Assembly: GCF_007995015.1 (NCBI RefSeq)
Contig: NZ_VORB01000010.1
Span: forward strand, 1-64,000
Direction: 5' to 3'
Length of the DNA stretch: 64,000 nt
From: Luteibaculum oceani
Lineage (GTDB): Bacteria; Bacteroidota; Bacteroidia; Flavobacteriales_D; Luteibaculaceae
This document shows positions 1-64,000 of this stretch, piece by piece (the stretch's first letter is position 1; each line of letters starts with the position of its first letter). The translations under genes and the position numbers were made by a program. The notes beneath the pieces were generated by a model. The model was not told the origin of the DNA and searched no databases. It was given only the letters and a program-made list of their open reading frames with translations.

Positions 1-3000
1 AGTTAATTACCGGTAGCTCGTTAAGCGCAGGATAGGTATTTCCGTTGCCATCGGAGATTTCAAGATCAAAAGGACCGTTTCCAACCATAGTAGCGGTAAT
101 GGTAACAGCAGAATCTTTACAAAGAATGGGAAAATCTGCAGCAAAGGTAAGCTCTGGAGCGGCAATAACACGAACGGTAGCCAATGCCGAAGAATCGATA
201 CAAGCTTTTTTACCTTTTATGGTATAGTCGAAAGTAAAAGTCTGTTCGTTAGGATTGTTGGGCGTGTCAATTCCACGGAACAACTGTCCATCTAATCCAC
301 CTGAGTTATCTAAATCGGTCCAGGTACCAGCCGATTCTGGGTTGTCGTTAAGTACCGTGAGCAGGGTAAGGGGAATCCCCGATTCACAAATGATGGTATC
401 TCCGTTAGAACCTGCATCGGGTTGGTGGTTGATTTGAAGGTTGACATTGGAGGAGTCGGCTGGACAGCCTGCAACGGGAACTTTGTAGTAGAAAAAGTAA
501 TTGCCTTCGCTCACTTTTCTAGGATCAACGATTCCGGTATTGCCGGCAAAAGCTGCTTCTGGTACTCCGTCGTAGTTGGTCCAGAATCCACCTGAAGTAA
601 CATCATTTCCTAAGTATGGGAATAGATCCAGAGGATTTTCGGTATCGCAGAGCGTGTCAATGGCATTTTGACCTAAAAATGGAAGTTCGGTCACGGTAAC
701 ATTCACCAGAGCGGAGTCTTTTCCACAGAAAATATCTTGGGTGTATAGAAACTGGTAATCACCGGCAGGAATCCCGCGGTTATCGAAAAGAGAGCCCGAG
801 AGATTAGCGGGGTTACCGTTGAGGATGGTCCAAACGCCATTAGTAAGCTTCAGCGAATCGGTAATGAGTTGATTTAAATCGAAGTCTTCGTAGATGTTAC
901 AAAGCAGGGTATCTTGGTGAGAGAGAGTAACCGGAAGTCGTTGCACGTTAACATCAACCGAATCAAGATCCATACATCCTGAGAAATCGGTAACCGCAAT
1001 TTTATAATTGTAGTCACCTACTTCTTGCGGGTTAATTTGTACAGAACCAGACTCTGGATTTAGGTTTGATACATCCTTTGGATTCCAGTCGAAACTTTGA
1101 ACACCGATATCTGCAGAAACATAAATGGACCAATCCACCAGGCGTCCTCTGAAATTGATTCTCTCATCTCCCACCCTTAATTTCCAAGTTCCAGCAACGG
1201 CAGCTCCAACACCTCCGAGAGGGAAACTCCCTCCCTCTGGTCTGTAACTCCCAGTATAAGGAGGTAAAGCATTTACAATGTTTACCGAAGCCGAGTTCGT
1301 AAAGCAGGTCTTTCTCAGGTTTGTTCTACCATCTGATTGAGGCGAAGTAAGCAATTCGTATAAAATGCCCGATGGAGAAACCAAGAATAAGTTAATGTCG
1401 GTTATTAACTCATGATCTAAATTGATACATACCGAATCGATTCTAGCAGGGGTAAGATAAATACCATCTACGTTAACCTCAGATTCTAGGTAGGTGTTAA
1501 ATCCGCCAGCAGAACCATCCCAAAAGGTTGAAACACCTGCATCTGGAATTAATAATGTATCAGTTTCAATATTTCTATACTGAACAATTTGTTTACCCCC
1601 AGGAATTAATTGGAAATTGGGATTTAAAGTAGAAGTTTCACCAAGGCAAATTGTATCGGGATTGGCTTCTGGAGTTAACTCAACCTCATTTACATATACC
1701 GTTTTTTTGGTTTCAAGTAGGCATCCACCAGTACCTGAAACTTGCAAGGTAACTTCGTAAACGCCCGTATTGTCGTAGGTTTTGCTCGGAAATTCATCAA
1801 TACTTGTGGTTCCGTCCCCAAAATTCCACAGAAAATTAAGGTTGGATGGTCTTGTAAAGGAGTAGATCCTTGGTTCAAAAGAAATTTCGGATCCAAAACA
1901 GGTTGAGCCATTAATGGTGATATCAATTTCACCGCATTGGTCACAAAGATTTAAATCTTGAATAGGGCCATATCCACCCGAGAAAAAGGCTGTTTCCCTG
2001 GTCCCCCTTGCAAAGAAATACAAACCGAATTTAGCTCCTGTTGTAGATACCACCTTCGATGCCTCGAAAGTGGGAAAAGAAACGCGCTTAAACTTGAACA
2101 AAGTGTTCGGAACTGTTGTCCATCCCGTTGCACCAATATTCTGATCATTAACCTCAATGGATGTAATAGGAGATGGATTCCCGATATCCTCTACCACGAC
2201 AACTAACTCTTGAGTTTCTGCATTTGGGGTTCGAATAGGATAAAAGAAATAGGAGCTCTCCCACAAGCTTGGCGGTAACACTAATAATGCTTCGGGATCG
2301 GCAGGGTCTAACTGATCGATATCCGTATCATCGGCATGTCTACCCTTATTGTACTGCACAACTTGGAGAGGACCTTCCCCTTCAATAAGCATATTAGCCT
2401 CGCCTATATCGCCTGGTAGCGCTTCTGGAATTTCTTTAATAATGGAGCCGTATCCATAGTTGGAAGTGGTTCCAGCGGGAGGAGGGATATTTACTATTTC
2501 CACCCCTAAACGAGACGTAATTTGAACCTGCTCTCCTATCCTACCGGTAATTTCTACATAATCTCCCGACCCTAATAAACCGTTATTACTACAGGATTGC
2601 CCACCTATGGTGGAGTTGGCTACTTTAGGTCCCCGCTGTTGGGTTTGCACTACTACATATTTATCGGTTTGCTCCGTGATCGGCAAAAAGGAGGCAAACA
2701 TAACATCGCAATTTCCACCGGTACCGACTACCCCACAGGGATTGGATCCATAGGTGGCGACCTTTTTATTAGCCGTAACTCGGGTTCCACTTAACCCCCT
2801 ACAGCGGATGGGGTTTGGATAGTCGTCTCCACATTCATTATTGGTACGCCAGGAATAGATTTCTCCCGCATCTAGCTGTACCGAATAAGTAACGGGACCA
2901 AAAACATCCCAAGTGTTGATGGTAACATCCGTATTATCCTCTATTCCTAAAACATGCCCATAAGTATTTGTAGGGGTTCTACATCCTCCCGAAGGTGATC

Positions 3001-3469
3001 CTGAGTTTCTAAATGAAATAACGTAATCCGTTCCTAGCTTTGATAATGGAATAATTGATTCACCGTCCGAAGATGCCTGGTCGGAACTTGAGAAATAAAC
3101 AGATATGGGTAAGGGTGAGCTAATGTGCACCCCTTTTCTAACCGTGGTATTTAATTCGGAGTTATCCCCAACACGAGGATAGGAAGTTACGCCAAACCTG
3201 CTGGGTTGGATTTCAACTCGGTTAAAATTACCCGGTTCTACTGAAAAATAAATGCGTTGATCGTATGCAAAAATGTCGATGTAGGCAGAATCTATGCAGT
3301 ATTGAGATACAATAAAGATTTCATTTACACCGCCATTTCCAAAGCCTGTAAAACCACCATTTTCTGGCATCATAAACCAGAAATCTGTCCCAGTAAGGTT
3401 TTGAGCTTTTATTTGGGGTGCTTGCAGACAAACAATAAGTGCAAAAAAGATTTTCAGTACTAATCGCAT
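1..3469 (-). CDS. Giant secreted adhesin-like protein, 3' end outside window
   Basis: I translated this by hand: it starts with ATG at 3469 and stays open to the window edge, giving at least 1156 residues. It begins with a signal peptide (about residues 1-23, ending KAQ). Residues 25-500 resemble the IgGFc-binding-like N-terminal module common in T9SS proteins (GTDFWFMMP, KGVHISSPLPISVYF, a later LPPSLW). A PKD domain follows near 545-600 (FLWNFGDGT), then a proprotein-convertase P-domain-like stretch near 670-780 (GTWKLRVGD). From about 845 there are repeated modules of roughly 85-100 residues with DT.LC and G.WT motifs. Such proteins usually end with a gliding-motility-type or T9SS sorting domain, but that part is not in the window. 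It is probably an outer-surface adhesin; its ligand is unknown. Short ORFs on both strands inside it are shadows. Confidence 0.8.
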   Translation of the reverse strand, partial: MRLVLKIFFALIVCLQAPQIKAQNLTGTDFWFMMPENGGFTGFGNGGVNEIFIVSQYCIDSAYIDIFAYDQRIYFSVEPGNFNRVEIQPSRFGVTSYPRVGDNSELNTTVRKGVHISSPLPISVYFSSSDQASSDGESIIPLSKLGTDYVISFRNSGSPSGGCRTPTNTYGHVLGIEDNTDVTINTWDVFGPVTYSVQLDAGEIYSWRTNNECGDDYPNPIRCRGLSGTRVTANKKVATYGSNPCGVVGTGGNCDVMFASFLPITEQTDKYVVVQTQQRGPKVANSTIGGQSCSNNGLLGSGDYVEITGRIGEQVQITSRLGVEIVNIPPPAGTTSNYGYGSIIKEIPEALPGDIGEANMLIEGEGPLQVVQYNKGRHADDTDIDQLDPADPEALLVLPPSLWESSYFFYPIRTPNAETQELVVVVEDIGNPSPITSIEVNDQNIGATGWTTVPNTLFKFKRVSFPTFEASKVVSTTGAKFGLYFFARGTRETAFFSGGYGPIQDLNLCDQCGEIDITINGSTCFGSEISFEPRIYSFTRPSNLNFLWNFGDGTTSIDEFPSKTYDNTGVYEVTLQVSGTGGCLLETKKTVYVNEVELTPEANPDTICLGETSTLNPNFQLIPGGKQIVQYRNIETDTLLIPDAGVSTFWDGSAGGFNTYLESEVNVDGIYLTPARIDSVCINLDHELITDINLFLVSPSGILYELLTSPQSDGRTNLRKTCFTNSASVNIVNALPPYTGSYRPEGGSFPLGGVGAAVAGTWKLRVGDERINFRGRLVDWSIYVSADIGVQSFDWNPKDVSNLNPESGSVQINPQEVGDYNYKIAVTDFSGCMDLDSVDVNVQRLPVTLSHQDTLLCNIYEDFDLNQLITDSLKLTNGVWTILNGNPANLSGSLFDNRGIPAGDYQFLYTQDIFCGKDSALVNVTVTELPFLGQNAIDTLCDTENPLDLFPYLGNDVTSGGFWTNYDGVPEAAFAGNTGIVDPRKVSEGNYFFYYKVPVAGCPADSSNVNLQINHQPDAGSNGDTIICESGIPLTLLTVLNDNPESAGTWTDLDNSGGLDGQLFRGIDTPNNPNEQTFTFDYTIKGKKACIDSSALATVRVIAAPELTFAADFPILCKDSAVTITATMVGNGPFDLEISDGNGNTYPALNELPVIN

Positions 3470-3504
3470 ATGCGTAAAGAGGTTATAGGCGCTAAAATTA
3501 ACGC

Positions 3505-3536
3505 AAAAAAGCCGTCTTTGGTCGGACGGCTCTTTT
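3505..3536 (-). terminator. Intrinsic terminator after fabI
   Basis: A GCCGTC/GACGGC stem (3511-3530) with an 8-base loop is followed on the minus strand by a run of six T. It lies between the fabI stop and the start of the adhesin gene, so it separates the two transcription units. Confidence 0.8.
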
Positions 3537-3558
3537 CAAATTAAGTTGTTATTAAAAT

Positions 3559-4362
3559 CTAGAATTTTTCCATAACCTTTTCGCTTACACCAGTAAAGGA
3601 GAATCCTCCGTCGTGGAATAAGTTCTGCATGGTTACAAAACGAGTTAAATCTGAAAACATTGAGATACAATAGTCAGCACATGCTGAAGCATCGGCATTT
3701 CCAAGTGGAGACATACTATCTGCGTAATTAATGAAGCTGTCGAATCCTTTAACACCCGTACCTGCTGTAGTTGGTGTTGGACTTTGAGAAATGGTGTTTA
3801 CTCTAACTTTGCGTTTCACTCCATAGTGGTAACCAAAACTCCTAGCAATAGATTCTAAAAGCGCTTTAGCGTCTGCCATATCATTATAGTCTGGGAATAC
3901 ACGCTGCGCTGCGATGTATGTCAAGCCAAGAACAGACCCCCATTCATTGATAGCGTCCATTTCATAGGCAGTTTGCAATACTTTGTGAAAAGAAGCTGCA
4001 GAAACATCCAGCGTCTTAGCATAAAAGTTATGATCCAATCCAGTGTAGTGTTTCCCTTTTCTCACGTTAGGAGACATTCCAATCGAATGCAGAACAAAAT
4101 CTAGCTTCCCTCCTAGTTCTTCTTGACTTTTCTCGAACAAGGCCTTTAGGTCGTTCATGTCCGTTGCATCGGCTGTAATTACTGCTGATCCAGTTTTTTC
4201 TGCCAGTGCATTAATCTCACCCATTCTTAGGGCGATTGGCGCATTGGTAAGCGTAAACTTTGCGCCTTGTTCTGCTGCCTTTTCGGCAACTTTCCAAGCA
4301 ATAGATTTATCGTTAAGGGCTCCAAAGATTATCCCTCTTTTTCCTTCCAGTAACTTTGTCAT
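3559..4362 (-). CDS. fabI: Enoyl-ACP reductase (NADH) FabI
   Basis: This 267-residue protein of the divergent SDR type catalyses the last reduction of fatty-acid elongation (trans-2-enoyl-ACP to acyl-ACP). The N-terminus carries the FabI nucleotide-binding region (GKRGIIFGALNDKSIAW), then LHSIGMSP. The catalytic Tyr and Lys sit in YNDMADAK, and the substrate-loop region is ISQSPTPTTAG. The length is normal for Bacteroidota FabI. It follows recN on the same strand with a 32-bp gap that holds its own -7 element, and it ends in a good terminator, so it may be transcribed both by read-through and alone. Confidence 0.95.
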   Translation of the reverse strand: MTKLLEGKRGIIFGALNDKSIAWKVAEKAAEQGAKFTLTNAPIALRMGEINALAEKTGSAVITADATDMNDLKALFEKSQEELGGKLDFVLHSIGMSPNVRKGKHYTGLDHNFYAKTLDVSAASFHKVLQTAYEMDAINEWGSVLGLTYIAAQRVFPDYNDMADAKALLESIARSFGYHYGVKRKVRVNTISQSPTPTTAGTGVKGFDSFINYADSMSPLGNADASACADYCISMFSDLTRFVTMQNLFHDGGFSFTGVSEKVMEKF

Positions 4363-4381
4363 AACTGCGTTATTTATTGGG

Positions 4382-4389
4382 CAAATATA
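4382..4389 (-). promoter_or_regulatory. TAnnTTTG -7 element for fabI
   Basis: On the minus strand the sequence TATATTTG lies 20 bases before the fabI ATG, in the recN-fabI gap. It matches the Bacteroidota -7 consensus exactly; I see no clear -33 TTG. Confidence 0.55.
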
Positions 4390-4394
4390 TTTTT

Positions 4395-6044
4395 TTAATT
4401 CAGTAGCACTTTAGCATTTGCTAAAGCTTCTGGCGTAATATGTTCTCCACTAATCATTCGAGCTACTTCGTTTAACCTTTCGGAAGCGGGTAACTCCTCT
4501 ATTATCGTCTGCGTGACCTGTTGGTCAGACTCCTTTACAACCCTTAAATGATGGGCGCCTTTCGCGGCAATTTGCGCCAAATGAGTAATTGAAATTAACT
4601 GGGTAGAATGAGCCATTTCCTTTAACAACTGTCCCATTTTACTTGCGGTCTCTCCACCTAATCCCGTATCTATTTCATCGAAAATCATGGTGGGAAGGTT
4701 TAGCTTTTTCCCAATGGCAAACTTAAGAGCAAGCATAATTCGCGATAATTCTCCCCCGCTCGCGATTCGAATTAATGGCGCCACAGGAGAACCGGGGTTT
4801 AAACTCGCCATAATCTCCACTTCATCCATTCCGCTTTCGTCTGGTTGCGGAAGATCTGAAAAAGTGAAATTTAATTGAGCTGACGAAATATTAAGGAAAG
4901 GTAGTGCCGCCAATATTTCTTTTTCTAGCTTTTGAGCTGCCTTTTTTCTTTCAGACCTGAGCTCCTTAGCTGAAGCGAGTAGTTTTTGAGAACAATCCTT
5001 CACTTCTTTTTCCAACTGCTCTATATCCTCATCTATATTTTCTGTATCCGCAACTTCGGATGCTAGTTCTTGCTTCTTGATGATTAACTCCTCCAATGAA
5101 GCCACCCGATATTTGCTAATCAGTTCATTTAAAACATCTAAACGCTCTGTATTTGCTTTTAATTCAGCTTCATCAAAATCTGAGCTATCGAGAATTTTAG
5201 AAGCCTGAAAGGTTAAATCCCTTAGCTTCTCCTCTACGTCTATGGCCTGTTCGGCCATTTCTTCAAAAGAGCCTATAGATTCCGACAGCTTAGACAGCTT
5301 ATTTGCTATACCCGATATCAGGGCAATAACATCGGCAGGTTCCTCATTTAACCCTAAAATCTCCTTACAGGTCCCGTTTACTTCCTCTGATTTTTCGAAT
5401 AACTGCTGGCGCTCCTCCAATTCCTCAAGCTCCGAGGGATTATCAAGATTTGCCGACTGCAACTCATTTAATTGGAACTGTTTAAAATCTAAAGCCTCCT
5501 TTAATTGATTTGCCTTGGATTTTTTACTCTTTAAAAGAGATAATTTCTCTTTGTATTCCGCATAGATAGCCTGGTAATCCTGCTTGATTAATCCGTTTTC
5601 AGAAAGCTGGTCCAGCAGCATTATTCGATACGCTGGATCAAGCAGCAACTGGTTGTCTTGCTGGCTGTGAATATCTACCAAATGGGCAGTAATTTCTTTA
5701 AGTACTTTTAATTGAACGGGGGTATCATTGATAAAGGCCCTGCTCTTTCCAGAAGGAAGTAACTCTCTGCGGATAATACTATCTACCTCAAAATCTAAAT
5801 CTTCCTCATCAAATATGGATTTATGCTCTTTAGATAGCATAAAATGAGCCTCTACAGTACATTTTTCCTCCTTATTCCCAATGGCTAAAAGGTCGGCTCT
5901 ATTCCCGGTAATAAGTCCAAGAGCCGCTAGCATAATCGATTTTCCAGCACCTGTTTCACCGGTAATAACAGTTAACCCCTTCTTAAAATCTAATTTCGCT
6001 TCCTCGATTAAAGCGAAGTTTTTAATGTGAAGATGCTTGAGCAT
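4395..6044 (-). CDS. recN: DNA repair protein RecN
   Basis: This 549-residue SMC-like ATPase acts in recombinational double-strand-break repair. The Walker A motif GETGAGKS is at residues 29-36, and two long coiled-coil stretches fill the middle. The C-terminal half carries the ABC signature region (RIASGGELSRIMLALK) and Walker B with FDEIDTGLGG. The length is typical. Its start ATG overlaps the last base of the upstream DUF4835 stop, which implies translational coupling in the bamD-rpoZ-coaBC-DUF4835-recN series. Confidence 0.96.
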   Translation of the reverse strand: MLKHLHIKNFALIEEAKLDFKKGLTVITGETGAGKSIMLAALGLITGNRADLLAIGNKEEKCTVEAHFMLSKEHKSIFDEEDLDFEVDSIIRRELLPSGKSRAFINDTPVQLKVLKEITAHLVDIHSQQDNQLLLDPAYRIMLLDQLSENGLIKQDYQAIYAEYKEKLSLLKSKKSKANQLKEALDFKQFQLNELQSANLDNPSELEELEERQQLFEKSEEVNGTCKEILGLNEEPADVIALISGIANKLSKLSESIGSFEEMAEQAIDVEEKLRDLTFQASKILDSSDFDEAELKANTERLDVLNELISKYRVASLEELIIKKQELASEVADTENIDEDIEQLEKEVKDCSQKLLASAKELRSERKKAAQKLEKEILAALPFLNISSAQLNFTFSDLPQPDESGMDEVEIMASLNPGSPVAPLIRIASGGELSRIMLALKFAIGKKLNLPTMIFDEIDTGLGGETASKMGQLLKEMAHSTQLISITHLAQIAAKGAHHLRVVKESDQQVTQTIIEELPASERLNEVARMISGEHITPEALANAKVLLN

Positions 6045-6973
6045 TAATCAACCAGTTTTTGGTATTTGCTTAGGTTGGATGGATCCAATTTGCCCAGCAG
6101 AGATAAAAGTGATTCTTTTTCTTGCGCTGGGGAGGCATCAAAAATATTAATGATCTCCTGACTTTTGGCATTAAAAAAGATTTGCATGTTTATGCTTAGG
6201 GGTTTTACCGCATGCACCCGTTCTAATTTCTTTAACGCTTCGATTATTGTTTTTCGCGCATCCTCTGTGTTAGAATACATTTGATCCAACCCTTGTCTGT
6301 GGTACTCATACACACAGTCTCTAATAGGTTTAAATGCTTCTTGGAGGGCGTTGTCTACTATCCAAAATCTGTTTCTAACTCCTTCGGAACTTCTCCAGCC
6401 ATCGAATCCTGCATTTTGAGCATTGGCTACCACCCTCTGGGCCAAAGTAAAATAGGCTTTTCCACCCTCACGACTAAAACTATCGTAGTCCATGGCAAGC
6501 ACCAAGTAGGCATAATAGGCCAGTACGGAGGATAAGTTGTCTTTAAATTGGTTAGGGGTAAATATAATTGGCGCATTTTCCGTGTAGGAAAAAGTAAAGT
6601 CGTTATCCTTATGATTTAACAAGGTAGTACTGTAGTTGGAATTAAATACCGGACGACTTGAGGTTACCTGTATACTTCCTTCGTATGTGTTTCCTGATAT
6701 TTTATCAATGGTAAAAAGGAAAGAGCATTGAATCCTTTCTTCTAGTTGAAAATCGTCTCCTCCCCATTTGGTATTGTTTAAAAACTCCTGAGCAGTACGC
6801 TCTAATGTTTCAAAAATTCTGGGGTTCGTAGCCTGGGCTTTTACTCTTTCGTAGGTAACTTGCACGGTGGCATTTAATTCTTGTCCCCACGCAATGTGGG
6901 GTAAAAACAATGTAAATGCGAGAATGCTAAGTAAAAAACCAGTCTTTAAGGGTAGTTTGAATGTCATTCGCAA
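6044..6973 (-). CDS. DUF4835 family periplasmic protein (PorD-like)
   Basis: This 309-residue protein has an N-terminal signal peptide (hydrophobic to about residue 28, AWGQ) and matches the DUF4835 pattern common in Bacteroidota: tryptophan-rich KWGGDDF, FTYTEN-like segments and an EALKKLE helix near the end. I recall some annotations calling this family PorD of the T9SS, but the sequence alone does not prove that role. The start lies 47 bases inside the end of coaBC. The only in-frame start codons giving a signal peptide are ATG 6973 and ATG 6967, so the overlap is real. The gene sits between coaBC and recN, a conserved order. Confidence 0.85.
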   Translation of the reverse strand: MRMTFKLPLKTGFLLSILAFTLFLPHIAWGQELNATVQVTYERVKAQATNPRIFETLERTAQEFLNNTKWGGDDFQLEERIQCSFLFTIDKISGNTYEGSIQVTSSRPVFNSNYSTTLLNHKDNDFTFSYTENAPIIFTPNQFKDNLSSVLAYYAYLVLAMDYDSFSREGGKAYFTLAQRVVANAQNAGFDGWRSSEGVRNRFWIVDNALQEAFKPIRDCVYEYHRQGLDQMYSNTEDARKTIIEALKKLERVHAVKPLSINMQIFFNAKSQEIINIFDASPAQEKESLLSLLGKLDPSNLSKYQKLVD

Positions 6974-8138
6974 TAAGATCTTTGCTCTTTAACTCGGATT
7001 CGAAAACTCTATTATCCGAGCTAAACATAAATATTTTGTTTGTATTGCTGCCAAACCCAGTGCCAGCATTTACATCTTGTTTGTTTAATACAATGGCGTC
7101 GAGGTTTTTACGCTTTAACTTGCCTTTGGCATTTTCCACCTCTGCACTCGTTTCTAAAGCAAACCCAACGCAAATTTGGTCTTTTTTTCCTTCGCTAAGC
7201 GTTCTAGCGATATCCGGATTTTGAACCAAGGCAAGTGTCATTTCACCCTGTTTTTCGCGCTTTATTTTATCCGTTGCTGTTTGAGCCGTTTTATAATCGG
7301 AAACGGCAGCACAGAAAATAGCTACATGGCAGTCTGAAAAATGTTTTTTTGATTCTTCTAGCATTTGTGTAGCAGACCGTACTGATATGCAGTTTATTCT
7401 TGGGTGTTTCACTTCCAAGTGAGTAGGACCAGAAACCAAAGTAACCTCGGCCCCATTTTTAGCGAAATTTTCAGCCAGCGCGTAACCCATTTTCCCTGTT
7501 GAATGATTTCCAATAAACCTAACAGGATCGATGTCCTCATAAGTTGGTCCCGCGGTGATCAGTATTTTTTTATCGGACCAAGGTTTATCCGTTGAAAACA
7601 ACTCAGCTAATTGCTTTAAAAGACTTTCTGGTTCTGGCAATCTCCCCTTACCATTTAATCCACTAGCAAGTGCGCCAGAAGCCGGGTCTATTAGTTCAAC
7701 TCCGTATGATTTAAGTGTTTTTAGATTGTTTTGAGTACTAGGATGTTCCCACATGTCTAAATCCATAGCAGGAGCTACCATAACTTTCCCTCGCATAGAT
7801 AAATAGGTGGCTAGCAATAGATTATCGCATATTCCCTGTGCCATTTTAGCCAAAGTATTGGCCGTACACGGAGCAATTAAGAAAACATCCGCCCAGAGCC
7901 CCAACTCTACATGGTTATTCCAGGAATTGTTACTGTCGTAAAAATCTTTGTAAACCTCCCCCTTTGTCAGAACCGATAATGTTTTAAGGGTAACGAAGTC
8001 TTCAGCTGACTTGGTAATAACAACTTTTACTTCAGCCCCTTCTTTTAAGAGCAGCCGTATTAGAAGAGGAATTTTATAGGCTGCAATTCCTCCTGTAATT
8101 CCCAACAATATTTTCTTACCACGAAAATCCATAGGCAC
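6927..8138 (-). CDS. coaBC: Bifunctional phosphopantothenoylcysteine decarboxylase/synthetase CoaBC
   Basis: This 403-residue enzyme makes 4'-phosphopantetheine for coenzyme A in two steps. The CoaC flavoprotein half is N-terminal (ITGGIAAYK near residue 13, APAMDLDMW near 120). The CoaB half follows (ITAGPTYEDIDPVRFIGNHSTGKMG, then FCAAVSDY and KIKRE). The length is typical of the fused form. The ATG at 8132 is an alternative start. It lies downstream of rpoZ after a hairpin terminator, so expression may depend on partial read-through, and it overlaps the next gene by 47 bases. Confidence 0.95.
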   Translation of the reverse strand: MPMDFRGKKILLGITGGIAAYKIPLLIRLLLKEGAEVKVVITKSAEDFVTLKTLSVLTKGEVYKDFYDSNNSWNNHVELGLWADVFLIAPCTANTLAKMAQGICDNLLLATYLSMRGKVMVAPAMDLDMWEHPSTQNNLKTLKSYGVELIDPASGALASGLNGKGRLPEPESLLKQLAELFSTDKPWSDKKILITAGPTYEDIDPVRFIGNHSTGKMGYALAENFAKNGAEVTLVSGPTHLEVKHPRINCISVRSATQMLEESKKHFSDCHVAIFCAAVSDYKTAQTATDKIKREKQGEMTLALVQNPDIARTLSEGKKDQICVGFALETSAEVENAKGKLKRKNLDAIVLNKQDVNAGTGFGSNTNKIFMFSSDNRVFESELKSKDLIANDIQTTLKDWFFT

Positions 8139-8139
8139 T

Positions 8140-8168
8140 AAAAATAAAAAAACCCCATAACGGGGTTT
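8140..8168 (-). terminator. Hairpin terminator between rpoZ and coaBC
   Basis: On the minus strand an AAACCCC/GGGGTTT stem is followed by a T-rich tract. It sits just before the coaBC start and could end most bamD-rpoZ transcripts or attenuate the operon. Confidence 0.7.
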
Positions 8169-8192
8169 CGAAATTGAGAATAAAAAGGCAGA

Positions 8193-8543
8193 TTAAAGCT
8201 CTATACTCGGCTTTTCCTCTTCTTCTTCTACCTTTCTGAAATAAGTATTCCCTTCAAGCATTTCTTCAAATGCAATTGAATGAGGCTTAGGAAGTTTTTC
8301 GTAAAATCTAGAAATTTCAATTTGCTCTCTGTTCTCAAAAACCTCTTCTAGGTTATCAGAAGTAGTTGCAAACTCAGAAAGCTTAGAAGTAAGCTCCTCC
8401 TTAAGGATTTTACTTAATTGATTGGCTCTTTTACTAACCACAACAATTGACTCGTAGATGTTTCCAGTTTTATCTTCAAGATCTACAAGGTTTCTTGTTA
8501 CAGTTGTTCTTTCTGCATTAGAATTTTTAAAATCAACAGCCAT
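8193..8543 (-). CDS. rpoZ: RNA polymerase omega subunit, Bacteroidota type
   Basis: This 116-residue protein contains the RpoZ/Rpb6-like core (GNIYESIVVVSKRANQLSKIL near residues 28-48) and has an acidic tail (EEEEEKP). Omega helps assemble and stabilise RNA polymerase. The gene starts one base after the bamD stop and precedes coaBC, the usual neighbourhood in Flavobacteriia (in many bacteria rpoZ also lies near coaBC or gmk). Confidence 0.88.
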   Translation of the reverse strand: MAVDFKNSNAERTTVTRNLVDLEDKTGNIYESIVVVSKRANQLSKILKEELTSKLSEFATTSDNLEEVFENREQIEISRFYEKLPKPHSIAFEEMLEGNTYFRKVEEEEEKPSIEL

Positions 8544-8544
8544 G

Positions 8545-9333
8545 TTATAATCGTTCTAGTTCTTTAATCGTGTTTTCGTATAGATTTTCGGCTTGACCGG
8601 CTCTATTCGAGTCGGCAAATTTATCAATATATTTTTGATACGCCTCAACGGTAGCTTCTAAACGCTCTTTTTTCTTTTTTACCACACTGTTAATCGCCAG
8701 TTCGTAGCTAGATTTCAGTATTAAAAATCGAATATCTTCCTCATAAGCGGAGTTCGGGAAATCCTTTAAGGTATTATTTAAAGAAATTACAGCCGACTCG
8801 TAATGCAAGGTTTTAAAGTAAAGCTTACTGTTTTCGTATGATTTTAGCTCCAGTTTTTGGTTTAACTGGGTCATTAGCTTGTTACAAGTATCTCGCTTAG
8901 AAGACTCTGGATATGCTTCAATAAAAAGCTGCAAGTTATCGATCGCTTTAAAAGTGTATGACTGGTCTAGACTATATTTCGGGGAAAGCTGATACGAGCA
9001 AAGTGCCGCTTTAAATGCACATTCTTCGGCATACTTAGAGCGGGGAAATGTTTTAACAAACTGGCGGTAATAATTTTCAGCGAAAAAATAATCCCCCAGC
9101 TCATAATAACTCGACGCGTAAATAAAATAAACCTCTTCGTGCCTTTTTGTGCCTCTAAAGGCTCCAATTACGTCTTCACATAGCGGAATTGCCTTATCAT
9201 AACTCCCCTCCTCGTAAAATTCTTTTGCCTTATTAAATTTAAGTTCAGCGTCAGAACTTTTTAGCAATTTCATGTACTCACTACAAGAGGACAAAGTGAT
9301 TGCAGTGATTAGGAAAAATAGAATTCGCTTCAT
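8545..9333 (-). CDS. bamD: Outer membrane assembly lipoprotein BamD
   Basis: This 262-residue protein has a lipobox (SSC, Cys16) followed by TPR-like helical repeats (FNKAKEFYEEGSYDKAIPLCE, YFIYASSYYELGDY, AENYYRQFVKTFPRS). This matches BamD (YfiO), the essential lipoprotein of the BAM complex that inserts beta-barrel proteins into the outer membrane. It is the first gene of the minus-strand operon, with a promoter just upstream. The length is typical. Confidence 0.9.
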   Translation of the reverse strand: MKRILFFLITAITLSSCSEYMKLLKSSDAELKFNKAKEFYEEGSYDKAIPLCEDVIGAFRGTKRHEEVYFIYASSYYELGDYFFAENYYRQFVKTFPRSKYAEECAFKAALCSYQLSPKYSLDQSYTFKAIDNLQLFIEAYPESSKRDTCNKLMTQLNQKLELKSYENSKLYFKTLHYESAVISLNNTLKDFPNSAYEEDIRFLILKSSYELAINSVVKKKKERLEATVEAYQKYIDKFADSNRAGQAENLYENTIKELERL

Positions 9334-9343
9334 AAATCGGGTG

Positions 9344-9351
9344 CAAATATA
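9344..9351 (-). promoter_or_regulatory. TAnnTTTG -7 element for bamD
   Basis: On the minus strand TATATTTG lies 11 bases before the bamD ATG, in the intergenic region shared with the divergent PLP-enzyme gene. The -33 position reads TTA rather than TTG. Confidence 0.55.
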
Positions 9352-9392
9352 GAATAATGTAGAAGGATTAACGGTGAATTTTGCGGTTCATT

Positions 9393-9422
9393 TTGAGCGC
9401 GATTCATTATTAGTTAAATTTG
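9393..9422 (+). promoter_or_regulatory. Bacteroidota promoter for the SPT-like gene
   Basis: TTG at 9393-9395 is followed after 19 bases by TAAATTTG at 9415-9422. This is a full match to the Bacteroidota sigma-ABfr consensus and lies 26 bases before the TTG start codon. Confidence 0.7.
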
Positions 9423-9447
9423 CAGTCTGTTTTAAAAACTATAAGGT

Positions 9448-10692
9448 TTGGACATTTTCGAACGTATCAAGAACAATCGCGGACCATTGGGTCAGCATTC
9501 AAAGGAATCACACGGTTACTTTACTTTTCCAAAGTTAGAAGGACCTATTTCCAACAAGATGTTCTTTAGAGGAAAAGAAGTATTGGTATGGTCAGTAAAC
9601 AATTATTTAGGTTTAGGGAACCATCCGGAAATAAGAAAGGTAGACGAAGAGGCAACTCGTGAGTGGGGATTAGCTTACCCGATGGGGGCTAGAATGATGA
9701 GTGGTCAGACCGCTCAGCACGAAGCTTTAGAAGAGGAGTTATCTAAGTTTGTTGGCAAGGAGGATACTTTCCTACTTAACTACGGTTATCAGGGATGTAT
9801 GTCTGCTATCGATGCTTTGGTAGATCGTAATGACGTAATTGTATACGACTCAGAGTGTCATGCATGTATGTTAGATGGTGTTAGAATGCACCTTGGAAAT
9901 CGCTTTGTTTTCCAACATAACGACATGGAAAGCTTTGAAAAGCAATTAAAGCGCGCCAAGAAAATCGTTGACAAAACCGATGGAGGAATTCTAGTTCTTA
10001 CAGAAGGTGTTTTCGGTATGGCTGGAGATCAAGGGAAATTGAAAGAAATAGTAGCCTATAAAAAGGAATACGGTTTTAGACTTTTCGTTGATGATGCACA
10101 CGGATTTGGAACGGTAGGTGAAAATGGTAGAGGTGCAGGTTTTGCCCAAGGAGTTCAAGATGAAATCGATGTATACTTTGGAACTTTTGCAAAGGCAATG
10201 GCTTCTATCGGAGCGTTTGTTTCTGCCGACGAACATGTAATTGAGTTCCTGAGATATAACATGAGGTCTCAAACCTTTGCAAAGTCTTTACCAATGCCAT
10301 TGGTTATTGGAGCTCGCAAGCGTTTAGAGATGATTAAGTCTTCTCCTGAATTTAAAGACAAGCTTTGGGAAATCGCTAACGCACTTCAGTCGGGTCTTAG
10401 AGAGGCTGGATTTGATTTAGGTGTTACCGACTCTGCTGTAACTCCGGTATACCTTAAAGGTACTCTTGGAGAAGCGACAAACATCACATTAGACCTAAGA
10501 GAAAACTATAATATTTTCTGTTCAATTGTGGTTTATCCAGTAGTTCCTAAGGATGTTATCTTACTAAGATTAATTCCAACTGCTGTACATACTTTAGAGG
10601 ATGTAGAGTACACCATCGAAACTTTTAAAAAGGTTCAGAAGAAATTACAAGCTGGAGAATACCACTCTGATAAAATTGTTAGCTGGGCATAA
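9448..10692 (+). CDS. Alpha-oxoamine synthase: serine palmitoyltransferase or cysteate acyltransferase
   Basis: This 414-residue PLP enzyme belongs to the SPT/KBL/AONS family. The PLP-binding Lys is K249 in GTFAKAMAS, with DDAHGFGT upstream and GARMMSG near residue 80. In Bacteroidota this enzyme condenses serine (SPT) or cysteate (CFAT, for sulfonolipids) with a fatty acyl thioester, the first step of sphingoid or capnoid lipid synthesis. The sequence alone does not separate the two. The start is TTG at 9448, preceded by AAGG and by a consensus promoter; no upstream ATG exists in this frame. It is monocistronic, with a terminator just after it. Confidence 0.85.
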   Translation: MDIFERIKNNRGPLGQHSKESHGYFTFPKLEGPISNKMFFRGKEVLVWSVNNYLGLGNHPEIRKVDEEATREWGLAYPMGARMMSGQTAQHEALEEELSKFVGKEDTFLLNYGYQGCMSAIDALVDRNDVIVYDSECHACMLDGVRMHLGNRFVFQHNDMESFEKQLKRAKKIVDKTDGGILVLTEGVFGMAGDQGKLKEIVAYKKEYGFRLFVDDAHGFGTVGENGRGAGFAQGVQDEIDVYFGTFAKAMASIGAFVSADEHVIEFLRYNMRSQTFAKSLPMPLVIGARKRLEMIKSSPEFKDKLWEIANALQSGLREAGFDLGVTDSAVTPVYLKGTLGEATNITLDLRENYNIFCSIVVYPVVPKDVILLRLIPTAVHTLEDVEYTIETFKKVQKKLQAGEYHSDKIVSWA

Positions 10693-10718
10693 TTTGCAGG
10701 CTAGTAGTAAGTTTAAAA

Positions 10719-10748
10719 GGGATGACCATAATGGTTATCCCTTTTTTA
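10719..10748 (+). terminator. Intrinsic terminator after the SPT-like gene
   Basis: A GGGATGACCA/TGGTTATCCC stem (one G-U pair, three-base loop) is followed by six T on the plus strand. Confidence 0.85.
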
Positions 10749-10768
10749 TTTCACATCATAAGTAGCAT

Positions 10769-10791
10769 AAAAAAAACCGCCAATTGGCGGT
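10769..10791 (-). terminator. Intrinsic terminator after dapA
   Basis: An ACCGCC/GGCGGT stem with an AATT loop is followed on the minus strand by eight T. It ends the prmC-ligA-DUF6913-dapA operon. Confidence 0.85.
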
Positions 10792-10825
10792 CTTAAGTAC
10801 TTATAATATTTTGATTTACAAATAT

Positions 10826-11713
10826 CTAAAGCGCTTCACTTAAAATATTTTCTCTAATCTTATCAGATAGTGATTTAGATACCGGCACCAAAGGAAGTCT
10901 TACGTAGTTTTCGCAAATTCCTTTAAGCCTTAATGCTTCTTTTATTCCACCTGGATTTCCTTCCTTAAATAAAAGCTGCATCATATTGTGTAATTGGTAG
11001 TGACGCTCTCTAGCTAATTCAAGATCAGAATTTATTGTAGCATGAATCATTTCTCTGAACTCTGTAGGAAAAGCATTTCCTACTACAGAAATAACTCCAA
11101 TTCCTCCCATTGCAAGAATAGGCAGGCTTAACCCATCATCTCCAGAAATCACTTCAAAATGGTCGGGTTTTGCTTTTATGATATCCCCTATTTGCTCCAG
11201 GTTACCGCTAGCTTCCTTAATTGCCACAATGTTACTAAAGTCAATAGCAAGTTTTAAAGTAGTTTCGGCCAACATGTTGCTCGCCGTTCTTCCTGGTACA
11301 TTATAAAGGATAATAGGTAAGCTGGTAGCTTTCGCAAGGGTTGCGTAATGCATGTAAATACCCTCCTGCGTAGGTTTATTGTAGGCTGGAGAAACAGATA
11401 AAATTCCGTCTACTCCTAATTTTTCAACCCCAGCAATTTCTTTTGCCACCACGGCGGTATTATTACCTCCACAACCCCAAACAATCTTCGATTTGCCTTT
11501 AGCTACCGATTTTACCGTCTCGAGTACTTCGAGTTTTTCTTCTTTGGTGAGTGTTGCAGATTCACCGGTAGTACCCATTACCACAAGGTATTCGGTATGT
11601 GCATCTACCAGGTGTGAAGTTAAATTTTTAAGCCCTTCAAAATCTACACTTCCATCCGCTTTAAAAGGGGTAACCATTGCAACCCCAAGGCCTTTAAAAA
11701 TACTTCCGTCCAT
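10826..11713 (-). CDS. dapA: 4-hydroxy-tetrahydrodipicolinate synthase DapA
   Basis: This 295-residue TIM-barrel aldolase condenses pyruvate with aspartate semialdehyde in lysine and diaminopimelate synthesis. Visible motifs are GTTGES (near residue 47), the YNVPGRT loop with its Tyr, and the Schiff-base Lys in IVAIKEASG, followed by SGDD. The length is typical. It starts 4 bases after the preceding gene stop, so it is the last gene of a minus-strand operon. Confidence 0.96.
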   Translation of the reverse strand: MDGSIFKGLGVAMVTPFKADGSVDFEGLKNLTSHLVDAHTEYLVVMGTTGESATLTKEEKLEVLETVKSVAKGKSKIVWGCGGNNTAVVAKEIAGVEKLGVDGILSVSPAYNKPTQEGIYMHYATLAKATSLPIILYNVPGRTASNMLAETTLKLAIDFSNIVAIKEASGNLEQIGDIIKAKPDHFEVISGDDGLSLPILAMGGIGVISVVGNAFPTEFREMIHATINSDLELARERHYQLHNMMQLLFKEGNPGGIKEALRLKGICENYVRLPLVPVSKSLSDKIRENILSEAL

Positions 11714-11717
11714 TGTG

Positions 11718-12260
11718 TTATTTATTAAGCACGCCCAGGTAATAGATTGCTTGCTGAGCGAATTCTTTTACGTTTTTTCTTGTGTTTATAAATAAGTCGA
11801 AAAAGGGTTCGTTGTATTTGGAGAAAACCCCAACTCGCAATTTCGCGTCGGTCTCGACAATAATCCGTTTGATTGGAAAATTAAAATCCATCGTAAGATC
11901 GAGGACGATATCGTATTTATTCGTTAGAAAATTCTTAATGGATTTACTTGACTCTTTCGGTTTATAGAAAAAACTGTAATCCGATTTATTGAAAAATGAA
12001 AAGCCAGCTTCTTTTTCAACGGTTTTCGGAATTTCCTTTTGATACCATCCGAGGGCGATAAACTCCAAATTTGGATACTTGGATTTAAACTCATTTTTTA
12101 ACTGACGGGCCTGCTCAAGCTGTTCAGCATGGGTTGCATCGAACAATAAACCAAGCTTTCGTGCTTGGTTAATATTTATTGCTTCAACCTCTCTATTTTC
12201 ATTCTGAAGGGTTTTAGCCATACGGTAAAACCCAACTTTTCTTTTAAACCATTTAATCAC
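11718..12260 (-). CDS. DUF6913-like conserved protein
   Basis: This 180-residue protein is soluble, basic and lacks a signal peptide. It resembles the uncharacterised DUF6913 family that lies between ligA and dapA in many Flavobacteriia. Recognisable stretches are IALGWYQKEIP, YDIVLDLTMDFNFP and a C-terminal FFDLFINT. It overlaps the end of ligA by 8 bases and is followed by dapA after 4 bases. No catalytic motif is evident, and the function is unknown. Confidence 0.75.
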   Translation of the reverse strand: MIKWFKRKVGFYRMAKTLQNENREVEAININQARKLGLLFDATHAEQLEQARQLKNEFKSKYPNLEFIALGWYQKEIPKTVEKEAGFSFFNKSDYSFFYKPKESSKSIKNFLTNKYDIVLDLTMDFNFPIKRIIVETDAKLRVGVFSKYNEPFFDLFINTRKNVKEFAQQAIYYLGVLNK

Positions 12261-14274
12261 GCCTATCCAATCTTTCTAGAAACTGCTGTTCAGTCCAAAT
12301 TTCAACTCCCAATCCTTCGGCTTTTTGTCTTTTCGATGGCCCCATATTTTCACCAGCAACCAAAACATTCACCTTAGAAGTGACACCGCTTTTAATTACG
12401 CCACCGTGCCTTTCAATTAGCGCTTTTAATTCATTTCTATCGAATGAGGTAAAGGTTCCGGAAACCACCATATTTAATCCTTCGAAAACGGCGTTTTCCA
12501 ATTTCTTTTCGCTCTCTTCAACCTGAAATTTCAGGCCAAAGCTACGCAAACGATTGATTTCTTCAATATGCAGGGGATTATCAAAGTAATTTCGGAGGCT
12601 TTCAGCAATTCTAGGGCCTATGTCTGGCACGGCTTCAAGGGTTTCTCGAGAAGCTGAAATTAAGTTATCTATATCTCCAAAATGTTTCACTAATCGCTTG
12701 GCAACCGTCTCTCCCACAAACCTTATTCCCAAAGCAAAAACAACTCTTTGGAATGGAATTTCTTTGGATTTCTCAATGCCTTCTAGCGCATTTTCAACCG
12801 ATTTTTCACCCCAACGCTCTAATTTTATTAAATCGCTGAATTCTAGCGTATACAAATCACTAGGGAGTTTTATCAACCCGGCATGAATAAACTGCTCAAT
12901 TGATTCAGCGCCGATTCCTTCAACGTCCATTGCTTTTCTGGAAATAAAATGAATGAGCTTTCCAGCCACTTGAGGAGAACAATTAAGGCTGTTATCGCAA
13001 AAATGTTGAGCCTCTCCTTCTACCCTTTTTAATTCAGCATTGCAGGCTGGACATTGTGAAATGAAGTTGATTTTTTCTAGGTTTCTCCCCTTTCGTTTTT
13101 CTATATCAACTTTGGTGACTTTAGGAATTATCTCCCCGCCTTTTTCAACGAATACATAATCGCCTTTGTGAAGGTCTAGTTTTTCTATCTGGTCGGCATT
13201 ATGCAGCGAAGCTCTTTTTACCGTAGTGCCCGACAAAGAAACTGGATCTAAAATAGCCACCGGCGTAATAGCCCCAGTTCTTCCAACCTGGTAGATGACA
13301 TCCAACAATTCGGTAGAAATTTCTTCCGCCTTATACTTGAATGCCACAGCCCATTTTGGGGTTTTGCTGGTGTAACCCAATTCTTCTTGATCCGAAAAAC
13401 GATTTACTTTAATTACGATCCCGTCAATTTCAAACGGGAGTTGCCCACGATTTTTATCCCAATAATTAATAAAATCGAATATCTCCTGGGGTTTATCGGT
13501 TACGAGAACTTTATTGTCATGCTTTTGTGGGACTTTAAAGCCCCAATTGTTCAGCTTTTCATATGCTTCGAACTGTGTGGCAATAAACCCCTGCTTGTCG
13601 CTTAGAAATCCATACACATAACTATCCAACTCACGTTCCGCAACTATCTTGGAATCCTGCATTTTAAGAGTTCCTGCACAGGTATTCCTTGGATTTGCAA
13701 AGGTGTCCTCTCCTGCCTCCAATCTGCTTTCATTTAATCGCTGAAAGGCATCTAGTGGCATGAAGATTTCGCCTCGCACTTCAAATTCATCTGGATAATC
13801 ACCTGAGATGCTCAGAGGTATAGCTCTAACCGTTTTGACGTTGTTGGTAATATCTTCACCTTTTGTCCCGTCGCCACGGGTAATTGCTTTTTCTAACTCG
13901 CCATTCTTATATCTCAATGAAATGGCTACCCCATCGTATTTTAACTCACATATATATTCTGGAGATTTTCCTAATCCCTTCTCGCAGCGCTCAATAAAGG
14001 CCTCCAATTCATCTTTGGAATAAGTGTTAGCCAGTGATAACATTGGGTAGTTGTGGTTAACCACCTCAAATTTCCTGGTAATGTCTCCTCCCACCCTTTT
14101 TGTTGGAGAATTTTTAGATGCGTATTGAGGGTATTTCGCCTCTAATGATTCTAACTCTTTCAATAAAATATCGAAGTCATAATCACTTATTTCCGGCTTA
14201 TTCTTTACATAGTAAAGGTAGTTGTGCCAATGGAGACTTTTCGTTAACTCCTTTAATCTCTCAACTTCTTCCAT
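12253..14274 (-). CDS. ligA: NAD-dependent DNA ligase LigA
   Basis: This 673-residue ligase seals nicks during replication and repair. The adenylated Lys is K112 in LKYDG. The Ia domain is N-terminal (HNYLYYV). The OB fold is followed by a four-Cys zinc finger (CPACNAEL ... CDNSLNC), helix-hairpin-helix repeats (VPDIGPRIAESL) and a C-terminal BRCT domain (VVSGTFTSFDRNE). The length and domain order are canonical. It lies 2 bases after prmC. Confidence 0.98.
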   Translation of the reverse strand: MEEVERLKELTKSLHWHNYLYYVKNKPEISDYDFDILLKELESLEAKYPQYASKNSPTKRVGGDITRKFEVVNHNYPMLSLANTYSKDELEAFIERCEKGLGKSPEYICELKYDGVAISLRYKNGELEKAITRGDGTKGEDITNNVKTVRAIPLSISGDYPDEFEVRGEIFMPLDAFQRLNESRLEAGEDTFANPRNTCAGTLKMQDSKIVAERELDSYVYGFLSDKQGFIATQFEAYEKLNNWGFKVPQKHDNKVLVTDKPQEIFDFINYWDKNRGQLPFEIDGIVIKVNRFSDQEELGYTSKTPKWAVAFKYKAEEISTELLDVIYQVGRTGAITPVAILDPVSLSGTTVKRASLHNADQIEKLDLHKGDYVFVEKGGEIIPKVTKVDIEKRKGRNLEKINFISQCPACNAELKRVEGEAQHFCDNSLNCSPQVAGKLIHFISRKAMDVEGIGAESIEQFIHAGLIKLPSDLYTLEFSDLIKLERWGEKSVENALEGIEKSKEIPFQRVVFALGIRFVGETVAKRLVKHFGDIDNLISASRETLEAVPDIGPRIAESLRNYFDNPLHIEEINRLRSFGLKFQVEESEKKLENAVFEGLNMVVSGTFTSFDRNELKALIERHGGVIKSGVTSKVNVLVAGENMGPSKRQKAEGLGVEIWTEQQFLERLDRRD

Positions 14275-14276
14275 GT

Positions 14277-15125
14277 TTAATTCCCTGCGATTAACATCCT
14301 TTTCTTACCTGATAAATCCAACTCGATTTCAACATCCTTAAATCCGCACGTGCTTACAAACTCCTTAACCTCTTCTGCGTATTTAGGGTTCAACTCATAA
14401 AAAAGGCATTTACCTTTTTTCAAGGGGTTTATTTGCTTGGCTATGTATTTATAAAAGTAGTTAGGATCATCAGAAAATAGCGCCATCCCGGGCTCGTATT
14501 TTAACACATTGTCCCCCATTTCATTTTGCTCATCCCAACCTATGTAGGGCGGGTTAGAAACTATAATATCAAAAGCATTCAAATCGACTTCCTCAACGGG
14601 AAGGGATAAGAACTGAACATCAATATTGTTTTCAATCCCATTTTTCTTGGCTACTTCTATCGCCTCGGCACTTTTATCCACGCCAGTAATTTTTGCACCA
14701 GGCATAAATTTCTTGAGCGCAAGTGCAATACAACCCGACCCTGTACCCACATCTATTATGCTACCAGAAAAATCATATCCCAATGATTCTATCACTTTTA
14801 AAACTAACTCCTCTGTTTCGGGTCGGGGAATCAGCACCTTTTCATTTAACAACAAGGGTAAATCCAAAAAATACGCCTTATCTAATATGTATTGAATAGG
14901 TTTCTGTTGCTTTAACTGTAATAAAACCCCTTCTATTTTTTTGTGTTGATATGAATTGGGCTCCCTATGTTGTTCGATTGCAACCCGATTAAAAGGGATA
15001 TCCATAATCTCAGCTACAGCGATTTTGTAGAGCGAAAGAATTTCACTTTTAGGATATAGCTCATCTAATTCCCGTTGAAATAGATACTTATAGTCGGCTA
15101 GGTTTTTTGGCGAGATAAAGCTTAT
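14277..15125 (-). CDS. prmC: Release-factor glutamine methyltransferase PrmC, start uncertain
   Basis: PrmC methylates the GGQ glutamine of release factors. The SAM fold is clear: VGTGSGCIALAL, then the catalytic SNPPYIG. The first in-frame ATG (15005) would give 242 residues and cut off part of the N-terminal helical domain. The same frame stays open to 15177 and encodes family-like sequence (FQRELDELYPKSEILSLYKI), but contains no ATG, GTG or TTG. I therefore place the start at ATA 15125 (about 282 residues, the usual size); ATT 15140 and ATC 15116 are alternatives. An assembly error cannot be excluded. Confidence 0.85.
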   Translation of the reverse strand: MSFISPKNLADYKYLFQRELDELYPKSEILSLYKIAVAEIMDIPFNRVAIEQHREPNSYQHKKIEGVLLQLKQQKPIQYILDKAYFLDLPLLLNEKVLIPRPETEELVLKVIESLGYDFSGSIIDVGTGSGCIALALKKFMPGAKITGVDKSAEAIEVAKKNGIENNIDVQFLSLPVEEVDLNAFDIIVSNPPYIGWDEQNEMGDNVLKYEPGMALFSDDPNYFYKYIAKQINPLKKGKCLFYELNPKYAEEVKEFVSTCGFKDVEIELDLSGKKRMLIAGN

Positions 15126-15145
15126 TTTTTGGTGGCAAATTAAGT

Positions 15146-15153
15146 TATTTTCG
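15146..15153 (+). promoter_or_regulatory. Candidate -7 element of ribD
   Basis: TATTTTCG is one base off TAnnTTTG and lies only 5 bases before the first ribD ATG. The same octamer followed by CGGCA occurs before the cobalamin riboswitch near 53.0 kb, which supports it as a used variant. It implies a very short or absent ribD leader. Confidence 0.4.
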
Positions 15154-15157
15154 CGGC

Positions 15158-16186
15158 ATGCCGATGCACGAATTCTTCATAAGACGTTGTTTAAAAATTG
15201 CAGAAAACGGATTGGGAAATGTCGCCCCAAACCCAATGGTTGGATCTGTAATTGTTCACGAAAACAAGATTATTGGAGAAGGATATCACCGTGTGTTTGG
15301 GGGACCGCACGCAGAAGTAAACGCCATTAATTCAGTTAAGGATAAAAGCCTTCTCAATAATTCCACACTGTACGTAAACTTAGAGCCTTGCTTTCATCAT
15401 GGGAAAACCCCTCCCTGCGCTGACTTAATTCTAAAACACGGCATAAAGCAGGTTGTAATTTCCAATTTAGATCCCAATCCGCAAGTGGCTGGAAAAGGAG
15501 TAGAAAAATTAAGACAAAACGGAGTTGAAGTTATTACAGGTGTGCTTTCAAAGGAAGGAAACTGGTTGAATCGACGCTTTTTTACCTTCCACAAAAACAA
15601 ACGCCCCTATTTAATATTAAAGTGGGCAGAATCTAAGAATGGAGTTTTTTGCTCTGAAAATAGCAAGGAGCAAATATGGATTACCCAGCCAGAAACCCAA
15701 ATTACCAACCATAAATGGCGTACGGAGGAGCAAGCAATAGCTGTAGGGGTAAATACCTTTAATACCGACAAGCCTTCCTTAAACCCTAGAGCATGGTCTG
15801 GAAAATCTCCAAGAAAAGTTCTGTTTGTTGGTAATTCTACTTTTCCCAACAAGGAGCATTTGGATGAATGGCAGAAAGATGACTGCGTAATTTTTGCGCA
15901 CCAATTAATAGCAAATAAAATTCCAGGGGCCATTTCTTATCAGGATAATTTGCTTAGTAGTTTTCAAAATTGGTGTTATGCAAACCAAATACAAAGTGTG
16001 ATTATCGAAGGTGGATTGCAGATTTTAAATGCTTTTATCCAACAAAACACCTGGGATGAAGCCCGGATTCTAATTGGAAGTGGGCGCCTTGCAGGTAAAA
16101 AAGCTCCTTTATTAAGTGGAACTAGCCACCGAGAACAGCACCTTGCCAACGGGGACATGTTAAAGATACTCCTAAACAATTCATGA
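15158..16186 (+). CDS. ribD: Bifunctional riboflavin biosynthesis deaminase/reductase RibD
   Basis: This 342-residue enzyme performs the second and third steps of riboflavin synthesis. The N-terminal zinc deaminase has HAEVNAI and PCFHHGKTPPC (zinc ligands). The C-terminal reductase begins near residue 148 (RPYLILKWA) and ends with IIEGG and an ARIL strand. The start is ATG 15158 or, equally well, ATG 15164 (MHEFF). It overlaps the downstream transporter gene by 4 bases. The other riboflavin gene here, ribH, is 12 kb away. Confidence 0.95.
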   Translation: MPMHEFFIRRCLKIAENGLGNVAPNPMVGSVIVHENKIIGEGYHRVFGGPHAEVNAINSVKDKSLLNNSTLYVNLEPCFHHGKTPPCADLILKHGIKQVVISNLDPNPQVAGKGVEKLRQNGVEVITGVLSKEGNWLNRRFFTFHKNKRPYLILKWAESKNGVFCSENSKEQIWITQPETQITNHKWRTEEQAIAVGVNTFNTDKPSLNPRAWSGKSPRKVLFVGNSTFPNKEHLDEWQKDDCVIFAHQLIANKIPGAISYQDNLLSSFQNWCYANQIQSVIIEGGLQILNAFIQQNTWDEARILIGSGRLAGKKAPLLSGTSHREQHLANGDMLKILLNNS

Positions 16187-17040
16187 TATACTTAGCGCTC
16201 AGCATACTATTTTCCTCGCTTATCTATGTTGTTTTTAGCCTGGTGGGAAAGCGAAACACTCCTTTGTTTCCCGTTTTAATTGTCAACTATTTGGTGGCTG
16301 GATTTGTTGCCCTGTCCCGTGGTCTTCAATCTTCTAATAACCCAAGTTTTGAATGGTGGCCCGTAGCATTATTTCTTGGAGGGCTTTTCATTTCCATATT
16401 TATGGTGATGGCAAAAACTACTCAAAAGTTTGGCTTAGCTACGGCTTCGGTCGCTAGTAAAATGTCACTTGTAATACCGGTTTTGGTCGCCATACTCATA
16501 TTTAACGATAGCGTGTATCCCATGAAGGTAATTGGAATCACTCTAGGTATTATAAGTGTCCTCCTGCTCACCTACCGGAAGAAAAACAGAATAGAAAAAA
16601 ATAAAGGTGCGGATTGGAAGTTGCCCATCATTCTCTTTTTAGGGAGTGGAGTTATCGATACCGCATTAAAATATACTGAGGAAAAATACTTTTCAGGAAA
16701 CCCAAGTGATTTCTTTGTAGCAAGTCTGTTTTTTTTGGCTGGAGCCTTTGGTCTGATCGTTCATGCCATCCAAACCAAGGGGCAGGTAAAAATAAACCGA
16801 CAAACCCTTCGGTTTGGAGTTGTTTTAGGCGTAGTTAACTACGGTTCTATATACTATCTGTTAAAGTCTTTATCCAGTCCAGGAGTTGAGGCGAGTGTAA
16901 TCTTCCCAGTTAATAATGTTGGAATAGTGGGGCTATCCACCCTTTTGGGGCTAATTTTCTTTAGGGAAAGGATCAGCTACGTAAAAATGTTGGGGCTTGT
17001 TTTTGCCGTATTAGCCGTATTAATACTTAATCTGGTTTAA
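16183..17040 (+). CDS. EamA/DMT-family transporter
   Basis: This 285-residue polytopic membrane protein has about ten hydrophobic segments arranged as two repeats, typical of EamA drug/metabolite transporters (for example ASVASKMSLVIPVLVA in the first half and EASVIFPVNNVGIVGLS in the second). The substrate is unknown. It overlaps ribD by ATGA and the next gene by TAATG, so the three genes form a translationally coupled operon. A flavin link is possible only by position. Confidence 0.85.
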   Translation: MIYLALSILFSSLIYVVFSLVGKRNTPLFPVLIVNYLVAGFVALSRGLQSSNNPSFEWWPVALFLGGLFISIFMVMAKTTQKFGLATASVASKMSLVIPVLVAILIFNDSVYPMKVIGITLGIISVLLLTYRKKNRIEKNKGADWKLPIILFLGSGVIDTALKYTEEKYFSGNPSDFFVASLFFLAGAFGLIVHAIQTKGQVKINRQTLRFGVVLGVVNYGSIYYLLKSLSSPGVEASVIFPVNNVGIVGLSTLLGLIFFRERISYVKMLGLVFAVLAVLILNLV

Positions 17041-17645
17041 TGGAATTCGGAAAGTATCACACAATTAAAAGTGCTCATGAAATTCTTTTCAAGGAAAAGG
17101 GAAGTAAATTCTATGGATTGGTATTTCCAATGGAGTCGGAAGAGGAATTAAAGCAGCATATTGAAGAGCAAAGGAAAAAATACCCAAGTGCAGGTCATCA
17201 TTGCTACGGGTACAGAATTAACCCATTAGAAATTTACGAGCGCGCGAATGACGACGGGGAGCCAAGCGGAACAGCGGGAAATCCCATTTTGGGTCAGTTA
17301 CAATCAAAAGAAGTTATCAACAGCGGAATTATCGTCACTCGCATATTTGGAGGAACCAAGTTAGGAACCGGAGGATTGATCTCAGCTTATCGAACTTCTG
17401 CACAAATTGCTCTTGAAACTGCTGATATCATTGTTTCAGAGCTGACTGAGAGTCGAACTATACTTTCACCATTCGATGAGTCGTTTAAAGTTTATCAGCT
17501 TAAAGAAAATTTAGGTCTAGATAAACTAATCGAGCAACACACGGAAAAAGGAGTGGTTTTGGAATTACAAGTTCCTCTATCGAAAAGGAAAATTTTCGAT
17601 GAATGGCTAGAACGCTTCGACAACAGTAGGTTAAGAGAAATATGA
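17040..17645 (+). CDS. yigZ: YigZ/IMPACT family protein
   Basis: This 201-residue protein has the UPF0029 N-terminal domain with the signature DDGEPSGTAGNPIL near residues 72-85 and RIFGGTKLGTGGL just after it. A DUF1949-like ferredoxin-fold C-terminal domain follows. The IMPACT/YigZ family binds translation-related partners in eukaryotes; the bacterial role is not settled. It is the last gene of the ribD operon. The 404 bases after it hold no gene. Confidence 0.9.
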   Translation: MEFGKYHTIKSAHEILFKEKGSKFYGLVFPMESEEELKQHIEEQRKKYPSAGHHCYGYRINPLEIYERANDDGEPSGTAGNPILGQLQSKEVINSGIIVTRIFGGTKLGTGGLISAYRTSAQIALETADIIVSELTESRTILSPFDESFKVYQLKENLGLDKLIEQHTEKGVVLELQVPLSKRKIFDEWLERFDNSRLREI

Positions 17646-18049
17646 CCTGTGTTTTACGTTAAACTGACCTTCGTCAATCCTTAATTTTTGGTTAAGAATC
17701 ACTCAAATATTATATTTTAGGATTTCAATAATAGCTATTCCTAACAGCGTGATAGTCAGTGATGAAATTGGACCATAGGGCAAAAAACATTTTCTCAGAA
17801 TTACTTATCCCCAACTTTTCGTTAATCATTTGTTCATAACTTTGGAATCCCTAATATTTACGGGCTTTTTCGAAATTCATGGATTTCACCTCAAGGAAAA
17901 TCTTTTTTAAAAATCAACCCCTTTTTCATTTTTTTTTTCTCTTTTTTCAACGAATATTTGTCCCGTATCCGATTGGGAAAATCAGCGAATTTTCTCTACA
18001 GGATTCCAACCTGACCATAACTAGAAGATTTACAAGTATTTAAGGTTTT
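17646..18049. other. AT-rich gap before dnaA, candidate replication origin
   Basis: No ORF of note lies here. The sequence is AT-rich with a T-rich tract at about 17915-17950. Two near-DnaA boxes (each one mismatch from TTATNCACA) face each other: TTATCCCCA at 17805-17813 and the reverse complement TGTTCATAA at 17831-17839. AATATTTG at 17953-17960 could be a dnaA -7 element. The position upstream of dnaA fits oriC or a dnaA regulatory region, but there are few boxes and none is perfect. Confidence 0.35.
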
Positions 18050-19486
18050 ATGATCGCCACCAAAAGCACACACGAAGAAGTATGGGATAACTGTCTACAG
18101 ATTATCCAGGACAACATTTCAGGACATAGTTTTAAAACCTGGTTTGCCCCTATAAAACCCTTAAAATTGGCGGGTAATGTCCTTACTATACAGGTGCCGT
18201 CTAATTTTTTCTACGAATGGCTAGAAGAGCATTATATTGATTTAATTAAGAAGGTCATTAAAAAGGAGCTTGGGAAAGACGGGCGACTAGAATATTCAAT
18301 TATTATGGATAAGAATTCGGAGGACAAACCCTACACAGTTAATATACCTACCAATAACCAAAAGGCGGTAAAGAATCCGGATATGTCGATGCCCGTAGAT
18401 ATGGGGTCGGCTACCATTAAAAATCCTTTTGTAATCCCAGGACTACGTAAAATCAACGTGGAGTCTAATCTTAACCCAAACTACTCTTTCGACAGTTTTG
18501 TAGAAGGCGACTGTAACCGTTTGGCAAGATCGGCTGGATTTGCTGTGGCAAACAAGCCAGGTGGAACTGCATTTAACCCTCTTTTAGTTTATGGTGGATC
18601 TGGATTGGGTAAAACGCACTTGGTTAACGCTATTGGTCTTGAAATTAAAAATCAGAACCCAGAACTTACTGTCTTATACGTAACTTCAGATCGTTTTGCC
18701 AGCCAATTCGTTGATGCAGTAAAAAGCAATACCATTAATGACTTTTCGCATTTCTATCAAATGATAGATGTGCTTATTATGGATGATGTCCAGTTTTTTG
18801 CTGGTAAGGAAAAAACTCAGGATGTATTTTTCCACATATTTAACCACCTTCACCAAACTGGTAAGCAGGTTATCATGACCTCAGACAAGCCACCAGTGGA
18901 AATGCAAGGCATGGAGCAAAGACTGCTTTCTCGTTTTAAATGGGGATTAAGTGCAGATCTTCAAGCACCGGGGCTAGATACTCGTATATCCATTCTTAAA
19001 AAGAAAATGTATGCCGACGGTATTGAGCTTCCATCTGAGGTTGTTGAATACCTTGCCTACAGCATTACTACTAATGTAAGAGAGCTTGAGGGGGCTCTAA
19101 TTTCCCTAATCGCTCAGTCTTCGCTGAATAAAAAGGCAATTACCTTAGATCTTGCGAAGCAAATGATAGATAAGTTCGTGAAAAATACTGCTCGCGAAGT
19201 ATCTATCGATTACATCCAAAAAGTGGTTTGCGATTATTTCGACATGCCCATAGAGCTGTTAAAAAGCAAAACCAGAAAAAGAGAGGTTGTACAGGCTAGA
19301 CAAATTGCAATGTTCTTCTCTAAAAAAATGACCAAGAGCTCATTAGCTACTATTGGGATGCATTGTGGAGGAAAAGATCATGCAACCGTACTTCACGCCT
19401 GTAGAACGGTAAACAACTTATCTGAAACGGATAAGCAATTCAGAAAGTACCTCGAAGATCTTGACAAAAAGCTTACGCTAGCGTAA
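18050..19486 (+). CDS. dnaA: Chromosomal replication initiator DnaA
   Basis: This 478-residue initiator is canonical. Domain I is N-terminal (VWDNCLQII, FKTWFAP). A variable linker follows, then the AAA+ domain with Walker A GGSGLGKT at 182-189 and Walker B LIMDDVQFF. The DNA-binding domain IV carries the signature CGGKDHATVLHACRTV near 446-461. ATG is the start. Its stop overlaps the start of the phosphatase gene by one base (TAATG). Confidence 0.98.
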   Translation: MIATKSTHEEVWDNCLQIIQDNISGHSFKTWFAPIKPLKLAGNVLTIQVPSNFFYEWLEEHYIDLIKKVIKKELGKDGRLEYSIIMDKNSEDKPYTVNIPTNNQKAVKNPDMSMPVDMGSATIKNPFVIPGLRKINVESNLNPNYSFDSFVEGDCNRLARSAGFAVANKPGGTAFNPLLVYGGSGLGKTHLVNAIGLEIKNQNPELTVLYVTSDRFASQFVDAVKSNTINDFSHFYQMIDVLIMDDVQFFAGKEKTQDVFFHIFNHLHQTGKQVIMTSDKPPVEMQGMEQRLLSRFKWGLSADLQAPGLDTRISILKKKMYADGIELPSEVVEYLAYSITTNVRELEGALISLIAQSSLNKKAITLDLAKQMIDKFVKNTAREVSIDYIQKVVCDYFDMPIELLKSKTRKREVVQARQIAMFFSKKMTKSSLATIGMHCGGKDHATVLHACRTVNNLSETDKQFRKYLEDLDKKLTLA

Positions 19487-19941
19487 TGACTAAAGTGCTG
19501 TTTGTTTGCCTTGGAAATATTTGTCGCTCTCCACTTGCTGAGGGGATATTGAGGTCCATGGCCCAGCAAAAAGGGGTAGACTTAGAAATAGATTCTTGCG
19601 GTACTAGCAACTATCATGTTGGCGAACAACCCGATATAAGATCTATCGAAGTAGCAAAAAAGCATGGTATAGACATTTCTGACCTACGGGGGAGACAGTT
19701 TACAACAAGCGATTTCAATAAATTCGACTTCATTTTTGTTATGGACCAATCCAACTACCAAAATGTAGTTCGATTGGCAAACTCTGATGAAGAAAGAAAC
19801 AAGGTGCAACTGTTCTTGGATTACGCGCCAAGCTACTCTAACAAAGAAGTGCCCGATCCATATTATGGTGGTGACGAAGGTTTCGAAAATGTATATCGCA
19901 TGCTAAATGAAGCAAGCGAGAACTTCTTACAAAGCATTTAA
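19486..19941 (+). CDS. Low-molecular-weight protein-tyrosine phosphatase
   Basis: This 151-residue protein has the P-loop CLGNICRS, with nucleophile C8 and R14 in the CX5R motif, and the general-acid loop VPDPYYGG. The length is normal for LMW PTPs. In Bacteroidota it commonly follows dnaA. It overlaps both neighbours by one base in TAATG junctions. The substrate is unknown; bacterial relatives act on tyrosine kinases or on arsenate. Confidence 0.93.
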   Translation: MTKVLFVCLGNICRSPLAEGILRSMAQQKGVDLEIDSCGTSNYHVGEQPDIRSIEVAKKHGIDISDLRGRQFTTSDFNKFDFIFVMDQSNYQNVVRLANSDEERNKVQLFLDYAPSYSNKEVPDPYYGGDEGFENVYRMLNEASENFLQSI

Positions 19942-20648
19942 TGGAACAAGGAACCCTATACCTCGTACCTTGTCATTTAGGCGAAGACGCTAGGGACAAC
20001 ACCATAAATCCTGAGGTTAGGATTGTTTGCAACAAGCTAGATGGATTTTTAGCTGAAAACCCAAAATCTTGCAGAGCTTTCTTAAAATCTATTAATCTAG
20101 AAAAACCACTTCAGTCTTTTGACTATTACGATTTAAATAAGCGGACTTCTGATATTGAACGCAGCGAATATATTTCGCTTTTAAAATCTGGGAAGAATCT
20201 TGGGATAATTTCCGAAGCGGGTTGTCCTGGTATAGCAGACCCTGGAGCTGATATGGTTCGTATTGCCCAGCAAAACAATATTAAAGTGGTTCCCCTTGTA
20301 GGTCCCTCTTCTATCCTACTAGCTCTCATAGCTACAGGAATCGGCGGTCAGCAATTTACTTTTCATGGCTACTTGCCTGTAGACGAGAAGGAATTAAAAG
20401 GAAAGTTAGACCAGTGTATTGCTGCAGCCCAGCAGGGAGTTACCCAAATTGTAATGGAAACTCCTTACCGTAACCTAAAGCTTTTTAAAGCGCTGTGTAA
20501 TAATTTACCTAATAACTTTCAGCTTGGTGTTGCATCTAACCTTACTCAGAAAACGGAATGGATTAAGACACAAAAGGTGTCAGCTTGGTCCAAACAGCCA
20601 GAACCCAGCATTCACAAAGTGCCAACCATTTTTGTTTTTGGAGTTTAA
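19941..20648 (+). CDS. RsmI-like tetrapyrrole-methylase-fold SAM methyltransferase
   Basis: This 235-residue protein belongs to the YraL/RsmI branch of the tetrapyrrole methylase superfamily. Motifs are GTLYLVPCHLGE at the N-terminus, ISEAGCPGIADPGADMV near 90-105 and VPLVGPSSILLALIATG. RsmI methylates the 2'-O of C1402 in 16S rRNA; this shorter Bacteroidota form may do the same or act on another target. It is the end of the dnaA operon; its stop is immediately adjacent to the gldI stop on the other strand, with no terminator between. Confidence 0.88.
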   Translation: MEQGTLYLVPCHLGEDARDNTINPEVRIVCNKLDGFLAENPKSCRAFLKSINLEKPLQSFDYYDLNKRTSDIERSEYISLLKSGKNLGIISEAGCPGIADPGADMVRIAQQNNIKVVPLVGPSSILLALIATGIGGQQFTFHGYLPVDEKELKGKLDQCIAAAQQGVTQIVMETPYRNLKLFKALCNNLPNNFQLGVASNLTQKTEWIKTQKVSAWSKQPEPSIHKVPTIFVFGV

Positions 20649-21182
20649 CTAGAAAATTTCCAGAAGTTCGACATCGAATACCAAAGGAGTTCTGGGAGGA
20701 ATTTTAGCCTGATCACCCACTACCCCGTGTGCTAAATGACTTGGTATAACAAGTTTAGCCTTAGCTCCAAGCGGCATATATTGCACTCCTTCATTTAATC
20801 CAGACTCTTTATTAGTCCTGTCTATTTCGAAGGTTTCGGCGCCATAACGAACATGGCTATAGGCGGTATCTCCATTGAGGTAACATATAGTAATATTTAC
20901 CTTTACCTTATTGCCTTCAACAGGTTTTGGACCACTAGAATCCTCATAAATGTAGTAGTGTAATCCAGTTCCAGTTTCTTTTGCAGGCCAACCTTTTTCT
21001 TCGACATATTGAGAAATTCTTTTGGCCTCTTTTTTTGCCATTAATCGGTTGTAATCCTCAATTTCTTGCTTGGTATATTTCTTTTTTGTGGATTGTGTAG
21101 TTCCATTATTGTTGCCGCAGCTTACAACCATCAGTGTCGCTAGCGCAAAAAATATAGCTTTAGAAAAATTCATTAACTGCAT
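20649..21182 (-). CDS. gldI: FKBP-type peptidyl-prolyl isomerase lipoprotein, GldI-like
   Basis: This 177-residue protein has a signal peptide with lipobox (VVSC) and a C-terminal FKBP domain (GNKVKVNITICYLNGD, GVQYMPLGAKAKLVIPSHLAHG, PPRTPLVFDVELLEI). It resembles GldI of the gliding and T9SS machinery, a periplasmic folding lipoprotein. The neighbours nrnA (overlapping by 23 bases) and ndk are the usual context of gldI in Flavobacteriia. ATG 21173 is an equally possible start. Whether the cell glides is not shown. Confidence 0.82.
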   Translation of the reverse strand: MQLMNFSKAIFFALATLMVVSCGNNNGTTQSTKKKYTKQEIEDYNRLMAKKEAKRISQYVEEKGWPAKETGTGLHYYIYEDSSGPKPVEGNKVKVNITICYLNGDTAYSHVRYGAETFEIDRTNKESGLNEGVQYMPLGAKAKLVIPSHLAHGVVGDQAKIPPRTPLVFDVELLEIF

Positions 21183-22170
21183 TTAAAAATTTTGTTTTTG
21201 TTGCTTCCCACGAATCGAAACTAACTCCACCGGCAGCATTAACATGCCCACCACCATCGAAATATGTACGGGCGAAATCGTTAACCGAAATATCTCCTTT
21301 AGACCTAAACGAGAATTTAATTTTATTGTCTTGCTCCTTGATCAGGACACTCACCTTTATCTCATCCACACCCAATGGGAAATTAACCAGTCCTTCGGTA
21401 TCCCCTGGCTGATAATCGAAATCCGCCAGATCCTCCTTGCTGAGATAAATAAAAGCTACGCCCTTACCAGAAATAATTTCCAGTTTTTCATTAAGAGAAA
21501 AACCCAACAATTTAAGGCGGTTTAAACTAGATGCATTGTTAACCCGCTCGTTAATGGCTGCGGGATCAGCTCCTAAATCAACAAGTTCTGATGCTACACG
21601 CAACGTTGTGGCGGTTGTACCCTTGTACCTAAAGCTACCTGTATCGGTCATTAATCCGGTATACAAGGAGTTGGCAGCATGAGAATTTATATACTTTTTC
21701 CACTCAAGAGCCTTCAGCATTTCGAACACGATTTCGCAGGTTGAGCTTGCCCCTGGGAAGGCGAACATATAATCGAATTCTTCGGGTTGTTGGTGATGAT
21801 CGACAAGCACCTTTTTACAAGTAGTTTTTTCAACTGCATGCCCAACGTGCTCTATTCGCTTTAAAGTGTTAAAGTCAAGACAAAAAATTAATTCCGCCTG
21901 CTCTATGGTTGTTTGAAACAAATCCTTTTGTTCCTCCGCATTAATAATTTCATTATTTGGGTCTAGCCAATTTAGAAATGCAGGCATAGCATTTGGTGTT
22001 ATAACCTTAGCATTATATCCTAGAGATTTAAGAGTTAACATAAGCCCCATGGTGGATCCTATTGCATCACCGTCGGGGTTTATATGTGTGGTAATGGCTA
22101 TATTTTTAACCTCCTTAAGGTGCATTTTTAGCGCCAAAAGAAGCTCTGTCTTATCTCTTAATAATTCCAT
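21160..22170 (-). CDS. nrnA: DHH/DHHA1 phosphoesterase, NrnA-like
   Basis: I chose ATG 22170 (336 residues); the longer frame to 22245 runs into the ndk promoter and start. The DHH domain shows THINPDGDAIGS (metal binding), CLDFNTL and the DHH signature VDHHQQP. The C-terminal DHHA1 domain ends with FDGGGHVNAAGG. The family hydrolyses short oligoribonucleotides and 3'-phosphoadenosine 5'-phosphate. A near-consensus CATCTTTG lies just upstream on the minus strand, so the leader may be very short. Confidence 0.9.
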   Translation of the reverse strand: MELLRDKTELLLALKMHLKEVKNIAITTHINPDGDAIGSTMGLMLTLKSLGYNAKVITPNAMPAFLNWLDPNNEIINAEEQKDLFQTTIEQAELIFCLDFNTLKRIEHVGHAVEKTTCKKVLVDHHQQPEEFDYMFAFPGASSTCEIVFEMLKALEWKKYINSHAANSLYTGLMTDTGSFRYKGTTATTLRVASELVDLGADPAAINERVNNASSLNRLKLLGFSLNEKLEIISGKGVAFIYLSKEDLADFDYQPGDTEGLVNFPLGVDEIKVSVLIKEQDNKIKFSFRSKGDISVNDFARTYFDGGGHVNAAGGVSFDSWEATKTKFLNAVNEFF

Positions 22171-22215
22171 AAGGCACAAAGATGCTAAAAGCTTAGAAAG
22201 GGTAATGTTATTTTT

Positions 22216-22223
22216 TACTTTTG
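22216..22223 (+). promoter_or_regulatory. TAnnTTTG -7 element for ndk
   Basis: TACTTTTG is an exact consensus match, with TTA at 22193-22195 in the -33 position (20-base spacer). It lies 21 bases before ATG 22245 and shows that the upstream TTG reading of the same frame is not the start. Confidence 0.6.
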
Positions 22224-22244
22224 CACCCGAAAAACAAGAATGCA

Positions 22245-22664
22245 ATGGCTGGTAACAGAACCTTTACAATGATTAAGCCCGATGCTGTAGGGAATGGGCA
22301 CGCAGGAAAAATTTTAGATCAAATTTTAGAAGCTGGATTTAGAGTAGTAGCGTTAAAGTACACGCAACTTACCGATGCAGATGCTAAGGCATTTTATGCA
22401 GTGCACAAAGAGCGTCCATTTTATGGAGAGCTTGTAGAGTACATGTCTTCTGGACCTATTTATGCTGCGATTTTAGAAAAAGACAACGCAGTTGCAGACT
22501 TTAGAACCCTTATCGGTGCTACCAACCCAGCCGAAGCTGCAGAAGGTACTATCCGTCAAAGATTTGCAGAGAGCATTGCTGCTAACGCAATTCACGGTTC
22601 TGATAGCGATGAGAACGCTGCAATTGAAGGAAACTTCTTTTTCTCAGAAAGAGAGCGTCACTAA
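22245..22664 (+). CDS. ndk: Nucleoside diphosphate kinase
   Basis: This 139-residue enzyme equilibrates NTP and NDP pools. It starts [21 protein letters not shown] and has the active-site histidine in NAIHGSDS near the C-terminus. The length is standard. It is divergent from nrnA, has its own promoter and ends in a strong terminator, so it is monocistronic. Confidence 0.97.
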
Positions 22665-22687
22665 GATTCGTCGAAATAATTTTATAA

Positions 22688-22724
22688 AAAAGCCATGGCC
22701 ATTTTTTGGTCATGGCTTTTTTTA
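22688..22724 (+). terminator. Strong terminator after ndk
   Basis: A long stem, AAAGCCATGGCCA/TGGTCATGGCTTT, with a short T-rich loop is followed by seven T on the plus strand; the A-run on the other side could make it work in both directions. Confidence 0.88.
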
Positions 22725-22749
22725 TTGAACTTAGAGGAAAGAATCCCTC

Positions 22750-23400
22750 ATGATTACCCTTGAAAATAAAAAGCAAATCGACTTTCCAGAACCAAGCACG
22801 GTTAATGAGGTACATCCTGGTTTGATAGCAGCTGGTGGTAATTTAGATCCAGAAAACATTCTAAGAGCCTACAAAAAGGGTTTATTTCCATGGTTTAACC
22901 CGGGTGAACCGGTACTTTGGTGGAGTCCAGATCCTAGAATGGTTTTATACCCCGAGAAGGTTAGAATACAGAAGGATGTTAAAAAAATGCTGAAATCAAA
23001 AGAATACGACTATTTGGTTAATCATAGAACCGACCAAGTAATAAGGGCATGTGGTGAACAGGTTCGCGAAAACCAAGATGGCACATGGATTTCTGAAGAT
23101 ATAATTTCAAGTTATTCCCAATTGGCAGCAAAGCAAGCTGTATGGTCTATTTCGGTTTGGAAACAAGGTGAACTAATGGCAGGTTTATATGGGTTAAAGT
23201 TGGGCAAGGTCTTTTTTGGGGAATCCATGTTTACTAAAATTCCAAACGGTTCTAAGGCTGCCCTGGTGCTTCTCTGCACCCATTTCATTGATGAGATAAG
23301 ACTGATAGATTGCCAACAAGAAACCTCTCATCTGCGCTTTATGGGAGCTGAAAATATAAGACGAGATTTATTCCTCCACCTTCTTAAATTATACACGTAA
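22750..23400 (+). CDS. aat: Leucyl/phenylalanyl-tRNA-protein transferase
   Basis: This 216-residue enzyme adds Leu or Phe to N-terminal Arg/Lys of proteins, marking them for ClpAP under the N-end rule. Typical motifs are GLIAAGGNLDPE, KKGLFPWFN, WWSPDPRM, GKVFFGESMFT and SKAALVLLC. The length and start (ATG 22750) are as expected. No clpS or clpA is in the window. Confidence 0.95.
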   Translation: MITLENKKQIDFPEPSTVNEVHPGLIAAGGNLDPENILRAYKKGLFPWFNPGEPVLWWSPDPRMVLYPEKVRIQKDVKKMLKSKEYDYLVNHRTDQVIRACGEQVRENQDGTWISEDIISSYSQLAAKQAVWSISVWKQGELMAGLYGLKLGKVFFGESMFTKIPNGSKAALVLLCTHFIDEIRLIDCQQETSHLRFMGAENIRRDLFLHLLKLYT

Positions 23401-23417
23401 AAAAGGGGAAACCCCTT
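23399..23417 (-). terminator. Terminator after the PhoD-like gene
   Basis: On the minus strand an AAGGGG/CCCCTT stem with a three-base loop runs into six T. It overlaps the aat stop codon. Confidence 0.5.
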
Positions 23418-23451
23418 ATTGGAATCCCCCCTTTACGCAACAATAAAAGGT

Positions 23452-25398
23452 TTAACTTTTTACAATTTGGTAGCTTAAATTACCAATTCTACTTTTTAAT
23501 TGGAAGAAGTAAATACCTGATTTTAATTGGCTCGTATTGAGAGTATACTCGTAAACCCCGCTATTAAATGATTTCAGTGCTTCTTTTATTATGGTTTTTC
23601 CCTGAGCATCTATCAGATAAATTTCTCCTTTAATAGCTTTTTCAATTCCAAATTGAATTCGTACAAAATCGTTACAAGGGTTTGGAAAAGCATTAAAAAC
23701 AACTCCAATTTCTTTGGTACCAATATCGGTGCGGTACTTTTTCTTTATTTCTTCTGGATTCTCTGGAGTTTTTTCATCATCCTCGAATAACTCTAATAGA
23801 GCTGGGCTTATCCTATTCGATTCACTATCGGTTTTATAGGCTGTCAATAATTCTGGGGTTGTATCCCTTTCCAATATTTCACCAACGTACCATTGCGCCT
23901 GGGCTCTATCCTTATTTACATCAAAAATCATCAAACCGTGGTCATCCAATTCTATGTATTTAATTTGAGGATTGGTTTGCATAAGAGCTGCTTCTAATCC
24001 CGTACTAGATCCAGCTGGCGCACCCAAAATTTCGTTAAGATTATCCGAGGTAACTGATGGGGTTACAAACTCCGTTGCAATAGCACCATCTTGGGTTAAA
24101 GCCGTGTAACCGTCAGGATTAAGCGAAGATTTTGTATTAAAAGGGTCCAAGGCCAAATCTGCTGCCCAGGTTGTATGAATATCTCCTGTAAGAAAGACCA
24201 CATTGTCTATTTCATTGTCTCGGATAAATCTCAATACCGTATCCCTTTCCGCTGGGTATCCATCCCATGGATCTAGGTTAAAAGGTTGGTTTGGGCCAGT
24301 TTGCACCAACATAATTTGAACCTGGTTACCAATTATTTTCCATTGTGAGTTTGAGCGGGACAGCCTATCCTTAAACCAACTTAATTGATCTTTGCCCAAA
24401 ATGGTTCTTTCCGGATCACCGTAGTTCTCATCATTCGTAGATCTTACTTGTTTATCTCTTCCCCATATTCGGGTATCTATCATAATCAGGTCCATCAAAT
24501 TTCCGTAATCGAATGCCCGCCATATCTTAACAGGATTAATGGGGTCGGGATTTCTGATAGGCATCCATTCTGAATAAGCCTTCGCCGCTGCATTTTTTCT
24601 TATTTCCCAATCTCCCTCGGTACTATCGGTATGGTTTTGGGCACCATCCTTATAGGAGTCATTGGTGCTTTCGTGATCATCCCAGGTGGTTATCCAAGGG
24701 AATAATTGATGTGCGCGACGCAAATCGGGGTCTAAGTGATAAAAAGAATGCCTCAAGCGATAATCCTCAAGGGTAACCATTTCGTGATCTGGCTCGTGCC
24801 CCCTTTGGGTATCTTCATTGTACCCATAGCCTCCCTCACCATACTCATAAATATAGTCTCCTAGGTGTAGAATGAAATCTAAGTCCGTACGCTGCGAAGC
24901 AAATCGATAGGCATTAAAATGTCCCGCTTGAAAATTGGAACAGGAAACCACGCCAAACCTTATGTTTTCAGCGTCATCGATGGGCATCGTTTTAGTTCTC
25001 CCCACAATCGATGTATCCGTATTATGAATAAATCTATAGTAGTAAAAGCTATTGGGCTGAAGGCCTTGCTGGTCAAATTTTACGGTAAAATCTTTTTCCG
25101 CGTTGGTATTTAAACTTCCTCTTGAGATAATATTTGAAAAGGAGATATCAGTGGCAACCTCAAAAATGACATTAAGTTGTGCTGCTTTGTGTGTTGGCGT
25201 AATTCGCGTCCAAAGAATTACCGAGTTATGCGTGGGGTCTCCCGAGGCAACACCATGATAAAATGGCGCCATTTCTGAGATGTAAACTAGTTCGTCATTT
25301 GCCGCAGAGTACCTAATCTGTCTGATTTCAGAATCGGTTTGGCCCCACAAAAAGCCATTAATTACAAGGAATAACAAGAGTAATAAGTTGAATTTCAT
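23452..25398 (-). CDS. Secreted PhoD-family alkaline phosphatase with T9SS sorting domain
   Basis: This 648-residue protein has a signal peptide (ending LWGQ), a PhoD N-terminal Ig-like domain (GVASGDPTHNSVILWTRI) and the metallophosphatase domain: SCSNFQAGHFNAY, LHLGDYIYEYGE, WDDHE and LTGDIHTTWAADL provide the metal ligands. Residues from about 570 form a T9SS type A C-terminal domain (AFPNPCNDFVRI ... SGIYFFQLKS). It is therefore likely surface-attached or released, and hydrolyses phosphomono- or diesters. It stands alone between terminators. Confidence 0.9.
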   Translation of the reverse strand: MKFNLLLLLFLVINGFLWGQTDSEIRQIRYSAANDELVYISEMAPFYHGVASGDPTHNSVILWTRITPTHKAAQLNVIFEVATDISFSNIISRGSLNTNAEKDFTVKFDQQGLQPNSFYYYRFIHNTDTSIVGRTKTMPIDDAENIRFGVVSCSNFQAGHFNAYRFASQRTDLDFILHLGDYIYEYGEGGYGYNEDTQRGHEPDHEMVTLEDYRLRHSFYHLDPDLRRAHQLFPWITTWDDHESTNDSYKDGAQNHTDSTEGDWEIRKNAAAKAYSEWMPIRNPDPINPVKIWRAFDYGNLMDLIMIDTRIWGRDKQVRSTNDENYGDPERTILGKDQLSWFKDRLSRSNSQWKIIGNQVQIMLVQTGPNQPFNLDPWDGYPAERDTVLRFIRDNEIDNVVFLTGDIHTTWAADLALDPFNTKSSLNPDGYTALTQDGAIATEFVTPSVTSDNLNEILGAPAGSSTGLEAALMQTNPQIKYIELDDHGLMIFDVNKDRAQAQWYVGEILERDTTPELLTAYKTDSESNRISPALLELFEDDEKTPENPEEIKKKYRTDIGTKEIGVVFNAFPNPCNDFVRIQFGIEKAIKGEIYLIDAQGKTIIKEALKSFNSGVYEYTLNTSQLKSGIYFFQLKSRIGNLSYQIVKS

Positions 25399-25505
25399 TT
25401 GGTATGGTTTAATAATACCGCAAATGAAACCCTGGGATATTAACCCAGTTTTAAACGCTCCTTGCCTTCTGTAAACTAGATCTTATGAGTTTGTGAAATT
25501 TGGAT

Positions 25506-25802
25506 TTAACGAAGCTCTACAGTTTTTATAATCGGTTCTCCAAGAGCTTTGTTGATGGAACGCATTATTTTTTCCTTTCCAAAAGAAAGCTCTTGCCTTA
25601 AAACAGCAGAGGACAATTTTATTACCAGTTTCCCCTCTTTGTAGTAGATAGATTCGGTGTGTTTAGTAATAAGCGGCCCCATAAGTTGCTTCCACTCCTC
25701 CTCTATTGCAACCTTGTAGTATTTATCGTTTAGGCGATAGGCCTTCAACAGTCGTTTGATAACTGCTCCCAGAGGTTCTGAATTTTGTCTCTTTATACTC
25801 AA
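25506..25802 (-). CDS. DUF721 (DciA-like) protein
   Basis: This 98-residue protein is a short DUF721-only member (EEWKQLMGPLITKHT, KLVIKLSSAVLRQEL). DUF721 includes DciA, which helps load the replicative helicase in bacteria without DnaC. It overlaps recF by 4 bases, so the two are translationally coupled. This pairing is frequent in Bacteroidota and suggests a role in replication. Confidence 0.85.
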   Translation of the reverse strand: MSIKRQNSEPLGAVIKRLLKAYRLNDKYYKVAIEEEWKQLMGPLITKHTESIYYKEGKLVIKLSSAVLRQELSFGKEKIMRSINKALGEPIIKTVELR

Positions 25803-26878
25803 AGTGAAAAGAATTTAGCTTCTAATTTAGCGTTGCCCAGTATTTCCTCCAATTCCTGAAGGTTAGTATGGGAAATAAATATTTGTCCAAAATTGCCTTC
25901 TCCGATCAACTTCAACAAGTAAGACACCCTGTTTTGATCAAGCTTATCAAAGATATCATCTAAAAGCAAAAAAGGTAGAACCCCTGCGTTATCAGATAAA
26001 ATTTGGTAGTTAGTGAGTTTCAAGGCCAATAAATAGGTTTTTTGTTGACCTTGACTCCCAAATTTTTTGATGGGTTTATTATTCAGGCTGAAAGTAAAGT
26101 CGTCTTTATGTAATCCAACAGAAGTGTAACCCAATCGCAAGTCTTTTTCCAGGTTAGATCTTAAATCAGTCGCTAAACCATTTTCACTAATACCTGGTTG
26201 ATATTTTATGTTTGGCTCCTCGTTCGCATTCGAAATCTGCCTGTAATATTCTTTAAATATAGGTGCGAATTTTTCCAGTAACGCATGGCGTTTGGGAAGA
26301 ATTTGATCGGTGAGTTGCACTAGCTGCTCATCCCATACACTCAAATATTCATAATCTCTCTTGCCACCAGTCTGCATTTGTTTTAATAGGGCATTCCTAT
26401 TTCTTACTACACCCTGGTATTTCAATAGTGCTTCTAAATATGCCCTATCATAATTCGCTATGATGCCATCGATAAACCTTCTTCTAAATTCGCTGCCCTC
26501 GTGAATCAAGTCTCGATCGGAAGGCGCAATAACCACTGCAGGAAAAAATCCAACATATTCCGAGAACTTTTCAACAGGTTTGCCTACCAGTTTTAGAACC
26601 TTTTTTTGACCTTTTTTAAACCCGAGAGAAACTGGGTATTGGGCATTATCCTTTTCTATTCCTCCTTGAATCAGGAAAAAATCGCTTTCAAAATTAACTA
26701 ACTGAGAATCAATAGTATTAAGAAAGCTCTTGGTGTAACAAAGGGCATAAATCGCATCTAATACATTGGTTTTTCCCGCTCCATTTTCCCCACAGAAAGC
26801 ATTGATACGATCGCCCAAATCATACTCTGCTTCGAGATGATTTTTAAAGTTGATTATACTTAGCTTTGAAAGTTTCAA
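25799..26878 (-). CDS. recF: DNA replication/repair protein RecF
   Basis: This 359-residue SMC-like ATPase helps load RecA at gaps. Walker A CGENGAGKT is at residues 29-37; the signature region is FGSQGQQKTYLLALKL and Walker B is FLLLDDIFDKLD. The N-terminus ISIINFKNH-like strand is typical. It is divergent from the TPR gene and heads a two-gene operon with the DUF721 gene. Confidence 0.96.
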   Translation of the reverse strand: MKLSKLSIINFKNHLEAEYDLGDRINAFCGENGAGKTNVLDAIYALCYTKSFLNTIDSQLVNFESDFFLIQGGIEKDNAQYPVSLGFKKGQKKVLKLVGKPVEKFSEYVGFFPAVVIAPSDRDLIHEGSEFRRRFIDGIIANYDRAYLEALLKYQGVVRNRNALLKQMQTGGKRDYEYLSVWDEQLVQLTDQILPKRHALLEKFAPIFKEYYRQISNANEEPNIKYQPGISENGLATDLRSNLEKDLRLGYTSVGLHKDDFTFSLNNKPIKKFGSQGQQKTYLLALKLTNYQILSDNAGVLPFLLLDDIFDKLDQNRVSYLLKLIGEGNFGQIFISHTNLQELEEILGNAKLEAKFFSL

Positions 26879-26932
26879 AAGGATAGAATTTAACGCTGCA
26901 AATAACGGACTGTTTCAACTGCGAAAAAAATC

Positions 26933-26940
26933 TATTTTTG
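26933..26940 (+). promoter_or_regulatory. TAnnTTTG -7 element for the TPR-ribH operon
   Basis: TATTTTTG matches the consensus and lies 18 bases before the ATG of the TPR gene, in the gap shared with recF. Confidence 0.5.
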
Positions 26941-26958
26941 CAGCCATAATTATTTAGT

Positions 26959-27639
26959 ATGTCAGATAACAAGCCAGAAGAAAAGATAGTTGACGTAGAT
27001 AAGGTTTACTCACAATCTGAGGATTTCTTTGAGAAGAACAAAAAGCAAATCACCTTAGTTGGTGGTGTTTTAGTTGCCATTCTTGGGATTTTCTTAGCGT
27101 ATAAAAACCTATATCAAAAACCAAGGATTGAAGAGGCAAAAGAGCTAATGTGGAAGGCAGAGTACTACTTTGAAATAGACTCATTAGACAAGGCCATTCA
27201 AGGAGACGGAACTAATTTTGGATTCGAATACATAGCTTCTGAATACAGCGGGACTCCTTCTGGTAATTTAGCACACTATTACCTAGGGATTAGTTACCTA
27301 AAAAAATCTCAATTCGAGATGGCTATTGACCATTTAAAGGCAGCTGACCTAGATGATAAAATCGTTGGTGCTATTGCTAAAGGTGGAATTGGAGATGCAT
27401 ACGTAGAGCTAGGAGTTTTCGATAAGGCTTTAGACTATTACAGCAAGGCGATCAGCCACAGCGACAACAGTTTTTCTGCTCCATTATACCTGATGAAAAA
27501 GGCAACCCTTTTAGAGGAAATGGGACAATTTGATAAAGCCTTAAAAGCTTACGAGCAAATAAAGTCTAAATACCCTGAAAGTGCGGAAGCACAAGATATA
27601 GATAAGTATATCGCTCGCGCTTCATCTTTTGCTGGATAA
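26959..27639 (+). CDS. Membrane-anchored tetratricopeptide protein (YfgM-like)
   Basis: This 226-residue protein has a short acidic cytoplasmic N-terminus, one membrane segment (about residues 31-49, ITLVGGVLVAILGIFLAYK) and TPR-like repeats (AHYYLGISYLKKSQFEMAIDHL, GDAYVELGVFDKALDYYSKA, KALKAYEQIKSKYPES). This layout resembles YfgM, a SecYEG-associated inner-membrane chaperone partner; orthologs commonly precede ribH in Bacteroidota. The exact role is inferred. Confidence 0.82.
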   Translation: MSDNKPEEKIVDVDKVYSQSEDFFEKNKKQITLVGGVLVAILGIFLAYKNLYQKPRIEEAKELMWKAEYYFEIDSLDKAIQGDGTNFGFEYIASEYSGTPSGNLAHYYLGISYLKKSQFEMAIDHLKAADLDDKIVGAIAKGGIGDAYVELGVFDKALDYYSKAISHSDNSFSAPLYLMKKATLLEEMGQFDKALKAYEQIKSKYPESAEAQDIDKYIARASSFAG

Positions 27640-27640
27640 T

Positions 27641-28135
27641 ATGGCAACAGAAGGAAAAAATTTATCTCATTACGATAAGGATAGCATTCCCGATGGTTCG
27701 GATTTTACCATCGGGATTGTTGTTTCTGAATGGAATGATGAAATAACTGGAGCTCTGTTAAAAGGAGCTGTAGAAACCCTTAAGAAACATGGGGTTCAGG
27801 AAAACAAATTACACGTTAAGTGGGTGCCTGGAAGTTTCGAGCTTCCCCTTGCCTCCCAATGGCTTATCCAACAACATAGTCCACACGCTGTAATCGCCCT
27901 TGGATCGGTTATTCAGGGTGAAACCAAACATTTCGATTTTGTTTGCGAGGCCTGTGCACTTGGAATTAAAGATGTTAGCCTTTCTGAAAATACTCCGATT
28001 ATTTTTGGTGTATTAACAGACAACACGCATGAGCAAGCCGTTGCAAGATCGGGTGGAAAGCACGGAAATAAAGGAATTGAATGTGCTATTGCTGCATTGA
28101 AAATGGCAGCATTAAGAAGAAACCTTTGGGTTTAA
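27641..28135 (+). CDS. ribH: 6,7-dimethyl-8-ribityllumazine synthase RibH
   Basis: This enzyme performs the penultimate riboflavin step and forms icosahedral or pentameric shells. I use ATG 27641 (164 residues) rather than the upstream TTG, because ATG follows the TPR stop directly. Motifs are GIVVSEWND, VPGSFELPLA, ALGSVIQGETKHFDFV (with the catalytic His) and FGVLT.NT. A terminator follows. Confidence 0.95.
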   Translation: MATEGKNLSHYDKDSIPDGSDFTIGIVVSEWNDEITGALLKGAVETLKKHGVQENKLHVKWVPGSFELPLASQWLIQQHSPHAVIALGSVIQGETKHFDFVCEACALGIKDVSLSENTPIIFGVLTDNTHEQAVARSGGKHGNKGIECAIAALKMAALRRNLWV

Positions 28136-28151
28136 AATAAATCACTCATAC

Positions 28152-28184
28152 AAAAAAGGCTGCCCTTTAGGAGCAGCCTTTTTT
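28152..28184. terminator. Bidirectional terminator between ribH and DUF4442 gene
   Basis: A perfect 12-bp stem, AAAAAAGGCTGC/GCAGCCTTTTTT, with a 9-base loop provides T-runs on both strands and lies between convergent genes. Confidence 0.88.
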
Positions 28185-28210
28185 ATTTTCAACGAAATTA
28201 TTCCTCGAGG

Positions 28211-28720
28211 TTAATCTACCTTCAATTTAACTTTCTCCCAGCTCTTTATTTGCCACAGAGTCACCGCCTCGGCAACCAAATTTCCATCCTTATCCTTTAG
28301 CGTGATTTTAGCTGGATAAAGCACCACACCGTCTTCTTTTAAGGGTTTCATTATTTCCGACTGCAAATCGTTCTCCGAAAGCTCAAAGTGTGCAATGGTA
28401 TCGCTTTTTGCTTGGTAAGAGTAATTTACTTTAAGCTCCTGCATTATTATCCTATACTTTCTAGGGTTCACGCGGGATAAAAGCAGTAACCCGGAGCAAA
28501 ACTCCGCTACGGTTGCTAATGCACAAGCATGAATACCTTTAATATGGTTAAAATTCCTCCTTTTGTATGGGACAAAGGTTTTTACATGATTATCACCTAG
28601 TTCTTTAACTTTAATTCCATGCGGTTTATTAAAAGGAATGGCAATGGAAAGGGCAAGATTTAACTTGGTTAAGCCCCACCCTCCCTTTTTGACACCTACA
28701 AACAGTTTCTCAAGGTTCAT
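28211..28720 (-). CDS. DUF4442 hotdog-fold protein
   Basis: This 169-residue protein resembles the DUF4442 thioesterase-like family (HIKGIHACALATVAEFCSGLLL, then VNYSYQAKSDTI). The hotdog fold suggests an acyl-CoA or aromatic thioester substrate; none is known for this group. It follows the MazG-like gene by 3 bases on the minus strand, so the two are probably cotranscribed. Confidence 0.8.
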   Translation of the reverse strand: MNLEKLFVGVKKGGWGLTKLNLALSIAIPFNKPHGIKVKELGDNHVKTFVPYKRRNFNHIKGIHACALATVAEFCSGLLLLSRVNPRKYRIIMQELKVNYSYQAKSDTIAHFELSENDLQSEIMKPLKEDGVVLYPAKITLKDKDGNLVAEAVTLWQIKSWEKVKLKVD

Positions 28721-28723
28721 GTG

Positions 28724-29131
28724 CTATGCTTTTTTGATAATGGACTCAATATCGGGTTTAAAATAATTGGGACCCTTTAAAACTTTTCCATCTTCTCGCA
28801 AAATAGGTTTGCCATCCGCTCCTAACTTGCTCATGTTACTTGCTTGGATTTCTCTAAATACCGGCGCAATTATATGGCCCATACCATGTTTTAAAATGGT
28901 ACCCATGAGTATGTACAGCATATCGCCAAGGGCATCAGCTATTTCAACGGTATCGTTATCAATTGCGGCAGATTTATATTCTTCATTTTCCTCAGCCATC
29001 AATCGAAATCGCAAAGCAACCTCTTCTGCGGTCAACTGTTTCGTAGGCTTATCGCCATTTTCTATTCCAAAAGCATTGTGAAATTCCTCCACCATGCTCA
29101 AAGCCTCATCGATACTCAATTTTTCTGTCAT
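28724..29131 (-). CDS. MazG-like nucleotide pyrophosphohydrolase
   Basis: This 135-residue all-alpha NTP pyrophosphatase has the EE..E motif in LMAEENEEYKSA and the D..GD motif in IADALGDMLYIL. A C-terminal segment, KPILREDGKVLKGPNYFKP, is typical of the phosphoribosyl-ATP-pyrophosphohydrolase-like subgroup used for house-cleaning of nucleotides. The true substrate is unknown. It is divergent from moxR. Confidence 0.85.
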   Translation of the reverse strand: MTEKLSIDEALSMVEEFHNAFGIENGDKPTKQLTAEEVALRFRLMAEENEEYKSAAIDNDTVEIADALGDMLYILMGTILKHGMGHIIAPVFREIQASNMSKLGADGKPILREDGKVLKGPNYFKPDIESIIKKA

Positions 29132-29256
29132 AAAACTATGTTAAGGGTTAACATTCTTTAACTGCAATGTTATTGGTTGCTTTATCGCGCAAAGTGCACA
29201 TTTGTGCGGTATTTTACCAACCAAATAACTAGTTTCAACCGCAAAATAAATTAATC

Positions 29257-30270
29257 ATGGAATTAACAAATTCCGCTACGGATACTGACATCAGAGCGCT
29301 GAATGAGAAAATAAAGCTTGAAAGCAGCTTTATCGACCTGATTTTCAAGGAAATGGATAAATCCATTGTTGGACAAAGGGAAATGGTTGAAAGCTTACTC
29401 ATTGGATTATTAGGAAATGGACACATCCTACTTGAAGGGGTGCCTGGTTTAGCTAAAACCCTGGCTATTAATTCACTATCCAAAACTACTGACGTAGGAT
29501 TTAGTAGAATACAATTTACACCCGATTTATTACCTGCCGATCTTATCGGTACCATGATATACAACCAAAAGAAAGAGGAATTTTTGGTTAAAAAGGGGCC
29601 AATTTTTTCCAACTTCATTTTGGCCGATGAGATAAACCGTGCTCCGGCTAAGGTGCAATCGGCACTTTTAGAAGCCATGCAAGAGCGCCAGGTAACGATA
29701 GGATCCGAATCATTTAAACTTGAAGAACCTTTTTTAGTTCTCGCTACGCAAAACCCAGTAGAGCAAGAAGGAACCTATCCTTTACCCGAAGCGCAGGTAG
29801 ACCGTTTTATGTTAAAAGTGGTTCTTACCTATCCAGAAAAGGAGCACGAAAAGCTAATTATCCGCAATAACATTTCTAAAGCAGCTTACCCCACTCCCGA
29901 TAAAGTGGTGAAGCCAGAGGACATCCTAAATGCAAGAGAGATTGTTCGCGAAGTATACTTAGATGAGAAAATTGAGCAGTACATCGTGGATATAGTTGAT
30001 GCAACCAGATTCCCTGCTAAAAATGGTATTAGCCAACTTGAGGGTATGATAAATTTTGGAGCTTCTCCTCGCGCGAGCATCAGTTTAGCTATAGCTGGAA
30101 AGGCCCTAGCCTTTATTAACAGAAGAGGATTTGTAATTCCAGAAGACATTAGAAGCGTTTGTCATAGAATTTTAAGACACAGAATAGGCCTTAGCTATGA
30201 AGCCGAAGCTGAAAACATCACTTCAGACGAAGTAATAAATATCATTTTAGATAGCGTAGAGGTACCATAG
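29257..30270 (+). CDS. moxR: MoxR-family AAA+ ATPase of the Bat operon
   Basis: This 337-residue ATPase has Walker A GVPGLAKT at 61-68, Walker B FILADEINR, and the MoxR pattern ALLEAMQERQVT and ATQNPVEQEGTYPLPEAQ.DRF. MoxR proteins act as chaperone-like ATPases with von Willebrand factor A proteins. It heads an eight-gene plus-strand operon to batE and is followed by the DUF58 gene after 13 bases. Confidence 0.95.
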   Translation: MELTNSATDTDIRALNEKIKLESSFIDLIFKEMDKSIVGQREMVESLLIGLLGNGHILLEGVPGLAKTLAINSLSKTTDVGFSRIQFTPDLLPADLIGTMIYNQKKEEFLVKKGPIFSNFILADEINRAPAKVQSALLEAMQERQVTIGSESFKLEEPFLVLATQNPVEQEGTYPLPEAQVDRFMLKVVLTYPEKEHEKLIIRNNISKAAYPTPDKVVKPEDILNAREIVREVYLDEKIEQYIVDIVDATRFPAKNGISQLEGMINFGASPRASISLAIAGKALAFINRRGFVIPEDIRSVCHRILRHRIGLSYEAEAENITSDEVINIILDSVEVP

Positions 30271-30283
30271 GTTTTAGCACAGT

Positions 30284-31171
30284 ATGCAAAAGGAAAGTAC
30301 TTCTGAAATATTAAAAAAGGTCCGCCGAATTGAGCTTAAAACCAGAGGCCTCTCCAACCAGATTTTCTCCGGTCAATATCACTCGGCTTTCAAGGGGCGG
30401 GGTATGGCTTTTAGCGAGGTGCGCGAGTACATGCCTGGTGATGAAATAAGAACCATAGACTGGAATGTTACAGCACGATTTAACCAGCCCTACGTAAAGA
30501 TTTTCGAGGAAGAGAGAGAGCTAACAGTAATTTTGGTAGTCGATGTTTCGGCATCGGACAATTTTGGTTCCAAGGAAAAGCTTAAAAAGAACCTGATTAC
30601 CGAGCTATGTGCGGTTCTGTCTTTTTCAGCTATTCAAAACAATGATAAAATCGGGGTAATTTTCTTTTCAGATAAGGTGGAGAAGTTCATCCCTCCAAAA
30701 AAGGGAAAGAGCCACATTCTCCGCATCATTAGAGAGTTAATAGAGTTTGAACCAGAGTCTAAGGGCACAAATATTTCTGAAGCGCTTACTTTTTTAAATA
30801 ACGCCATTAAAAAACGAGCAATAGCCTTTTTAATATCCGATTTCATGGACGATCATCCTTTTAAAGATGGTTTGAGGTTGGCGAATCAAAGGCATGATCT
30901 TGTTGCCCTGCAAATAAAGGATGAAAGAGAAGAAAGCCTTCCCAATGTAGGATTGCTTCCTGTGGTTAATCCAGAAACAGGCGAATGGCAATGGATGGAT
31001 AGTTCCAGCAAAAAGGTGAGAAATGCTTATAAGCAAGAAGCAGCAAGATGGAATGAATCGCTCCACAAACTTTTTAAAAAGACTGGGGTGGATTTTGTTT
31101 CTCTTTATCCCAATCGATCGTACGTAGCTCCATTAATCAACCTTTTCAAAAAACGCAGTTTACATGCTTAA
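30284..31171 (+). CDS. DUF58 VWA-like protein of the Bat operon
   Basis: This 295-residue soluble protein has the DUF58 motif SGQYHSAFKGRGMAFSEVREY, followed by PGDEIRTIDWNVTARF, and a degenerate VWA fold with the metal-ion site DVSAS. DUF58 proteins pair with MoxR in operons across bacteria. It overlaps the next gene by 8 bases. The role is presumed to be in membrane-protein or envelope-complex assembly. Confidence 0.93.
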   Translation: MQKESTSEILKKVRRIELKTRGLSNQIFSGQYHSAFKGRGMAFSEVREYMPGDEIRTIDWNVTARFNQPYVKIFEEERELTVILVVDVSASDNFGSKEKLKKNLITELCAVLSFSAIQNNDKIGVIFFSDKVEKFIPPKKGKSHILRIIRELIEFEPESKGTNISEALTFLNNAIKKRAIAFLISDFMDDHPFKDGLRLANQRHDLVALQIKDEREESLPNVGLLPVVNPETGEWQWMDSSSKKVRNAYKQEAARWNESLHKLFKKTGVDFVSLYPNRSYVAPLINLFKKRSLHA

Positions 31172-32117
31172 GAAAATTTGCGCCGTAATAACGTTGATTA
31201 CTGTTGGCTTTGCGCTCCACGCCCAAGAGCTTCAACTCAATCTGGATAAACAGCAAATTAGATTTGGAGAGCAAATTAACGGACAGCTGATTGTTAAGGT
31301 AAATGCAAAGGATAAAAAGGGAGAAATCCTTTTTAATAAGAGCTTTGAGGAATCTCTTGGAGGACTTGAGCTATTGGACAAACTGGTTATTGATACCGTT
31401 GTAAACGAGTCGGAAAATGATTTCCAATTTAACTATCGGTATCAATTCTCAATTTCCGGCTTCGACTCGGGACACTTTTTTGTTGGTCCCTTTTCATTAG
31501 GACTTGGTGATAAAAATTTAGTGAGCGACTCCATTGGTGTTTCGGTTTACCCCGTTAAAATCGATTCCTCGGTTACCGAAAAACCTATAAAGGCCATTCA
31601 GGAGTTACCTCTTGGATTTAGAGATTACCTTGCCGCCTATTGGTATTTCCCTGTTTCCCTGGCTATCCTTGTTATTTTAGCCTACCTGATTTATAGATGG
31701 TGGAAAAAGAGAAAGCAAAACACTGACACCATTCCTGTAAAAGAAAGTCCTAAGCCAGTTATCCCACCACATGTAGAAGCTCTTGAAAAACTTAGAAAAC
31801 TGCAGAACGAGGAAATCTGGAAAATAAAGGGTGACAAGGTATTTTACACCGAAATTTCTTTGATAATTAGAGGCTATTTAGGCAAAAGGTATAACATACA
31901 TGCCCTAGAAAAAACCAGTGGAGAAATCTCACAGTTACTTCAGTACAAGCTTCAACCTAAGTCCTTGCACGAAGACCTCTCCTACATTTTAAACCTCAGT
32001 GATATGGCCAAATACGCTAAAGAAAAGCCCGGTGAGGCTTTTGCGAAAGAGGCTGTTGAAAAGGCAATTGAATTAGTAAAACGCACCACTCCAATCGAAG
32101 AAGAAATTAATGGGTAA
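31164..32117 (+). CDS. Bat-operon membrane protein, BatD-like half
   Basis: This 317-residue protein has a signal peptide (FALHAQ), a beta-rich periplasmic domain (GEQINGQLIVKV), one membrane segment (about 164-184, WYFPVSLAILVILAYLIYRWW) and a cytoplasmic helical domain (EISLIIRGYLGKRYNIHALEKTSGEI). The C-terminal domain resembles the tail of BatD encoded 4 kb downstream (AIHGYIQDKFGFSKTDLS), so it may be a shortened paralogue. It overlaps both neighbours. The function is inferred from operon context only. Confidence 0.75.
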   Translation: MLKKICAVITLITVGFALHAQELQLNLDKQQIRFGEQINGQLIVKVNAKDKKGEILFNKSFEESLGGLELLDKLVIDTVVNESENDFQFNYRYQFSISGFDSGHFFVGPFSLGLGDKNLVSDSIGVSVYPVKIDSSVTEKPIKAIQELPLGFRDYLAAYWYFPVSLAILVILAYLIYRWWKKRKQNTDTIPVKESPKPVIPPHVEALEKLRKLQNEEIWKIKGDKVFYTEISLIIRGYLGKRYNIHALEKTSGEISQLLQYKLQPKSLHEDLSYILNLSDMAKYAKEKPGEAFAKEAVEKAIELVKRTTPIEEEING

Positions 32118-33186
32118 GTCTAAAATTGGAAATATTGTTTTTGCACTAATTGGTGTGCTACTCTGCTTTATACTGTGGCAATATTATTACCACCGATTTG
32201 AATACAAGCATGGAGCATTCTTTTGGTTTTTACCAATAATTCCCTTGCTCGCCATTCACTTCGTTTGGCGACAAAACCAGCAAATTGCCAAGGTAAACCT
32301 CCCCTCTTTTAATTTTATAGCCAAGGAAAATCTCTTTAGTAAAGGATTTTTCAGGACCAGCCTACACGGTTTTAAATGGATAGCCCTTACCCTGTTAATC
32401 ATTGCCTTGGCAAGACCACAGAGCAAAGATTCTTATCGAAATGTTAGTACAGAAGGGATAGATATAATTATAGCTCTGGATGTATCCGCCTCTATGTTGG
32501 CAAAGGACTTTACCCCAAACCGACTTGAGTCCGCTAAGGACGTGGCTATGGATTTTATCTCTAAACGAACCAACGATAGAATTGGGTTGGTTGTGTACGA
32601 AGGCGAAGCTTTTACCCAGTGTCCTATTACCACAGACCACCGCGTGTTAAATTCCATGCTAAAGGAAATAAACACGGGACTATTAGAAGGTGGAACAGCA
32701 ATAGGAATGGGATTGGCAACATCTGTTAACCGACTGCGAGAAAGTGATGCTAAAAGCAAGGTGATTATCCTTTTGACCGATGGGGTAAATAACCGAGGAG
32801 AAATAGATCCTATAACCTCAGCAGAGTTAGCAAAGGAATTCGGAGTTAAAGTGTACACCATTGGTGTAGGTTCTCGAGGCAAAGCCCTATCCCCTGTTTC
32901 TATTTATCCTAATGGCCAGTATAAGTACGAGTATATAGACGTGAAAATCGATGAGCTTACTTTAGAAAAGATTGCTTTCCAAACTGGAGGTAAATACTAT
33001 CGGGCAACGTCTGAGGCTGCGCTGCGTGAGATTTACGACAACATCGATAAACTGGAGAAAACGGAAATAAAAGTAACCGAATATGCCCAGCGAAATGAGG
33101 AGTTTGCCCCCTTTATACTTGCTGCTTTGGCCCTTTTATGTATCGAAATAATATTAAAAAGCACCTGGTTTAGAAGTATTCCATAA
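32110..33186 (+). CDS. batA: VWA membrane protein BatA
   Basis: This 358-residue protein has two N-terminal membrane segments, then a VWA domain with the MIDAS motif DVSAS (ALDVSASMLAKDF), GLVVYEGEAFTQCP and ILLTDGVNN, and a C-terminal membrane segment near 335-352. It overlaps batB through TAATG. In Bacteroides and Leptospira, Bat proteins were first linked to oxygen tolerance; the molecular role is still open. Confidence 0.92.
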   Translation: MGKSKIGNIVFALIGVLLCFILWQYYYHRFEYKHGAFFWFLPIIPLLAIHFVWRQNQQIAKVNLPSFNFIAKENLFSKGFFRTSLHGFKWIALTLLIIALARPQSKDSYRNVSTEGIDIIIALDVSASMLAKDFTPNRLESAKDVAMDFISKRTNDRIGLVVYEGEAFTQCPITTDHRVLNSMLKEINTGLLEGGTAIGMGLATSVNRLRESDAKSKVIILLTDGVNNRGEIDPITSAELAKEFGVKVYTIGVGSRGKALSPVSIYPNGQYKYEYIDVKIDELTLEKIAFQTGGKYYRATSEAALREIYDNIDKLEKTEIKVTEYAQRNEEFAPFILAALALLCIEIILKSTWFRSIP

Positions 33187-34334
33187 TGGAGAAAACAAAA
33201 ACATATTCGCCTGGTAAGTTCATTGCCTTCGCCTTGGTTATGGAAATTATTTTCCTAGGCGTTGCTTTCCTATTATTTCAATTTGGAGAAAGGTGGATTA
33301 CCGGTTTGCGTTTCGACAATAAGCAATATTTTATCCTAATTCCAATTGGGACACTTATCACTTTCGCTTACTTTTTTTACACCCGATGGAAGGCAAAAGC
33401 GATTAACAAGTTTGCTGATTTAGAGCTTTTTAATGCGGTGGTAGAACCCTACTCTATAAGTAAGCATAGCATTAAATTTTGGCTGTTTCGTGTTGCGCTT
33501 TTCCTACTAGCTTTTGCCTGTATTAACCCGAAAATTGGATCCCGCTTAGCCGAAGGCAAAACCAAGGGAATGGACATTGTTTTCTGTCTGGATGTATCCA
33601 ATTCGATGTTAGCTGAAGACCTAACGCCCAACAGGCTCTCAAAGGCAAAGAGGATGATAGAAAAGGTACTCGACGAGTTAAACGGGGACAGAATTGGATT
33701 AGTGGTTTTTGCTGGAGAAGCTTTTGTTCAGCTACCCTTAACAACAGATTACGGTGCGGCCCGCCTTTTTCTTTCATCACTTAGTCCAGATGTTGTACCA
33801 ACCCAAGGAACAGCCATTGGCTCTGCTATCGATTTAGCTTTTCAGTCTTTCGATCCAGAATCACCCGTAGGAAAAGCCATTATCGTAATTACCGACGGTG
33901 AAAACCACGAGGATGACGCAGGTTTTGCAGCTAAATATGCCAATGATAACGGCATTAAAGTATTTGGAGTGGGAATGGGAACTATTGCCGGGGCTCCTAT
34001 ACCCGTTAATAAAGGCAAAAAAGATTTTAAAAGAGACAATTCTGGCGAAATTGTGGTTTCTAAATTAAACGCCGCTTTGATTGAGGAAATCGCCGATAAA
34101 GGAAATGGACTTGCAATCTATGCTTCGAATTCTCAACAGGCAACCAAAGCACTAATTGAGGAGTTGCAACAAATGGAAAAAGGAGAATTGGATACCGTTG
34201 TATACCAAGATTACGAAGACAGATTCCAATGGTTTTTACTTCCGTCGGTTCTCTTATTGCTAATAGACGCATTACTCGGAAGTAGAAAAAACAAATGGTT
34301 AAACCGTTTAAACTTATTTAGCCATGAAAAGTAA
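33186..34334 (+). CDS. batB: VWA membrane protein BatB
   Basis: This 382-residue protein has the same layout as BatA: two N-terminal membrane helices, a VWA domain with MIDAS DVSNS (CLDVSNSMLAEDL), GLVVFAGEAFVQLPLTTDY and VITDGENHEDDA, and a C-terminal membrane helix. It is a paralogue of BatA and presumably forms a heteromer with it. It overlaps batC by 11 bases. Confidence 0.92.
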   Translation: MEKTKTYSPGKFIAFALVMEIIFLGVAFLLFQFGERWITGLRFDNKQYFILIPIGTLITFAYFFYTRWKAKAINKFADLELFNAVVEPYSISKHSIKFWLFRVALFLLAFACINPKIGSRLAEGKTKGMDIVFCLDVSNSMLAEDLTPNRLSKAKRMIEKVLDELNGDRIGLVVFAGEAFVQLPLTTDYGAARLFLSSLSPDVVPTQGTAIGSAIDLAFQSFDPESPVGKAIIVITDGENHEDDAGFAAKYANDNGIKVFGVGMGTIAGAPIPVNKGKKDFKRDNSGEIVVSKLNAALIEEIADKGNGLAIYASNSQQATKALIEELQQMEKGELDTVVYQDYEDRFQWFLLPSVLLLLIDALLGSRKNKWLNRLNLFSHEK

Positions 34335-35085
34335 ATTCTTACTGTTAATCGGATTACAATTGCTTGGCTTTATTGGAGTTGCCCAAACCCCGAAATTTGA
34401 ATTAAAAAAGGGAAACGAGGCATATAAGTCTGGAGATTTTGACAAGGCCTTAGACCAATACAATTCACTTTCTACGGTAGATGAAGTTGCGGAAGCAGCA
34501 GCTTTTAATAAAGGAAATGCATTTTACCAGAAAGAAGACTTTGAAAACGCCTCAACCGCCTTTACTGCAGCTGCAAGCGAAGCTTCAGATAAAAATATAA
34601 AGGCAAAAGCCTATTACAATTTGGGGAACACCCAGTTAAAGATGAAAAAGCTGGAGGAAAGCCTTAAATCCTACAAGGAGGCACTAAAATTAAACCCAAA
34701 CGACGAGGACGCTCGATATAACTACAGCTTGGTGAAGAAATTGCTTCAGCAACAGCAACAGCAACAAAATAAAGAGCAGGAAAAAAAGGAAGAAGAGAAA
34801 AAAGATCAGGAGCAAAATCAGGATCAAAACCAGGAGAATAAAGAACAGCAAGACCAACAAAAAGAACAGGATCAGCAGGATAACGACCAAAAACAAGAAG
34901 AGCAACAACAGCAGCAACAAGAACAGCAGCAACAACAGCAACAGCAACAGCAACAGCAGCAGATGAAGAGAAAAAATGCTGAAAATCTGTTAGATGCCTT
35001 AAATCAACAAGAAAAAGGTGTTCAGAGAAAAGTAAATAAGGCTAAAGGCAAGTCTGCTAAAGTTAATATTGAGAAAGATTGGTAG
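34324..35085 (+). CDS. batC: TPR protein BatC with a polyglutamine-rich tail
   Basis: This 253-residue protein has a signal peptide (GVAQ), three TPR units (KGNEAYKSGDFDKALDQYNSL, AAFNKGNAFYQKEDFENA, AYYNLGNTQLKMKKLEESL), then about 75 residues (140-214) made almost only of Gln, Glu, Lys, Asp and Asn, with several runs of five or more Gln. It ends with a short basic segment. BatC orthologs often have charged linkers. The long poly-Leu ORF on the opposite strand is an artefact of the CAG/CAA repeats. Confidence 0.9.
   Translation: MKSKFLLLIGLQLLGFIGVAQTPKFELKKGNEAYKSGDFDKALDQYNSLSTVDEVAEAAAFNKGNAFYQKEDFENASTAFTAAASEASDKNIKAKAYYNLGNTQLKMKKLEESLKSYKEALKLNPNDEDARYNYSLVKKLLQQQQQQQNKEQEKKEEEKKDQEQNQDQNQENKEQQDQQKEQDQQDNDQKQEEQQQQQQEQQQQQQQQQQQQQMKRKNAENLLDALNQQEKGVQRKVNKAKGKSAKVNIEKDW
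34741..34965 (+). repeat. CAA/CAG-rich codon repeat in batC
   Basis: The tract is rich in CAG and CAA, with uninterrupted CAA/CAG runs at about 34903-34962. It encodes the Gln/Glu/Lys linker and could vary in length by slippage in frame. Confidence 0.8.
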
Positions 35086-35087
35086 TG

Positions 35088-36851
35088 ATGAGGGCAATAT
35101 TTAAATATTCGATTATACTTTTCACCCTCTTGTTAGGACAACTGGGTTTTGGACAGGATTTCAGGGCTTCGGTAAGTCAAAATCCTGTTTCAGTTGGAAG
35201 TAGGTTTACCCTGAGTTTTACCCTAGAAAACACCTCCGGTGAAATTACACCACCCCCTATTTCGGATTTTCGCATCATTTTCGGCCCTTCCCAATCGAGT
35301 AATTTTTCATTCATTAATGGTAAGTCTAGCAGAACAACTACCATCTCCTACGTAATGTTGGCTGAGGAAGAAGGCACCTTCACCATTCCTGCTGCAACCG
35401 CCAATACTAAAGACGGGGTGCTAAAAACTGACCCCATAAAACTTGAAGTTGTAAAGGGCAACAACAACACTGCTCAAAGCAGCTCCTCAAAACCTCAGAG
35501 TAGTTCGCAAACGCCTTCTGTAAAAGGAAATGGAAATGTTATTATTCAAATAGCACCATCCAAAACCACAGCACATATAGGTGAACCCATAACCGTAAGC
35601 TACATTTTATATTCCAGATATAGTCAACTTGAATTGGGCGAAACAGATTACCCTGCCCTTTCGGGGTTTTGGGTCGAAAACATCAATTTGGGGTCGGTAC
35701 AGTGGGATGATAATTTAGCCACCATTAACGGCAACAAATACCGAAGAGCGGTTATAAAAAAACAACTTCTTTACCCACAGCGATCCGGAGAACTTGAAAT
35801 TCCATCCTTTACACAGAATGTGGTCGTTAATCGCTCTTTTTTCAATCCTGGAAGTAGAGTAAGTGCTAATAGTAACGCGGTTAAAATTAGGGTAAAGCCA
35901 TACCCCTCCAGTGCACCAGGTAATTTCTCAAATATATCTGGGAAATTCAGAATTGTCTCTGGTATTTCCAATCAGAAGGTTGATGTTAACGAGGCTGTTA
36001 CCTACACCTTAAAAATTAGTGGACAAGGTAATCTTAAACTACTCAACCCACCAGAAATCAATTTCCCTTCAGATTTTGAGGTGTACGAACCTAAAACCAA
36101 TGATAATATAAGAGTAAACGCGGATGGTATTTCAGGTTATAGAGAATGGGAATACATAATAATCCCAAGGTATCCTGGAGATTACAAAATACCTAAAGTA
36201 AGTTTTAGCTATTTCGATTTAAATAGCAAAAACTATAAAACAATCAGCACTAGCGAGATAGACCTATTGGTTGAAGGTTCGGCTATAAGTAATACCAATG
36301 GAACGGTTGTGAATCCAAAAACCGATGTGGCCCTATTGAATGAAGACATAAGATTTATTGACATTCATTGGGATTCGAATTTTGTAAAACAGAAATTTGG
36401 GGCAACTAGAGGCCTATTCTGGATTCTAAGCACAGCGATAATCTTAATCTTCTTGCTAATTGCCTTAAAGGTCAAAAAAGACCAATCACTCAAACAAAAC
36501 CAAAAAGAATACAAGCGTAAAAAGGCTAGCAAGCTTGCGGATAAAAAACTTGCAAAAGCCAAAAAGCATTTGTCACAAAAAGACCAAGCTGGTTTCTATA
36601 TAGAGATTATTTCTGCCATTCACGGGTATATCCAAGATAAGTTTGGGTTTAGCAAAACCGACTTATCAAGGAATACCCTCAAAGAAAAACTCCTTGCTAA
36701 AGGAGCAGCGGAGGAAGAAATAAATCGATTACAAGAGTTGATAGATGATTGCGATATGGCACGTTATGCGCCATCGGCCAATGTTAACATGGAATCTACG
36801 TACGAACGAGCAAAAGCTACTTTACAATGGTTAGAGAAATTACAAGCCTAG
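35088..36851 (+). CDS. batD: BatD family protein (oxygen tolerance)
   Basis: I use ATG 35088, 2 bases after the batC stop (587 residues); the TTG upstream would overlap batC. A signal peptide (GFGQ) is followed by beta-sandwich BatD repeats (NPVSVGSRFTLSFTLEN, APSKTTAHIGEPITVSYIL, VDVNEAVTYTLKISGQGNLK), one membrane helix at about 440-460 and a cytoplasmic helical domain (FYIEIISAIHGYIQDKFG). It fits the BatD family and overlaps batE by 25 bases. Confidence 0.92.
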   Translation: MRAIFKYSIILFTLLLGQLGFGQDFRASVSQNPVSVGSRFTLSFTLENTSGEITPPPISDFRIIFGPSQSSNFSFINGKSSRTTTISYVMLAEEEGTFTIPAATANTKDGVLKTDPIKLEVVKGNNNTAQSSSSKPQSSSQTPSVKGNGNVIIQIAPSKTTAHIGEPITVSYILYSRYSQLELGETDYPALSGFWVENINLGSVQWDDNLATINGNKYRRAVIKKQLLYPQRSGELEIPSFTQNVVVNRSFFNPGSRVSANSNAVKIRVKPYPSSAPGNFSNISGKFRIVSGISNQKVDVNEAVTYTLKISGQGNLKLLNPPEINFPSDFEVYEPKTNDNIRVNADGISGYREWEYIIIPRYPGDYKIPKVSFSYFDLNSKNYKTISTSEIDLLVEGSAISNTNGTVVNPKTDVALLNEDIRFIDIHWDSNFVKQKFGATRGLFWILSTAIILIFLLIALKVKKDQSLKQNQKEYKRKKASKLADKKLAKAKKHLSQKDQAGFYIEIISAIHGYIQDKFGFSKTDLSRNTLKEKLLAKGAAEEEINRLQELIDDCDMARYAPSANVNMESTYERAKATLQWLEKLQA

Positions 36852-37588
36852 TCGCCTTTTATTTATGTCTGCCTTTGCTTTTTGCCGGTGAATCTGCTGA
36901 TGAACGATTTAAGGAGGCTAATGATTTATATAAAACCGAGGAATACAGTGAAGCCATAAAAGCATACGAGTCGCTTATTGAAGACCAAAGCAATAATGTT
37001 GCTTTATTCTACAACCTTGGTAATTCCTATTATAAAACGCAAAACTTAGGAAAGGCCATCCTGTATTATGAGAAAGCACTAAAGCTTAACCCGGATTACG
37101 AAAAAGCAGCATACAATTTAAAACTTGCAAATGCTCGAGTTGCCGACAGAGTTGAAAGTAGTCCTAGTATCGCATTTTACAATAAGTGGAATAAATTCCT
37201 CTTATCTATTGGCTCTGGAAGCTTTGCTTTTGTGGCAATATTATTTTCTGTTTTAATTGGGTTGGGCATTTTCTTATTTATCACAGGAAAATCAGTTTCA
37301 AGTCGAAAAACTGGCTTTGCATTGGGAATTGTCTCATTTATAGGTTTTGGACTTTTCGTTTTCCTCAGCATTTCTGCAGCTACCTATACCAATCGATCTC
37401 CAGAAGGTATTATCCTTACTAAAAAAGTGGATATAAAAACCGAACCCAAAGCAGATGCTAATACTGCTTTTGTATTACACGAAGGAGCCAAAGTGAGCAT
37501 AAGTTCTAATTTGGATGGCTGGGTAGAGATAAAAATAGCCAATGGCAATATGGGCTGGATAAAATCTCAGGATTTAGGTAAAATCTAA
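36827..37588 (+). CDS. batE: TPR and SH3-like protein BatE
   Basis: This 253-residue protein has a signal peptide, TPR repeats (ALFYNLGNSYYKTQNLGKAI, YYEKALKLNPDYEKAAYNL), two membrane helices (about 130-150 and 160-185) and a C-terminal bacterial SH3-like domain (KVDIKTEPKADANTAFVLHEGAKV, WVEIKIANGNMGWI). It is the last gene of the Bat operon; no clear terminator follows in the 50 bases before rmuC. Confidence 0.9.
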   Translation: MVREITSLVAFYLCLPLLFAGESADERFKEANDLYKTEEYSEAIKAYESLIEDQSNNVALFYNLGNSYYKTQNLGKAILYYEKALKLNPDYEKAAYNLKLANARVADRVESSPSIAFYNKWNKFLLSIGSGSFAFVAILFSVLIGLGIFLFITGKSVSSRKTGFALGIVSFIGFGLFVFLSISAATYTNRSPEGIILTKKVDIKTEPKADANTAFVLHEGAKVSISSNLDGWVEIKIANGNMGWIKSQDLGKI

Positions 37589-37638
37589 ACCTCAAATAGA
37601 TTACGCGCATCCCTCTTTTATTTGCCTAAAATTGCAAT

Positions 37639-38940
37639 ATGGAAATGTTTATTGTTGGCCTAATAGGCCTCGCCATCGGAATTGTTGGTGGGTATTTTTT
37701 AGCTAAAGCTTTACTCGCTAATAAATTTGTAGTTCCAGACAATACAGCTGAAAAGGAATTATTGCGCAAGGCAGAGCAGCAGGTGGAAACCATCCAAAAT
37801 GAAGTTAATCTCCTAAGAGAAAATAACTTAGCCCTTACCGCAGAAAAGGCCACTCTTGAAGCTACAAACAAATCCCTAGCTCAAAAACTTGAGGATCAAA
37901 AGTCAGAACTAAGCGATTTAAATCAGAGGTTTAAAAATGAGTTCCAGGTATTAGCCAATCAGATTCTTGAGGAAAAAAGCAAAAAATTTGTAGACATCAA
38001 CAATGAGAAAATTGGATCTATCCTTGAGCCTCTTAAGGAGAAAATTCAGCATTTTGAAAAGCAGGTGAATGAGGCCTACAGGAATGAAACTCGAGAAAAG
38101 GCCACTCTAAAAGCTGAGCTTGACAAGATTGTTGAGATGAATAGAAAGATGTCTCAGGATGCTGAAAGGTTAACCAATGCCTTAAAAGGAGACAGTAAAA
38201 TTCAGGGAGACTGGGGAGAAGTTCAGTTGGAGCTAATTTTAGAACGAGCAGGATTAGAAAAAGGCACCCATTATGAAACGCAATCTAATCTTAAGAGCGA
38301 AGATGGGAAAAACCTTCGTCCTGATTATTTGATAAAACTTCCAGAAGGGAAACATCTTATCCTAGATTCCAAGGTTTCTTTAACTGCATACGAAAGGTAT
38401 TTTAACTCTGACGAATCTGAAAGGGCAACGCATTTAAAAGACCACCTTACCAGTTTAACCAATCATATAACCAGTCTTTCGGCAAAAAACTATCAGAACC
38501 TAGATGTTACTCAGCCAGATTATGTAATGCTCTTTGTGCCCCTTGAACCGGCATTAACACTGGCGCTAAAAGAAAATCCACGTTTATTTGATTTAGCCTT
38601 AGAAAAGAACATTGTTCTAGTTACCACCTCTACCCTTTTGGCGACCTTAAGAACCATAGCATTTATTTGGAAACAAGACAATCAGCAAAAAAACGTTGCA
38701 AAAATTGCTAAGGAAAGTGGTTTACTGTACGATAAATTTGTTGGCTTCGTAGAGGATCTAAAAAACGTAGGACATAAAATAAGAGGCGCACAAGAAGAAT
38801 ACGGTAAAGCAATGAATAAACTTACCGAAGGCCGCGGAAACTTGGTTAAAAAGGCGGAAAGCCTCAAAAAATTAGGTGCAAAAACCTCCAAGTCTATGGA
38901 CGATAGAATTCTTGAGCGATCAATAGACGAATTGGACTAA
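37639..38940 (+). CDS. rmuC: DNA recombination protein RmuC
   Basis: This 433-residue protein has an N-terminal membrane anchor (MFIVGLIGLAIGIVGGYFLA), a long coiled coil (about 35-170) and the RmuC nuclease-like domain (GDWGEVQLELILERAG, RPDYLIKLPEGKHLILDSKVSL, YVMLFVPLEPAL). RmuC limits inversions and helps replication-fork stability in E. coli. It precedes the thioesterase gene by 10 bases. Confidence 0.94.
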   Translation: MEMFIVGLIGLAIGIVGGYFLAKALLANKFVVPDNTAEKELLRKAEQQVETIQNEVNLLRENNLALTAEKATLEATNKSLAQKLEDQKSELSDLNQRFKNEFQVLANQILEEKSKKFVDINNEKIGSILEPLKEKIQHFEKQVNEAYRNETREKATLKAELDKIVEMNRKMSQDAERLTNALKGDSKIQGDWGEVQLELILERAGLEKGTHYETQSNLKSEDGKNLRPDYLIKLPEGKHLILDSKVSLTAYERYFNSDESERATHLKDHLTSLTNHITSLSAKNYQNLDVTQPDYVMLFVPLEPALTLALKENPRLFDLALEKNIVLVTTSTLLATLRTIAFIWKQDNQQKNVAKIAKESGLLYDKFVGFVEDLKNVGHKIRGAQEEYGKAMNKLTEGRGNLVKKAESLKKLGAKTSKSMDDRILERSIDELD

Positions 38941-38950
38941 AAAGAAAAAC

Positions 38951-39343
38951 ATGAGATTTCACACCAGAAAATGGGTAAAACCAGAGGATTTAAATCCCAA
39001 TGAAAGCTTATTTGGGGGAAGATTACTTCAATGGATAGATGAAGAGGCGGCCTTATACGCAATTGTTCAGCTTGAGAACAAAAGGGTTGTAACCAAATTT
39101 ATGTCGGAAATAAACTTTATAAGTTCGGCTAAACAAGGCGACATCGTTGAGATTGGTATTGTTCCCACCACCTTTGGAAAGTCCTCTATAACGCTGAGAT
39201 GCGAAGTAAGAAACATGGTCTCCAGACAACCTATACTAACCATAGAAAAGTTGGTAATGGTAAATCTAGATGAGGAGGGAAATCCTGCGCCTCATGGAAA
39301 AACTAAGGTTGAGTTTGTAAAGGACAGAGTAGATAGAAACTAA
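38951..39343 (+). CDS. Acyl-CoA thioesterase, hotdog fold
   Basis: This 130-residue protein has the YciA/BFIT-type pattern (NPNESLFGGRLLQWIDEEAALYA, FMSEINFISSAKQGDIVEI). It probably hydrolyses acyl-CoA; chain length specificity cannot be read. It follows rmuC closely and may be cotranscribed. A hairpin lies just after its stop. Confidence 0.88.
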   Translation: MRFHTRKWVKPEDLNPNESLFGGRLLQWIDEEAALYAIVQLENKRVVTKFMSEINFISSAKQGDIVEIGIVPTTFGKSSITLRCEVRNMVSRQPILTIEKLVMVNLDEEGNPAPHGKTKVEFVKDRVDRN

Positions 39344-39344
39344 A

Positions 39345-39368
39345 AGACCCCGCCGCTGCGCGGGGTCT
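39345..39368. terminator. GC-rich hairpin between convergent genes
   Basis: A perfect 9-bp stem, AGACCCCGC/GCGGGGTCT, with a 6-base loop lies between the thioesterase and arsS stops. T-runs are weak (TTTT on the minus side, about none on the plus side), so it is an imperfect intrinsic terminator. Confidence 0.5.
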
Positions 39369-39398
39369 GAGGAATATAGAGGGAGCCGTAAAATCTTA

Positions 39399-40439
39399 CT
39401 AAGCTGTTTGGCCACCACAACTAGAACCTGCCCCAGCTGTGCAACCGTAACAGTGTTGATTTAAAATGATCTCCCTCGAATTTAACGATTTTAAGTCAAA
39501 ATTACTAATGTGATTCGCTTCTGAATCCACTTTTAATTCTAACATTTGATTAAAATCACAATCGTATAGATACCCGTCCCAACTAATTGATAGGGTATTT
39601 CTACACATTACCGAATTCGCAGCAGCTGGATTATACGCATCAATCAATCGCTCCATATAGTCTTCGAAAAGTTCCTTTTGCAAAAGGAAATCTAGAAAAC
39701 GGCTTATTGGAAGATTGGTAATTGCAAAAAGTTTGTTGAACTCTATTCCAAAATCTCTACGAAGGTTGTGTTTAAACTCAGCCTCCATTTCATCCTGGTC
39801 GCCTGGAAGAAAGGCTCCACTTGGATTGTAAACCAAGTTTAATTCCAAACCACTACCCTCCATTCCATATCCAGCTTCATTAAGCATTTGCAAAGCTTTT
39901 ATGGATCTATCAAAAACACCATCTCCACGCTGTCTATCCGTCTTGCCTGGTGTATAATGTGGCATAGACGACACCACTTCTACCTTGTGTTTCGCAAGAA
40001 ATTCAGGTAAATCATGGTATTTCTTGTTTGCAACTATGATGGTAAGGTTACAACGATCTATGATGTGAATCCCAAGGTCTGACACTTGTTCCACCAAGTA
40101 GCGGAAGTTTGGATTCATTTCCGGAGCCCCTCCAGTTAAATCCACCGTATTTACCTTGGTATTTCTAAGCACCTCAATACACTGATCCATGGTTTCCTTG
40201 GTCATTATTTCCTTGCGATCTGGACCCGCGTCCACGTGGCAGTGGGCACAAACCTGGTTGCACATTTTACCAAGGTTCATTTGAAATATTTCTAACTCAG
40301 TGGGTTTTAAAGGAAACAATCCCTGTTCACCCAATTTGAGCTCGAAAGGCGTCATTTTAGATTTGTTTTCAGACAATACACCAACTTGCTTAATGGCTCT
40401 TGCCAATTCGTGTTGTCTTGCAGAAAGAGATTTGATCAT
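39399..40439 (-). CDS. arsS: Arsenosugar biosynthesis radical SAM protein ArsS
   Basis: This 346-residue radical SAM enzyme has the 4Fe-4S motif CNQVCAHC (C60, C64, C67), DLTGGAPEMNP and a SPASM-like C-terminus with CRNT, YDCDFNQ and the ending CYGCTAGAGSSCGG. This matches ArsS, which adds the 5'-deoxyadenosyl group to dimethylarsenical in arsenosugar synthesis. All cluster positions are Cys; the (seleno)ArsS variation is not needed here. It lies 18 bases after its usual partner gene; no ArsM methyltransferase is in the window. Confidence 0.9.
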   Translation of the reverse strand: MIKSLSARQHELARAIKQVGVLSENKSKMTPFELKLGEQGLFPLKPTELEIFQMNLGKMCNQVCAHCHVDAGPDRKEIMTKETMDQCIEVLRNTKVNTVDLTGGAPEMNPNFRYLVEQVSDLGIHIIDRCNLTIIVANKKYHDLPEFLAKHKVEVVSSMPHYTPGKTDRQRGDGVFDRSIKALQMLNEAGYGMEGSGLELNLVYNPSGAFLPGDQDEMEAEFKHNLRRDFGIEFNKLFAITNLPISRFLDFLLQKELFEDYMERLIDAYNPAAANSVMCRNTLSISWDGYLYDCDFNQMLELKVDSEANHISNFDLKSLNSREIILNQHCYGCTAGAGSSCGGQTA

Positions 40440-40457
40440 ATCGTTTTTTTGGCTGGA

Positions 40458-40790
40458 TTACATCTCCAGTGATTTTACTTTTTTCATCATTTGAACCCCG
40501 TGTACCATAGCTGCTCCACCCTTAATGGCTCCGGCAACATGCACCGCTTCCATCATTTGCGCTTCAGTTGCTCCTTTTTGAAGGGATGAATCGGTATAGG
40601 CATCAATACAGTATGGACATTGCACGGCATGAGCAACCGCTAATGCAATTAGTGATTTCTCCCTCGCTGTTAACGCTCCTGGCTTAAATACAGATCCATA
40701 CCAATCAAAAAACTTCTCAGCCAGCTCTGGCTCAAATTCTGCTATATCCTTAAACTTTTTAAGGTCCTTGGGGTCGTAGTACTTATCCAT
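40458..40790 (-). CDS. ArsS-associated AhpD-like (carboxymuconolactone decarboxylase fold) protein
   Basis: This 110-residue protein has the AhpD-like redox pair CPYC (C58, C61) in HAVQCPYCIDAYT and the helical bundle of the CMD family. It matches the peroxidase-like protein regularly encoded next to ArsS. It is upstream of arsS on the minus strand in a likely two-gene operon; its biochemical role in the pathway is not established. Confidence 0.88.
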   Translation of the reverse strand: MDKYYDPKDLKKFKDIAEFEPELAEKFFDWYGSVFKPGALTAREKSLIALAVAHAVQCPYCIDAYTDSSLQKGATEAQMMEAVHVAGAIKGGAAMVHGVQMMKKVKSLEM

Positions 40791-40984
40791 CTATTAGTTT
40801 TAAGGGTAATAATAACATAAAGTTTTAAACCCTAATGGTATAACATCAACGCATTGGCAGCACTCTTGGTTTTCCGAAACCCAACTAATTGTCTATGGTC
40901 AAGAAAATGACTCCTTTAATCGATAAAACATTATTTTACGCAACCTAAAGAGGTAATTGGCATATTAATTCTTAAAGCACCCCA

Positions 40985-43519
40985 TTGTTAACCAAAAGAT
41001 CCAGTCGCACGAGTCTTGTTTTCGGTACTACCATCGCATTATTAATGGCGATTATTTCGCTGACCATTGGAAACAAAAAAGAGCTAATACTGGGCCCTTC
41101 TGGATTCCTGGAGGTTAAGTTATTTTCAATAGACAACCTATTTAACACAGAATCCAGACAGTTTAATGGGGAAATAATTTCGAGATCCTCCTTAACCTAT
41201 ACTCGCAAGGAGTTCAACGATTCCTTGTATACCGTCAACTCAAAGTTTCAAGTTTACCTTCCGAATGACACCCCCATTTTTTCAAAAACCAAGGAATACA
41301 TTGTAAATGGTAACGGTCGACTAAGCCCTAGTTTTAATAGTGGGGATGTTGGGTATGTATTCGGTCCACCCAAGAACCTAATGGCTGATAGCTTCTTGTA
41401 CTGGCATGTAAACTACAATCAGCCAATCTGGATGCATTACGTTAAAACGGAAAATGTATTCGAGACCCCTGCTAAGCGGTATGAGGCCTACTTTAAGGCA
41501 GATCAAACCAAGGATTTAACTGGATTACCACATGTGCCGGACAAATACGGCGTTAACCTGGATGTTTTCCTTCAGATTTGGGTAGATGAGGATAGCGGGG
41601 AGTTAGTAAAGTACGAAGACTTTGCTAATGCATGGTACTACGACCAAAAAACTGGCAAAAGGCTATTTCCTTGGAATTCATTCCATAATGAGTTTCAAAA
41701 CTCCGAAGTACTTCGGCGCATCGATCAAATTCAGGAAAACAAGAATATATCCCTGTTATTTCAGGTTATTATCCCCCTTACTATATTCATGTTAATATTA
41801 ATAGCGTGGTTATTACAATACAGGAAAATTAGGTGGTTTTTTGCTAAATACTCACCCTACATAATAGCCGGACTTATATTAATTGCTGGGATATCTTTTT
41901 CCGTAATAGCAGTAAACAATTACTGGAAAAACCAATATGCTTCCAAAGTCCAAAATGCAGATAGCCAGGGTCGAGAAATAATATCATCCATACAACGTGA
42001 AATGAAATTATGCGGGGAAACATTGGAGTTTCTCACCTATCAATTTAAACAAGCTGACACGATAACTTATGGGGAATTTGAGCAGCAAGCAAAAAGACTA
42101 ATAGCTAGATCTGGCGCCATATTTGCACTTTCTTGGATTAAAAAATTAAGTGAGCAACAAAAAATAAGGGCAGAAAAACTGGATACAAGTTTTAGAGTAT
42201 TTAAAAGAAATAAAGATGGTTCTTTCTCTCCTAATTTAAACGCAGCTCCATACTTCCCTGTGTACTACATATATCCAACGGAGGATAATCAAAAAGCATG
42301 GGGATATGACATTGGTTCCCGCCCTCAAACGCGGCAGGCTATTTTAACAGCAGATAAAACCGGGTCTGCCACACTTACTCCTTCTCTTATCCTAGTTCAG
42401 GAGGATGACTTGACCAAAAAATCGGTTATTCTAGTTTCGCCCATCAAGGATAATAACGACAGCCTGACGGGTACAGTTAATGCTGTAGTCCCAATAGAAA
42501 AACTTATACAATCCTCCTTATACAGATTCTCCCTACCCGATGATTTTAAAATAACCATTAAAGACATTACAAATGGAATTACTGACACCCTTACCCAGGT
42601 TCAGCGGGGTAATATCACCGGAGGGGTCCGCTTTTCGAAAAGTATTCCCTTAAAGGGAAGGATTTGGAATTTAGAATTCATTTATCCTTCCTCTATATTT
42701 AATTCTATTGGTTTTATTATCCTCCTTATGGGAATAATTATCTCCGTTGGAATAAGCACACTTGCAAGAAGAGAATTATCTGGAAAATCGAAACAGTTGT
42801 ACAGTGCAGAGGAAACCATACAGCAGTACAACAAGGAACTCGAGGTTAAGAATAGTGAGTTAAAACAATTTATTTATGCCGCTAGTCACGATCTCCAAGA
42901 ACCTATTAGAACCATAAGGAGCTTTGTAGACCTCATCCGAACTGAGGAAAATGCCAGAATTTCGGAGAATGCTAGAACCTACCTAAAATTTGTGAATGCT
43001 CATGTAAACAAAATGCATGATTTGGTGCAAAGCTTGGCACAATACATCAGAATAGGAAACAATGTAGAATTTGACCAAGTCGATATGTTTCAAATTGTTC
43101 AGGTTACCATGGTTAAACTACGAAGACAAATTGAAGAAATGGCTCCTTCAGTTATTTTAAGTGAACTTCCGGTTATTCATGGTTTTAAGGATGAAATGGA
43201 AATTCTTTGGCTTCAATTAATTCGAAATGCCCTTCAATATTCCGATAATAAAAAACCTCTGGTTATAGAAATTGGCTACAACGAGTCTCCTCACGATTAC
43301 AGGTTTTTCATACGTGATAATGGAATCGGAATTCCTCCACAATATCATACCCGTATTTTTGAGGTTTTCAGGAGGTTAAATCTTAACGAAGAATACGATG
43401 GAAGCGGTATAGGTTTATCCATTTGTAAAAAAATTCTACACCACCACAAAGGGGATATTTGGGTTGATTCGTCCGAAAACCAAGGCGCGACCTTTTATTT
43501 TACCATTCCAAAGACCTAA
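40985..43519 (+). CDS. Sensor histidine kinase with PorA/DUF3068-like and CHASE sensor domains
   Basis: This 844-residue kinase starts at TTG 40985 (no earlier in-frame ATG). Order: TM (about 10-28); an extracytoplasmic domain (30-245) resembling DUF3068/PorA (ETPAKRYEAYFKADQTKDLTGLP, QIWVDEDSGELVKYED); two TMs (about 253-275, 286-308); a CHASE domain (about 325-545, with GEFEQQAKRLIARSGAIFALSW); TM (about 572-595); coiled coil; HisKA with H635 in ASHDLQEP; HATPase with LIRNALQY, DNGIGI and GSGIGLSICKK. No receiver or output domain is attached. It lies 47 bases before the photorepair cluster. Confidence 0.88.
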   Translation: MLTKRSSRTSLVFGTTIALLMAIISLTIGNKKELILGPSGFLEVKLFSIDNLFNTESRQFNGEIISRSSLTYTRKEFNDSLYTVNSKFQVYLPNDTPIFSKTKEYIVNGNGRLSPSFNSGDVGYVFGPPKNLMADSFLYWHVNYNQPIWMHYVKTENVFETPAKRYEAYFKADQTKDLTGLPHVPDKYGVNLDVFLQIWVDEDSGELVKYEDFANAWYYDQKTGKRLFPWNSFHNEFQNSEVLRRIDQIQENKNISLLFQVIIPLTIFMLILIAWLLQYRKIRWFFAKYSPYIIAGLILIAGISFSVIAVNNYWKNQYASKVQNADSQGREIISSIQREMKLCGETLEFLTYQFKQADTITYGEFEQQAKRLIARSGAIFALSWIKKLSEQQKIRAEKLDTSFRVFKRNKDGSFSPNLNAAPYFPVYYIYPTEDNQKAWGYDIGSRPQTRQAILTADKTGSATLTPSLILVQEDDLTKKSVILVSPIKDNNDSLTGTVNAVVPIEKLIQSSLYRFSLPDDFKITIKDITNGITDTLTQVQRGNITGGVRFSKSIPLKGRIWNLEFIYPSSIFNSIGFIILLMGIIISVGISTLARRELSGKSKQLYSAEETIQQYNKELEVKNSELKQFIYAASHDLQEPIRTIRSFVDLIRTEENARISENARTYLKFVNAHVNKMHDLVQSLAQYIRIGNNVEFDQVDMFQIVQVTMVKLRRQIEEMAPSVILSELPVIHGFKDEMEILWLQLIRNALQYSDNKKPLVIEIGYNESPHDYRFFIRDNGIGIPPQYHTRIFEVFRRLNLNEEYDGSGIGLSICKKILHHHKGDIWVDSSENQGATFYFTIPKT

Positions 43520-43566
43520 GAACATTTTCCTAAACCCACTGTTTCATGTAGGTACAACAATTACCA

Positions 43567-44049
43567 ATGATTCAGTTTTCTTCACACTCCGGAATTTACA
43601 CGCTGCAAACGAAACTTGTTATTCCAATTTCCATTGATGAAGCTTGGGAATTCTTCTCATCACCGAAAAATCTCGCTAAAATCACCCCTGAACACATGGG
43701 TTTTAAAATCACCTCCAAAATAACGGAGTCCATGTTTCCAGGACAAATTATTTCCTACCGAATAGGATTACTACCGGGAATTAAAAGCAACTGGGTTACG
43801 GAGATAACTCATGTCAGTAAACCCAATTTTTTCGTAGACGAACAAAGATTTGGTCCCTATGCCATGTGGCATCACGAGCACCATTTTGAGGAACACGAAA
43901 ATGGAGTTCTAATGACCGACCGAGTGTCGTACAAACTGCCTTTAGGGGCTTTGGGACGACTTTTTCATCCTTTGCTAATCAAACCTCAGTTGAAGAAAAT
44001 TTTTGAATACAGAACACAGGTATTAATCAAAAAATTTAAGTCCACATGA
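43567..44049 (+). CDS. SRPBCC-family ligand-binding protein
   Basis: This 160-residue protein shows the START/SRPBCC pattern: LVIPISIDEAWEFFSSPKNLAKITPEHMGF at the N-terminus, then a beta-rich middle and a C-terminal helix (FEYRTQVLIKKF). Relatives encoded beside photolyase genes are often annotated as cell-division inhibitor-like or cyclase/dehydrase proteins; the ligand is unknown. It overlaps the SDR gene by 4 bases and opens the photorepair cluster. Confidence 0.85.
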   Translation: MIQFSSHSGIYTLQTKLVIPISIDEAWEFFSSPKNLAKITPEHMGFKITSKITESMFPGQIISYRIGLLPGIKSNWVTEITHVSKPNFFVDEQRFGPYAMWHHEHHFEEHENGVLMTDRVSYKLPLGALGRLFHPLLIKPQLKKIFEYRTQVLIKKFKST

Positions 44050-44726
44050 AAAAACTACTCATTGTAGGGGCCTCCCACGGGATTGGTGCTGCTATTTTCA
44101 ATGAAATAAAGGAAGAGTACGAAGTTATTACCATAAGTAGAGAGGAACCCGAATATCTGGGTGATTCGACGCATCACAAGTTGGACATAATCAAGGACGA
44201 ACTACCTGAAATTTCAAAGCTAGACGCCTTGATTTATTGTCCAGGTTCTATCAATTTAAAGCCTATCAGAAGTTTAGATGAAGCAGACTTTAAAGCTGAT
44301 TTTGAAATCAATGTACTGGGCGCGGTAAAAACCATCAAACACTATTTCAAGGCACTTAAGAAGGGAGAAAACAGCTCCATTCTGCTCTTTAGCACAGTGG
44401 CGGTGGCACAGGGTATGCCTTTCCACGCATCAGTTGCCGCTTCCAAAGCTGCGGTTGAAGGATTGGGCAGGTCTTTGGCCGCAGAATTTGCCCCTACTAT
44501 TAGGGTAAACACGATTGCTCCAACAGTTACAGATACTCCATTAGCCTCTTCCCTCCTACGGAATGAAGAAGCCTACGAGAAATTAGGTGCTAGACATCCA
44601 ATGAAACGGGTTATCCAAAGTGAGGAAATTGCCGCTCTAGCTGCCTTTTTAATTTCATCTAAAGCAAAAAATATAACCGGACAGACACTGAGAGTTGATG
44701 GTGGCCTATCCACAATTAAACTCTAG
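44046..44726 (+). CDS. Short-chain dehydrogenase/reductase
   Basis: This 226-residue SDR has the cofactor motif GASHGIGAA (near residue 8) and a serine-rich strand SSILLFSTVA. The usual YxxxK is replaced: the region reads HASVAASKAAVEG, with Lys but Val/Ala where Tyr normally is (YxxxK would align to VAASK), so catalysis may be altered. The C-terminal RVNTIAPTVTDTPLAS and GQTLRVDGG are typical. It is part of the light-repair cluster. Confidence 0.88.
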   Translation: MKKLLIVGASHGIGAAIFNEIKEEYEVITISREEPEYLGDSTHHKLDIIKDELPEISKLDALIYCPGSINLKPIRSLDEADFKADFEINVLGAVKTIKHYFKALKKGENSSILLFSTVAVAQGMPFHASVAASKAAVEGLGRSLAAEFAPTIRVNTIAPTVTDTPLASSLLRNEEAYEKLGARHPMKRVIQSEEIAALAAFLISSKAKNITGQTLRVDGGLSTIKL

Positions 44727-44727
44727 T

Positions 44728-45381
44728 ATGACCAGATCCATAGATTCCTCGGAGATTAAAGACATGAATAAGATATTCAGACTAAATCTCATTAACAGTG
44801 TTACCGGTTTTAAATCGGCAAATTTGGTAGGAACCACAGACAAGAATGGCCAGGATAATTTGGCTGTTTTTTCCTCAGTTACCCACCTAGGTTCCAACCC
44901 AGCTTTTGTAGGCCTTATCGTACGTCCAAATGTGGTACCCCGGCATACCTATCAAAACATTCTGGAAACGGGTAAATACACTATTAACGCCATTACAAAT
45001 GAAATGAAGGCTAGAGCTCATTTCACCTCGGCTAAATTCGAAAAATACCAATCGGAATTTGATACCTGTGGTTTTGGCAGAGAGTTTTCACAGGACTTTC
45101 TAGCACCTTTTGTTAGAGAATCCCCGATAAAAATGGCACTAAGCCTAAAGGACGATATACTCATTAAAGCAAACAGTACTCGTTTGATAGTTGGAGAAGT
45201 TGAAAAAATCATAATCGACGATAGCTTTTTGCACAGCAATGGAATGCTGGATTTAGCAAGAATGGATATCCAAACTATTTCTGGGCTAAATCGCTACCAT
45301 AACACAGATAAAGGAGCGATTTTCCCGTATGCCAGACCTACAGAAATTCCAGAATTCAATTACCATGAAGCCATTGTCTGA
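44728..45381 (+). CDS. Flavin reductase-like FMN-binding protein
   Basis: I use ATG 44728, one base after the SDR stop (217 residues). It has a split-barrel flavin-binding pattern: SVTHLGSNPAFVGLIVRPN and RHTYQNILETGKYTINAI. It is similar to the flavin reductase/DIM6-NTAB group that accompanies photolyase genes. It could supply reduced flavin to the photolyases encoded downstream, which is an inference. Its end overlaps the TIGR03643 gene by 17 bases. Confidence 0.87.
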   Translation: MTRSIDSSEIKDMNKIFRLNLINSVTGFKSANLVGTTDKNGQDNLAVFSSVTHLGSNPAFVGLIVRPNVVPRHTYQNILETGKYTINAITNEMKARAHFTSAKFEKYQSEFDTCGFGREFSQDFLAPFVRESPIKMALSLKDDILIKANSTRLIVGEVEKIIIDDSFLHSNGMLDLARMDIQTISGLNRYHNTDKGAIFPYARPTEIPEFNYHEAIV

Positions 45382-45634
45382 AAGAGAATTGAATAGAGTG
45401 ATAGAAATGGCCTGGGAAGATAGAACTCCCTTTGATGCCATCGCATTCCAATTTGATATAGATGAAAAGGAGGTGATAAAGCTTATGCGTAAACACCTAA
45501 AGCCATCTAGCTTTAGGTTATGGAGAAAACGTGTAAGTGGACGAAATACAAAACATTTGGCTAAGCGTTCCTTTGTTGAGGGTAGATTTAAATGCAGTCG
45601 ACAAAGGGCAATTAGCAACAATAAAATCACTTGA
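45365..45634 (+). CDS. TIGR03643 family small protein
   Basis: This 89-residue basic protein starts at ATG 45365 (MKPLSEREL). It shows the conserved TIGR03643 core: [20 protein letters not shown], then [23 protein letters not shown]. The helix-turn-helix-like feel and basic C-terminus suggest nucleic-acid binding, but no function is known. The family co-occurs with photolyase and DUF2256 genes. It overlaps both neighbours. Confidence 0.88.
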
Positions 45635-45774
45635 TGAAAAAACAACATCTTCCCACCAAAATGTGCCCCATTTGCAATAGGCCATTTCAATGGCGGAAGA
45701 AGTGGGAAAAGATTTGGGAGGAGATAAAGTATTGCAGTGAAAAATGTAGACGACATAAAAAGCAAGCATACTAA
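45634..45774 (+). CDS. DUF2256 small zinc-binding-like protein
   Basis: This 46-residue gene was found by direct translation. It starts at ATG 45634, sharing the A of the preceding TGA (TGATG), and stops at TAA 45772-45774. It contains [14 protein letters not shown] and [11 protein letters not shown], four Cys in two CxxC/CxxxC pairs typical of DUF2256, probably a zinc knuckle. The last 38 bases overlap the GTG start region of the photolyase gene. DUF2256 genes are widely linked to cryptochrome/photolyase genes; the role is unknown. Confidence 0.88.
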
Positions 45775-47293
45775 GCTTAGACTTATCCTCGGCGATCAAT
45801 TAAATGCGGACCATTCATGGTTCAAAGAATTAAATGCAGATAACCTTTATGTCTTAATGGAAATCCGTTCCGAAACGGACTATGTAAAACATCACATCCA
45901 AAAGGTGGTGGGAATTTTCACCGCCATGAGACAATTTGCTGAACAACTCCAAAATGCTGGACACAAGGTTGTCTACCTAAAAATTAGCGACTCCATAAAT
46001 AAACAAGACTTTGGAGAAAATTTAAGGTTCCTAATCAACCGGTTTAAAATAAAGGAGATTGAAATACAAGAACCTGATGAGTACCGATTACAAGTATATT
46101 TTCTTAATCTAAAATCTACTTTAAATAAAAATATCCATTTTTTTGATTCAGAGCACTTTATAACTAAAAAGACCGAGCTAAAAGAATTCTTTGCAGGTAA
46201 GAAGCAAACCTTAATGGAATCCTTTTACCGACACTTGAGAAACAAACATCAAGTACTTATGGATGGTGAGAATCCGGCTGGGGGTAAATGGAACTACGAT
46301 GCATACAACCGCAAGAAATTGCCCAAAAAGCATACCCCTCCACCTCCACTTCTTTTCGAGCATAATGTGGAGCAGGTTTATAAGGAAGTTCTAGAACAGA
46401 ATGTTAAAACCCTGGGTGAAATCGACCCCAGACGGTTTAGCTGGCCGATTAATAAGCAAGAATCGATACAATTATTCGATTACTTTTTAGAATACCTTTT
46501 ACCTCATTTTGGGGATTACCAAGATGCACTTAGCGAGGAGTTCTGGAGTATCTATCACAGCAGGATTTCCTTTTCTCTAAATTTAAAAATGCTTTCTCCA
46601 AAATGGATTTTAAAACGGATTGAAAGCCACTGGAGAAACAACCAGGATACCATTGACATATCTCAAGCTGAAGGATTTATACGCCAAATTTTAGGATGGA
46701 GAGAGTTTATGAGAGGTATATACTGGAGAGAAATGCCTCAATACGAAAGCTTAAACCACCTAAGCGCTCAGCGAAAGCTCCCAAGATATTTTTGGACTGG
46801 TAAAACAAAGATGCAATGCCTAAAAAGGGCGATAAATCAATCTTTAAAGCATGGCTATGCGCACCATATCCAACGCCTTATGGTAACGGGTAACTTCTGC
46901 GCTTTGGCGGGCATAAATCCCGACGAGGTTGATGATTGGTACCTAGGCATATACATGGATGCTTTTCAATGGGTGGAGATCACCAACACGCGCGGCATGA
47001 GCCAATACGCCGATGGTGGAATTGTGGGGACTAAACCCTATGTTTCTAGCGCATCCTATATGCATAAAATGGGCGACCACTGTGTAAACTGCCAATACGA
47101 TAGGAAGATTAAAATTGGTGATAAAGCTTGCCCTTTTAACAGTCTTTACTGGCACTTTATAAACCGAAACCAAGATAAACTACAGAACAACCCAAGGATG
47201 GGTATGATGTACAAGGTTTGGAACAAAATGGAAAACCAGGAAGACATTCTAAACCAAGCTGAATTACACCTTAAAAACATTGAATCCCTATGA
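45737..47293 (+). CDS. phrB: FeS-BCP photolyase (PhrB-type, (6-4) photolyase family)
   Basis: This 518-residue protein begins [10 protein letters not shown] after a GTG start and belongs to the deoxyribodipyrimidine-photolyase-related (FeS-BCP) group. The four cluster cysteines are C361, C449, C452 and C465, with spacing 88-3-13, identical to that which I recall for Agrobacterium PhrB. The FAD region contains [11 protein letters not shown] and [13 protein letters not shown]. It probably repairs (6-4) photoproducts with blue light. It overlaps DUF2256 and cry-DASH genes. Confidence 0.93.
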
Positions 47294-48543
47294 AAAAAGG
47301 ATTGTATTGGTTTAGAAATAACCACAGGTTGGATGATAATCCATCTCTAAATTTCGCGGTAAATAACTATGATGAACTCCATTACATCTATGTCTTAGAC
47401 CCAAGTCAATTTGAAGATACCGCATGGAGTTTTCCGAGAATGGGCACTTGGCGTTTAGCCTTTTTGGTTGAATCCCTTACAACGCTTCAAACTGAATTAA
47501 ATAATAAAGGTGCAGCGCTTACTTTTAAAATAGGGAAACCCTCAGAAATCATTCCAATTACCTGTAAAGAACTCGGGATCAGAGAATTGGTTTGCAGTTC
47601 AGAACCTGCAATTTGGGAAAGAAATGAGCTTCAAGAAGTTGGTCAAACCCTTACCATACACCAAAGACGAGATGGGAATTTAATAGATCAACTTCCCTTT
47701 TCCATGGATATGTTCCCGAAGGGTTTCAGTGGATTTAGAAAAAAGGTGGAGCGACATCTAAACATTCGTCCTACTCTTTCTACTCCTCTCTCATTTCCTG
47801 GAAATAATCAAAAATTAAAGTCAGATCCTTTTCCAGATACCATGGGTCGTGCAAAATACGGAGCGCTCTCTTTACCAGGAGGTGAAATTGCCGCTCAAAT
47901 GCGCCTGCACTACTATCTACATGCTTCTAAAAAAGTGAGCAGTTATAAGCAAACCCGAAACGGAATGCTCGGCGAGGATTATAGCTCTAAACTTTCTCCT
48001 TTCCTTGCTTTTGGAAATATATCACCCGTGAGAATTTACCACGAGTTAAAGAAATACGAGGAAGAAAATCAAGCGAATGAATCAACTTATTGGTTGTTTT
48101 TCGAGCTGGTTTGGCGAGAATACTTCAGGTATTGCGCAGAATTATATGGCAGTAAAATGTTTGTTTCACAAGGAGTTTCAGGTGTAGAATTAAACCCAAA
48201 ATGGAACAAAAAATTATTTCAAAAGTGGTGCAAAGGTGAAACCGGTAATGATTTTGTGGACGCCAACATGATTGAGTTGAATCAAACTGGATTTATGAGT
48301 AACAGGGGGCGACAAAATGTGGCAAGTTTCCTAATTCACGAATTGGGGCAGCCCTGGGACGCTGGAGCTGCTTATTTCGAGAAGCAGTTAATTGACTACG
48401 ACCCTAGCGCTAATTGGGGGAATTGGCAATATATAGCTGGAGTTTTTTCAGATGGAAAAAAGAAAATTTTCGATATAGAATGGCAGGCTGCACACTACGA
48501 TCCAGACGGAAAATACCGGTCTTACTGGCTTAATAGGCTATAA
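47290..48543 (+). CDS. DASH-type cryptochrome
   Basis: This 417-residue flavoprotein has the photolyase N-terminal domain (LYWFRNNHRLDDNPSL) and the FAD-binding domain (KLSPFLAFGNISPV, FELVWREYFRY, GFMSNRGRQNVASFL, DYDPSANWGNWQY). The last two motifs are diagnostic of cry-DASH. These enzymes repair cyclobutane dimers in single-stranded DNA and may sense light. It overlaps phrB by ATGA. Confidence 0.95.
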   Translation: MKKGLYWFRNNHRLDDNPSLNFAVNNYDELHYIYVLDPSQFEDTAWSFPRMGTWRLAFLVESLTTLQTELNNKGAALTFKIGKPSEIIPITCKELGIRELVCSSEPAIWERNELQEVGQTLTIHQRRDGNLIDQLPFSMDMFPKGFSGFRKKVERHLNIRPTLSTPLSFPGNNQKLKSDPFPDTMGRAKYGALSLPGGEIAAQMRLHYYLHASKKVSSYKQTRNGMLGEDYSSKLSPFLAFGNISPVRIYHELKKYEEENQANESTYWLFFELVWREYFRYCAELYGSKMFVSQGVSGVELNPKWNKKLFQKWCKGETGNDFVDANMIELNQTGFMSNRGRQNVASFLIHELGQPWDAGAAYFEKQLIDYDPSANWGNWQYIAGVFSDGKKKIFDIEWQAAHYDPDGKYRSYWLNRL

Positions 48544-48572
48544 GCCAGTTATATTTGCCCAAAGCTTCAATT

Positions 48573-48887
48573 GTGCTCGCTACCCTTATTCACTACTTTC
48601 TTCACCTGTTATTTCCTGGAATTCTAGCAAGAATTTTCTGGTCCAAAATCTGGAAAAATGCGTGGTTAATATTGCTTTCAACCATGCTGGTAGATTTAGA
48701 CCACCTACTCGCTTCACCCATTTTCGATCCAAACCGTTGTTCTATAAATTTTCATCCCTTACATAGCTACTATGCATTTCCTATTTATGTTATTCTTTTC
48801 CTACTTCCTAAAACTCGATTAATTGGCCTAGGCTTGTCGCTACACATGTTAACCGATGGCTTAGATTGTTTCTTGCAGGGGCTTTAA
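48573..48887 (+). CDS. DUF6122 membrane protein
   Basis: This small membrane protein is 104 residues from GTG 48573, or 110 from TTG 48555. I prefer GTG because the TTG lies inside a TATATTTG promoter-like motif (48550-48557) and family members start close to the LIHYFLHL segment. It has three or four hydrophobic stretches and conserved-looking DLDHL and FHPLHSYY motifs with several His and Asp, as in metal-dependent membrane hydrolases. The function is unknown. It closes the photorepair cluster. Confidence 0.75.
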   Translation: MLATLIHYFLHLLFPGILARIFWSKIWKNAWLILLSTMLVDLDHLLASPIFDPNRCSINFHPLHSYYAFPIYVILFLLPKTRLIGLGLSLHMLTDGLDCFLQGL

Positions 48888-49069
48888 TCAACTAAAGTGG
48901 TTGATGCTTGAAGGGCCTAGTTGTTGAGATGCATCAGAAATTGGGAGTCTAGGTAAAGAATAGCGACTGTTGGTCATACTTCAATCGAAAAATTTTTAGC
49001 TTGGTCGAACATTTTGCAAATTCAATTAGGGTTTGCACACTTTAGTGAGTTAAAACCATTTTGAACACA

Positions 49070-49504
49070 ATGACTGCAGGCGATAAACTAGGGAGTATAT
49101 TACTGATCGACGATGATCCGGCGAGCAATTTCTTAAATGGAACCATCATCAAAAAGGTTGGAATTACAGCGCACATTCAGGTGGCTGCTAAAGCCCAGGA
49201 TGCCTTAGATTATATCTCGAAGACAGGAATGTTTCAAGGTGCCAGCCACGATAAACCCGATTTAATATTTGTGGATATCAACATGCCACGGATGAATGGA
49301 TGGGAATTCATTGAGCAGTTTAAACGTCTTCCTAAAAATTTAACCGAGGGCAGCGTGGTTGTTATGCTAACCACAAGCGATAACCCACAAGACAGGCAAA
49401 GAGCCGCTGAACAACCAGAAATTCAGGCATTCATCAGCAAACCCTTGTCCAAATCCAAACTAAGCGGTTTAGTTTCTAAATATTTTCCGGGACAAATATT
49501 TTAA
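49070..49504 (+). CDS. Single-domain response regulator
   Basis: This 144-residue CheY-like receiver starts at ATG 49070 (TTG 49061 is possible). The acidic pocket is LLIDDDP, the phosphorylated Asp lies in LIFVDINMPRMNGWEF, and the Thr and Lys are in MLTTSD and FISKPLSKSK. No output domain is present, so it must act by protein contact or in a phosphorelay. Its kinase partner is not adjacent; the kinase at 40985 is a candidate only by proximity. Confidence 0.9.
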   Translation: MTAGDKLGSILLIDDDPASNFLNGTIIKKVGITAHIQVAAKAQDALDYISKTGMFQGASHDKPDLIFVDINMPRMNGWEFIEQFKRLPKNLTEGSVVVMLTTSDNPQDRQRAAEQPEIQAFISKPLSKSKLSGLVSKYFPGQIF

Positions 49505-49511
49505 GAGGTCT

Positions 49512-49537
49512 TACATTTACCGTAGAAAGTAAATGTA
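49512..49537 (+). repeat. Inverted repeat overlapping a start codon
   Basis: TACATTTAC and GTAAATGTA form a perfect 9-bp inverted repeat with an 8-base spacer; the last A is the first base of the M1 peptidase ATG. It could be an operator or an RNA hairpin that hides the start. Confidence 0.5.
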
Positions 49538-51141
49538 TGAAAGCCTTTTTACCCCTTTTTCTTTTACTGAGCTCCACTCTATTTGCTCAAGAACCTAAAG
49601 ATCCCACCTATAATCAATATAGATCTTGGTGGGATGTGGTGCACTACGATTTAACCGTTGAAGCCTTTCCGAGCGATTCCAGCATTAGTGGAATCAATGT
49701 TATAACGCTTGATGCCGGAAGTAAGGTTGGGATGCAAACCCTACAGATAGATTTGCAGGAACCTATGCAAATTACAGAGGTTAAGGCCAACGAAAAGATT
49801 GTTCTTCCTAAGCGTGTGGATGACCACTACCTCATAAATTTCGAAGCTAAACCTGGTTTAAACCATTTGGAATTAAAATTTAATGGAAAACCGCATGTGC
49901 CAAAAATAGCTCCATGGGAATCTGGCATCGTATTTACAAAGGATAAAGAAGGTTACGACTGGATTGCATCTGCTTGTCAGGACAAAGGCGCCAGTATATG
50001 GTGGCCTTGCAAAGATCACCCCCTCGATGAGGCAGACTCAGTTACTGTATCCATAATTTGTAAGAAACCTTATACCGGTGTGGCTAATGGGAGGTTAACT
50101 ACGGTTGAGGATCTCCCTGATAACAAAAGGAAATTTACTTGGAAAGTAACCAACCCTATCAATAATTACGGGGTTAATTTGAGTGTGGGTAATTACACTT
50201 ATTTCAAAGAAGACCTAAAAGGCGAGAAAGGCACATTAGATGCCACCTACTACGTACTTCCCCGAGACATCGAAAAGGCGAAAATTCAGTTTATGGATGC
50301 CCAAAGAACCATAGAAGCATTGGAATACTGGTTCGGTGCTTATCCATTTTATGAAGATGGCTACAAACTGGTGCAAGTCCCCTATTTGGGCATGGAGCAC
50401 CAAAGCTGTGTTACCTATGGAAATCAGTTCAAAAATGGATATTTGGGTAGAGATTTAAGTGGCTCTGGTTGGGGGTTAAAATTCGACTTCATCATTATCC
50501 ATGAAAGCGGGCACGAGTGGTTTGCCAATAGCATAACGCATAAAAACCGTGCCGACATGTGGATTCATGAAGGATTTACCTCCTACAGCGAATCGCTTTT
50601 TTTAGAATACTTTTTTGGGGATAGCGCGGGCGCGGAATATGTAATTGGAACACGCAGTAAAATAGCGAATGACAAACCCATTATCGGTGATTACAACGCG
50701 AATGAGCCTGGTTCTGGAGATATGTATTTCAAGGGTGCAAACATTATACACACTCTAAGAACCATGGTAAATGACACCGAAAAGTGGAGGTCCATTTTGC
50801 GGGAATTAAATGCAACTTTCTATCATCAAACGGTCTCTAGCTATCAGGTAGAACAATTTTTAGCGGAAAAAACGGGCTTAGATTTGGAGGGATTTTTCAA
50901 CACCTATTTAAGGACCACAAAAATTCCAGAATTACATTATGGATTTAAGAAAAACAAGGTGTTTTTGAGCTTTAAAAACGTAGAAAAGGGTTTTCAAATT
51001 CCTTTAAAACTTACGGTAAACGGTGAAATTCATGAAATTACAGTTGGCACCAAAAAAGCAAAGTTGAAATTGGAAAAAGCGGTAGAGTCACTTACCCCGA
51101 ACCCCAATTACTACCTGGTATACAGAAAACAATACTTATAA
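49537..51141 (+). CDS. Secreted M1-family metallopeptidase
   Basis: This 534-residue protein has a signal peptide (LFAQ) and the gluzincin site HESGHEW with H322, E323, H326, and E345 19 residues later (HEGFTSY). The substrate-recognition loop reads GMEHQS in place of GAMEN. The beta-sandwich N-terminal domain is present, but the large C-terminal helical domain of aminopeptidase N is replaced by a short tail, as in many Bacteroidota M1 enzymes. It may be periplasmic or secreted without a T9SS tail. Confidence 0.92.
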   Translation: MKAFLPLFLLLSSTLFAQEPKDPTYNQYRSWWDVVHYDLTVEAFPSDSSISGINVITLDAGSKVGMQTLQIDLQEPMQITEVKANEKIVLPKRVDDHYLINFEAKPGLNHLELKFNGKPHVPKIAPWESGIVFTKDKEGYDWIASACQDKGASIWWPCKDHPLDEADSVTVSIICKKPYTGVANGRLTTVEDLPDNKRKFTWKVTNPINNYGVNLSVGNYTYFKEDLKGEKGTLDATYYVLPRDIEKAKIQFMDAQRTIEALEYWFGAYPFYEDGYKLVQVPYLGMEHQSCVTYGNQFKNGYLGRDLSGSGWGLKFDFIIIHESGHEWFANSITHKNRADMWIHEGFTSYSESLFLEYFFGDSAGAEYVIGTRSKIANDKPIIGDYNANEPGSGDMYFKGANIIHTLRTMVNDTEKWRSILRELNATFYHQTVSSYQVEQFLAEKTGLDLEGFFNTYLRTTKIPELHYGFKKNKVFLSFKNVEKGFQIPLKLTVNGEIHEITVGTKKAKLKLEKAVESLTPNPNYYLVYRKQYL

Positions 51142-51144
51142 AAC

Positions 51145-52173
51145 ATGGATATTAAAAGTGTAGCTGCCGCTTTACTTACTACTGTAGTTATTGTAATCAC
51201 CTTAATTTATGGTCAATCCTTAATTATCCCCTTCATTTTAAGCGTATTACTATGGTTTATCATTAAGGAACTGCGAGAAGCAGCGCAGGAAATTTCATGG
51301 GTCAAAAAACACATTCCATCTGGAGTATTAAGTGTTTCTGCCTGTGTGTTAATAGGAATTGTTTTAACCGCTACTGGTAAAATTCTAATCCACAATATTA
51401 AAAACCTGAGCTCTTCTTTACCTGATTACGAAAAGGAGTTACAGAATATTGGTTTAGAACTAGAAAAATACGTTGGGGTAGATTACAAAAACACACTTTC
51501 GGAATATGCCTCTTCAATTGACTTTGCTGGAATTATAGAGCTGGTGATTAATTCCCTTTCAGATATTATTAGCAATGCCGTTCTTATTATCCTATACCTA
51601 ACTTTCCTTTTACTTGAGGAACGGGTATTTCAGAAGAAAATTAAGGCGCTTTACCCAGAAAAGGAGGATTATTTACGGATAAAAGACATTTTAAGGAAAA
51701 TAGATAAATCGGTAGGAAAATACATCTCCCTTAAAACGGTGGTTAGTTTAATCACGGGTGGATTGAGTTATTTTGCCTTACTCTTTATTGGGGTAGACGC
51801 AGCAATGTTTTGGGCCATATTAATCTTTCTTCTCAATTTTATACCTAACATTGGATCTCTTATTGGTACGCTATTTCCAGCATTTTTTGCCTTACTGCAA
51901 TTTAACGACCTCAATCAAATGTTTTTGGTGCTAGGTGTTGTTGGGGCTATTCAGGTGATTGTTGGTAACGTTGTGGAACCCAAAGTAATGGGCGACTCTT
52001 TAAATTTGAGTGCACTGGTGGTAATATTATCCTTAACTTTTTGGGGCGCAATTTGGGGAGTTACCGGAATGATACTAAGTGTACCGATAACCGTAGGGAT
52101 TGTTATTACCTGTGCCGCATTTCCAAGTACCAAAAAAATTGCCATTTTACTATCTGAAAACGCCGAAATATAG
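51145..52173 (+). CDS. AI-2E family transporter
   Basis: This 342-residue polytopic protein has about seven to eight hydrophobic segments and the C-terminal family pattern FLLNFIPNIGSLIGTLFP and GNVVEPKVMGDSLNLSALVVILSL. The family includes AI-2 exporters and Na+/H+ antiporter-like proteins; the substrate here is unknown. It lies 3 bases after the M1 gene and is followed directly by the K+ channel gene. Confidence 0.92.
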   Translation: MDIKSVAAALLTTVVIVITLIYGQSLIIPFILSVLLWFIIKELREAAQEISWVKKHIPSGVLSVSACVLIGIVLTATGKILIHNIKNLSSSLPDYEKELQNIGLELEKYVGVDYKNTLSEYASSIDFAGIIELVINSLSDIISNAVLIILYLTFLLLEERVFQKKIKALYPEKEDYLRIKDILRKIDKSVGKYISLKTVVSLITGGLSYFALLFIGVDAAMFWAILIFLLNFIPNIGSLIGTLFPAFFALLQFNDLNQMFLVLGVVGAIQVIVGNVVEPKVMGDSLNLSALVVILSLTFWGAIWGVTGMILSVPITVGIVITCAAFPSTKKIAILLSENAEI

Positions 52174-53013
52174 ATGAGCGAACAGGAAGGAAAATCAAAG
52201 TTTCAACGATTTATTTACATCGTAATATTTGGTGCTGACACTAAATTGGGTAAGCTTTTTGATATAGGGCTTTTCATCGCGATTTTAATATCTGTGGTCG
52301 TTGTTATGCTCGAGAGTGTTTCAACGATTTCAGAAAAGTATCACGGTGTACTGTACACAATCGAGTGGATAATCACCATTTTGTTTACCCTGGAATATAT
52401 TCTTCGCATTTGGGCTAGCGAACACAAAAAGAAATACATCTTTTCCTTTTTCGGACTAATAGATTTCTTCTCCATCCTCCCCACCTATCTCGAATTGTTT
52501 GTATCTGGAGCTGCAGCATTCGCCATCCTACGCGCAGTAAGACTTTTAAGAATATTTCGCGTTCTTAAGTTGGTACAATTTATTGGAGAAGCTAGCAATC
52601 TTCTACGATCTCTAAAGGCTAGCATGAATAAAATAACCGTATTCCTCAGCTACGTCTTAATTAGTTGCACAATTATTGGCGCCACCATGTACGTAATTGA
52701 AGGTGCAGACAGTGGATTTACCAGTATTCCCAGGTCGGTATACTGGGCGGTAGTGACCTTAACCACCGTTGGATATGGCGATATATCCCCTGTTACTCCG
52801 CTTGGTCAGTTTTTAGCAATGATTTTAATGATTTTAGGTTACGGAGTAATTGCTGTTCCTACCGGCTTGGTGACTGCTGATATTGTAAGGCAAAGTCAAA
52901 ATCAAGATGCTCGCAAATTGCTACGAACATGTAAGGGTTGTGCTACAGAAATTATAAATCCCGAAGCGCAATATTGCCATCGTTGTGGAAAATCACTTTC
53001 CGATAAGAAATAA
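52174..53013 (+). CDS. Voltage-gated K+ channel with C-terminal zinc ribbon
   Basis: This 279-residue protein has six hydrophobic segments. S4 carries regular Arg residues (LRAVRLLRIFRVLKLV), and the selectivity filter is TTVGYGD at 197-203. After S6 a cytoplasmic tail ends in a double-CxxC zinc-ribbon (CKGC ... CHRC, about 251-273), which is an uncommon addition. It is the end of a three-gene run with the M1 and AI-2E genes. It probably conducts K+; what the zinc ribbon senses is unknown. Confidence 0.92.
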   Translation: MSEQEGKSKFQRFIYIVIFGADTKLGKLFDIGLFIAILISVVVVMLESVSTISEKYHGVLYTIEWIITILFTLEYILRIWASEHKKKYIFSFFGLIDFFSILPTYLELFVSGAAAFAILRAVRLLRIFRVLKLVQFIGEASNLLRSLKASMNKITVFLSYVLISCTIIGATMYVIEGADSGFTSIPRSVYWAVVTLTTVGYGDISPVTPLGQFLAMILMILGYGVIAVPTGLVTADIVRQSQNQDARKLLRTCKGCATEIINPEAQYCHRCGKSLSDKK

Positions 53014-53016
53014 TTC

Positions 53017-53024
53017 TATTTTCG
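53017..53024 (+). promoter_or_regulatory. -7 element before the cobalamin riboswitch
   Basis: TATTTTCG is one base off TAnnTTTG and lies just before the riboswitch, in the right place to start its leader RNA. Confidence 0.4.
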
Positions 53025-53029
53025 CGGCA

Positions 53030-53190
53030 GATTTGGTTCTCCAATGGAGATTAAAAGGGAATGATGTGAAAATCGTCAACAGTTCCCGCTGCTGTAATCT
53101 TAATAAAAGCCTGCATTTTTTAAGCCACTGATTTCTCGGGAAGGCATGCAGAGTAAGAAAGTCAGAAGACCTGCCATTTCTAGCATTACA
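53030..53190 (+). promoter_or_regulatory. Cobalamin riboswitch
   Basis: The leader contains the conserved AdoCbl/cobalamin aptamer parts in order: TTAAAAGGGAAT near 53052, GATGTGAAAATC, CAGTTCCCGCTGCTGTAA near 53085, GCCACTG, GGGAAGGC near 53140, and the B12 box GTCAGAAGACCTGCC at about 53161-53175. Downstream, ACCAA/TTGGT and GTTGTTT/AAACAAC pairings before the ATG may be the expression platform. It should turn down the DUF4465 gene when cobalamin is plentiful. Confidence 0.92.
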
Positions 53191-53268
53191 AGGGGTTTTC
53201 GGGATAAAAACCAACTTGCACCTGTTGCTTGGTAGTGCGTTGTTTTTTGTAATTAATAAACAACACAT

Positions 53269-54210
53269 ATGAAAAAAGTACTACTTACTCTTGCTGTACT
53301 TCTGTGCTCATTTTGGCTAATTGGTCAAACCATCTCCACTTTCGAAGACGTTTTAAGTGGCGATTCTCTTTTAAATGGATCGGAATCTCCTCTGGGAACT
53401 ACCTACGAATCTGGATCTGCCATATTTCCAAATTATTACGACACAGCCTGGGGCGGCTACTGGAGCAACGGATTTGCTATTACTAACATATCCGACTCCA
53501 GCACAGGTGATTTTTCAAATCTATATGGAAATATCACGGGTTCTGGGTACATGTCAAACAGCTTTGCTGTAGCTAAACACAACAGTGTAATTAAAATAAA
53601 AGGGGAAGCTCAAAACAGAACCGTAAAAGGCTTTTACCTTACCAACACAACCTATGCATACCACGTAGTTAAAGACGGAAACCAGTTTTCAAAGCGATTT
53701 GGAGGAGATACCGGAAACGATCCAGATTATTTCAGGTTAGTGGTTAAGGCATATTCTCAAGGAATTTTAGGTGCCGATTCGGTTGTGGCTTACCTAGCGG
53801 ACTACCGTTTTTCTGATAACCAACAAGACTACATCCTAAAGGATTGGGAATGGGTAGATCTCACTAATTTCGGGAATGCAGATTCCATATTATTTACATT
53901 AGAAACAACCGACGTTGGATCCTTTGGTCCTAACACCCCTTACTTCTTTGCTATAGACGATTTTACCGTTGAAAATGGAAGCGTAGGAATTTTTGATAAG
54001 CAGGATTTGACTGTGAATGTCTATCCAAATCCAGCTCAGGATTATATTCTTATTGAAGACGGAAAAAACCAACCAGCCTTCATTCTTAACGCTGAAGGGA
54101 AATTGGTTAAAAACATTGCAACCAACAGAAAAGAAGATGTTTCAACCCTTCAGCCAGGTGTTTATTTTGTACAGCTAGGAACTGCGGTAAGTAAATTGGT
54201 TATTCAATAG
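53269..54210 (+). CDS. Secreted DUF4465 protein with T9SS sorting domain, B12-regulated
   Basis: This 313-residue protein has a signal peptide (LIGQ), then a DUF4465 domain (FAITNISD, TNTTYAYHVVKDGN, RFGGDTGNDPDYFRLVVKAY, YFFAIDDF) and a C-terminal T9SS type A domain (VYPNPAQDYILI ... PGVYFVQLG). The riboswitch directly upstream implies a part in cobalamin capture at the cell surface; DUF4465 genes are seen in Bacteroidota B12 loci, as I recall. No BtuB-type receptor is in the window. A terminator follows, so it is monocistronic. Confidence 0.88.
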   Translation: MKKVLLTLAVLLCSFWLIGQTISTFEDVLSGDSLLNGSESPLGTTYESGSAIFPNYYDTAWGGYWSNGFAITNISDSSTGDFSNLYGNITGSGYMSNSFAVAKHNSVIKIKGEAQNRTVKGFYLTNTTYAYHVVKDGNQFSKRFGGDTGNDPDYFRLVVKAYSQGILGADSVVAYLADYRFSDNQQDYILKDWEWVDLTNFGNADSILFTLETTDVGSFGPNTPYFFAIDDFTVENGSVGIFDKQDLTVNVYPNPAQDYILIEDGKNQPAFILNAEGKLVKNIATNRKEDVSTLQPGVYFVQLGTAVSKLVIQ

Positions 54211-54232
54211 AAAAAGGAATCTTTTTAAGCTT

Positions 54233-54264
54233 AAGGGAGATCCATTTGGGTTTCCCTTTTTTAT
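54233..54264 (+). terminator. Terminator after the DUF4465 gene
   Basis: An AAGGGA/TCCCTT stem with inner TCC/GG pairing is followed by six T on the plus strand; it just touches the stop of the convergent response regulator gene. Confidence 0.7.
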
Positions 54265-54653
54265 TTAAACCTTCTTTCAACTTCTTCAACAGAAAGCGGT
54301 TTTATCAGGTACTCAGAAACAGATTTAAATCTTAAGGATTTCACCATATCCTCCGGATGGGAACTAGTGGATAAAAATTTTATATCTGGTATAATCTCAC
54401 TGTCATCCTGAAATATTTTTTCAAAGGCAACACAAAATTCCCAGCCATCCATTTCTGGCATATTAAGATCCAACAATATAAGTTGTGGCAAAACCTCAGG
54501 CTTAGTGGAATTAGCCTTTAAAAATGCAATGGCATCCACCGATGAATTATAAGTAAGAATATCAGCACTGGGCAGAAAATCATTGAGTAAAACCCTATTT
54601 ATCAGGTTCACCACATTGTCATCATCTACCAGCATTATCCTCGTTAAAGGCAT
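54261..54653 (-). CDS. Single-domain response regulator of the ethylene-receptor-like operon
   Basis: This 130-residue receiver has LVDDDN, the phospho-acceptor in LILLDLNMPEMDGWEF, LSTSSHP and LIKPLS. It lacks an output domain. Its start overlaps the last 32 bases of the kinase gene, so it is translationally coupled and is the likely cognate partner. Confidence 0.92.
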   Translation of the reverse strand: MPLTRIMLVDDDNVVNLINRVLLNDFLPSADILTYNSSVDAIAFLKANSTKPEVLPQLILLDLNMPEMDGWEFCVAFEKIFQDDSEIIPDIKFLSTSSHPEDMVKSLRFKSVSEYLIKPLSVEEVERRFK

Positions 54654-56160
54654 AAATCGATTTTAAATTTACAGGTAAGCTAAATACTATTTTACACCCC
54701 TCATTGTATGTACTGTCCAGCCATATTTCCCCAAACATATTTTCCACTATTTTTTTACAAATAGCTAAACCCAAACCTCTACCCAACTTGTTTTTTCGAG
54801 ATTTATTGGCAATTTGAAAAGGCGCAAAGATTTTTTCTCTTGCATCTTCTACAATACCCTGGCCATTATCCGAAATACCAATTACCCATTTATCACCCAG
54901 GGTTTTAGATGAAAATGAAAGGGTTAAGATATTATCTACAGCTCCAAACTTGAAAGCATTGGTAATAAGCTGATTGAATAACGTCTTAATTTCAGCCTTT
55001 GGTGCCTCCACATGAGGTAAGGTATCAAGGCCAATTACTTTAACCTCAGTTTTATGAAATTGCCTATTCACCTGTGTAATTACCAGCGCAACCATTTCAG
55101 CCAGATTTATTTGCTCTACATTTTGGTTCCAACCTGGGTTTGCGTATTCCGTAAGCCCTGTTATTAAGTCCTCTGCGCGTTCCGATTCCGACTTGAGGTA
55201 GCTTATTAATTGCGCTATTAAGGGGTCTTTACCTGCAACATCCAACTTTCGGTCCAAGGTTAAGGCTATGGATTTAAGGTTGCGAAGAGGTTCTTTTAAA
55301 TCATGTGACGCAACAAATACAAACTGCCCCATCTCCTTTCGCCTAGATTCTAAAACCGCATTTTGCCTTTTTAATTCCTCATTTTTTAAACGATAACTAA
55401 GGTCGTGTACAACTAAGGTAAAGCCCGAAACATAGCCTAATTGATCTTTCATGGCAAATAAGGACGCCGCAGCCCAAAACCTACCTCCTGCTTTGGTAAC
55501 TATCCACCCCTCTGCTAAAGATTTATTGTTGAATAAAGCATGAGCCAAAAACTTTTGAGGAAGTTGAAGTTCCCTGTCACCTTTTGGGAAAAATATTTCA
55601 TATGACTGTCCTATAATCTCTTCGGCTTTGTAGCCAGTAGCTACTTCAGCACTTTTTGGCCAGGTTTCTACTATCCCCTTTTTGCTCAAGCGCATTACAG
55701 AAGATTTCACCATGCTATCTAACATTTCGTGAAACTCCTTTTCTAACTTTTTGAACTGTATGGTTTTATTTCTAACCTTGAGGTGCTGGTTTATTCTCGC
55801 CATCTCCAGAGCATCCATTGCCTTTGTAGAGAACATTATTAAACCCGTAATCAACCAAAGTGGAAGAATACTGAGTACCGCTGATATGGGATCTAAATCA
55901 TCAGGCTTTAATGGGTTTATGGACAAACCAACTGTTATCAGTATTAAAAGAGTACATACCAATGCGGTTACCATGGTAATCCACCGCTTTTTATATACCC
56001 AGCAATAGAATACTGCGATTGTGTACAGTACGGATATAGCGGGAATCTCTTCAATCAATAAGTCTCCCACAAAAATTCCAACAACAAGCAAAACGTGGAT
56101 GAAGAGCAACACAAAAAATGAGATCCACGAATATTTATTGGCTTGGCTGGTTTTAAGCAT
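54622..56160 (-). CDS. Membrane PAS-domain sensor histidine kinase
   Basis: This 512-residue kinase has an N-terminal membrane domain of about four to five helices (residues 12-115), a short coiled coil, a PAS domain (about 150-255: GIVETWPKSAEVATGYKAEEIIG, KAGGRFWAAAS, SGFTLVVHD), HisKA with H286 in ASHDLKEPLRNL, and HATPase with QLITNAFKF, DNGQGI and GRGLGLAICKK. It overlaps both the ethylene-receptor-like gene upstream (8 bases) and the regulator downstream. The architecture is like that of phytochrome-class kinases, without a chromophore domain. Confidence 0.92.
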   Translation of the reverse strand: MLKTSQANKYSWISFFVLLFIHVLLVVGIFVGDLLIEEIPAISVLYTIAVFYCWVYKKRWITMVTALVCTLLILITVGLSINPLKPDDLDPISAVLSILPLWLITGLIMFSTKAMDALEMARINQHLKVRNKTIQFKKLEKEFHEMLDSMVKSSVMRLSKKGIVETWPKSAEVATGYKAEEIIGQSYEIFFPKGDRELQLPQKFLAHALFNNKSLAEGWIVTKAGGRFWAAASLFAMKDQLGYVSGFTLVVHDLSYRLKNEELKRQNAVLESRRKEMGQFVFVASHDLKEPLRNLKSIALTLDRKLDVAGKDPLIAQLISYLKSESERAEDLITGLTEYANPGWNQNVEQINLAEMVALVITQVNRQFHKTEVKVIGLDTLPHVEAPKAEIKTLFNQLITNAFKFGAVDNILTLSFSSKTLGDKWVIGISDNGQGIVEDAREKIFAPFQIANKSRKNKLGRGLGLAICKKIVENMFGEIWLDSTYNEGCKIVFSLPVNLKSIYAFNEDNAGR

Positions 56161-56656
56161 CCTTATACCCCTTGATAATTTCCTTTAAGACTTCATTTTC
56201 ATCCTTAAGTTGTTTGGATGTGTTTTTTAGTCTTTTGTATTCCTCTGAAGGGATGGTAACCGAGTCTTGGTCTTTTCCCAGATCGGGAAGTAATAAGTGT
56301 AAATCTTTAATTAAATAAACAAGAGTTAGAAGACTTGTAATTGCTGTCACCAATTTTAGCAAGCCCATCAAGCGATACATGGGGTGCCAGAACACTATAG
56401 CATCCATTAAATGGGTAAGCCCACAGCTAACGATAAAGGCTGCAAACAACCATACTAGCGGCGTAAATCTAAAACTTGGTCTGTTTCTTATTATTAAAAC
56501 TAAAACCACCGGGATTAGAAAATAGGCAAGCCAAATGAATAAATCGCTGATTATTTGCACCCACCCTTCAAATGCCGTCCAATCTCCACATCTCCATCTC
56601 GGTGGCCAGGATTCGGTAGAAAACAACTTGCTAAAAAATTCTGCAATCTGATTCAA
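56153..56656 (-). CDS. Stand-alone ethylene-receptor-like (ETR1 N-terminal) membrane protein
   Basis: This 167-residue protein has three membrane helices (about 35-56, 64-84, 93-117) and a C-terminal coiled coil (about 135-165). The membrane part follows the plant and cyanobacterial ethylene-binding domain: ISDLFIWLAYFLIP in helix 1 (D38, Y45, P49) and FIVSCGLTHL in helix 2, where C78 and H82 match the Cu(I) ligands Cys65 and His69 of ETR1. Unlike known receptors it has no kinase; the kinase is the next gene. It is the first gene of the operon. It may bind ethylene, copper or another small ligand. Confidence 0.85.
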   Translation of the reverse strand: MNQIAEFFSKLFSTESWPPRWRCGDWTAFEGWVQIISDLFIWLAYFLIPVVLVLIIRNRPSFRFTPLVWLFAAFIVSCGLTHLMDAIVFWHPMYRLMGLLKLVTAITSLLTLVYLIKDLHLLLPDLGKDQDSVTIPSEEYKRLKNTSKQLKDENEVLKEIIKGYKDA

Positions 56657-56726
56657 AGTCCTAAAATAATTTCGGGGATAAAATTAATGAAATCTATCCC
56701 CGAAATTTTAATTTATCGTTTAAGCT

Positions 56727-58286
56727 TTAGGCCATTCTTCCTTTTCCACCAGGAAGATCCTTAACACTTACCACAATATCTCGCTCAGGAGCATTTATTC
56801 TAAACTCTTCGATAACCTCCATGGCATCGAACTCAATTTCCTTAGATCTAGAACCGTCTATCATTACATGGCAGCCATTTGGAAGCCCATCTAAAGTGGT
56901 TTGCAATCTGGCTTTATTTAAGAAAGAAACGTGCTCACTCAGCTCTATTTTAATAGCCTCTCTCCCATCATCAGTTTTAAATTCACCCGTGGAATAATTA
57001 TAAGGAACTTTATAGTTAGCTCTTAGGATGTAGAAAATTCCAACTACCAAACCGATGATAATACCAATTAATAAATCGGTAAAAAGAATAGCTAAAATGG
57101 TAACTACAAATGGGATAAACTGTTGCTGACCAACTGCCAATAATTTTTTATAAATCGACGGCTTGGTTAATTTCCATCCAACCACAATTAATATTGCCGC
57201 CAAAGAGGCCAATGGAATTTGGTTCATGAAAGTTGGGAAAAATGCAACCGCTAATAATAACCAAATACCGTGCATTATAGCAGACATTTTAGTTTTGGCT
57301 CCCGAATCTAGGTTAGCAGATGAACGCACAATTACCGCAGTAATAGGAAGTCCTCCAATTAATCCAGAAACAAAGTTTCCAATACCCTGCGCCTTTAACT
57401 CGGCATTTTTAGGAGTGTGTCTCTTATGCGGGTCTAATTTATCTACCGCTTCAATACTCAAAAGGGTTTCTAAACTAGCAACTATTGCCAAAGTTATAGT
57501 GGTAACATAGGTTTGATAGTTAGAAAAAGCTGAAAAATCCGGAAACTTTAAAGCAGCAGTTAATCCGCCTTCACCAGAAAGAATAGGAATACTCACCAGA
57601 TGCTCTTTTCCAATGGCTAATGCCGATCCAGAACTTATAAAGATTTGATTTAAAATTAAACCAATGGCTACCGCTAATACTGAACCGGGGATTTGTTTCA
57701 GAGCCTTAACGCCCTTTATGTACTTACTTTCCCAAAGCACTAACAGACCAAGACAGATTATACCAATCACAAAACTTCCATTATTAAAGTTTTCTAAACT
57801 GGCTATAATCGCAGAAAAGGTATTGTTTCCGTCGGCCTGGAAGAATTCCATTTCTCCGAAAGCATCGCTATCGAATCCAACTAAATGAGGGATTTGCTTT
57901 AATATTAGAATTAACCCAATAGCTGCAAGCATTCCTCGGATTACAGAGGTAGGAAAGTAAAGCCCTATGATTCCAGCCTTTGCGAAACCGAGAATCAGTT
58001 GTAATAAACCAGCTAAACTTACCGCAACCAAAAAGGGTTCGTACCCTCCCAGAGCTTCTACATTATCCAGTACAATTACAACTAAACCTGCCGCCGGACC
58101 GGAAACAGAGAGACTAGACTTACTGAAAAAACCAATTATTATACCTCCTATGATACCAGAAATTAAACCGGAAATTAAAGGGGCCTCAGAGGCTAAGGCA
58201 ATTCCCAAACAAAGTGGCAAGGCCACTAAAAACACTACAATACTCGACGTTAAGTCGTACTTAAAATCTTCTTTGAAATAACTCAT
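56727..58286 (-). CDS. SulP-family anion transporter
   Basis: This 519-residue protein has about 11-12 membrane segments with the SulP pattern (ALPLCLGIALASEAPLISGLISGIIGG, SVSGPAAGLVVIVL, GLIGGLPITAVIVRSSANL) and a C-terminal STAS-like domain (FLNKARLQTTLDGLPNGCHVMIDGS). Relatives carry sulfate, bicarbonate or other anions; bicarbonate carriers are often beside carbonic anhydrase, which is absent here. It lies 42 bases after a small exported-protein gene and is likely cotranscribed with it. Confidence 0.93.
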   Translation of the reverse strand: MSYFKEDFKYDLTSSIVVFLVALPLCLGIALASEAPLISGLISGIIGGIIIGFFSKSSLSVSGPAAGLVVIVLDNVEALGGYEPFLVAVSLAGLLQLILGFAKAGIIGLYFPTSVIRGMLAAIGLILILKQIPHLVGFDSDAFGEMEFFQADGNNTFSAIIASLENFNNGSFVIGIICLGLLVLWESKYIKGVKALKQIPGSVLAVAIGLILNQIFISSGSALAIGKEHLVSIPILSGEGGLTAALKFPDFSAFSNYQTYVTTITLAIVASLETLLSIEAVDKLDPHKRHTPKNAELKAQGIGNFVSGLIGGLPITAVIVRSSANLDSGAKTKMSAIMHGIWLLLAVAFFPTFMNQIPLASLAAILIVVGWKLTKPSIYKKLLAVGQQQFIPFVVTILAILFTDLLIGIIIGLVVGIFYILRANYKVPYNYSTGEFKTDDGREAIKIELSEHVSFLNKARLQTTLDGLPNGCHVMIDGSRSKEIEFDAMEVIEEFRINAPERDIVVSVKDLPGGKGRMA

Positions 58287-58328
58287 AAAATTGAAAAATG
58301 AAATTTGTAAAAACTTGAAATTTGGTTT

Positions 58329-58664
58329 TTACAATTCAGGAGGGGGCGTTTGATTTTCAATGGAAAACTTTAAAAGATTTCCGTCTCCTGATACTCGTAA
58401 TAATCGTTGTAAATAGGCTATATTTTTGGACCTATTTTGATCGTTTACGTACTTTAATTTGTCCCCAAATTTATCATCGCTCTCCTTTTCCTCTTCGCTC
58501 TTATTCTCTTCCTCCTCAGACAAATCTTCGAAATCTATGAGGTTTTCTATTTCAAGATCACAAGATAATCCAGCGGTAAAACCTTGGGTAGGAATTACAT
58601 ATAGGGAAACCACCAGCACCAAAAGCAAATTGCTTATAAGCGTATTTAAAACCTTTTGCTTCAT
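58329..58664 (-). CDS. Small exported acidic protein, unknown
   Basis: I use ATG 58664 (111 residues) because the upstream TTG of the same frame lies in a -7 element. It has a hydrophobic N-terminal segment (signal peptide or anchor, about 8-30), one Cys, then a strongly acidic stretch (EDLSEEEENKSEEEKES) and a basic-polar tail ending in TPPPEL. I recognise no family. It precedes the SulP gene on the same strand. Confidence 0.6.
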   Translation of the reverse strand: MKQKVLNTLISNLLLVLVVSLYVIPTQGFTAGLSCDLEIENLIDFEDLSEEEENKSEEEKESDDKFGDKLKYVNDQNRSKNIAYLQRLLRVSGDGNLLKFSIENQTPPPEL

Positions 58665-58697
58665 ATTAATAACTGGCTTGATGGATTGCCTTTTGAC

Positions 58698-58705
58698 CAA
58701 AAATA
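58698..58705 (-). promoter_or_regulatory. TAnnTTTG -7 element for the small-protein-SulP operon
   Basis: On the minus strand TATTTTTG matches the consensus and lies 33 bases before ATG 58664, just after the terminator of the globin gene. Confidence 0.5.
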
Positions 58706-58718
58706 TCCAAATAAAAGC

Positions 58719-58748
58719 AAAAAAAAAGGTTCACCGTAGTGAACCTTT
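58719..58748 (-). terminator. Terminator after the tandem-globin gene
   Basis: On the minus strand an AAAGGTTCAC/GTGAACCTTT stem with a four-base loop is followed by about nine T. It separates the globin operon from the SulP operon. Confidence 0.88.
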
Positions 58749-58772
58749 AATCAATCTTACTTATTTGGAAGC

Positions 58773-59834
58773 TTAACGCTGAACGATATCTCCTCTTAGA
58801 GTTTCTAGTAATGCCCCTAAATCTGCTACGATAGAGCTGTTTGCTTCTACCCCATTTTTACCGGCACCAATAACAACGTCTTCTACAAAGGCGTTGTATG
58901 CATTATCGTCGGCAGCAGCACCCATTCTAGCATTAATAGATGGATCGTGCGCAGATACCATATCCATACCAGTGTAGGCAGTCGCTGGATTATCTGCACC
59001 CGTTGCAGTTGCAAAGAAGTTGGTAAGAGATAAGCTTAATGCACTGAATCCAGATAAATCACCAGATCCTACTTCTCCAAGTAGAACCGAGAAATACTCC
59101 TGATTTAATCTGTCGTCTCCAGCGATTACGAAAATCGTAGAATCAACAACACTACGTAAACTCAAATATCCCTGTTCTATCTTTGTTCCGGGGTTGTTCG
59201 GATCATCTACCATTACATTTCCACCCAGTCTTTTGTAAAGATCAGTTTGAGCAGAAATATCAGCAGTGGTCTGAACAATAGGTTCACGAAGCGTTTCCAA
59301 TAAAGCACCTAGTCTAGCGATTATTGGAGCATTAGCTGGAACACCATTTTTACCTGCACCGGTAACAACCGCTCCAACAAATGCATCGAAAGCAGCATTA
59401 TTCACCAAAAACTCATTTCTTCTATTGGTAGAAGGTTTGTGCGCATCGACCATGTTTAAGCCGTTATAGGTGAATTCACCACCTGTTGCAGCAGCAAAGA
59501 AGTTAGTTAGGCTTAAACTCAAACTAGCGAATCCAGATAATTCACCTGATCCTACCTCTGCTAAAAGTGGTGCGAAATACCCGTTTAATTCTGCATCTCC
59601 GGCAATGACAAATATGGTGGAGTCTACTACACTTCTTAGAGTTAAATAACCTTGTTCTATCTGGTTTCCAGGATTTGCTGGATCATCTACCATTGCACTA
59701 CCACCTAAATCCGCATAAATAGAGGGTTCGTTGTTGTTGGTGGTCTTAGGAGCTTCGTCTTCCTTTGCACATGAGGAGAGTAAGATCGCTGGCAAGCTTA
59801 ATGCCATTGCAACCTTGGTAATTCTAATTTTCAT
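58773..59834 (-). CDS. Lipoprotein with two tandem truncated-hemoglobin domains
   Basis: This 353-residue protein has a lipobox LLSSC (Cys22) and two homologous units of about 150 residues (38-188 and 198-352). Each unit follows the group I truncated-hemoglobin pattern: IYADLGG or LYKRLGG at the start, LRSVVDS, a YF pair near the CD corner, NFF, then the proximal-His motif MVDAH (H132) or MVSAH (H296), and GALLETLR at the end. A TrHb-typical B10 Tyr is not visible, and each unit has a roughly 20-residue insertion after the LGG motif. It is probably periplasmic or surface-exposed, possibly heme- or NO/O2-related. Confidence 0.8.
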   Translation of the reverse strand: MKIRITKVAMALSLPAILLSSCAKEDEAPKTTNNNEPSIYADLGGSAMVDDPANPGNQIEQGYLTLRSVVDSTIFVIAGDAELNGYFAPLLAEVGSGELSGFASLSLSLTNFFAAATGGEFTYNGLNMVDAHKPSTNRRNEFLVNNAAFDAFVGAVVTGAGKNGVPANAPIIARLGALLETLREPIVQTTADISAQTDLYKRLGGNVMVDDPNNPGTKIEQGYLSLRSVVDSTIFVIAGDDRLNQEYFSVLLGEVGSGDLSGFSALSLSLTNFFATATGADNPATAYTGMDMVSAHDPSINARMGAAADDNAYNAFVEDVVIGAGKNGVEANSSIVADLGALLETLRGDIVQR

Positions 59835-59863
59835 AATTAAGGGTTTTGTGTTGTTTGGATTTA

Positions 59864-60307
59864 TTATTTGGATGCAAAAAGGTTTTGGAAATAGGATCCC
59901 AACTTATAGGTAATCGACTCTTCATCAATTACAGGGCAACTGGCAGCTAATTGTTCACCAGAAGGTTGAAATAACTCGGCCTGGAAATCGATTTTTGTAC
60001 TGAATTGTTCGTACACTTTATCATGGGTTAAATCCCCATTGGTATTGATGGCAAAAACTACATTCTTTCCCTCTGGATGAAATACCGCCTGTTTTACTCC
60101 CGCAACAGACCAAATGGCCTTTTTTGCACTTACGGTTTGCAAAGAGTCAAGTGGTTCCTGGAAATCTATTTTACCCAATTGCCAATTAGCGGTTGGATGC
60201 TTAGGACCATTCCCCGTAACCATATAAATATGTACGGCCAAAATAGCAACCAGTACTATCATTATGCTTGCTGAGGAAATCAGAGATATTTTAATCCACT
60301 TTTTCAT
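59864..60307 (-). CDS. Membrane-anchored protein with an HMA-like fold
   Basis: This 147-residue protein has one N-terminal membrane helix (about 7-29, ISLISSASIMIVLVAILAVHIYM) and an extracytoplasmic domain. The middle segment (SVAGVKQAVFHPEGKNVVFAINTNGDLTHDKV) has the beta-alpha-beta rhythm of heavy-metal-associated domains but no CxxC. It lies 29 bases upstream of the tandem-globin gene on the same strand, so the two are likely cotranscribed. I recognise no named family; the HMA resemblance is weak. Confidence 0.6.
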   Translation of the reverse strand: MKKWIKISLISSASIMIVLVAILAVHIYMVTGNGPKHPTANWQLGKIDFQEPLDSLQTVSAKKAIWSVAGVKQAVFHPEGKNVVFAINTNGDLTHDKVYEQFSTKIDFQAELFQPSGEQLAASCPVIDEESITYKLGSYFQNLFASK

Positions 60308-60461
60308 AACTGTTTATTGGTAGATACGCCCCAGTTATAGATTAGGATTTTTTAATAATCTATTTAGAACCATTCTAGTTAACATGGGTTTGTAATGATT
60401 CTAGTCCTTTCAAAATTCAGCGATTTTTCGCTAATTGCGGACAACTAACTAAAAAAACACC

Positions 60462-61280
60462 ATGGAAACTGTTACAAACTGGATTAACGATTTAAAACCT
60501 CTCATAGTAAGCTACGGAACCAAAATTTTGGTTGCCATAATAATCCTTTGGGTAGGTTTAAAAGTTGCCAAAATGATTACCAAAGGATTCAGCAAAACCT
60601 TGGATAAGCAAGATGTAGCTCCTTCCCTAAAACCTTTTTTAACAAGTGTTGTTAGCACCCTATTAAAGGTATTAGTATTTGTATCGGTACTTGGAACCTT
60701 GGGGATAGAAATGACCTCCTTTGCAGCAATTATTGCAGCGGCCGGTTTGGCCGTTGGTATGGCCCTTTCCGGAACCCTTCAGAATTTTGCAGGCGGAGTT
60801 ATTATATTACTTCTCAAGCCCTTTAAAGTTGGAGATGTAATTCAGGCTCAAGGCTTTATGGGTACCGTTAGTGAAATACAGGTATTTTACACGCTGATTA
60901 AAACCTTTGATAATCAGGTTATTATACTTCCCAATGGTAAACTTTCCAATGAATCGATAACCAATTACTCTAGAGAAGAAACCAGAAGAATGGTACTTAC
61001 TGCAGGTATCGGATATGATGATGACATTGATAAAGCTAAAAAAGTATTGATGGATATATTAACTTCGGAGCCAAGAATATTGAAGGATCCGTCCCCCCAG
61101 GTATATGTATCCGAATTAGGTGACAGCTCAGTTAATTTTACCATAAAGGCTTGGGCTAATTCTGGAGACTTTTGGGCGGTACATTATGAGATGTACGAAA
61201 AAATTAAGAAGGAATTTGATGCAAATAAAATTGAAATGCCATATCCGCAGAGAGATATCCACCTATTTAAGGAGTCTTAG
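60462..61280 (+). CDS. Small-conductance mechanosensitive channel (MscS family)
   Basis: This 272-residue protein is a typical MscS: three membrane helices (about 16-36, 62-82, 88-112), the pore-lining TM3 with AAAGLAVGMALSGTLQNFAGGVI, and the cytoplasmic beta domain (KPFKVGDVI, VIILPNGKLSNESITNYS). It should gate under membrane tension and release osmolytes. Its end overlaps the next MscS-like gene. Confidence 0.95.
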   Translation: METVTNWINDLKPLIVSYGTKILVAIIILWVGLKVAKMITKGFSKTLDKQDVAPSLKPFLTSVVSTLLKVLVFVSVLGTLGIEMTSFAAIIAAAGLAVGMALSGTLQNFAGGVIILLLKPFKVGDVIQAQGFMGTVSEIQVFYTLIKTFDNQVIILPNGKLSNESITNYSREETRRMVLTAGIGYDDDIDKAKKVLMDILTSEPRILKDPSPQVYVSELGDSSVNFTIKAWANSGDFWAVHYEMYEKIKKEFDANKIEMPYPQRDIHLFKES

Positions 61281-62778
61281 TTTTTTATTTCTAATCTTTT
61301 GTGCTTTCTTCGCAGCAGCACAAAAACCAAATAAATTAGAGCGTGTTGTGAAAGAACCAATTCTGGTTCAGAGCGATACGCTCTTTTTTATTAGCTATTC
61401 CGACTCTCTAATTCAACTCAAGGATAGAGCACTATCAATAAACTCCAAAGTAGATTCCCTACAAAGAACCGAAGGATTTAATCCAATTAAAATACTCATA
61501 TCTCAATCAGATAGTCTTACCGAATTAAAATACGTAAACTACTCATTTGCTGTCCTTTACCCCGACGACACCTTAGGTAATCACGTAAGTATTGATGAAA
61601 TGGCCATGCATTTAAAATCCAGCATGAGCCCCATTGCCAATCCTTCTGCTCAAGTTAATATGGATGACTTATATGAAACTTTGAAGCAATTTGGCATCAT
61701 TGTATTAATCATTATTCTTAGTTACCTCATTTTCCGTGGGGTAAACCTTGTATATAAATGGCTTGAAGCAAAATTGCGAACTGATAAACTTATTAATCTA
61801 AGGCCTCTTCATTACAAAGATGTGGAGGTTCTAAACCAAGAACGCCTGTTTCAATTGGTTAGCTTTTTTCTCAAAGCCCTAAGGATACTGGTGGTAATTA
61901 TTTTGGTTTATCTTCTTATCCCAACCGTTTTTAGCTTTTTTCCCGATACCCAAGAAATGGCGTATAAGCTATTTGGATACATTTTTAACCCATTAAACGA
62001 TTTTATAAAGGGCTTTTTTAATTATTTCCCGGAGCTCATCCTTATCGTATTGGTGATCATAGGAGCTAAGTATCTCATTCGCTTCCTAGCATTTTGGAGA
62101 AAAGAAATTGAAGGTGAAAGATTGGTTCTTAAAGGCTTTTATGCTGAATGGGCCAAACCTACCTTTAACCTACTTCGCTTTACGATTTACTTGATCACCA
62201 TTGTTTTTATTATCCAGCATTTACCTGGATCTAACACCCCAATTTTTCTGGGCGTACTTTCCGTACTGGGGCTCACCCTTGCTTTATCGGCTAGTAAACC
62301 TCTTTCCAACTTTGTTTCCGGAATATTAATCACCTACATGCGTGCATTTAGGGTTGGCGATAGAATTAGGGTGGATGAATCCTCTGGTGTTGTGGTAGAT
62401 AAAAACCTGTTTATTACCAGAATTAAAACCCGATCTAACGAATACATCACCCTTCCCAACTCAAAAATGATGGATGCCCACGTTATTAACTATTCAGCTT
62501 CTGAAAAGGAATTGGGCTTGGTGGTGTACTGCGAGTTTTGGTTGGATGCCCGTTTCCATTTTCGGGACATAGAAAAAGAGATTGTGGAAGCTGCTTTAAA
62601 GGCAGAATCCATTGTAGATAACCCAAAGCCTATTCTCCTAATTACTGAAATGGACAATGGGCGTGTGAAATACAAGATTTCAGCTTATACCCAAAACGCG
62701 GGTAAATTAGAACGCATTAAGTCTAGCCTTTACCGTCAGGTACAAAACACCTTAGAAAAGCTAAATATTCAATATTAA
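61219..62778 (+). CDS. Larger MscS-family channel with extra N-terminal region
   Basis: I choose ATG 61219 (519 residues); ATG 61186 is also in frame. Both starts are inside the upstream channel gene, because no ATG, GTG or TTG occurs nearer the signal-like segment SLSFLFLIFCAFFAAAQ. A periplasmic region (about 40-145) precedes one membrane helix, more helices, the pore region (VLSVLGLTLALSASKPLSNFVSGIL) and the beta domain (FRVGDRIRVDE, YITLPNSKMMDAHVINYS). It is longer than E. coli MscS and fits the YbdG/MSL-like group. Confidence 0.88.
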   Translation: MQIKLKCHIRREISTYLRSLSFLFLIFCAFFAAAQKPNKLERVVKEPILVQSDTLFFISYSDSLIQLKDRALSINSKVDSLQRTEGFNPIKILISQSDSLTELKYVNYSFAVLYPDDTLGNHVSIDEMAMHLKSSMSPIANPSAQVNMDDLYETLKQFGIIVLIIILSYLIFRGVNLVYKWLEAKLRTDKLINLRPLHYKDVEVLNQERLFQLVSFFLKALRILVVIILVYLLIPTVFSFFPDTQEMAYKLFGYIFNPLNDFIKGFFNYFPELILIVLVIIGAKYLIRFLAFWRKEIEGERLVLKGFYAEWAKPTFNLLRFTIYLITIVFIIQHLPGSNTPIFLGVLSVLGLTLALSASKPLSNFVSGILITYMRAFRVGDRIRVDESSGVVVDKNLFITRIKTRSNEYITLPNSKMMDAHVINYSASEKELGLVVYCEFWLDARFHFRDIEKEIVEAALKAESIVDNPKPILLITEMDNGRVKYKISAYTQNAGKLERIKSSLYRQVQNTLEKLNIQY

Positions 62779-63839
62779 AACCATCTTTTTCGCTTAAAAT
62801 ACCAAAGCATAGCACCAGCTACCACTACCAATACACACCAGAAAATAAAGTAGCTGTATTTGTAATGTAACTCAGGTAGATAATCGAAATTGGTACCATA
62901 AACCCCTGCAATAAAGGTTATTGGGATAAAAATTGCTGAGAAAATAGTGAGGGTTTTCATTACCTCGTTCATGGAGTTGTTTACCTGGGTCGAGTGGATA
63001 TTTAACAGATCGGATAATAAATCTCTGTAGGCATCAATGGTCTCCACCACTAATAGTAAATGATCGTGTACATCGTTATAAAAGGGTAAGTGCTCTGGTT
63101 TAACCCAAACATTGTCTTGCTTCATTATCTGAATCATCACCTCCTTTACGGGCCTTACATTTTTCCGGAGCACATTTAACTCCCGTTGGTGCGCACTGAA
63201 TTTCGCGACAAAGTGCGGCATTTTAGCTCCAGATAACAGTTGATCCTCCAACTTATCTATTCTAGCCCCTACTTTTTCGGTTATAATCATGTAGTTATCT
63301 ACTATAGTATCTAGAATACAGAATACCATGTAATCGGGGTCTAACTTGTAAATTCTGGTATTGACATTTTCAAGGCGACTTCTAATTCCAGAAAAAGTAT
63401 CAAGCTCTGTGTGTTGAAAGGTGATTACACCTTTATTCGTTTCAATTAAACTCAGCTGCTCCATCAAAGCTCCCTGCCCCTTTTGCTTGGCCTTGTAGAT
63501 CATTTTAACGGAAACAAAATTGTAGGTCTCGTAACTTTCAATTTTTGGCCGTTGGTTGGAGCTTAAAATATCTTCTAGGGTAAGTTTGTGAATTCCCAAA
63601 TCCTGAGAAAGCTTTTCATACCACGAAAGCGGTGGCGTTCCAGTAATGTTAATCCAAAAATTTCCATCACCTTGGACTATAGGTATAACTTCATCGAGTG
63701 TAATTTGAGAAAATATCGTGTTTTCATTTTTCCGGAGATAACAATCAATAGAAACCGGAACTTCCTGATAATCATCGTATAAAAGCGTTCCTGGAGCAAT
63801 TCCCGCTTTCGATTTTACGGATTTGATATATCTAGCCAT
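62775..63839 (-). CDS. corA: CorA-family divalent cation transporter with a GTN motif
   Basis: This 354-residue protein has the large cytoplasmic funnel domain and two C-terminal membrane helices (about 292-312 and 328-347) of CorA Mg2+/Co2+ channels. The signature at the end of TM1 normally reads YGMN; here it reads YGTN (G315 T316 N317), read directly as GGT ACC AAT. The rest of the loop (FDYLPELHYKYSYFIFW) is typical of Bacteroidota CorA. Its stop overlaps the stop of the convergent MscS gene by 4 bases. Confidence 0.93.
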   Translation of the reverse strand: MARYIKSVKSKAGIAPGTLLYDDYQEVPVSIDCYLRKNENTIFSQITLDEVIPIVQGDGNFWINITGTPPLSWYEKLSQDLGIHKLTLEDILSSNQRPKIESYETYNFVSVKMIYKAKQKGQGALMEQLSLIETNKGVITFQHTELDTFSGIRSRLENVNTRIYKLDPDYMVFCILDTIVDNYMIITEKVGARIDKLEDQLLSGAKMPHFVAKFSAHQRELNVLRKNVRPVKEVMIQIMKQDNVWVKPEHLPFYNDVHDHLLLVVETIDAYRDLLSDLLNIHSTQVNNSMNEVMKTLTIFSAIFIPITFIAGVYGTNFDYLPELHYKYSYFIFWCVLVVVAGAMLWYFKRKRWF

Positions 63840-63870
63840 TATTTTTTTCTTGGTAATTCAAACAAAAGTG

Positions 63871-63878
63871 TAAATTTG
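63871..63878 (+). promoter_or_regulatory. TAnnTTTG -7 element, probably for the tRNA
   Basis: TAAATTTG is an exact consensus match with TTG at 63850-63852 (18-base spacer). It is divergent from corA and lies 63 bases before the tRNA start. Confidence 0.5.
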
Positions 63879-63941
63879 CCCTCCGAAAACCGACGGGAAG
63901 TCCAAACATAAGAAGGATTTTTTGGTTTTCAATTGAAATAT

Positions 63942-64000
63942 TGGTCGCGTAGCTCAGCTGGATAGAGCATCCCGCTTTTTCTGCGGGACGGACGAAGGTT
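63942..64000 (+). tRNA. Partial tRNA(-like) gene with enlarged anticodon arm
   Basis: The acceptor 5' strand GGTCGCG, TA, D-arm GCTC AGCTGGATA GAGC and the start of a T-arm (GAAGG TT) fit a tRNA cut by the window edge. The anticodon arm TCCCGC-TTTTTCT-GCGGGA has 19 bases instead of 17: six pairs around a 7-base loop, or five pairs around a 9-base loop. The central triplet is TTT (Lys) in either reading, but position 37 would be C instead of a purine, so the identity is uncertain. Confidence 0.7.

Follow-up and report, generated by a model that had tools for sequence, protein, structure and literature searches.

A putative split ethylene receptor in Luteibaculum oceani and other Bacteroidota

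Known ethylene receptors carry their ethylene-binding domain (EBD) and their kinase in one chain. In the 64,000-nucleotide stretch of Luteibaculum oceani DNA analysed here, referred to as the window, an EBD is encoded on its own, directly ahead of genes for a membrane histidine kinase and a response regulator, which raises the question of whether an ethylene receptor can be divided between two proteins. The original prediction, made from the sequence alone, placed three such genes on the minus strand in the order EBD, kinase, regulator, and the three open reading frames were recovered as described. The EBD gene (56153..56656, minus strand) encodes 167 residues, comprising three predicted transmembrane (TM) helices followed by a helical tail, from a TTG start that agrees with the starts of its orthologues. 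Behind it are the 512-residue kinase gene (54622..56160, minus strand) and the gene for a single-domain, CheY-like response regulator of 130 residues (54261..54653, minus strand). The stop of the EBD gene and the start of the kinase gene overlap by 8 nt (56153..56160, minus strand; ATGCTTAA, lying within ...GGATGCTTAA...), suggesting translational coupling, and the kinase and regulator genes overlap by 32 nt. The EBD is thus free of any fusion to a kinase, as had been claimed, and the same separation into two genes is found in all 27 loci of this kind that we identified, referred to here as split loci.

A SulP/SLC26 transporter gene (56727–58286, minus strand) ends 70 nt short of the start of the EBD gene and might be co-transcribed with it in this genome. 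As no other split locus carries SulP, it was dropped as a component of the system.

The putative ethylene-binding subunit

The 167-residue protein matches the Pfam profile ETR1_N (PF25487) over residues 31–120 with 111.5 bits (E = 2.5e-32), against a curated cut-off of 27 bits, which bears out the ethylene-binding domain proposed for it; the same profile is matched by 23 of 23 split members scanned. Residues D38, Y45, I48, P49, I75, C78 and H82 are, without exception, numbered 13 higher than the ETR1 binding residues with which they align, which we take to be D25, Y32, I35, P36, I62, C65 and H69. Five of these (D38, Y45, P49, C78 and H82) had been singled out in the original prediction, and the addition of I48 and I75 brings the set to seven of seven. 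All seven are needed for ethylene binding in ETR1 and are common to AzoEtr1 (PMC11819568), and the known receptors bind ethylene through a copper ion held by a Cys and a His of the membrane domain (PMC13012798). Loss of the pocket residues in orthologues would have counted against the assignment; they are kept in 27 of 27 split orthologues, the sole exception being one I48L. A basic residue, K or R, occupies position 101 in all 27 and aligns in our analysis with ETR1 K91, which is believed to form a bond with D25 and to take part in output (PMC11819568).

Owing to the identity of these residues with those of proven receptors, ethylene is inferred to be the ligand, in the absence of ligand-binding data, and Cu(I)/ethylene binding by the subunit is likewise an inference. 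The same split architecture could instead serve a different natural ligand, such as copper itself, CO, oxygen or another small alkene, since a Cu(I) site could in principle accept other ligands and the hosts are aquatic and soil Bacteroidota for which the literature searched records no ethylene biology. This remains possible but unlikely: all seven ethylene-binding residues of ETR1 are kept, and ethylene is bound by the proven receptors of bacteria that share these residues (AzoEtr1, PMC11819568; SynEtr1, PMC6682694), in which an EBD of this fold is fused to the kinase and the signal passes on by phosphorelay. Copper handling in L. oceani is plausible, its genome matching the HMA heavy-metal domain four times, but this is not specific.

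The structure model of the subunit has helices at residues 29–58, 65–88 and 92–122 and is of low confidence (mean pLDDT of only 60); in it, C78 and H82 lie one turn apart on the single predicted helix 65–88. A sequence search of the PDB found no solved relative of the EBD, and a PDB fold search with the model gave no meaningful match, a result that carries no meaning owing to the low confidence of the model. The coiled coil predicted for the tail has support at the level of the family, the heptad pattern being stronger than in shuffled sequences in 19 of 27 split members (p<0.05); by itself, the window copy does not support it (p 0.17). Thirteen positions best separate split from fused Bacteroidota EBDs, and seven of them (54, 57, 61, 65, 66, 118 and 121) are located near predicted cytosolic helix ends, where a separate partner would touch the subunit. 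As the split proteins form nearly one clade, this is suggestive only; the window EBD is without some of the split-specific residues (L54, R57).

The partner kinase and its membrane domain

At the N terminus of the kinase is a four-helix membrane domain (residues 1–131; 55768..56160, minus strand), referred to here as the 4-TM domain, followed by PAS (2e-7), HisKA and HATPase_c (7e-21) domains. The HisKA match lies below the Pfam cut-off (21.6 bits versus 26.9); the H-box, ASHDLKEPL, is present, as are the N-box and the G-boxes DNGQG and GRGLGL. The regulator is a receiver domain (PF00072, 4.4e-11) retaining the acidic pair, the phospho-Asp within LLDLNMPEMDG and the lysine of IKP. Kinase and regulator together satisfy the criteria for a two-component system, namely a HATPase, a phosphoacceptor His and a receiver with a phospho-Asp. 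The description of the second and third genes as a PAS histidine kinase with a membrane domain of its own and a CheY-like regulator is confirmed by the Pfam matches, the four membrane helices and the gene overlaps.

The 4-TM domain is specific to the kinases of split loci. It has no match above cut-off in Pfam, including the known membrane sensor domains MASE1, MASE3 and 7TMR-DISM, and none among PDB sequences, and its model (pLDDT of 85; helices 7–35, 40–53, 59–80 and 91–130) has no Foldseek match among PDB folds at E<0.001. The window copy is only 15–30% identical to the 4-TM domains of other split kinases. Distant relatives of the domain are present in frames of 570–590 residues with no adjoining EBD (G933:C11:86652-86990, G869:C2:270227-270565 and G461:C1:3012061-3012384), hinting at a wider, unnamed family of membrane sensors. 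Elsewhere in the window is a gene for an 844-residue histidine kinase (40985–43519, plus strand), the core of which is roughly as close to the split kinases as is that of the window's partner kinase.

A profile of the 4-TM domain gave exactly one match per genome, in the kinase adjoining the EBD, in 11 of 11 genomes with a split EBD. In the family of Algoriphagus lacus (G815), for which 246 genomes were searched, an EBD is present in 60, of which 18 encode one in a short frame (143–220 residues). Strong 4-TM matches (E of 1e-22 or better) fall in the identical 18 of the 246 genomes, each adjoining the short EBD, and the next matches, in other genomes, are at E of 1e-13 and weaker. These 18 co-occurrences are not 18 independent events, as the genomes share ancestry. 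Elsewhere in the phylum, a search of 395 genomes turned up only weak relatives of the 4-TM domain (best E of 1e-14). The split-specific subfamily was never found without an EBD in the sets tested, within the limits of EBD-only and 4-TM searches that scored restricted numbers of candidates and may have missed weak members. Both a split and a fused EBD are present in two genomes of the A. lacus family (G821 and G852).

With membrane and PAS domains of its own, the kinase might sense its own signal through either of them, the EBD merely stabilizing or tuning it; distant relatives of the 4-TM domain exist in genomes without an EBD, and kinases are often repressed by small accessory membrane proteins (PMC8534201). 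Pure scaffolding, however, would not need an invariant pocket, and the restriction of the split-specific 4-TM subfamily to genomes with an EBD also argues against this explanation, which we regard as improbable.

Recurrence and origin of the split

The family of L. oceani is represented by one genome, and its order, which includes a Crocinitomicaceae metagenome-assembled genome (MAG; L046/L029), was searched for the EBD in 399 genomes. Just four other genomes had a match, three of them encoding a standalone EBD (166–176 residues) followed immediately by a 4-TM kinase and the fourth giving only a weak, sub-threshold match; a scan of the family of G367 recovered the same four genomes. All other EBDs in the scan of 395 genomes of the phylum are fused (frames of at least 385 residues). 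A scan of public genomes, with an alignment of four split EBDs as the query, yielded 80 loci and, together with the earlier loci, gave the 27 distinct standalone-EBD loci. These are from isolates of Flavobacteriales and Cytophagales and from Bacteroidota MAGs, with genera including Aquiflexum, Algoriphagus, Belliella, Marivirga, Lunatibacter, Chryseotalea, Cyclobacterium, Pleomorphovibrio, Ekhidna, Gramella and Maribacter. No relatives were found in a scan of viral contigs.

The predicted gene order recurs throughout this set. A 4-TM kinase gene is located immediately downstream of the EBD, on the same strand, at every one of the 27 loci, overlapping it at 22 (gaps of −1 nt in 14, −4 nt in 7 and −8 nt in the window; 5 non-overlapping), and the regulator is the third gene in 20 of the 24 loci with enough downstream sequence. 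It is absent from beside the kinase at L027, L028 and L036, where the kinase is intact, and at L029, where it is broken. The latter locus, in a Crocinitomicaceae MAG (G267; L029:352-1938), has the partner kinase in two frames of 303 and 198 residues, as a result of either decay or an error of assembly.

Genes upstream of the EBD vary between split loci and are unrelated, and the linkage of EBD and kinase is therefore not a matter of general synteny. Conservation of the arrangement in 27 loci excludes a chance origin. From the linkage of the two genes a heteromeric EBD–kinase complex is strongly inferred. Linkage does not prove contact, and the two could be mere neighbours, with the EBD working as a homodimer through other partners, but this is very hard to reconcile with genes that are linked without exception, mostly overlapping, in unrelated contexts and co-occurring one to one. 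In a phylum in which fused EBD–kinases are common, a frameshift or sequencing error in the gene of a fused receptor might also be suspected of having produced the split. Many isolates share the same break, the kinase has four extra TM helices found in none of the fused proteins examined, and the residues are conserved across the 27 loci; an artefact of this type, the chance of which we put at next to nothing, was rejected. A Rosetta-stone search for a natural fusion of an EBD to a 4-TM kinase found none among the fused receptors examined.

In the EBD tree, the 27 split EBDs group together with two fused Chitinophagaceae proteins (support 95/87), nested among the fused Bacteroidota EBDs, with the window EBD forming a long branch. 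The split state requires two changes on this tree and a single clade survives the AU test (p 0.30), such that a single origin is neither shown nor rejected. The two fused EBD–kinases inside the group (L042:2951-4072 and L063:2390-3496) are without the 4-TM domain and may be re-fusions. Distances between EBDs correlate with those between the 4-TM domains of their kinases (r of 0.91) and between the kinase cores (0.93), which fits co-inheritance; as the core correlates equally well, the co-divergence could reflect co-inheritance alone. In the kinase-core tree, background kinases were too sparse and long branches too numerous for fission to be told from recruitment. Outside the phylum, the planctomycete Neorhodopirellula pilleata (L108:4791-7378) encodes an EBD with a helical or coiled tail, followed, with a 4-nt overlap, by a kinase with two TM helices and a double PAS; this split is apparently independent of that in Bacteroidota.

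Proposed mechanism and relation to known systems

The system is likely to be a split ethylene receptor, composed of a Cu(I)/ethylene sensor subunit, a dedicated membrane kinase and a regulator, with the complex, the ligand and the output being inferred. The three helices of the 167-residue subunit, which lacks a catalytic part, would form the Cu(I)/ethylene pocket, to which helix 1 would contribute D38, Y45, I48 and P49 and helix 2 would contribute C78 and H82. Within the membrane, the subunit would pair with the 4-TM domain carried by its co-translated kinase, the helical tail of the subunit probably packing beside the helix that leaves TM4 of the kinase. Binding of the ligand may then shift the joint helical bundle and alter the activity of the PAS, HisKA and HATPase module, which would phosphorylate or dephosphorylate the single-domain regulator. 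The sign of the response and its downstream output are also inferences.

Dependence of an intramembrane-sensing kinase on a separate membrane sensor encoded by a linked gene, as envisaged here, is a feature of UhpC–UhpB–UhpA. Similarly composed of a separate membrane sensor, a kinase with a membrane domain and a regulator, with linked genes, is BceAB–BceS (PMC8534201). The sensors of both systems are transporters, unrelated to the EBD. By analogy, the simplest account is that the split system would work as do other kinases reliant on a separate membrane sensor (PMC8534201).

The bacterial receptors SynEtr1 (Slr1212), AzoEtr1 and GeiEtr1/2 share with the split system a 3-TM EBD, the same seven residues and a histidine kinase output, and AzoEtr1 has, in addition, an output-less 135-residue regulator gene just downstream of the receptor (PMC11819568). 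They differ in having EBD and kinase in one chain, whereas the split system has two proteins and a kinase with its own 4-TM domain. The plant ETR1 family shares the EBD fold and the copper/ethylene residues, but has GAF and kinase modules in the EBD chain; in the split system GAF is missing and the kinase is separate. The original prediction assigned a sensor, GAF and kinase to the single chain of known receptors, which is correct as to the single chain but not as to GAF, as fused bacterial receptors often have PAS or no extra domain (AzoEtr1, PMC11819568). Output domains of bacterial EBD proteins are varied (PMC7700396). A second EBD in the L. oceani genome (L031:4959-6083; G000:C7) is fused to a kinase and has a regulator gene behind it, and split and fused receptors therefore coexist in this organism. 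This paralogue resembles the split system in its EBD, kinase, separate regulator and N-terminal WPPRWxCG motif, and differs in being a single chain without the extra 4-TM domain. The split EBD belongs to the ETR1-type family, but because EBD and kinase are not in one polypeptide the complete system is not a canonical ethylene receptor kinase.

Given that the two- or three-gene set recurs in many Bacteroidota, the split arrangement is real, and it is apparently undescribed. In the open literature searched, no paper dealt with ethylene-binding domains of Bacteroidetes or connected Algoriphagus to ethylene receptors, and standalone EBDs went unmentioned; the search did not include key surveys, and priority is not proven. 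We lean towards a two-protein ethylene receptor in Bacteroidota, in which a standalone pocket subunit signals across a protein–protein interface to an unnamed 4-TM kinase domain, the split probably having had a single origin there, or a very small number of origins, and perhaps a further one, involving a different kinase, in N. pilleata.

Sensing of ethylene, or of a copper ligand, is indicated in the aquatic and marine Bacteroidota Algoriphagus, Marivirga, Maribacter and Ekhidna, in which no report of ethylene sensing was found in the open literature. The 4-TM region is a new kinase membrane domain to follow. In the plant receptors, the route from ethylene binding within three buried helices to the kinase is still unclear (PMC13012798). 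Here, sensor and kinase are separate proteins that can each be expressed, mutated and recombined independently, and the interface through which the signal would pass can therefore be mapped.
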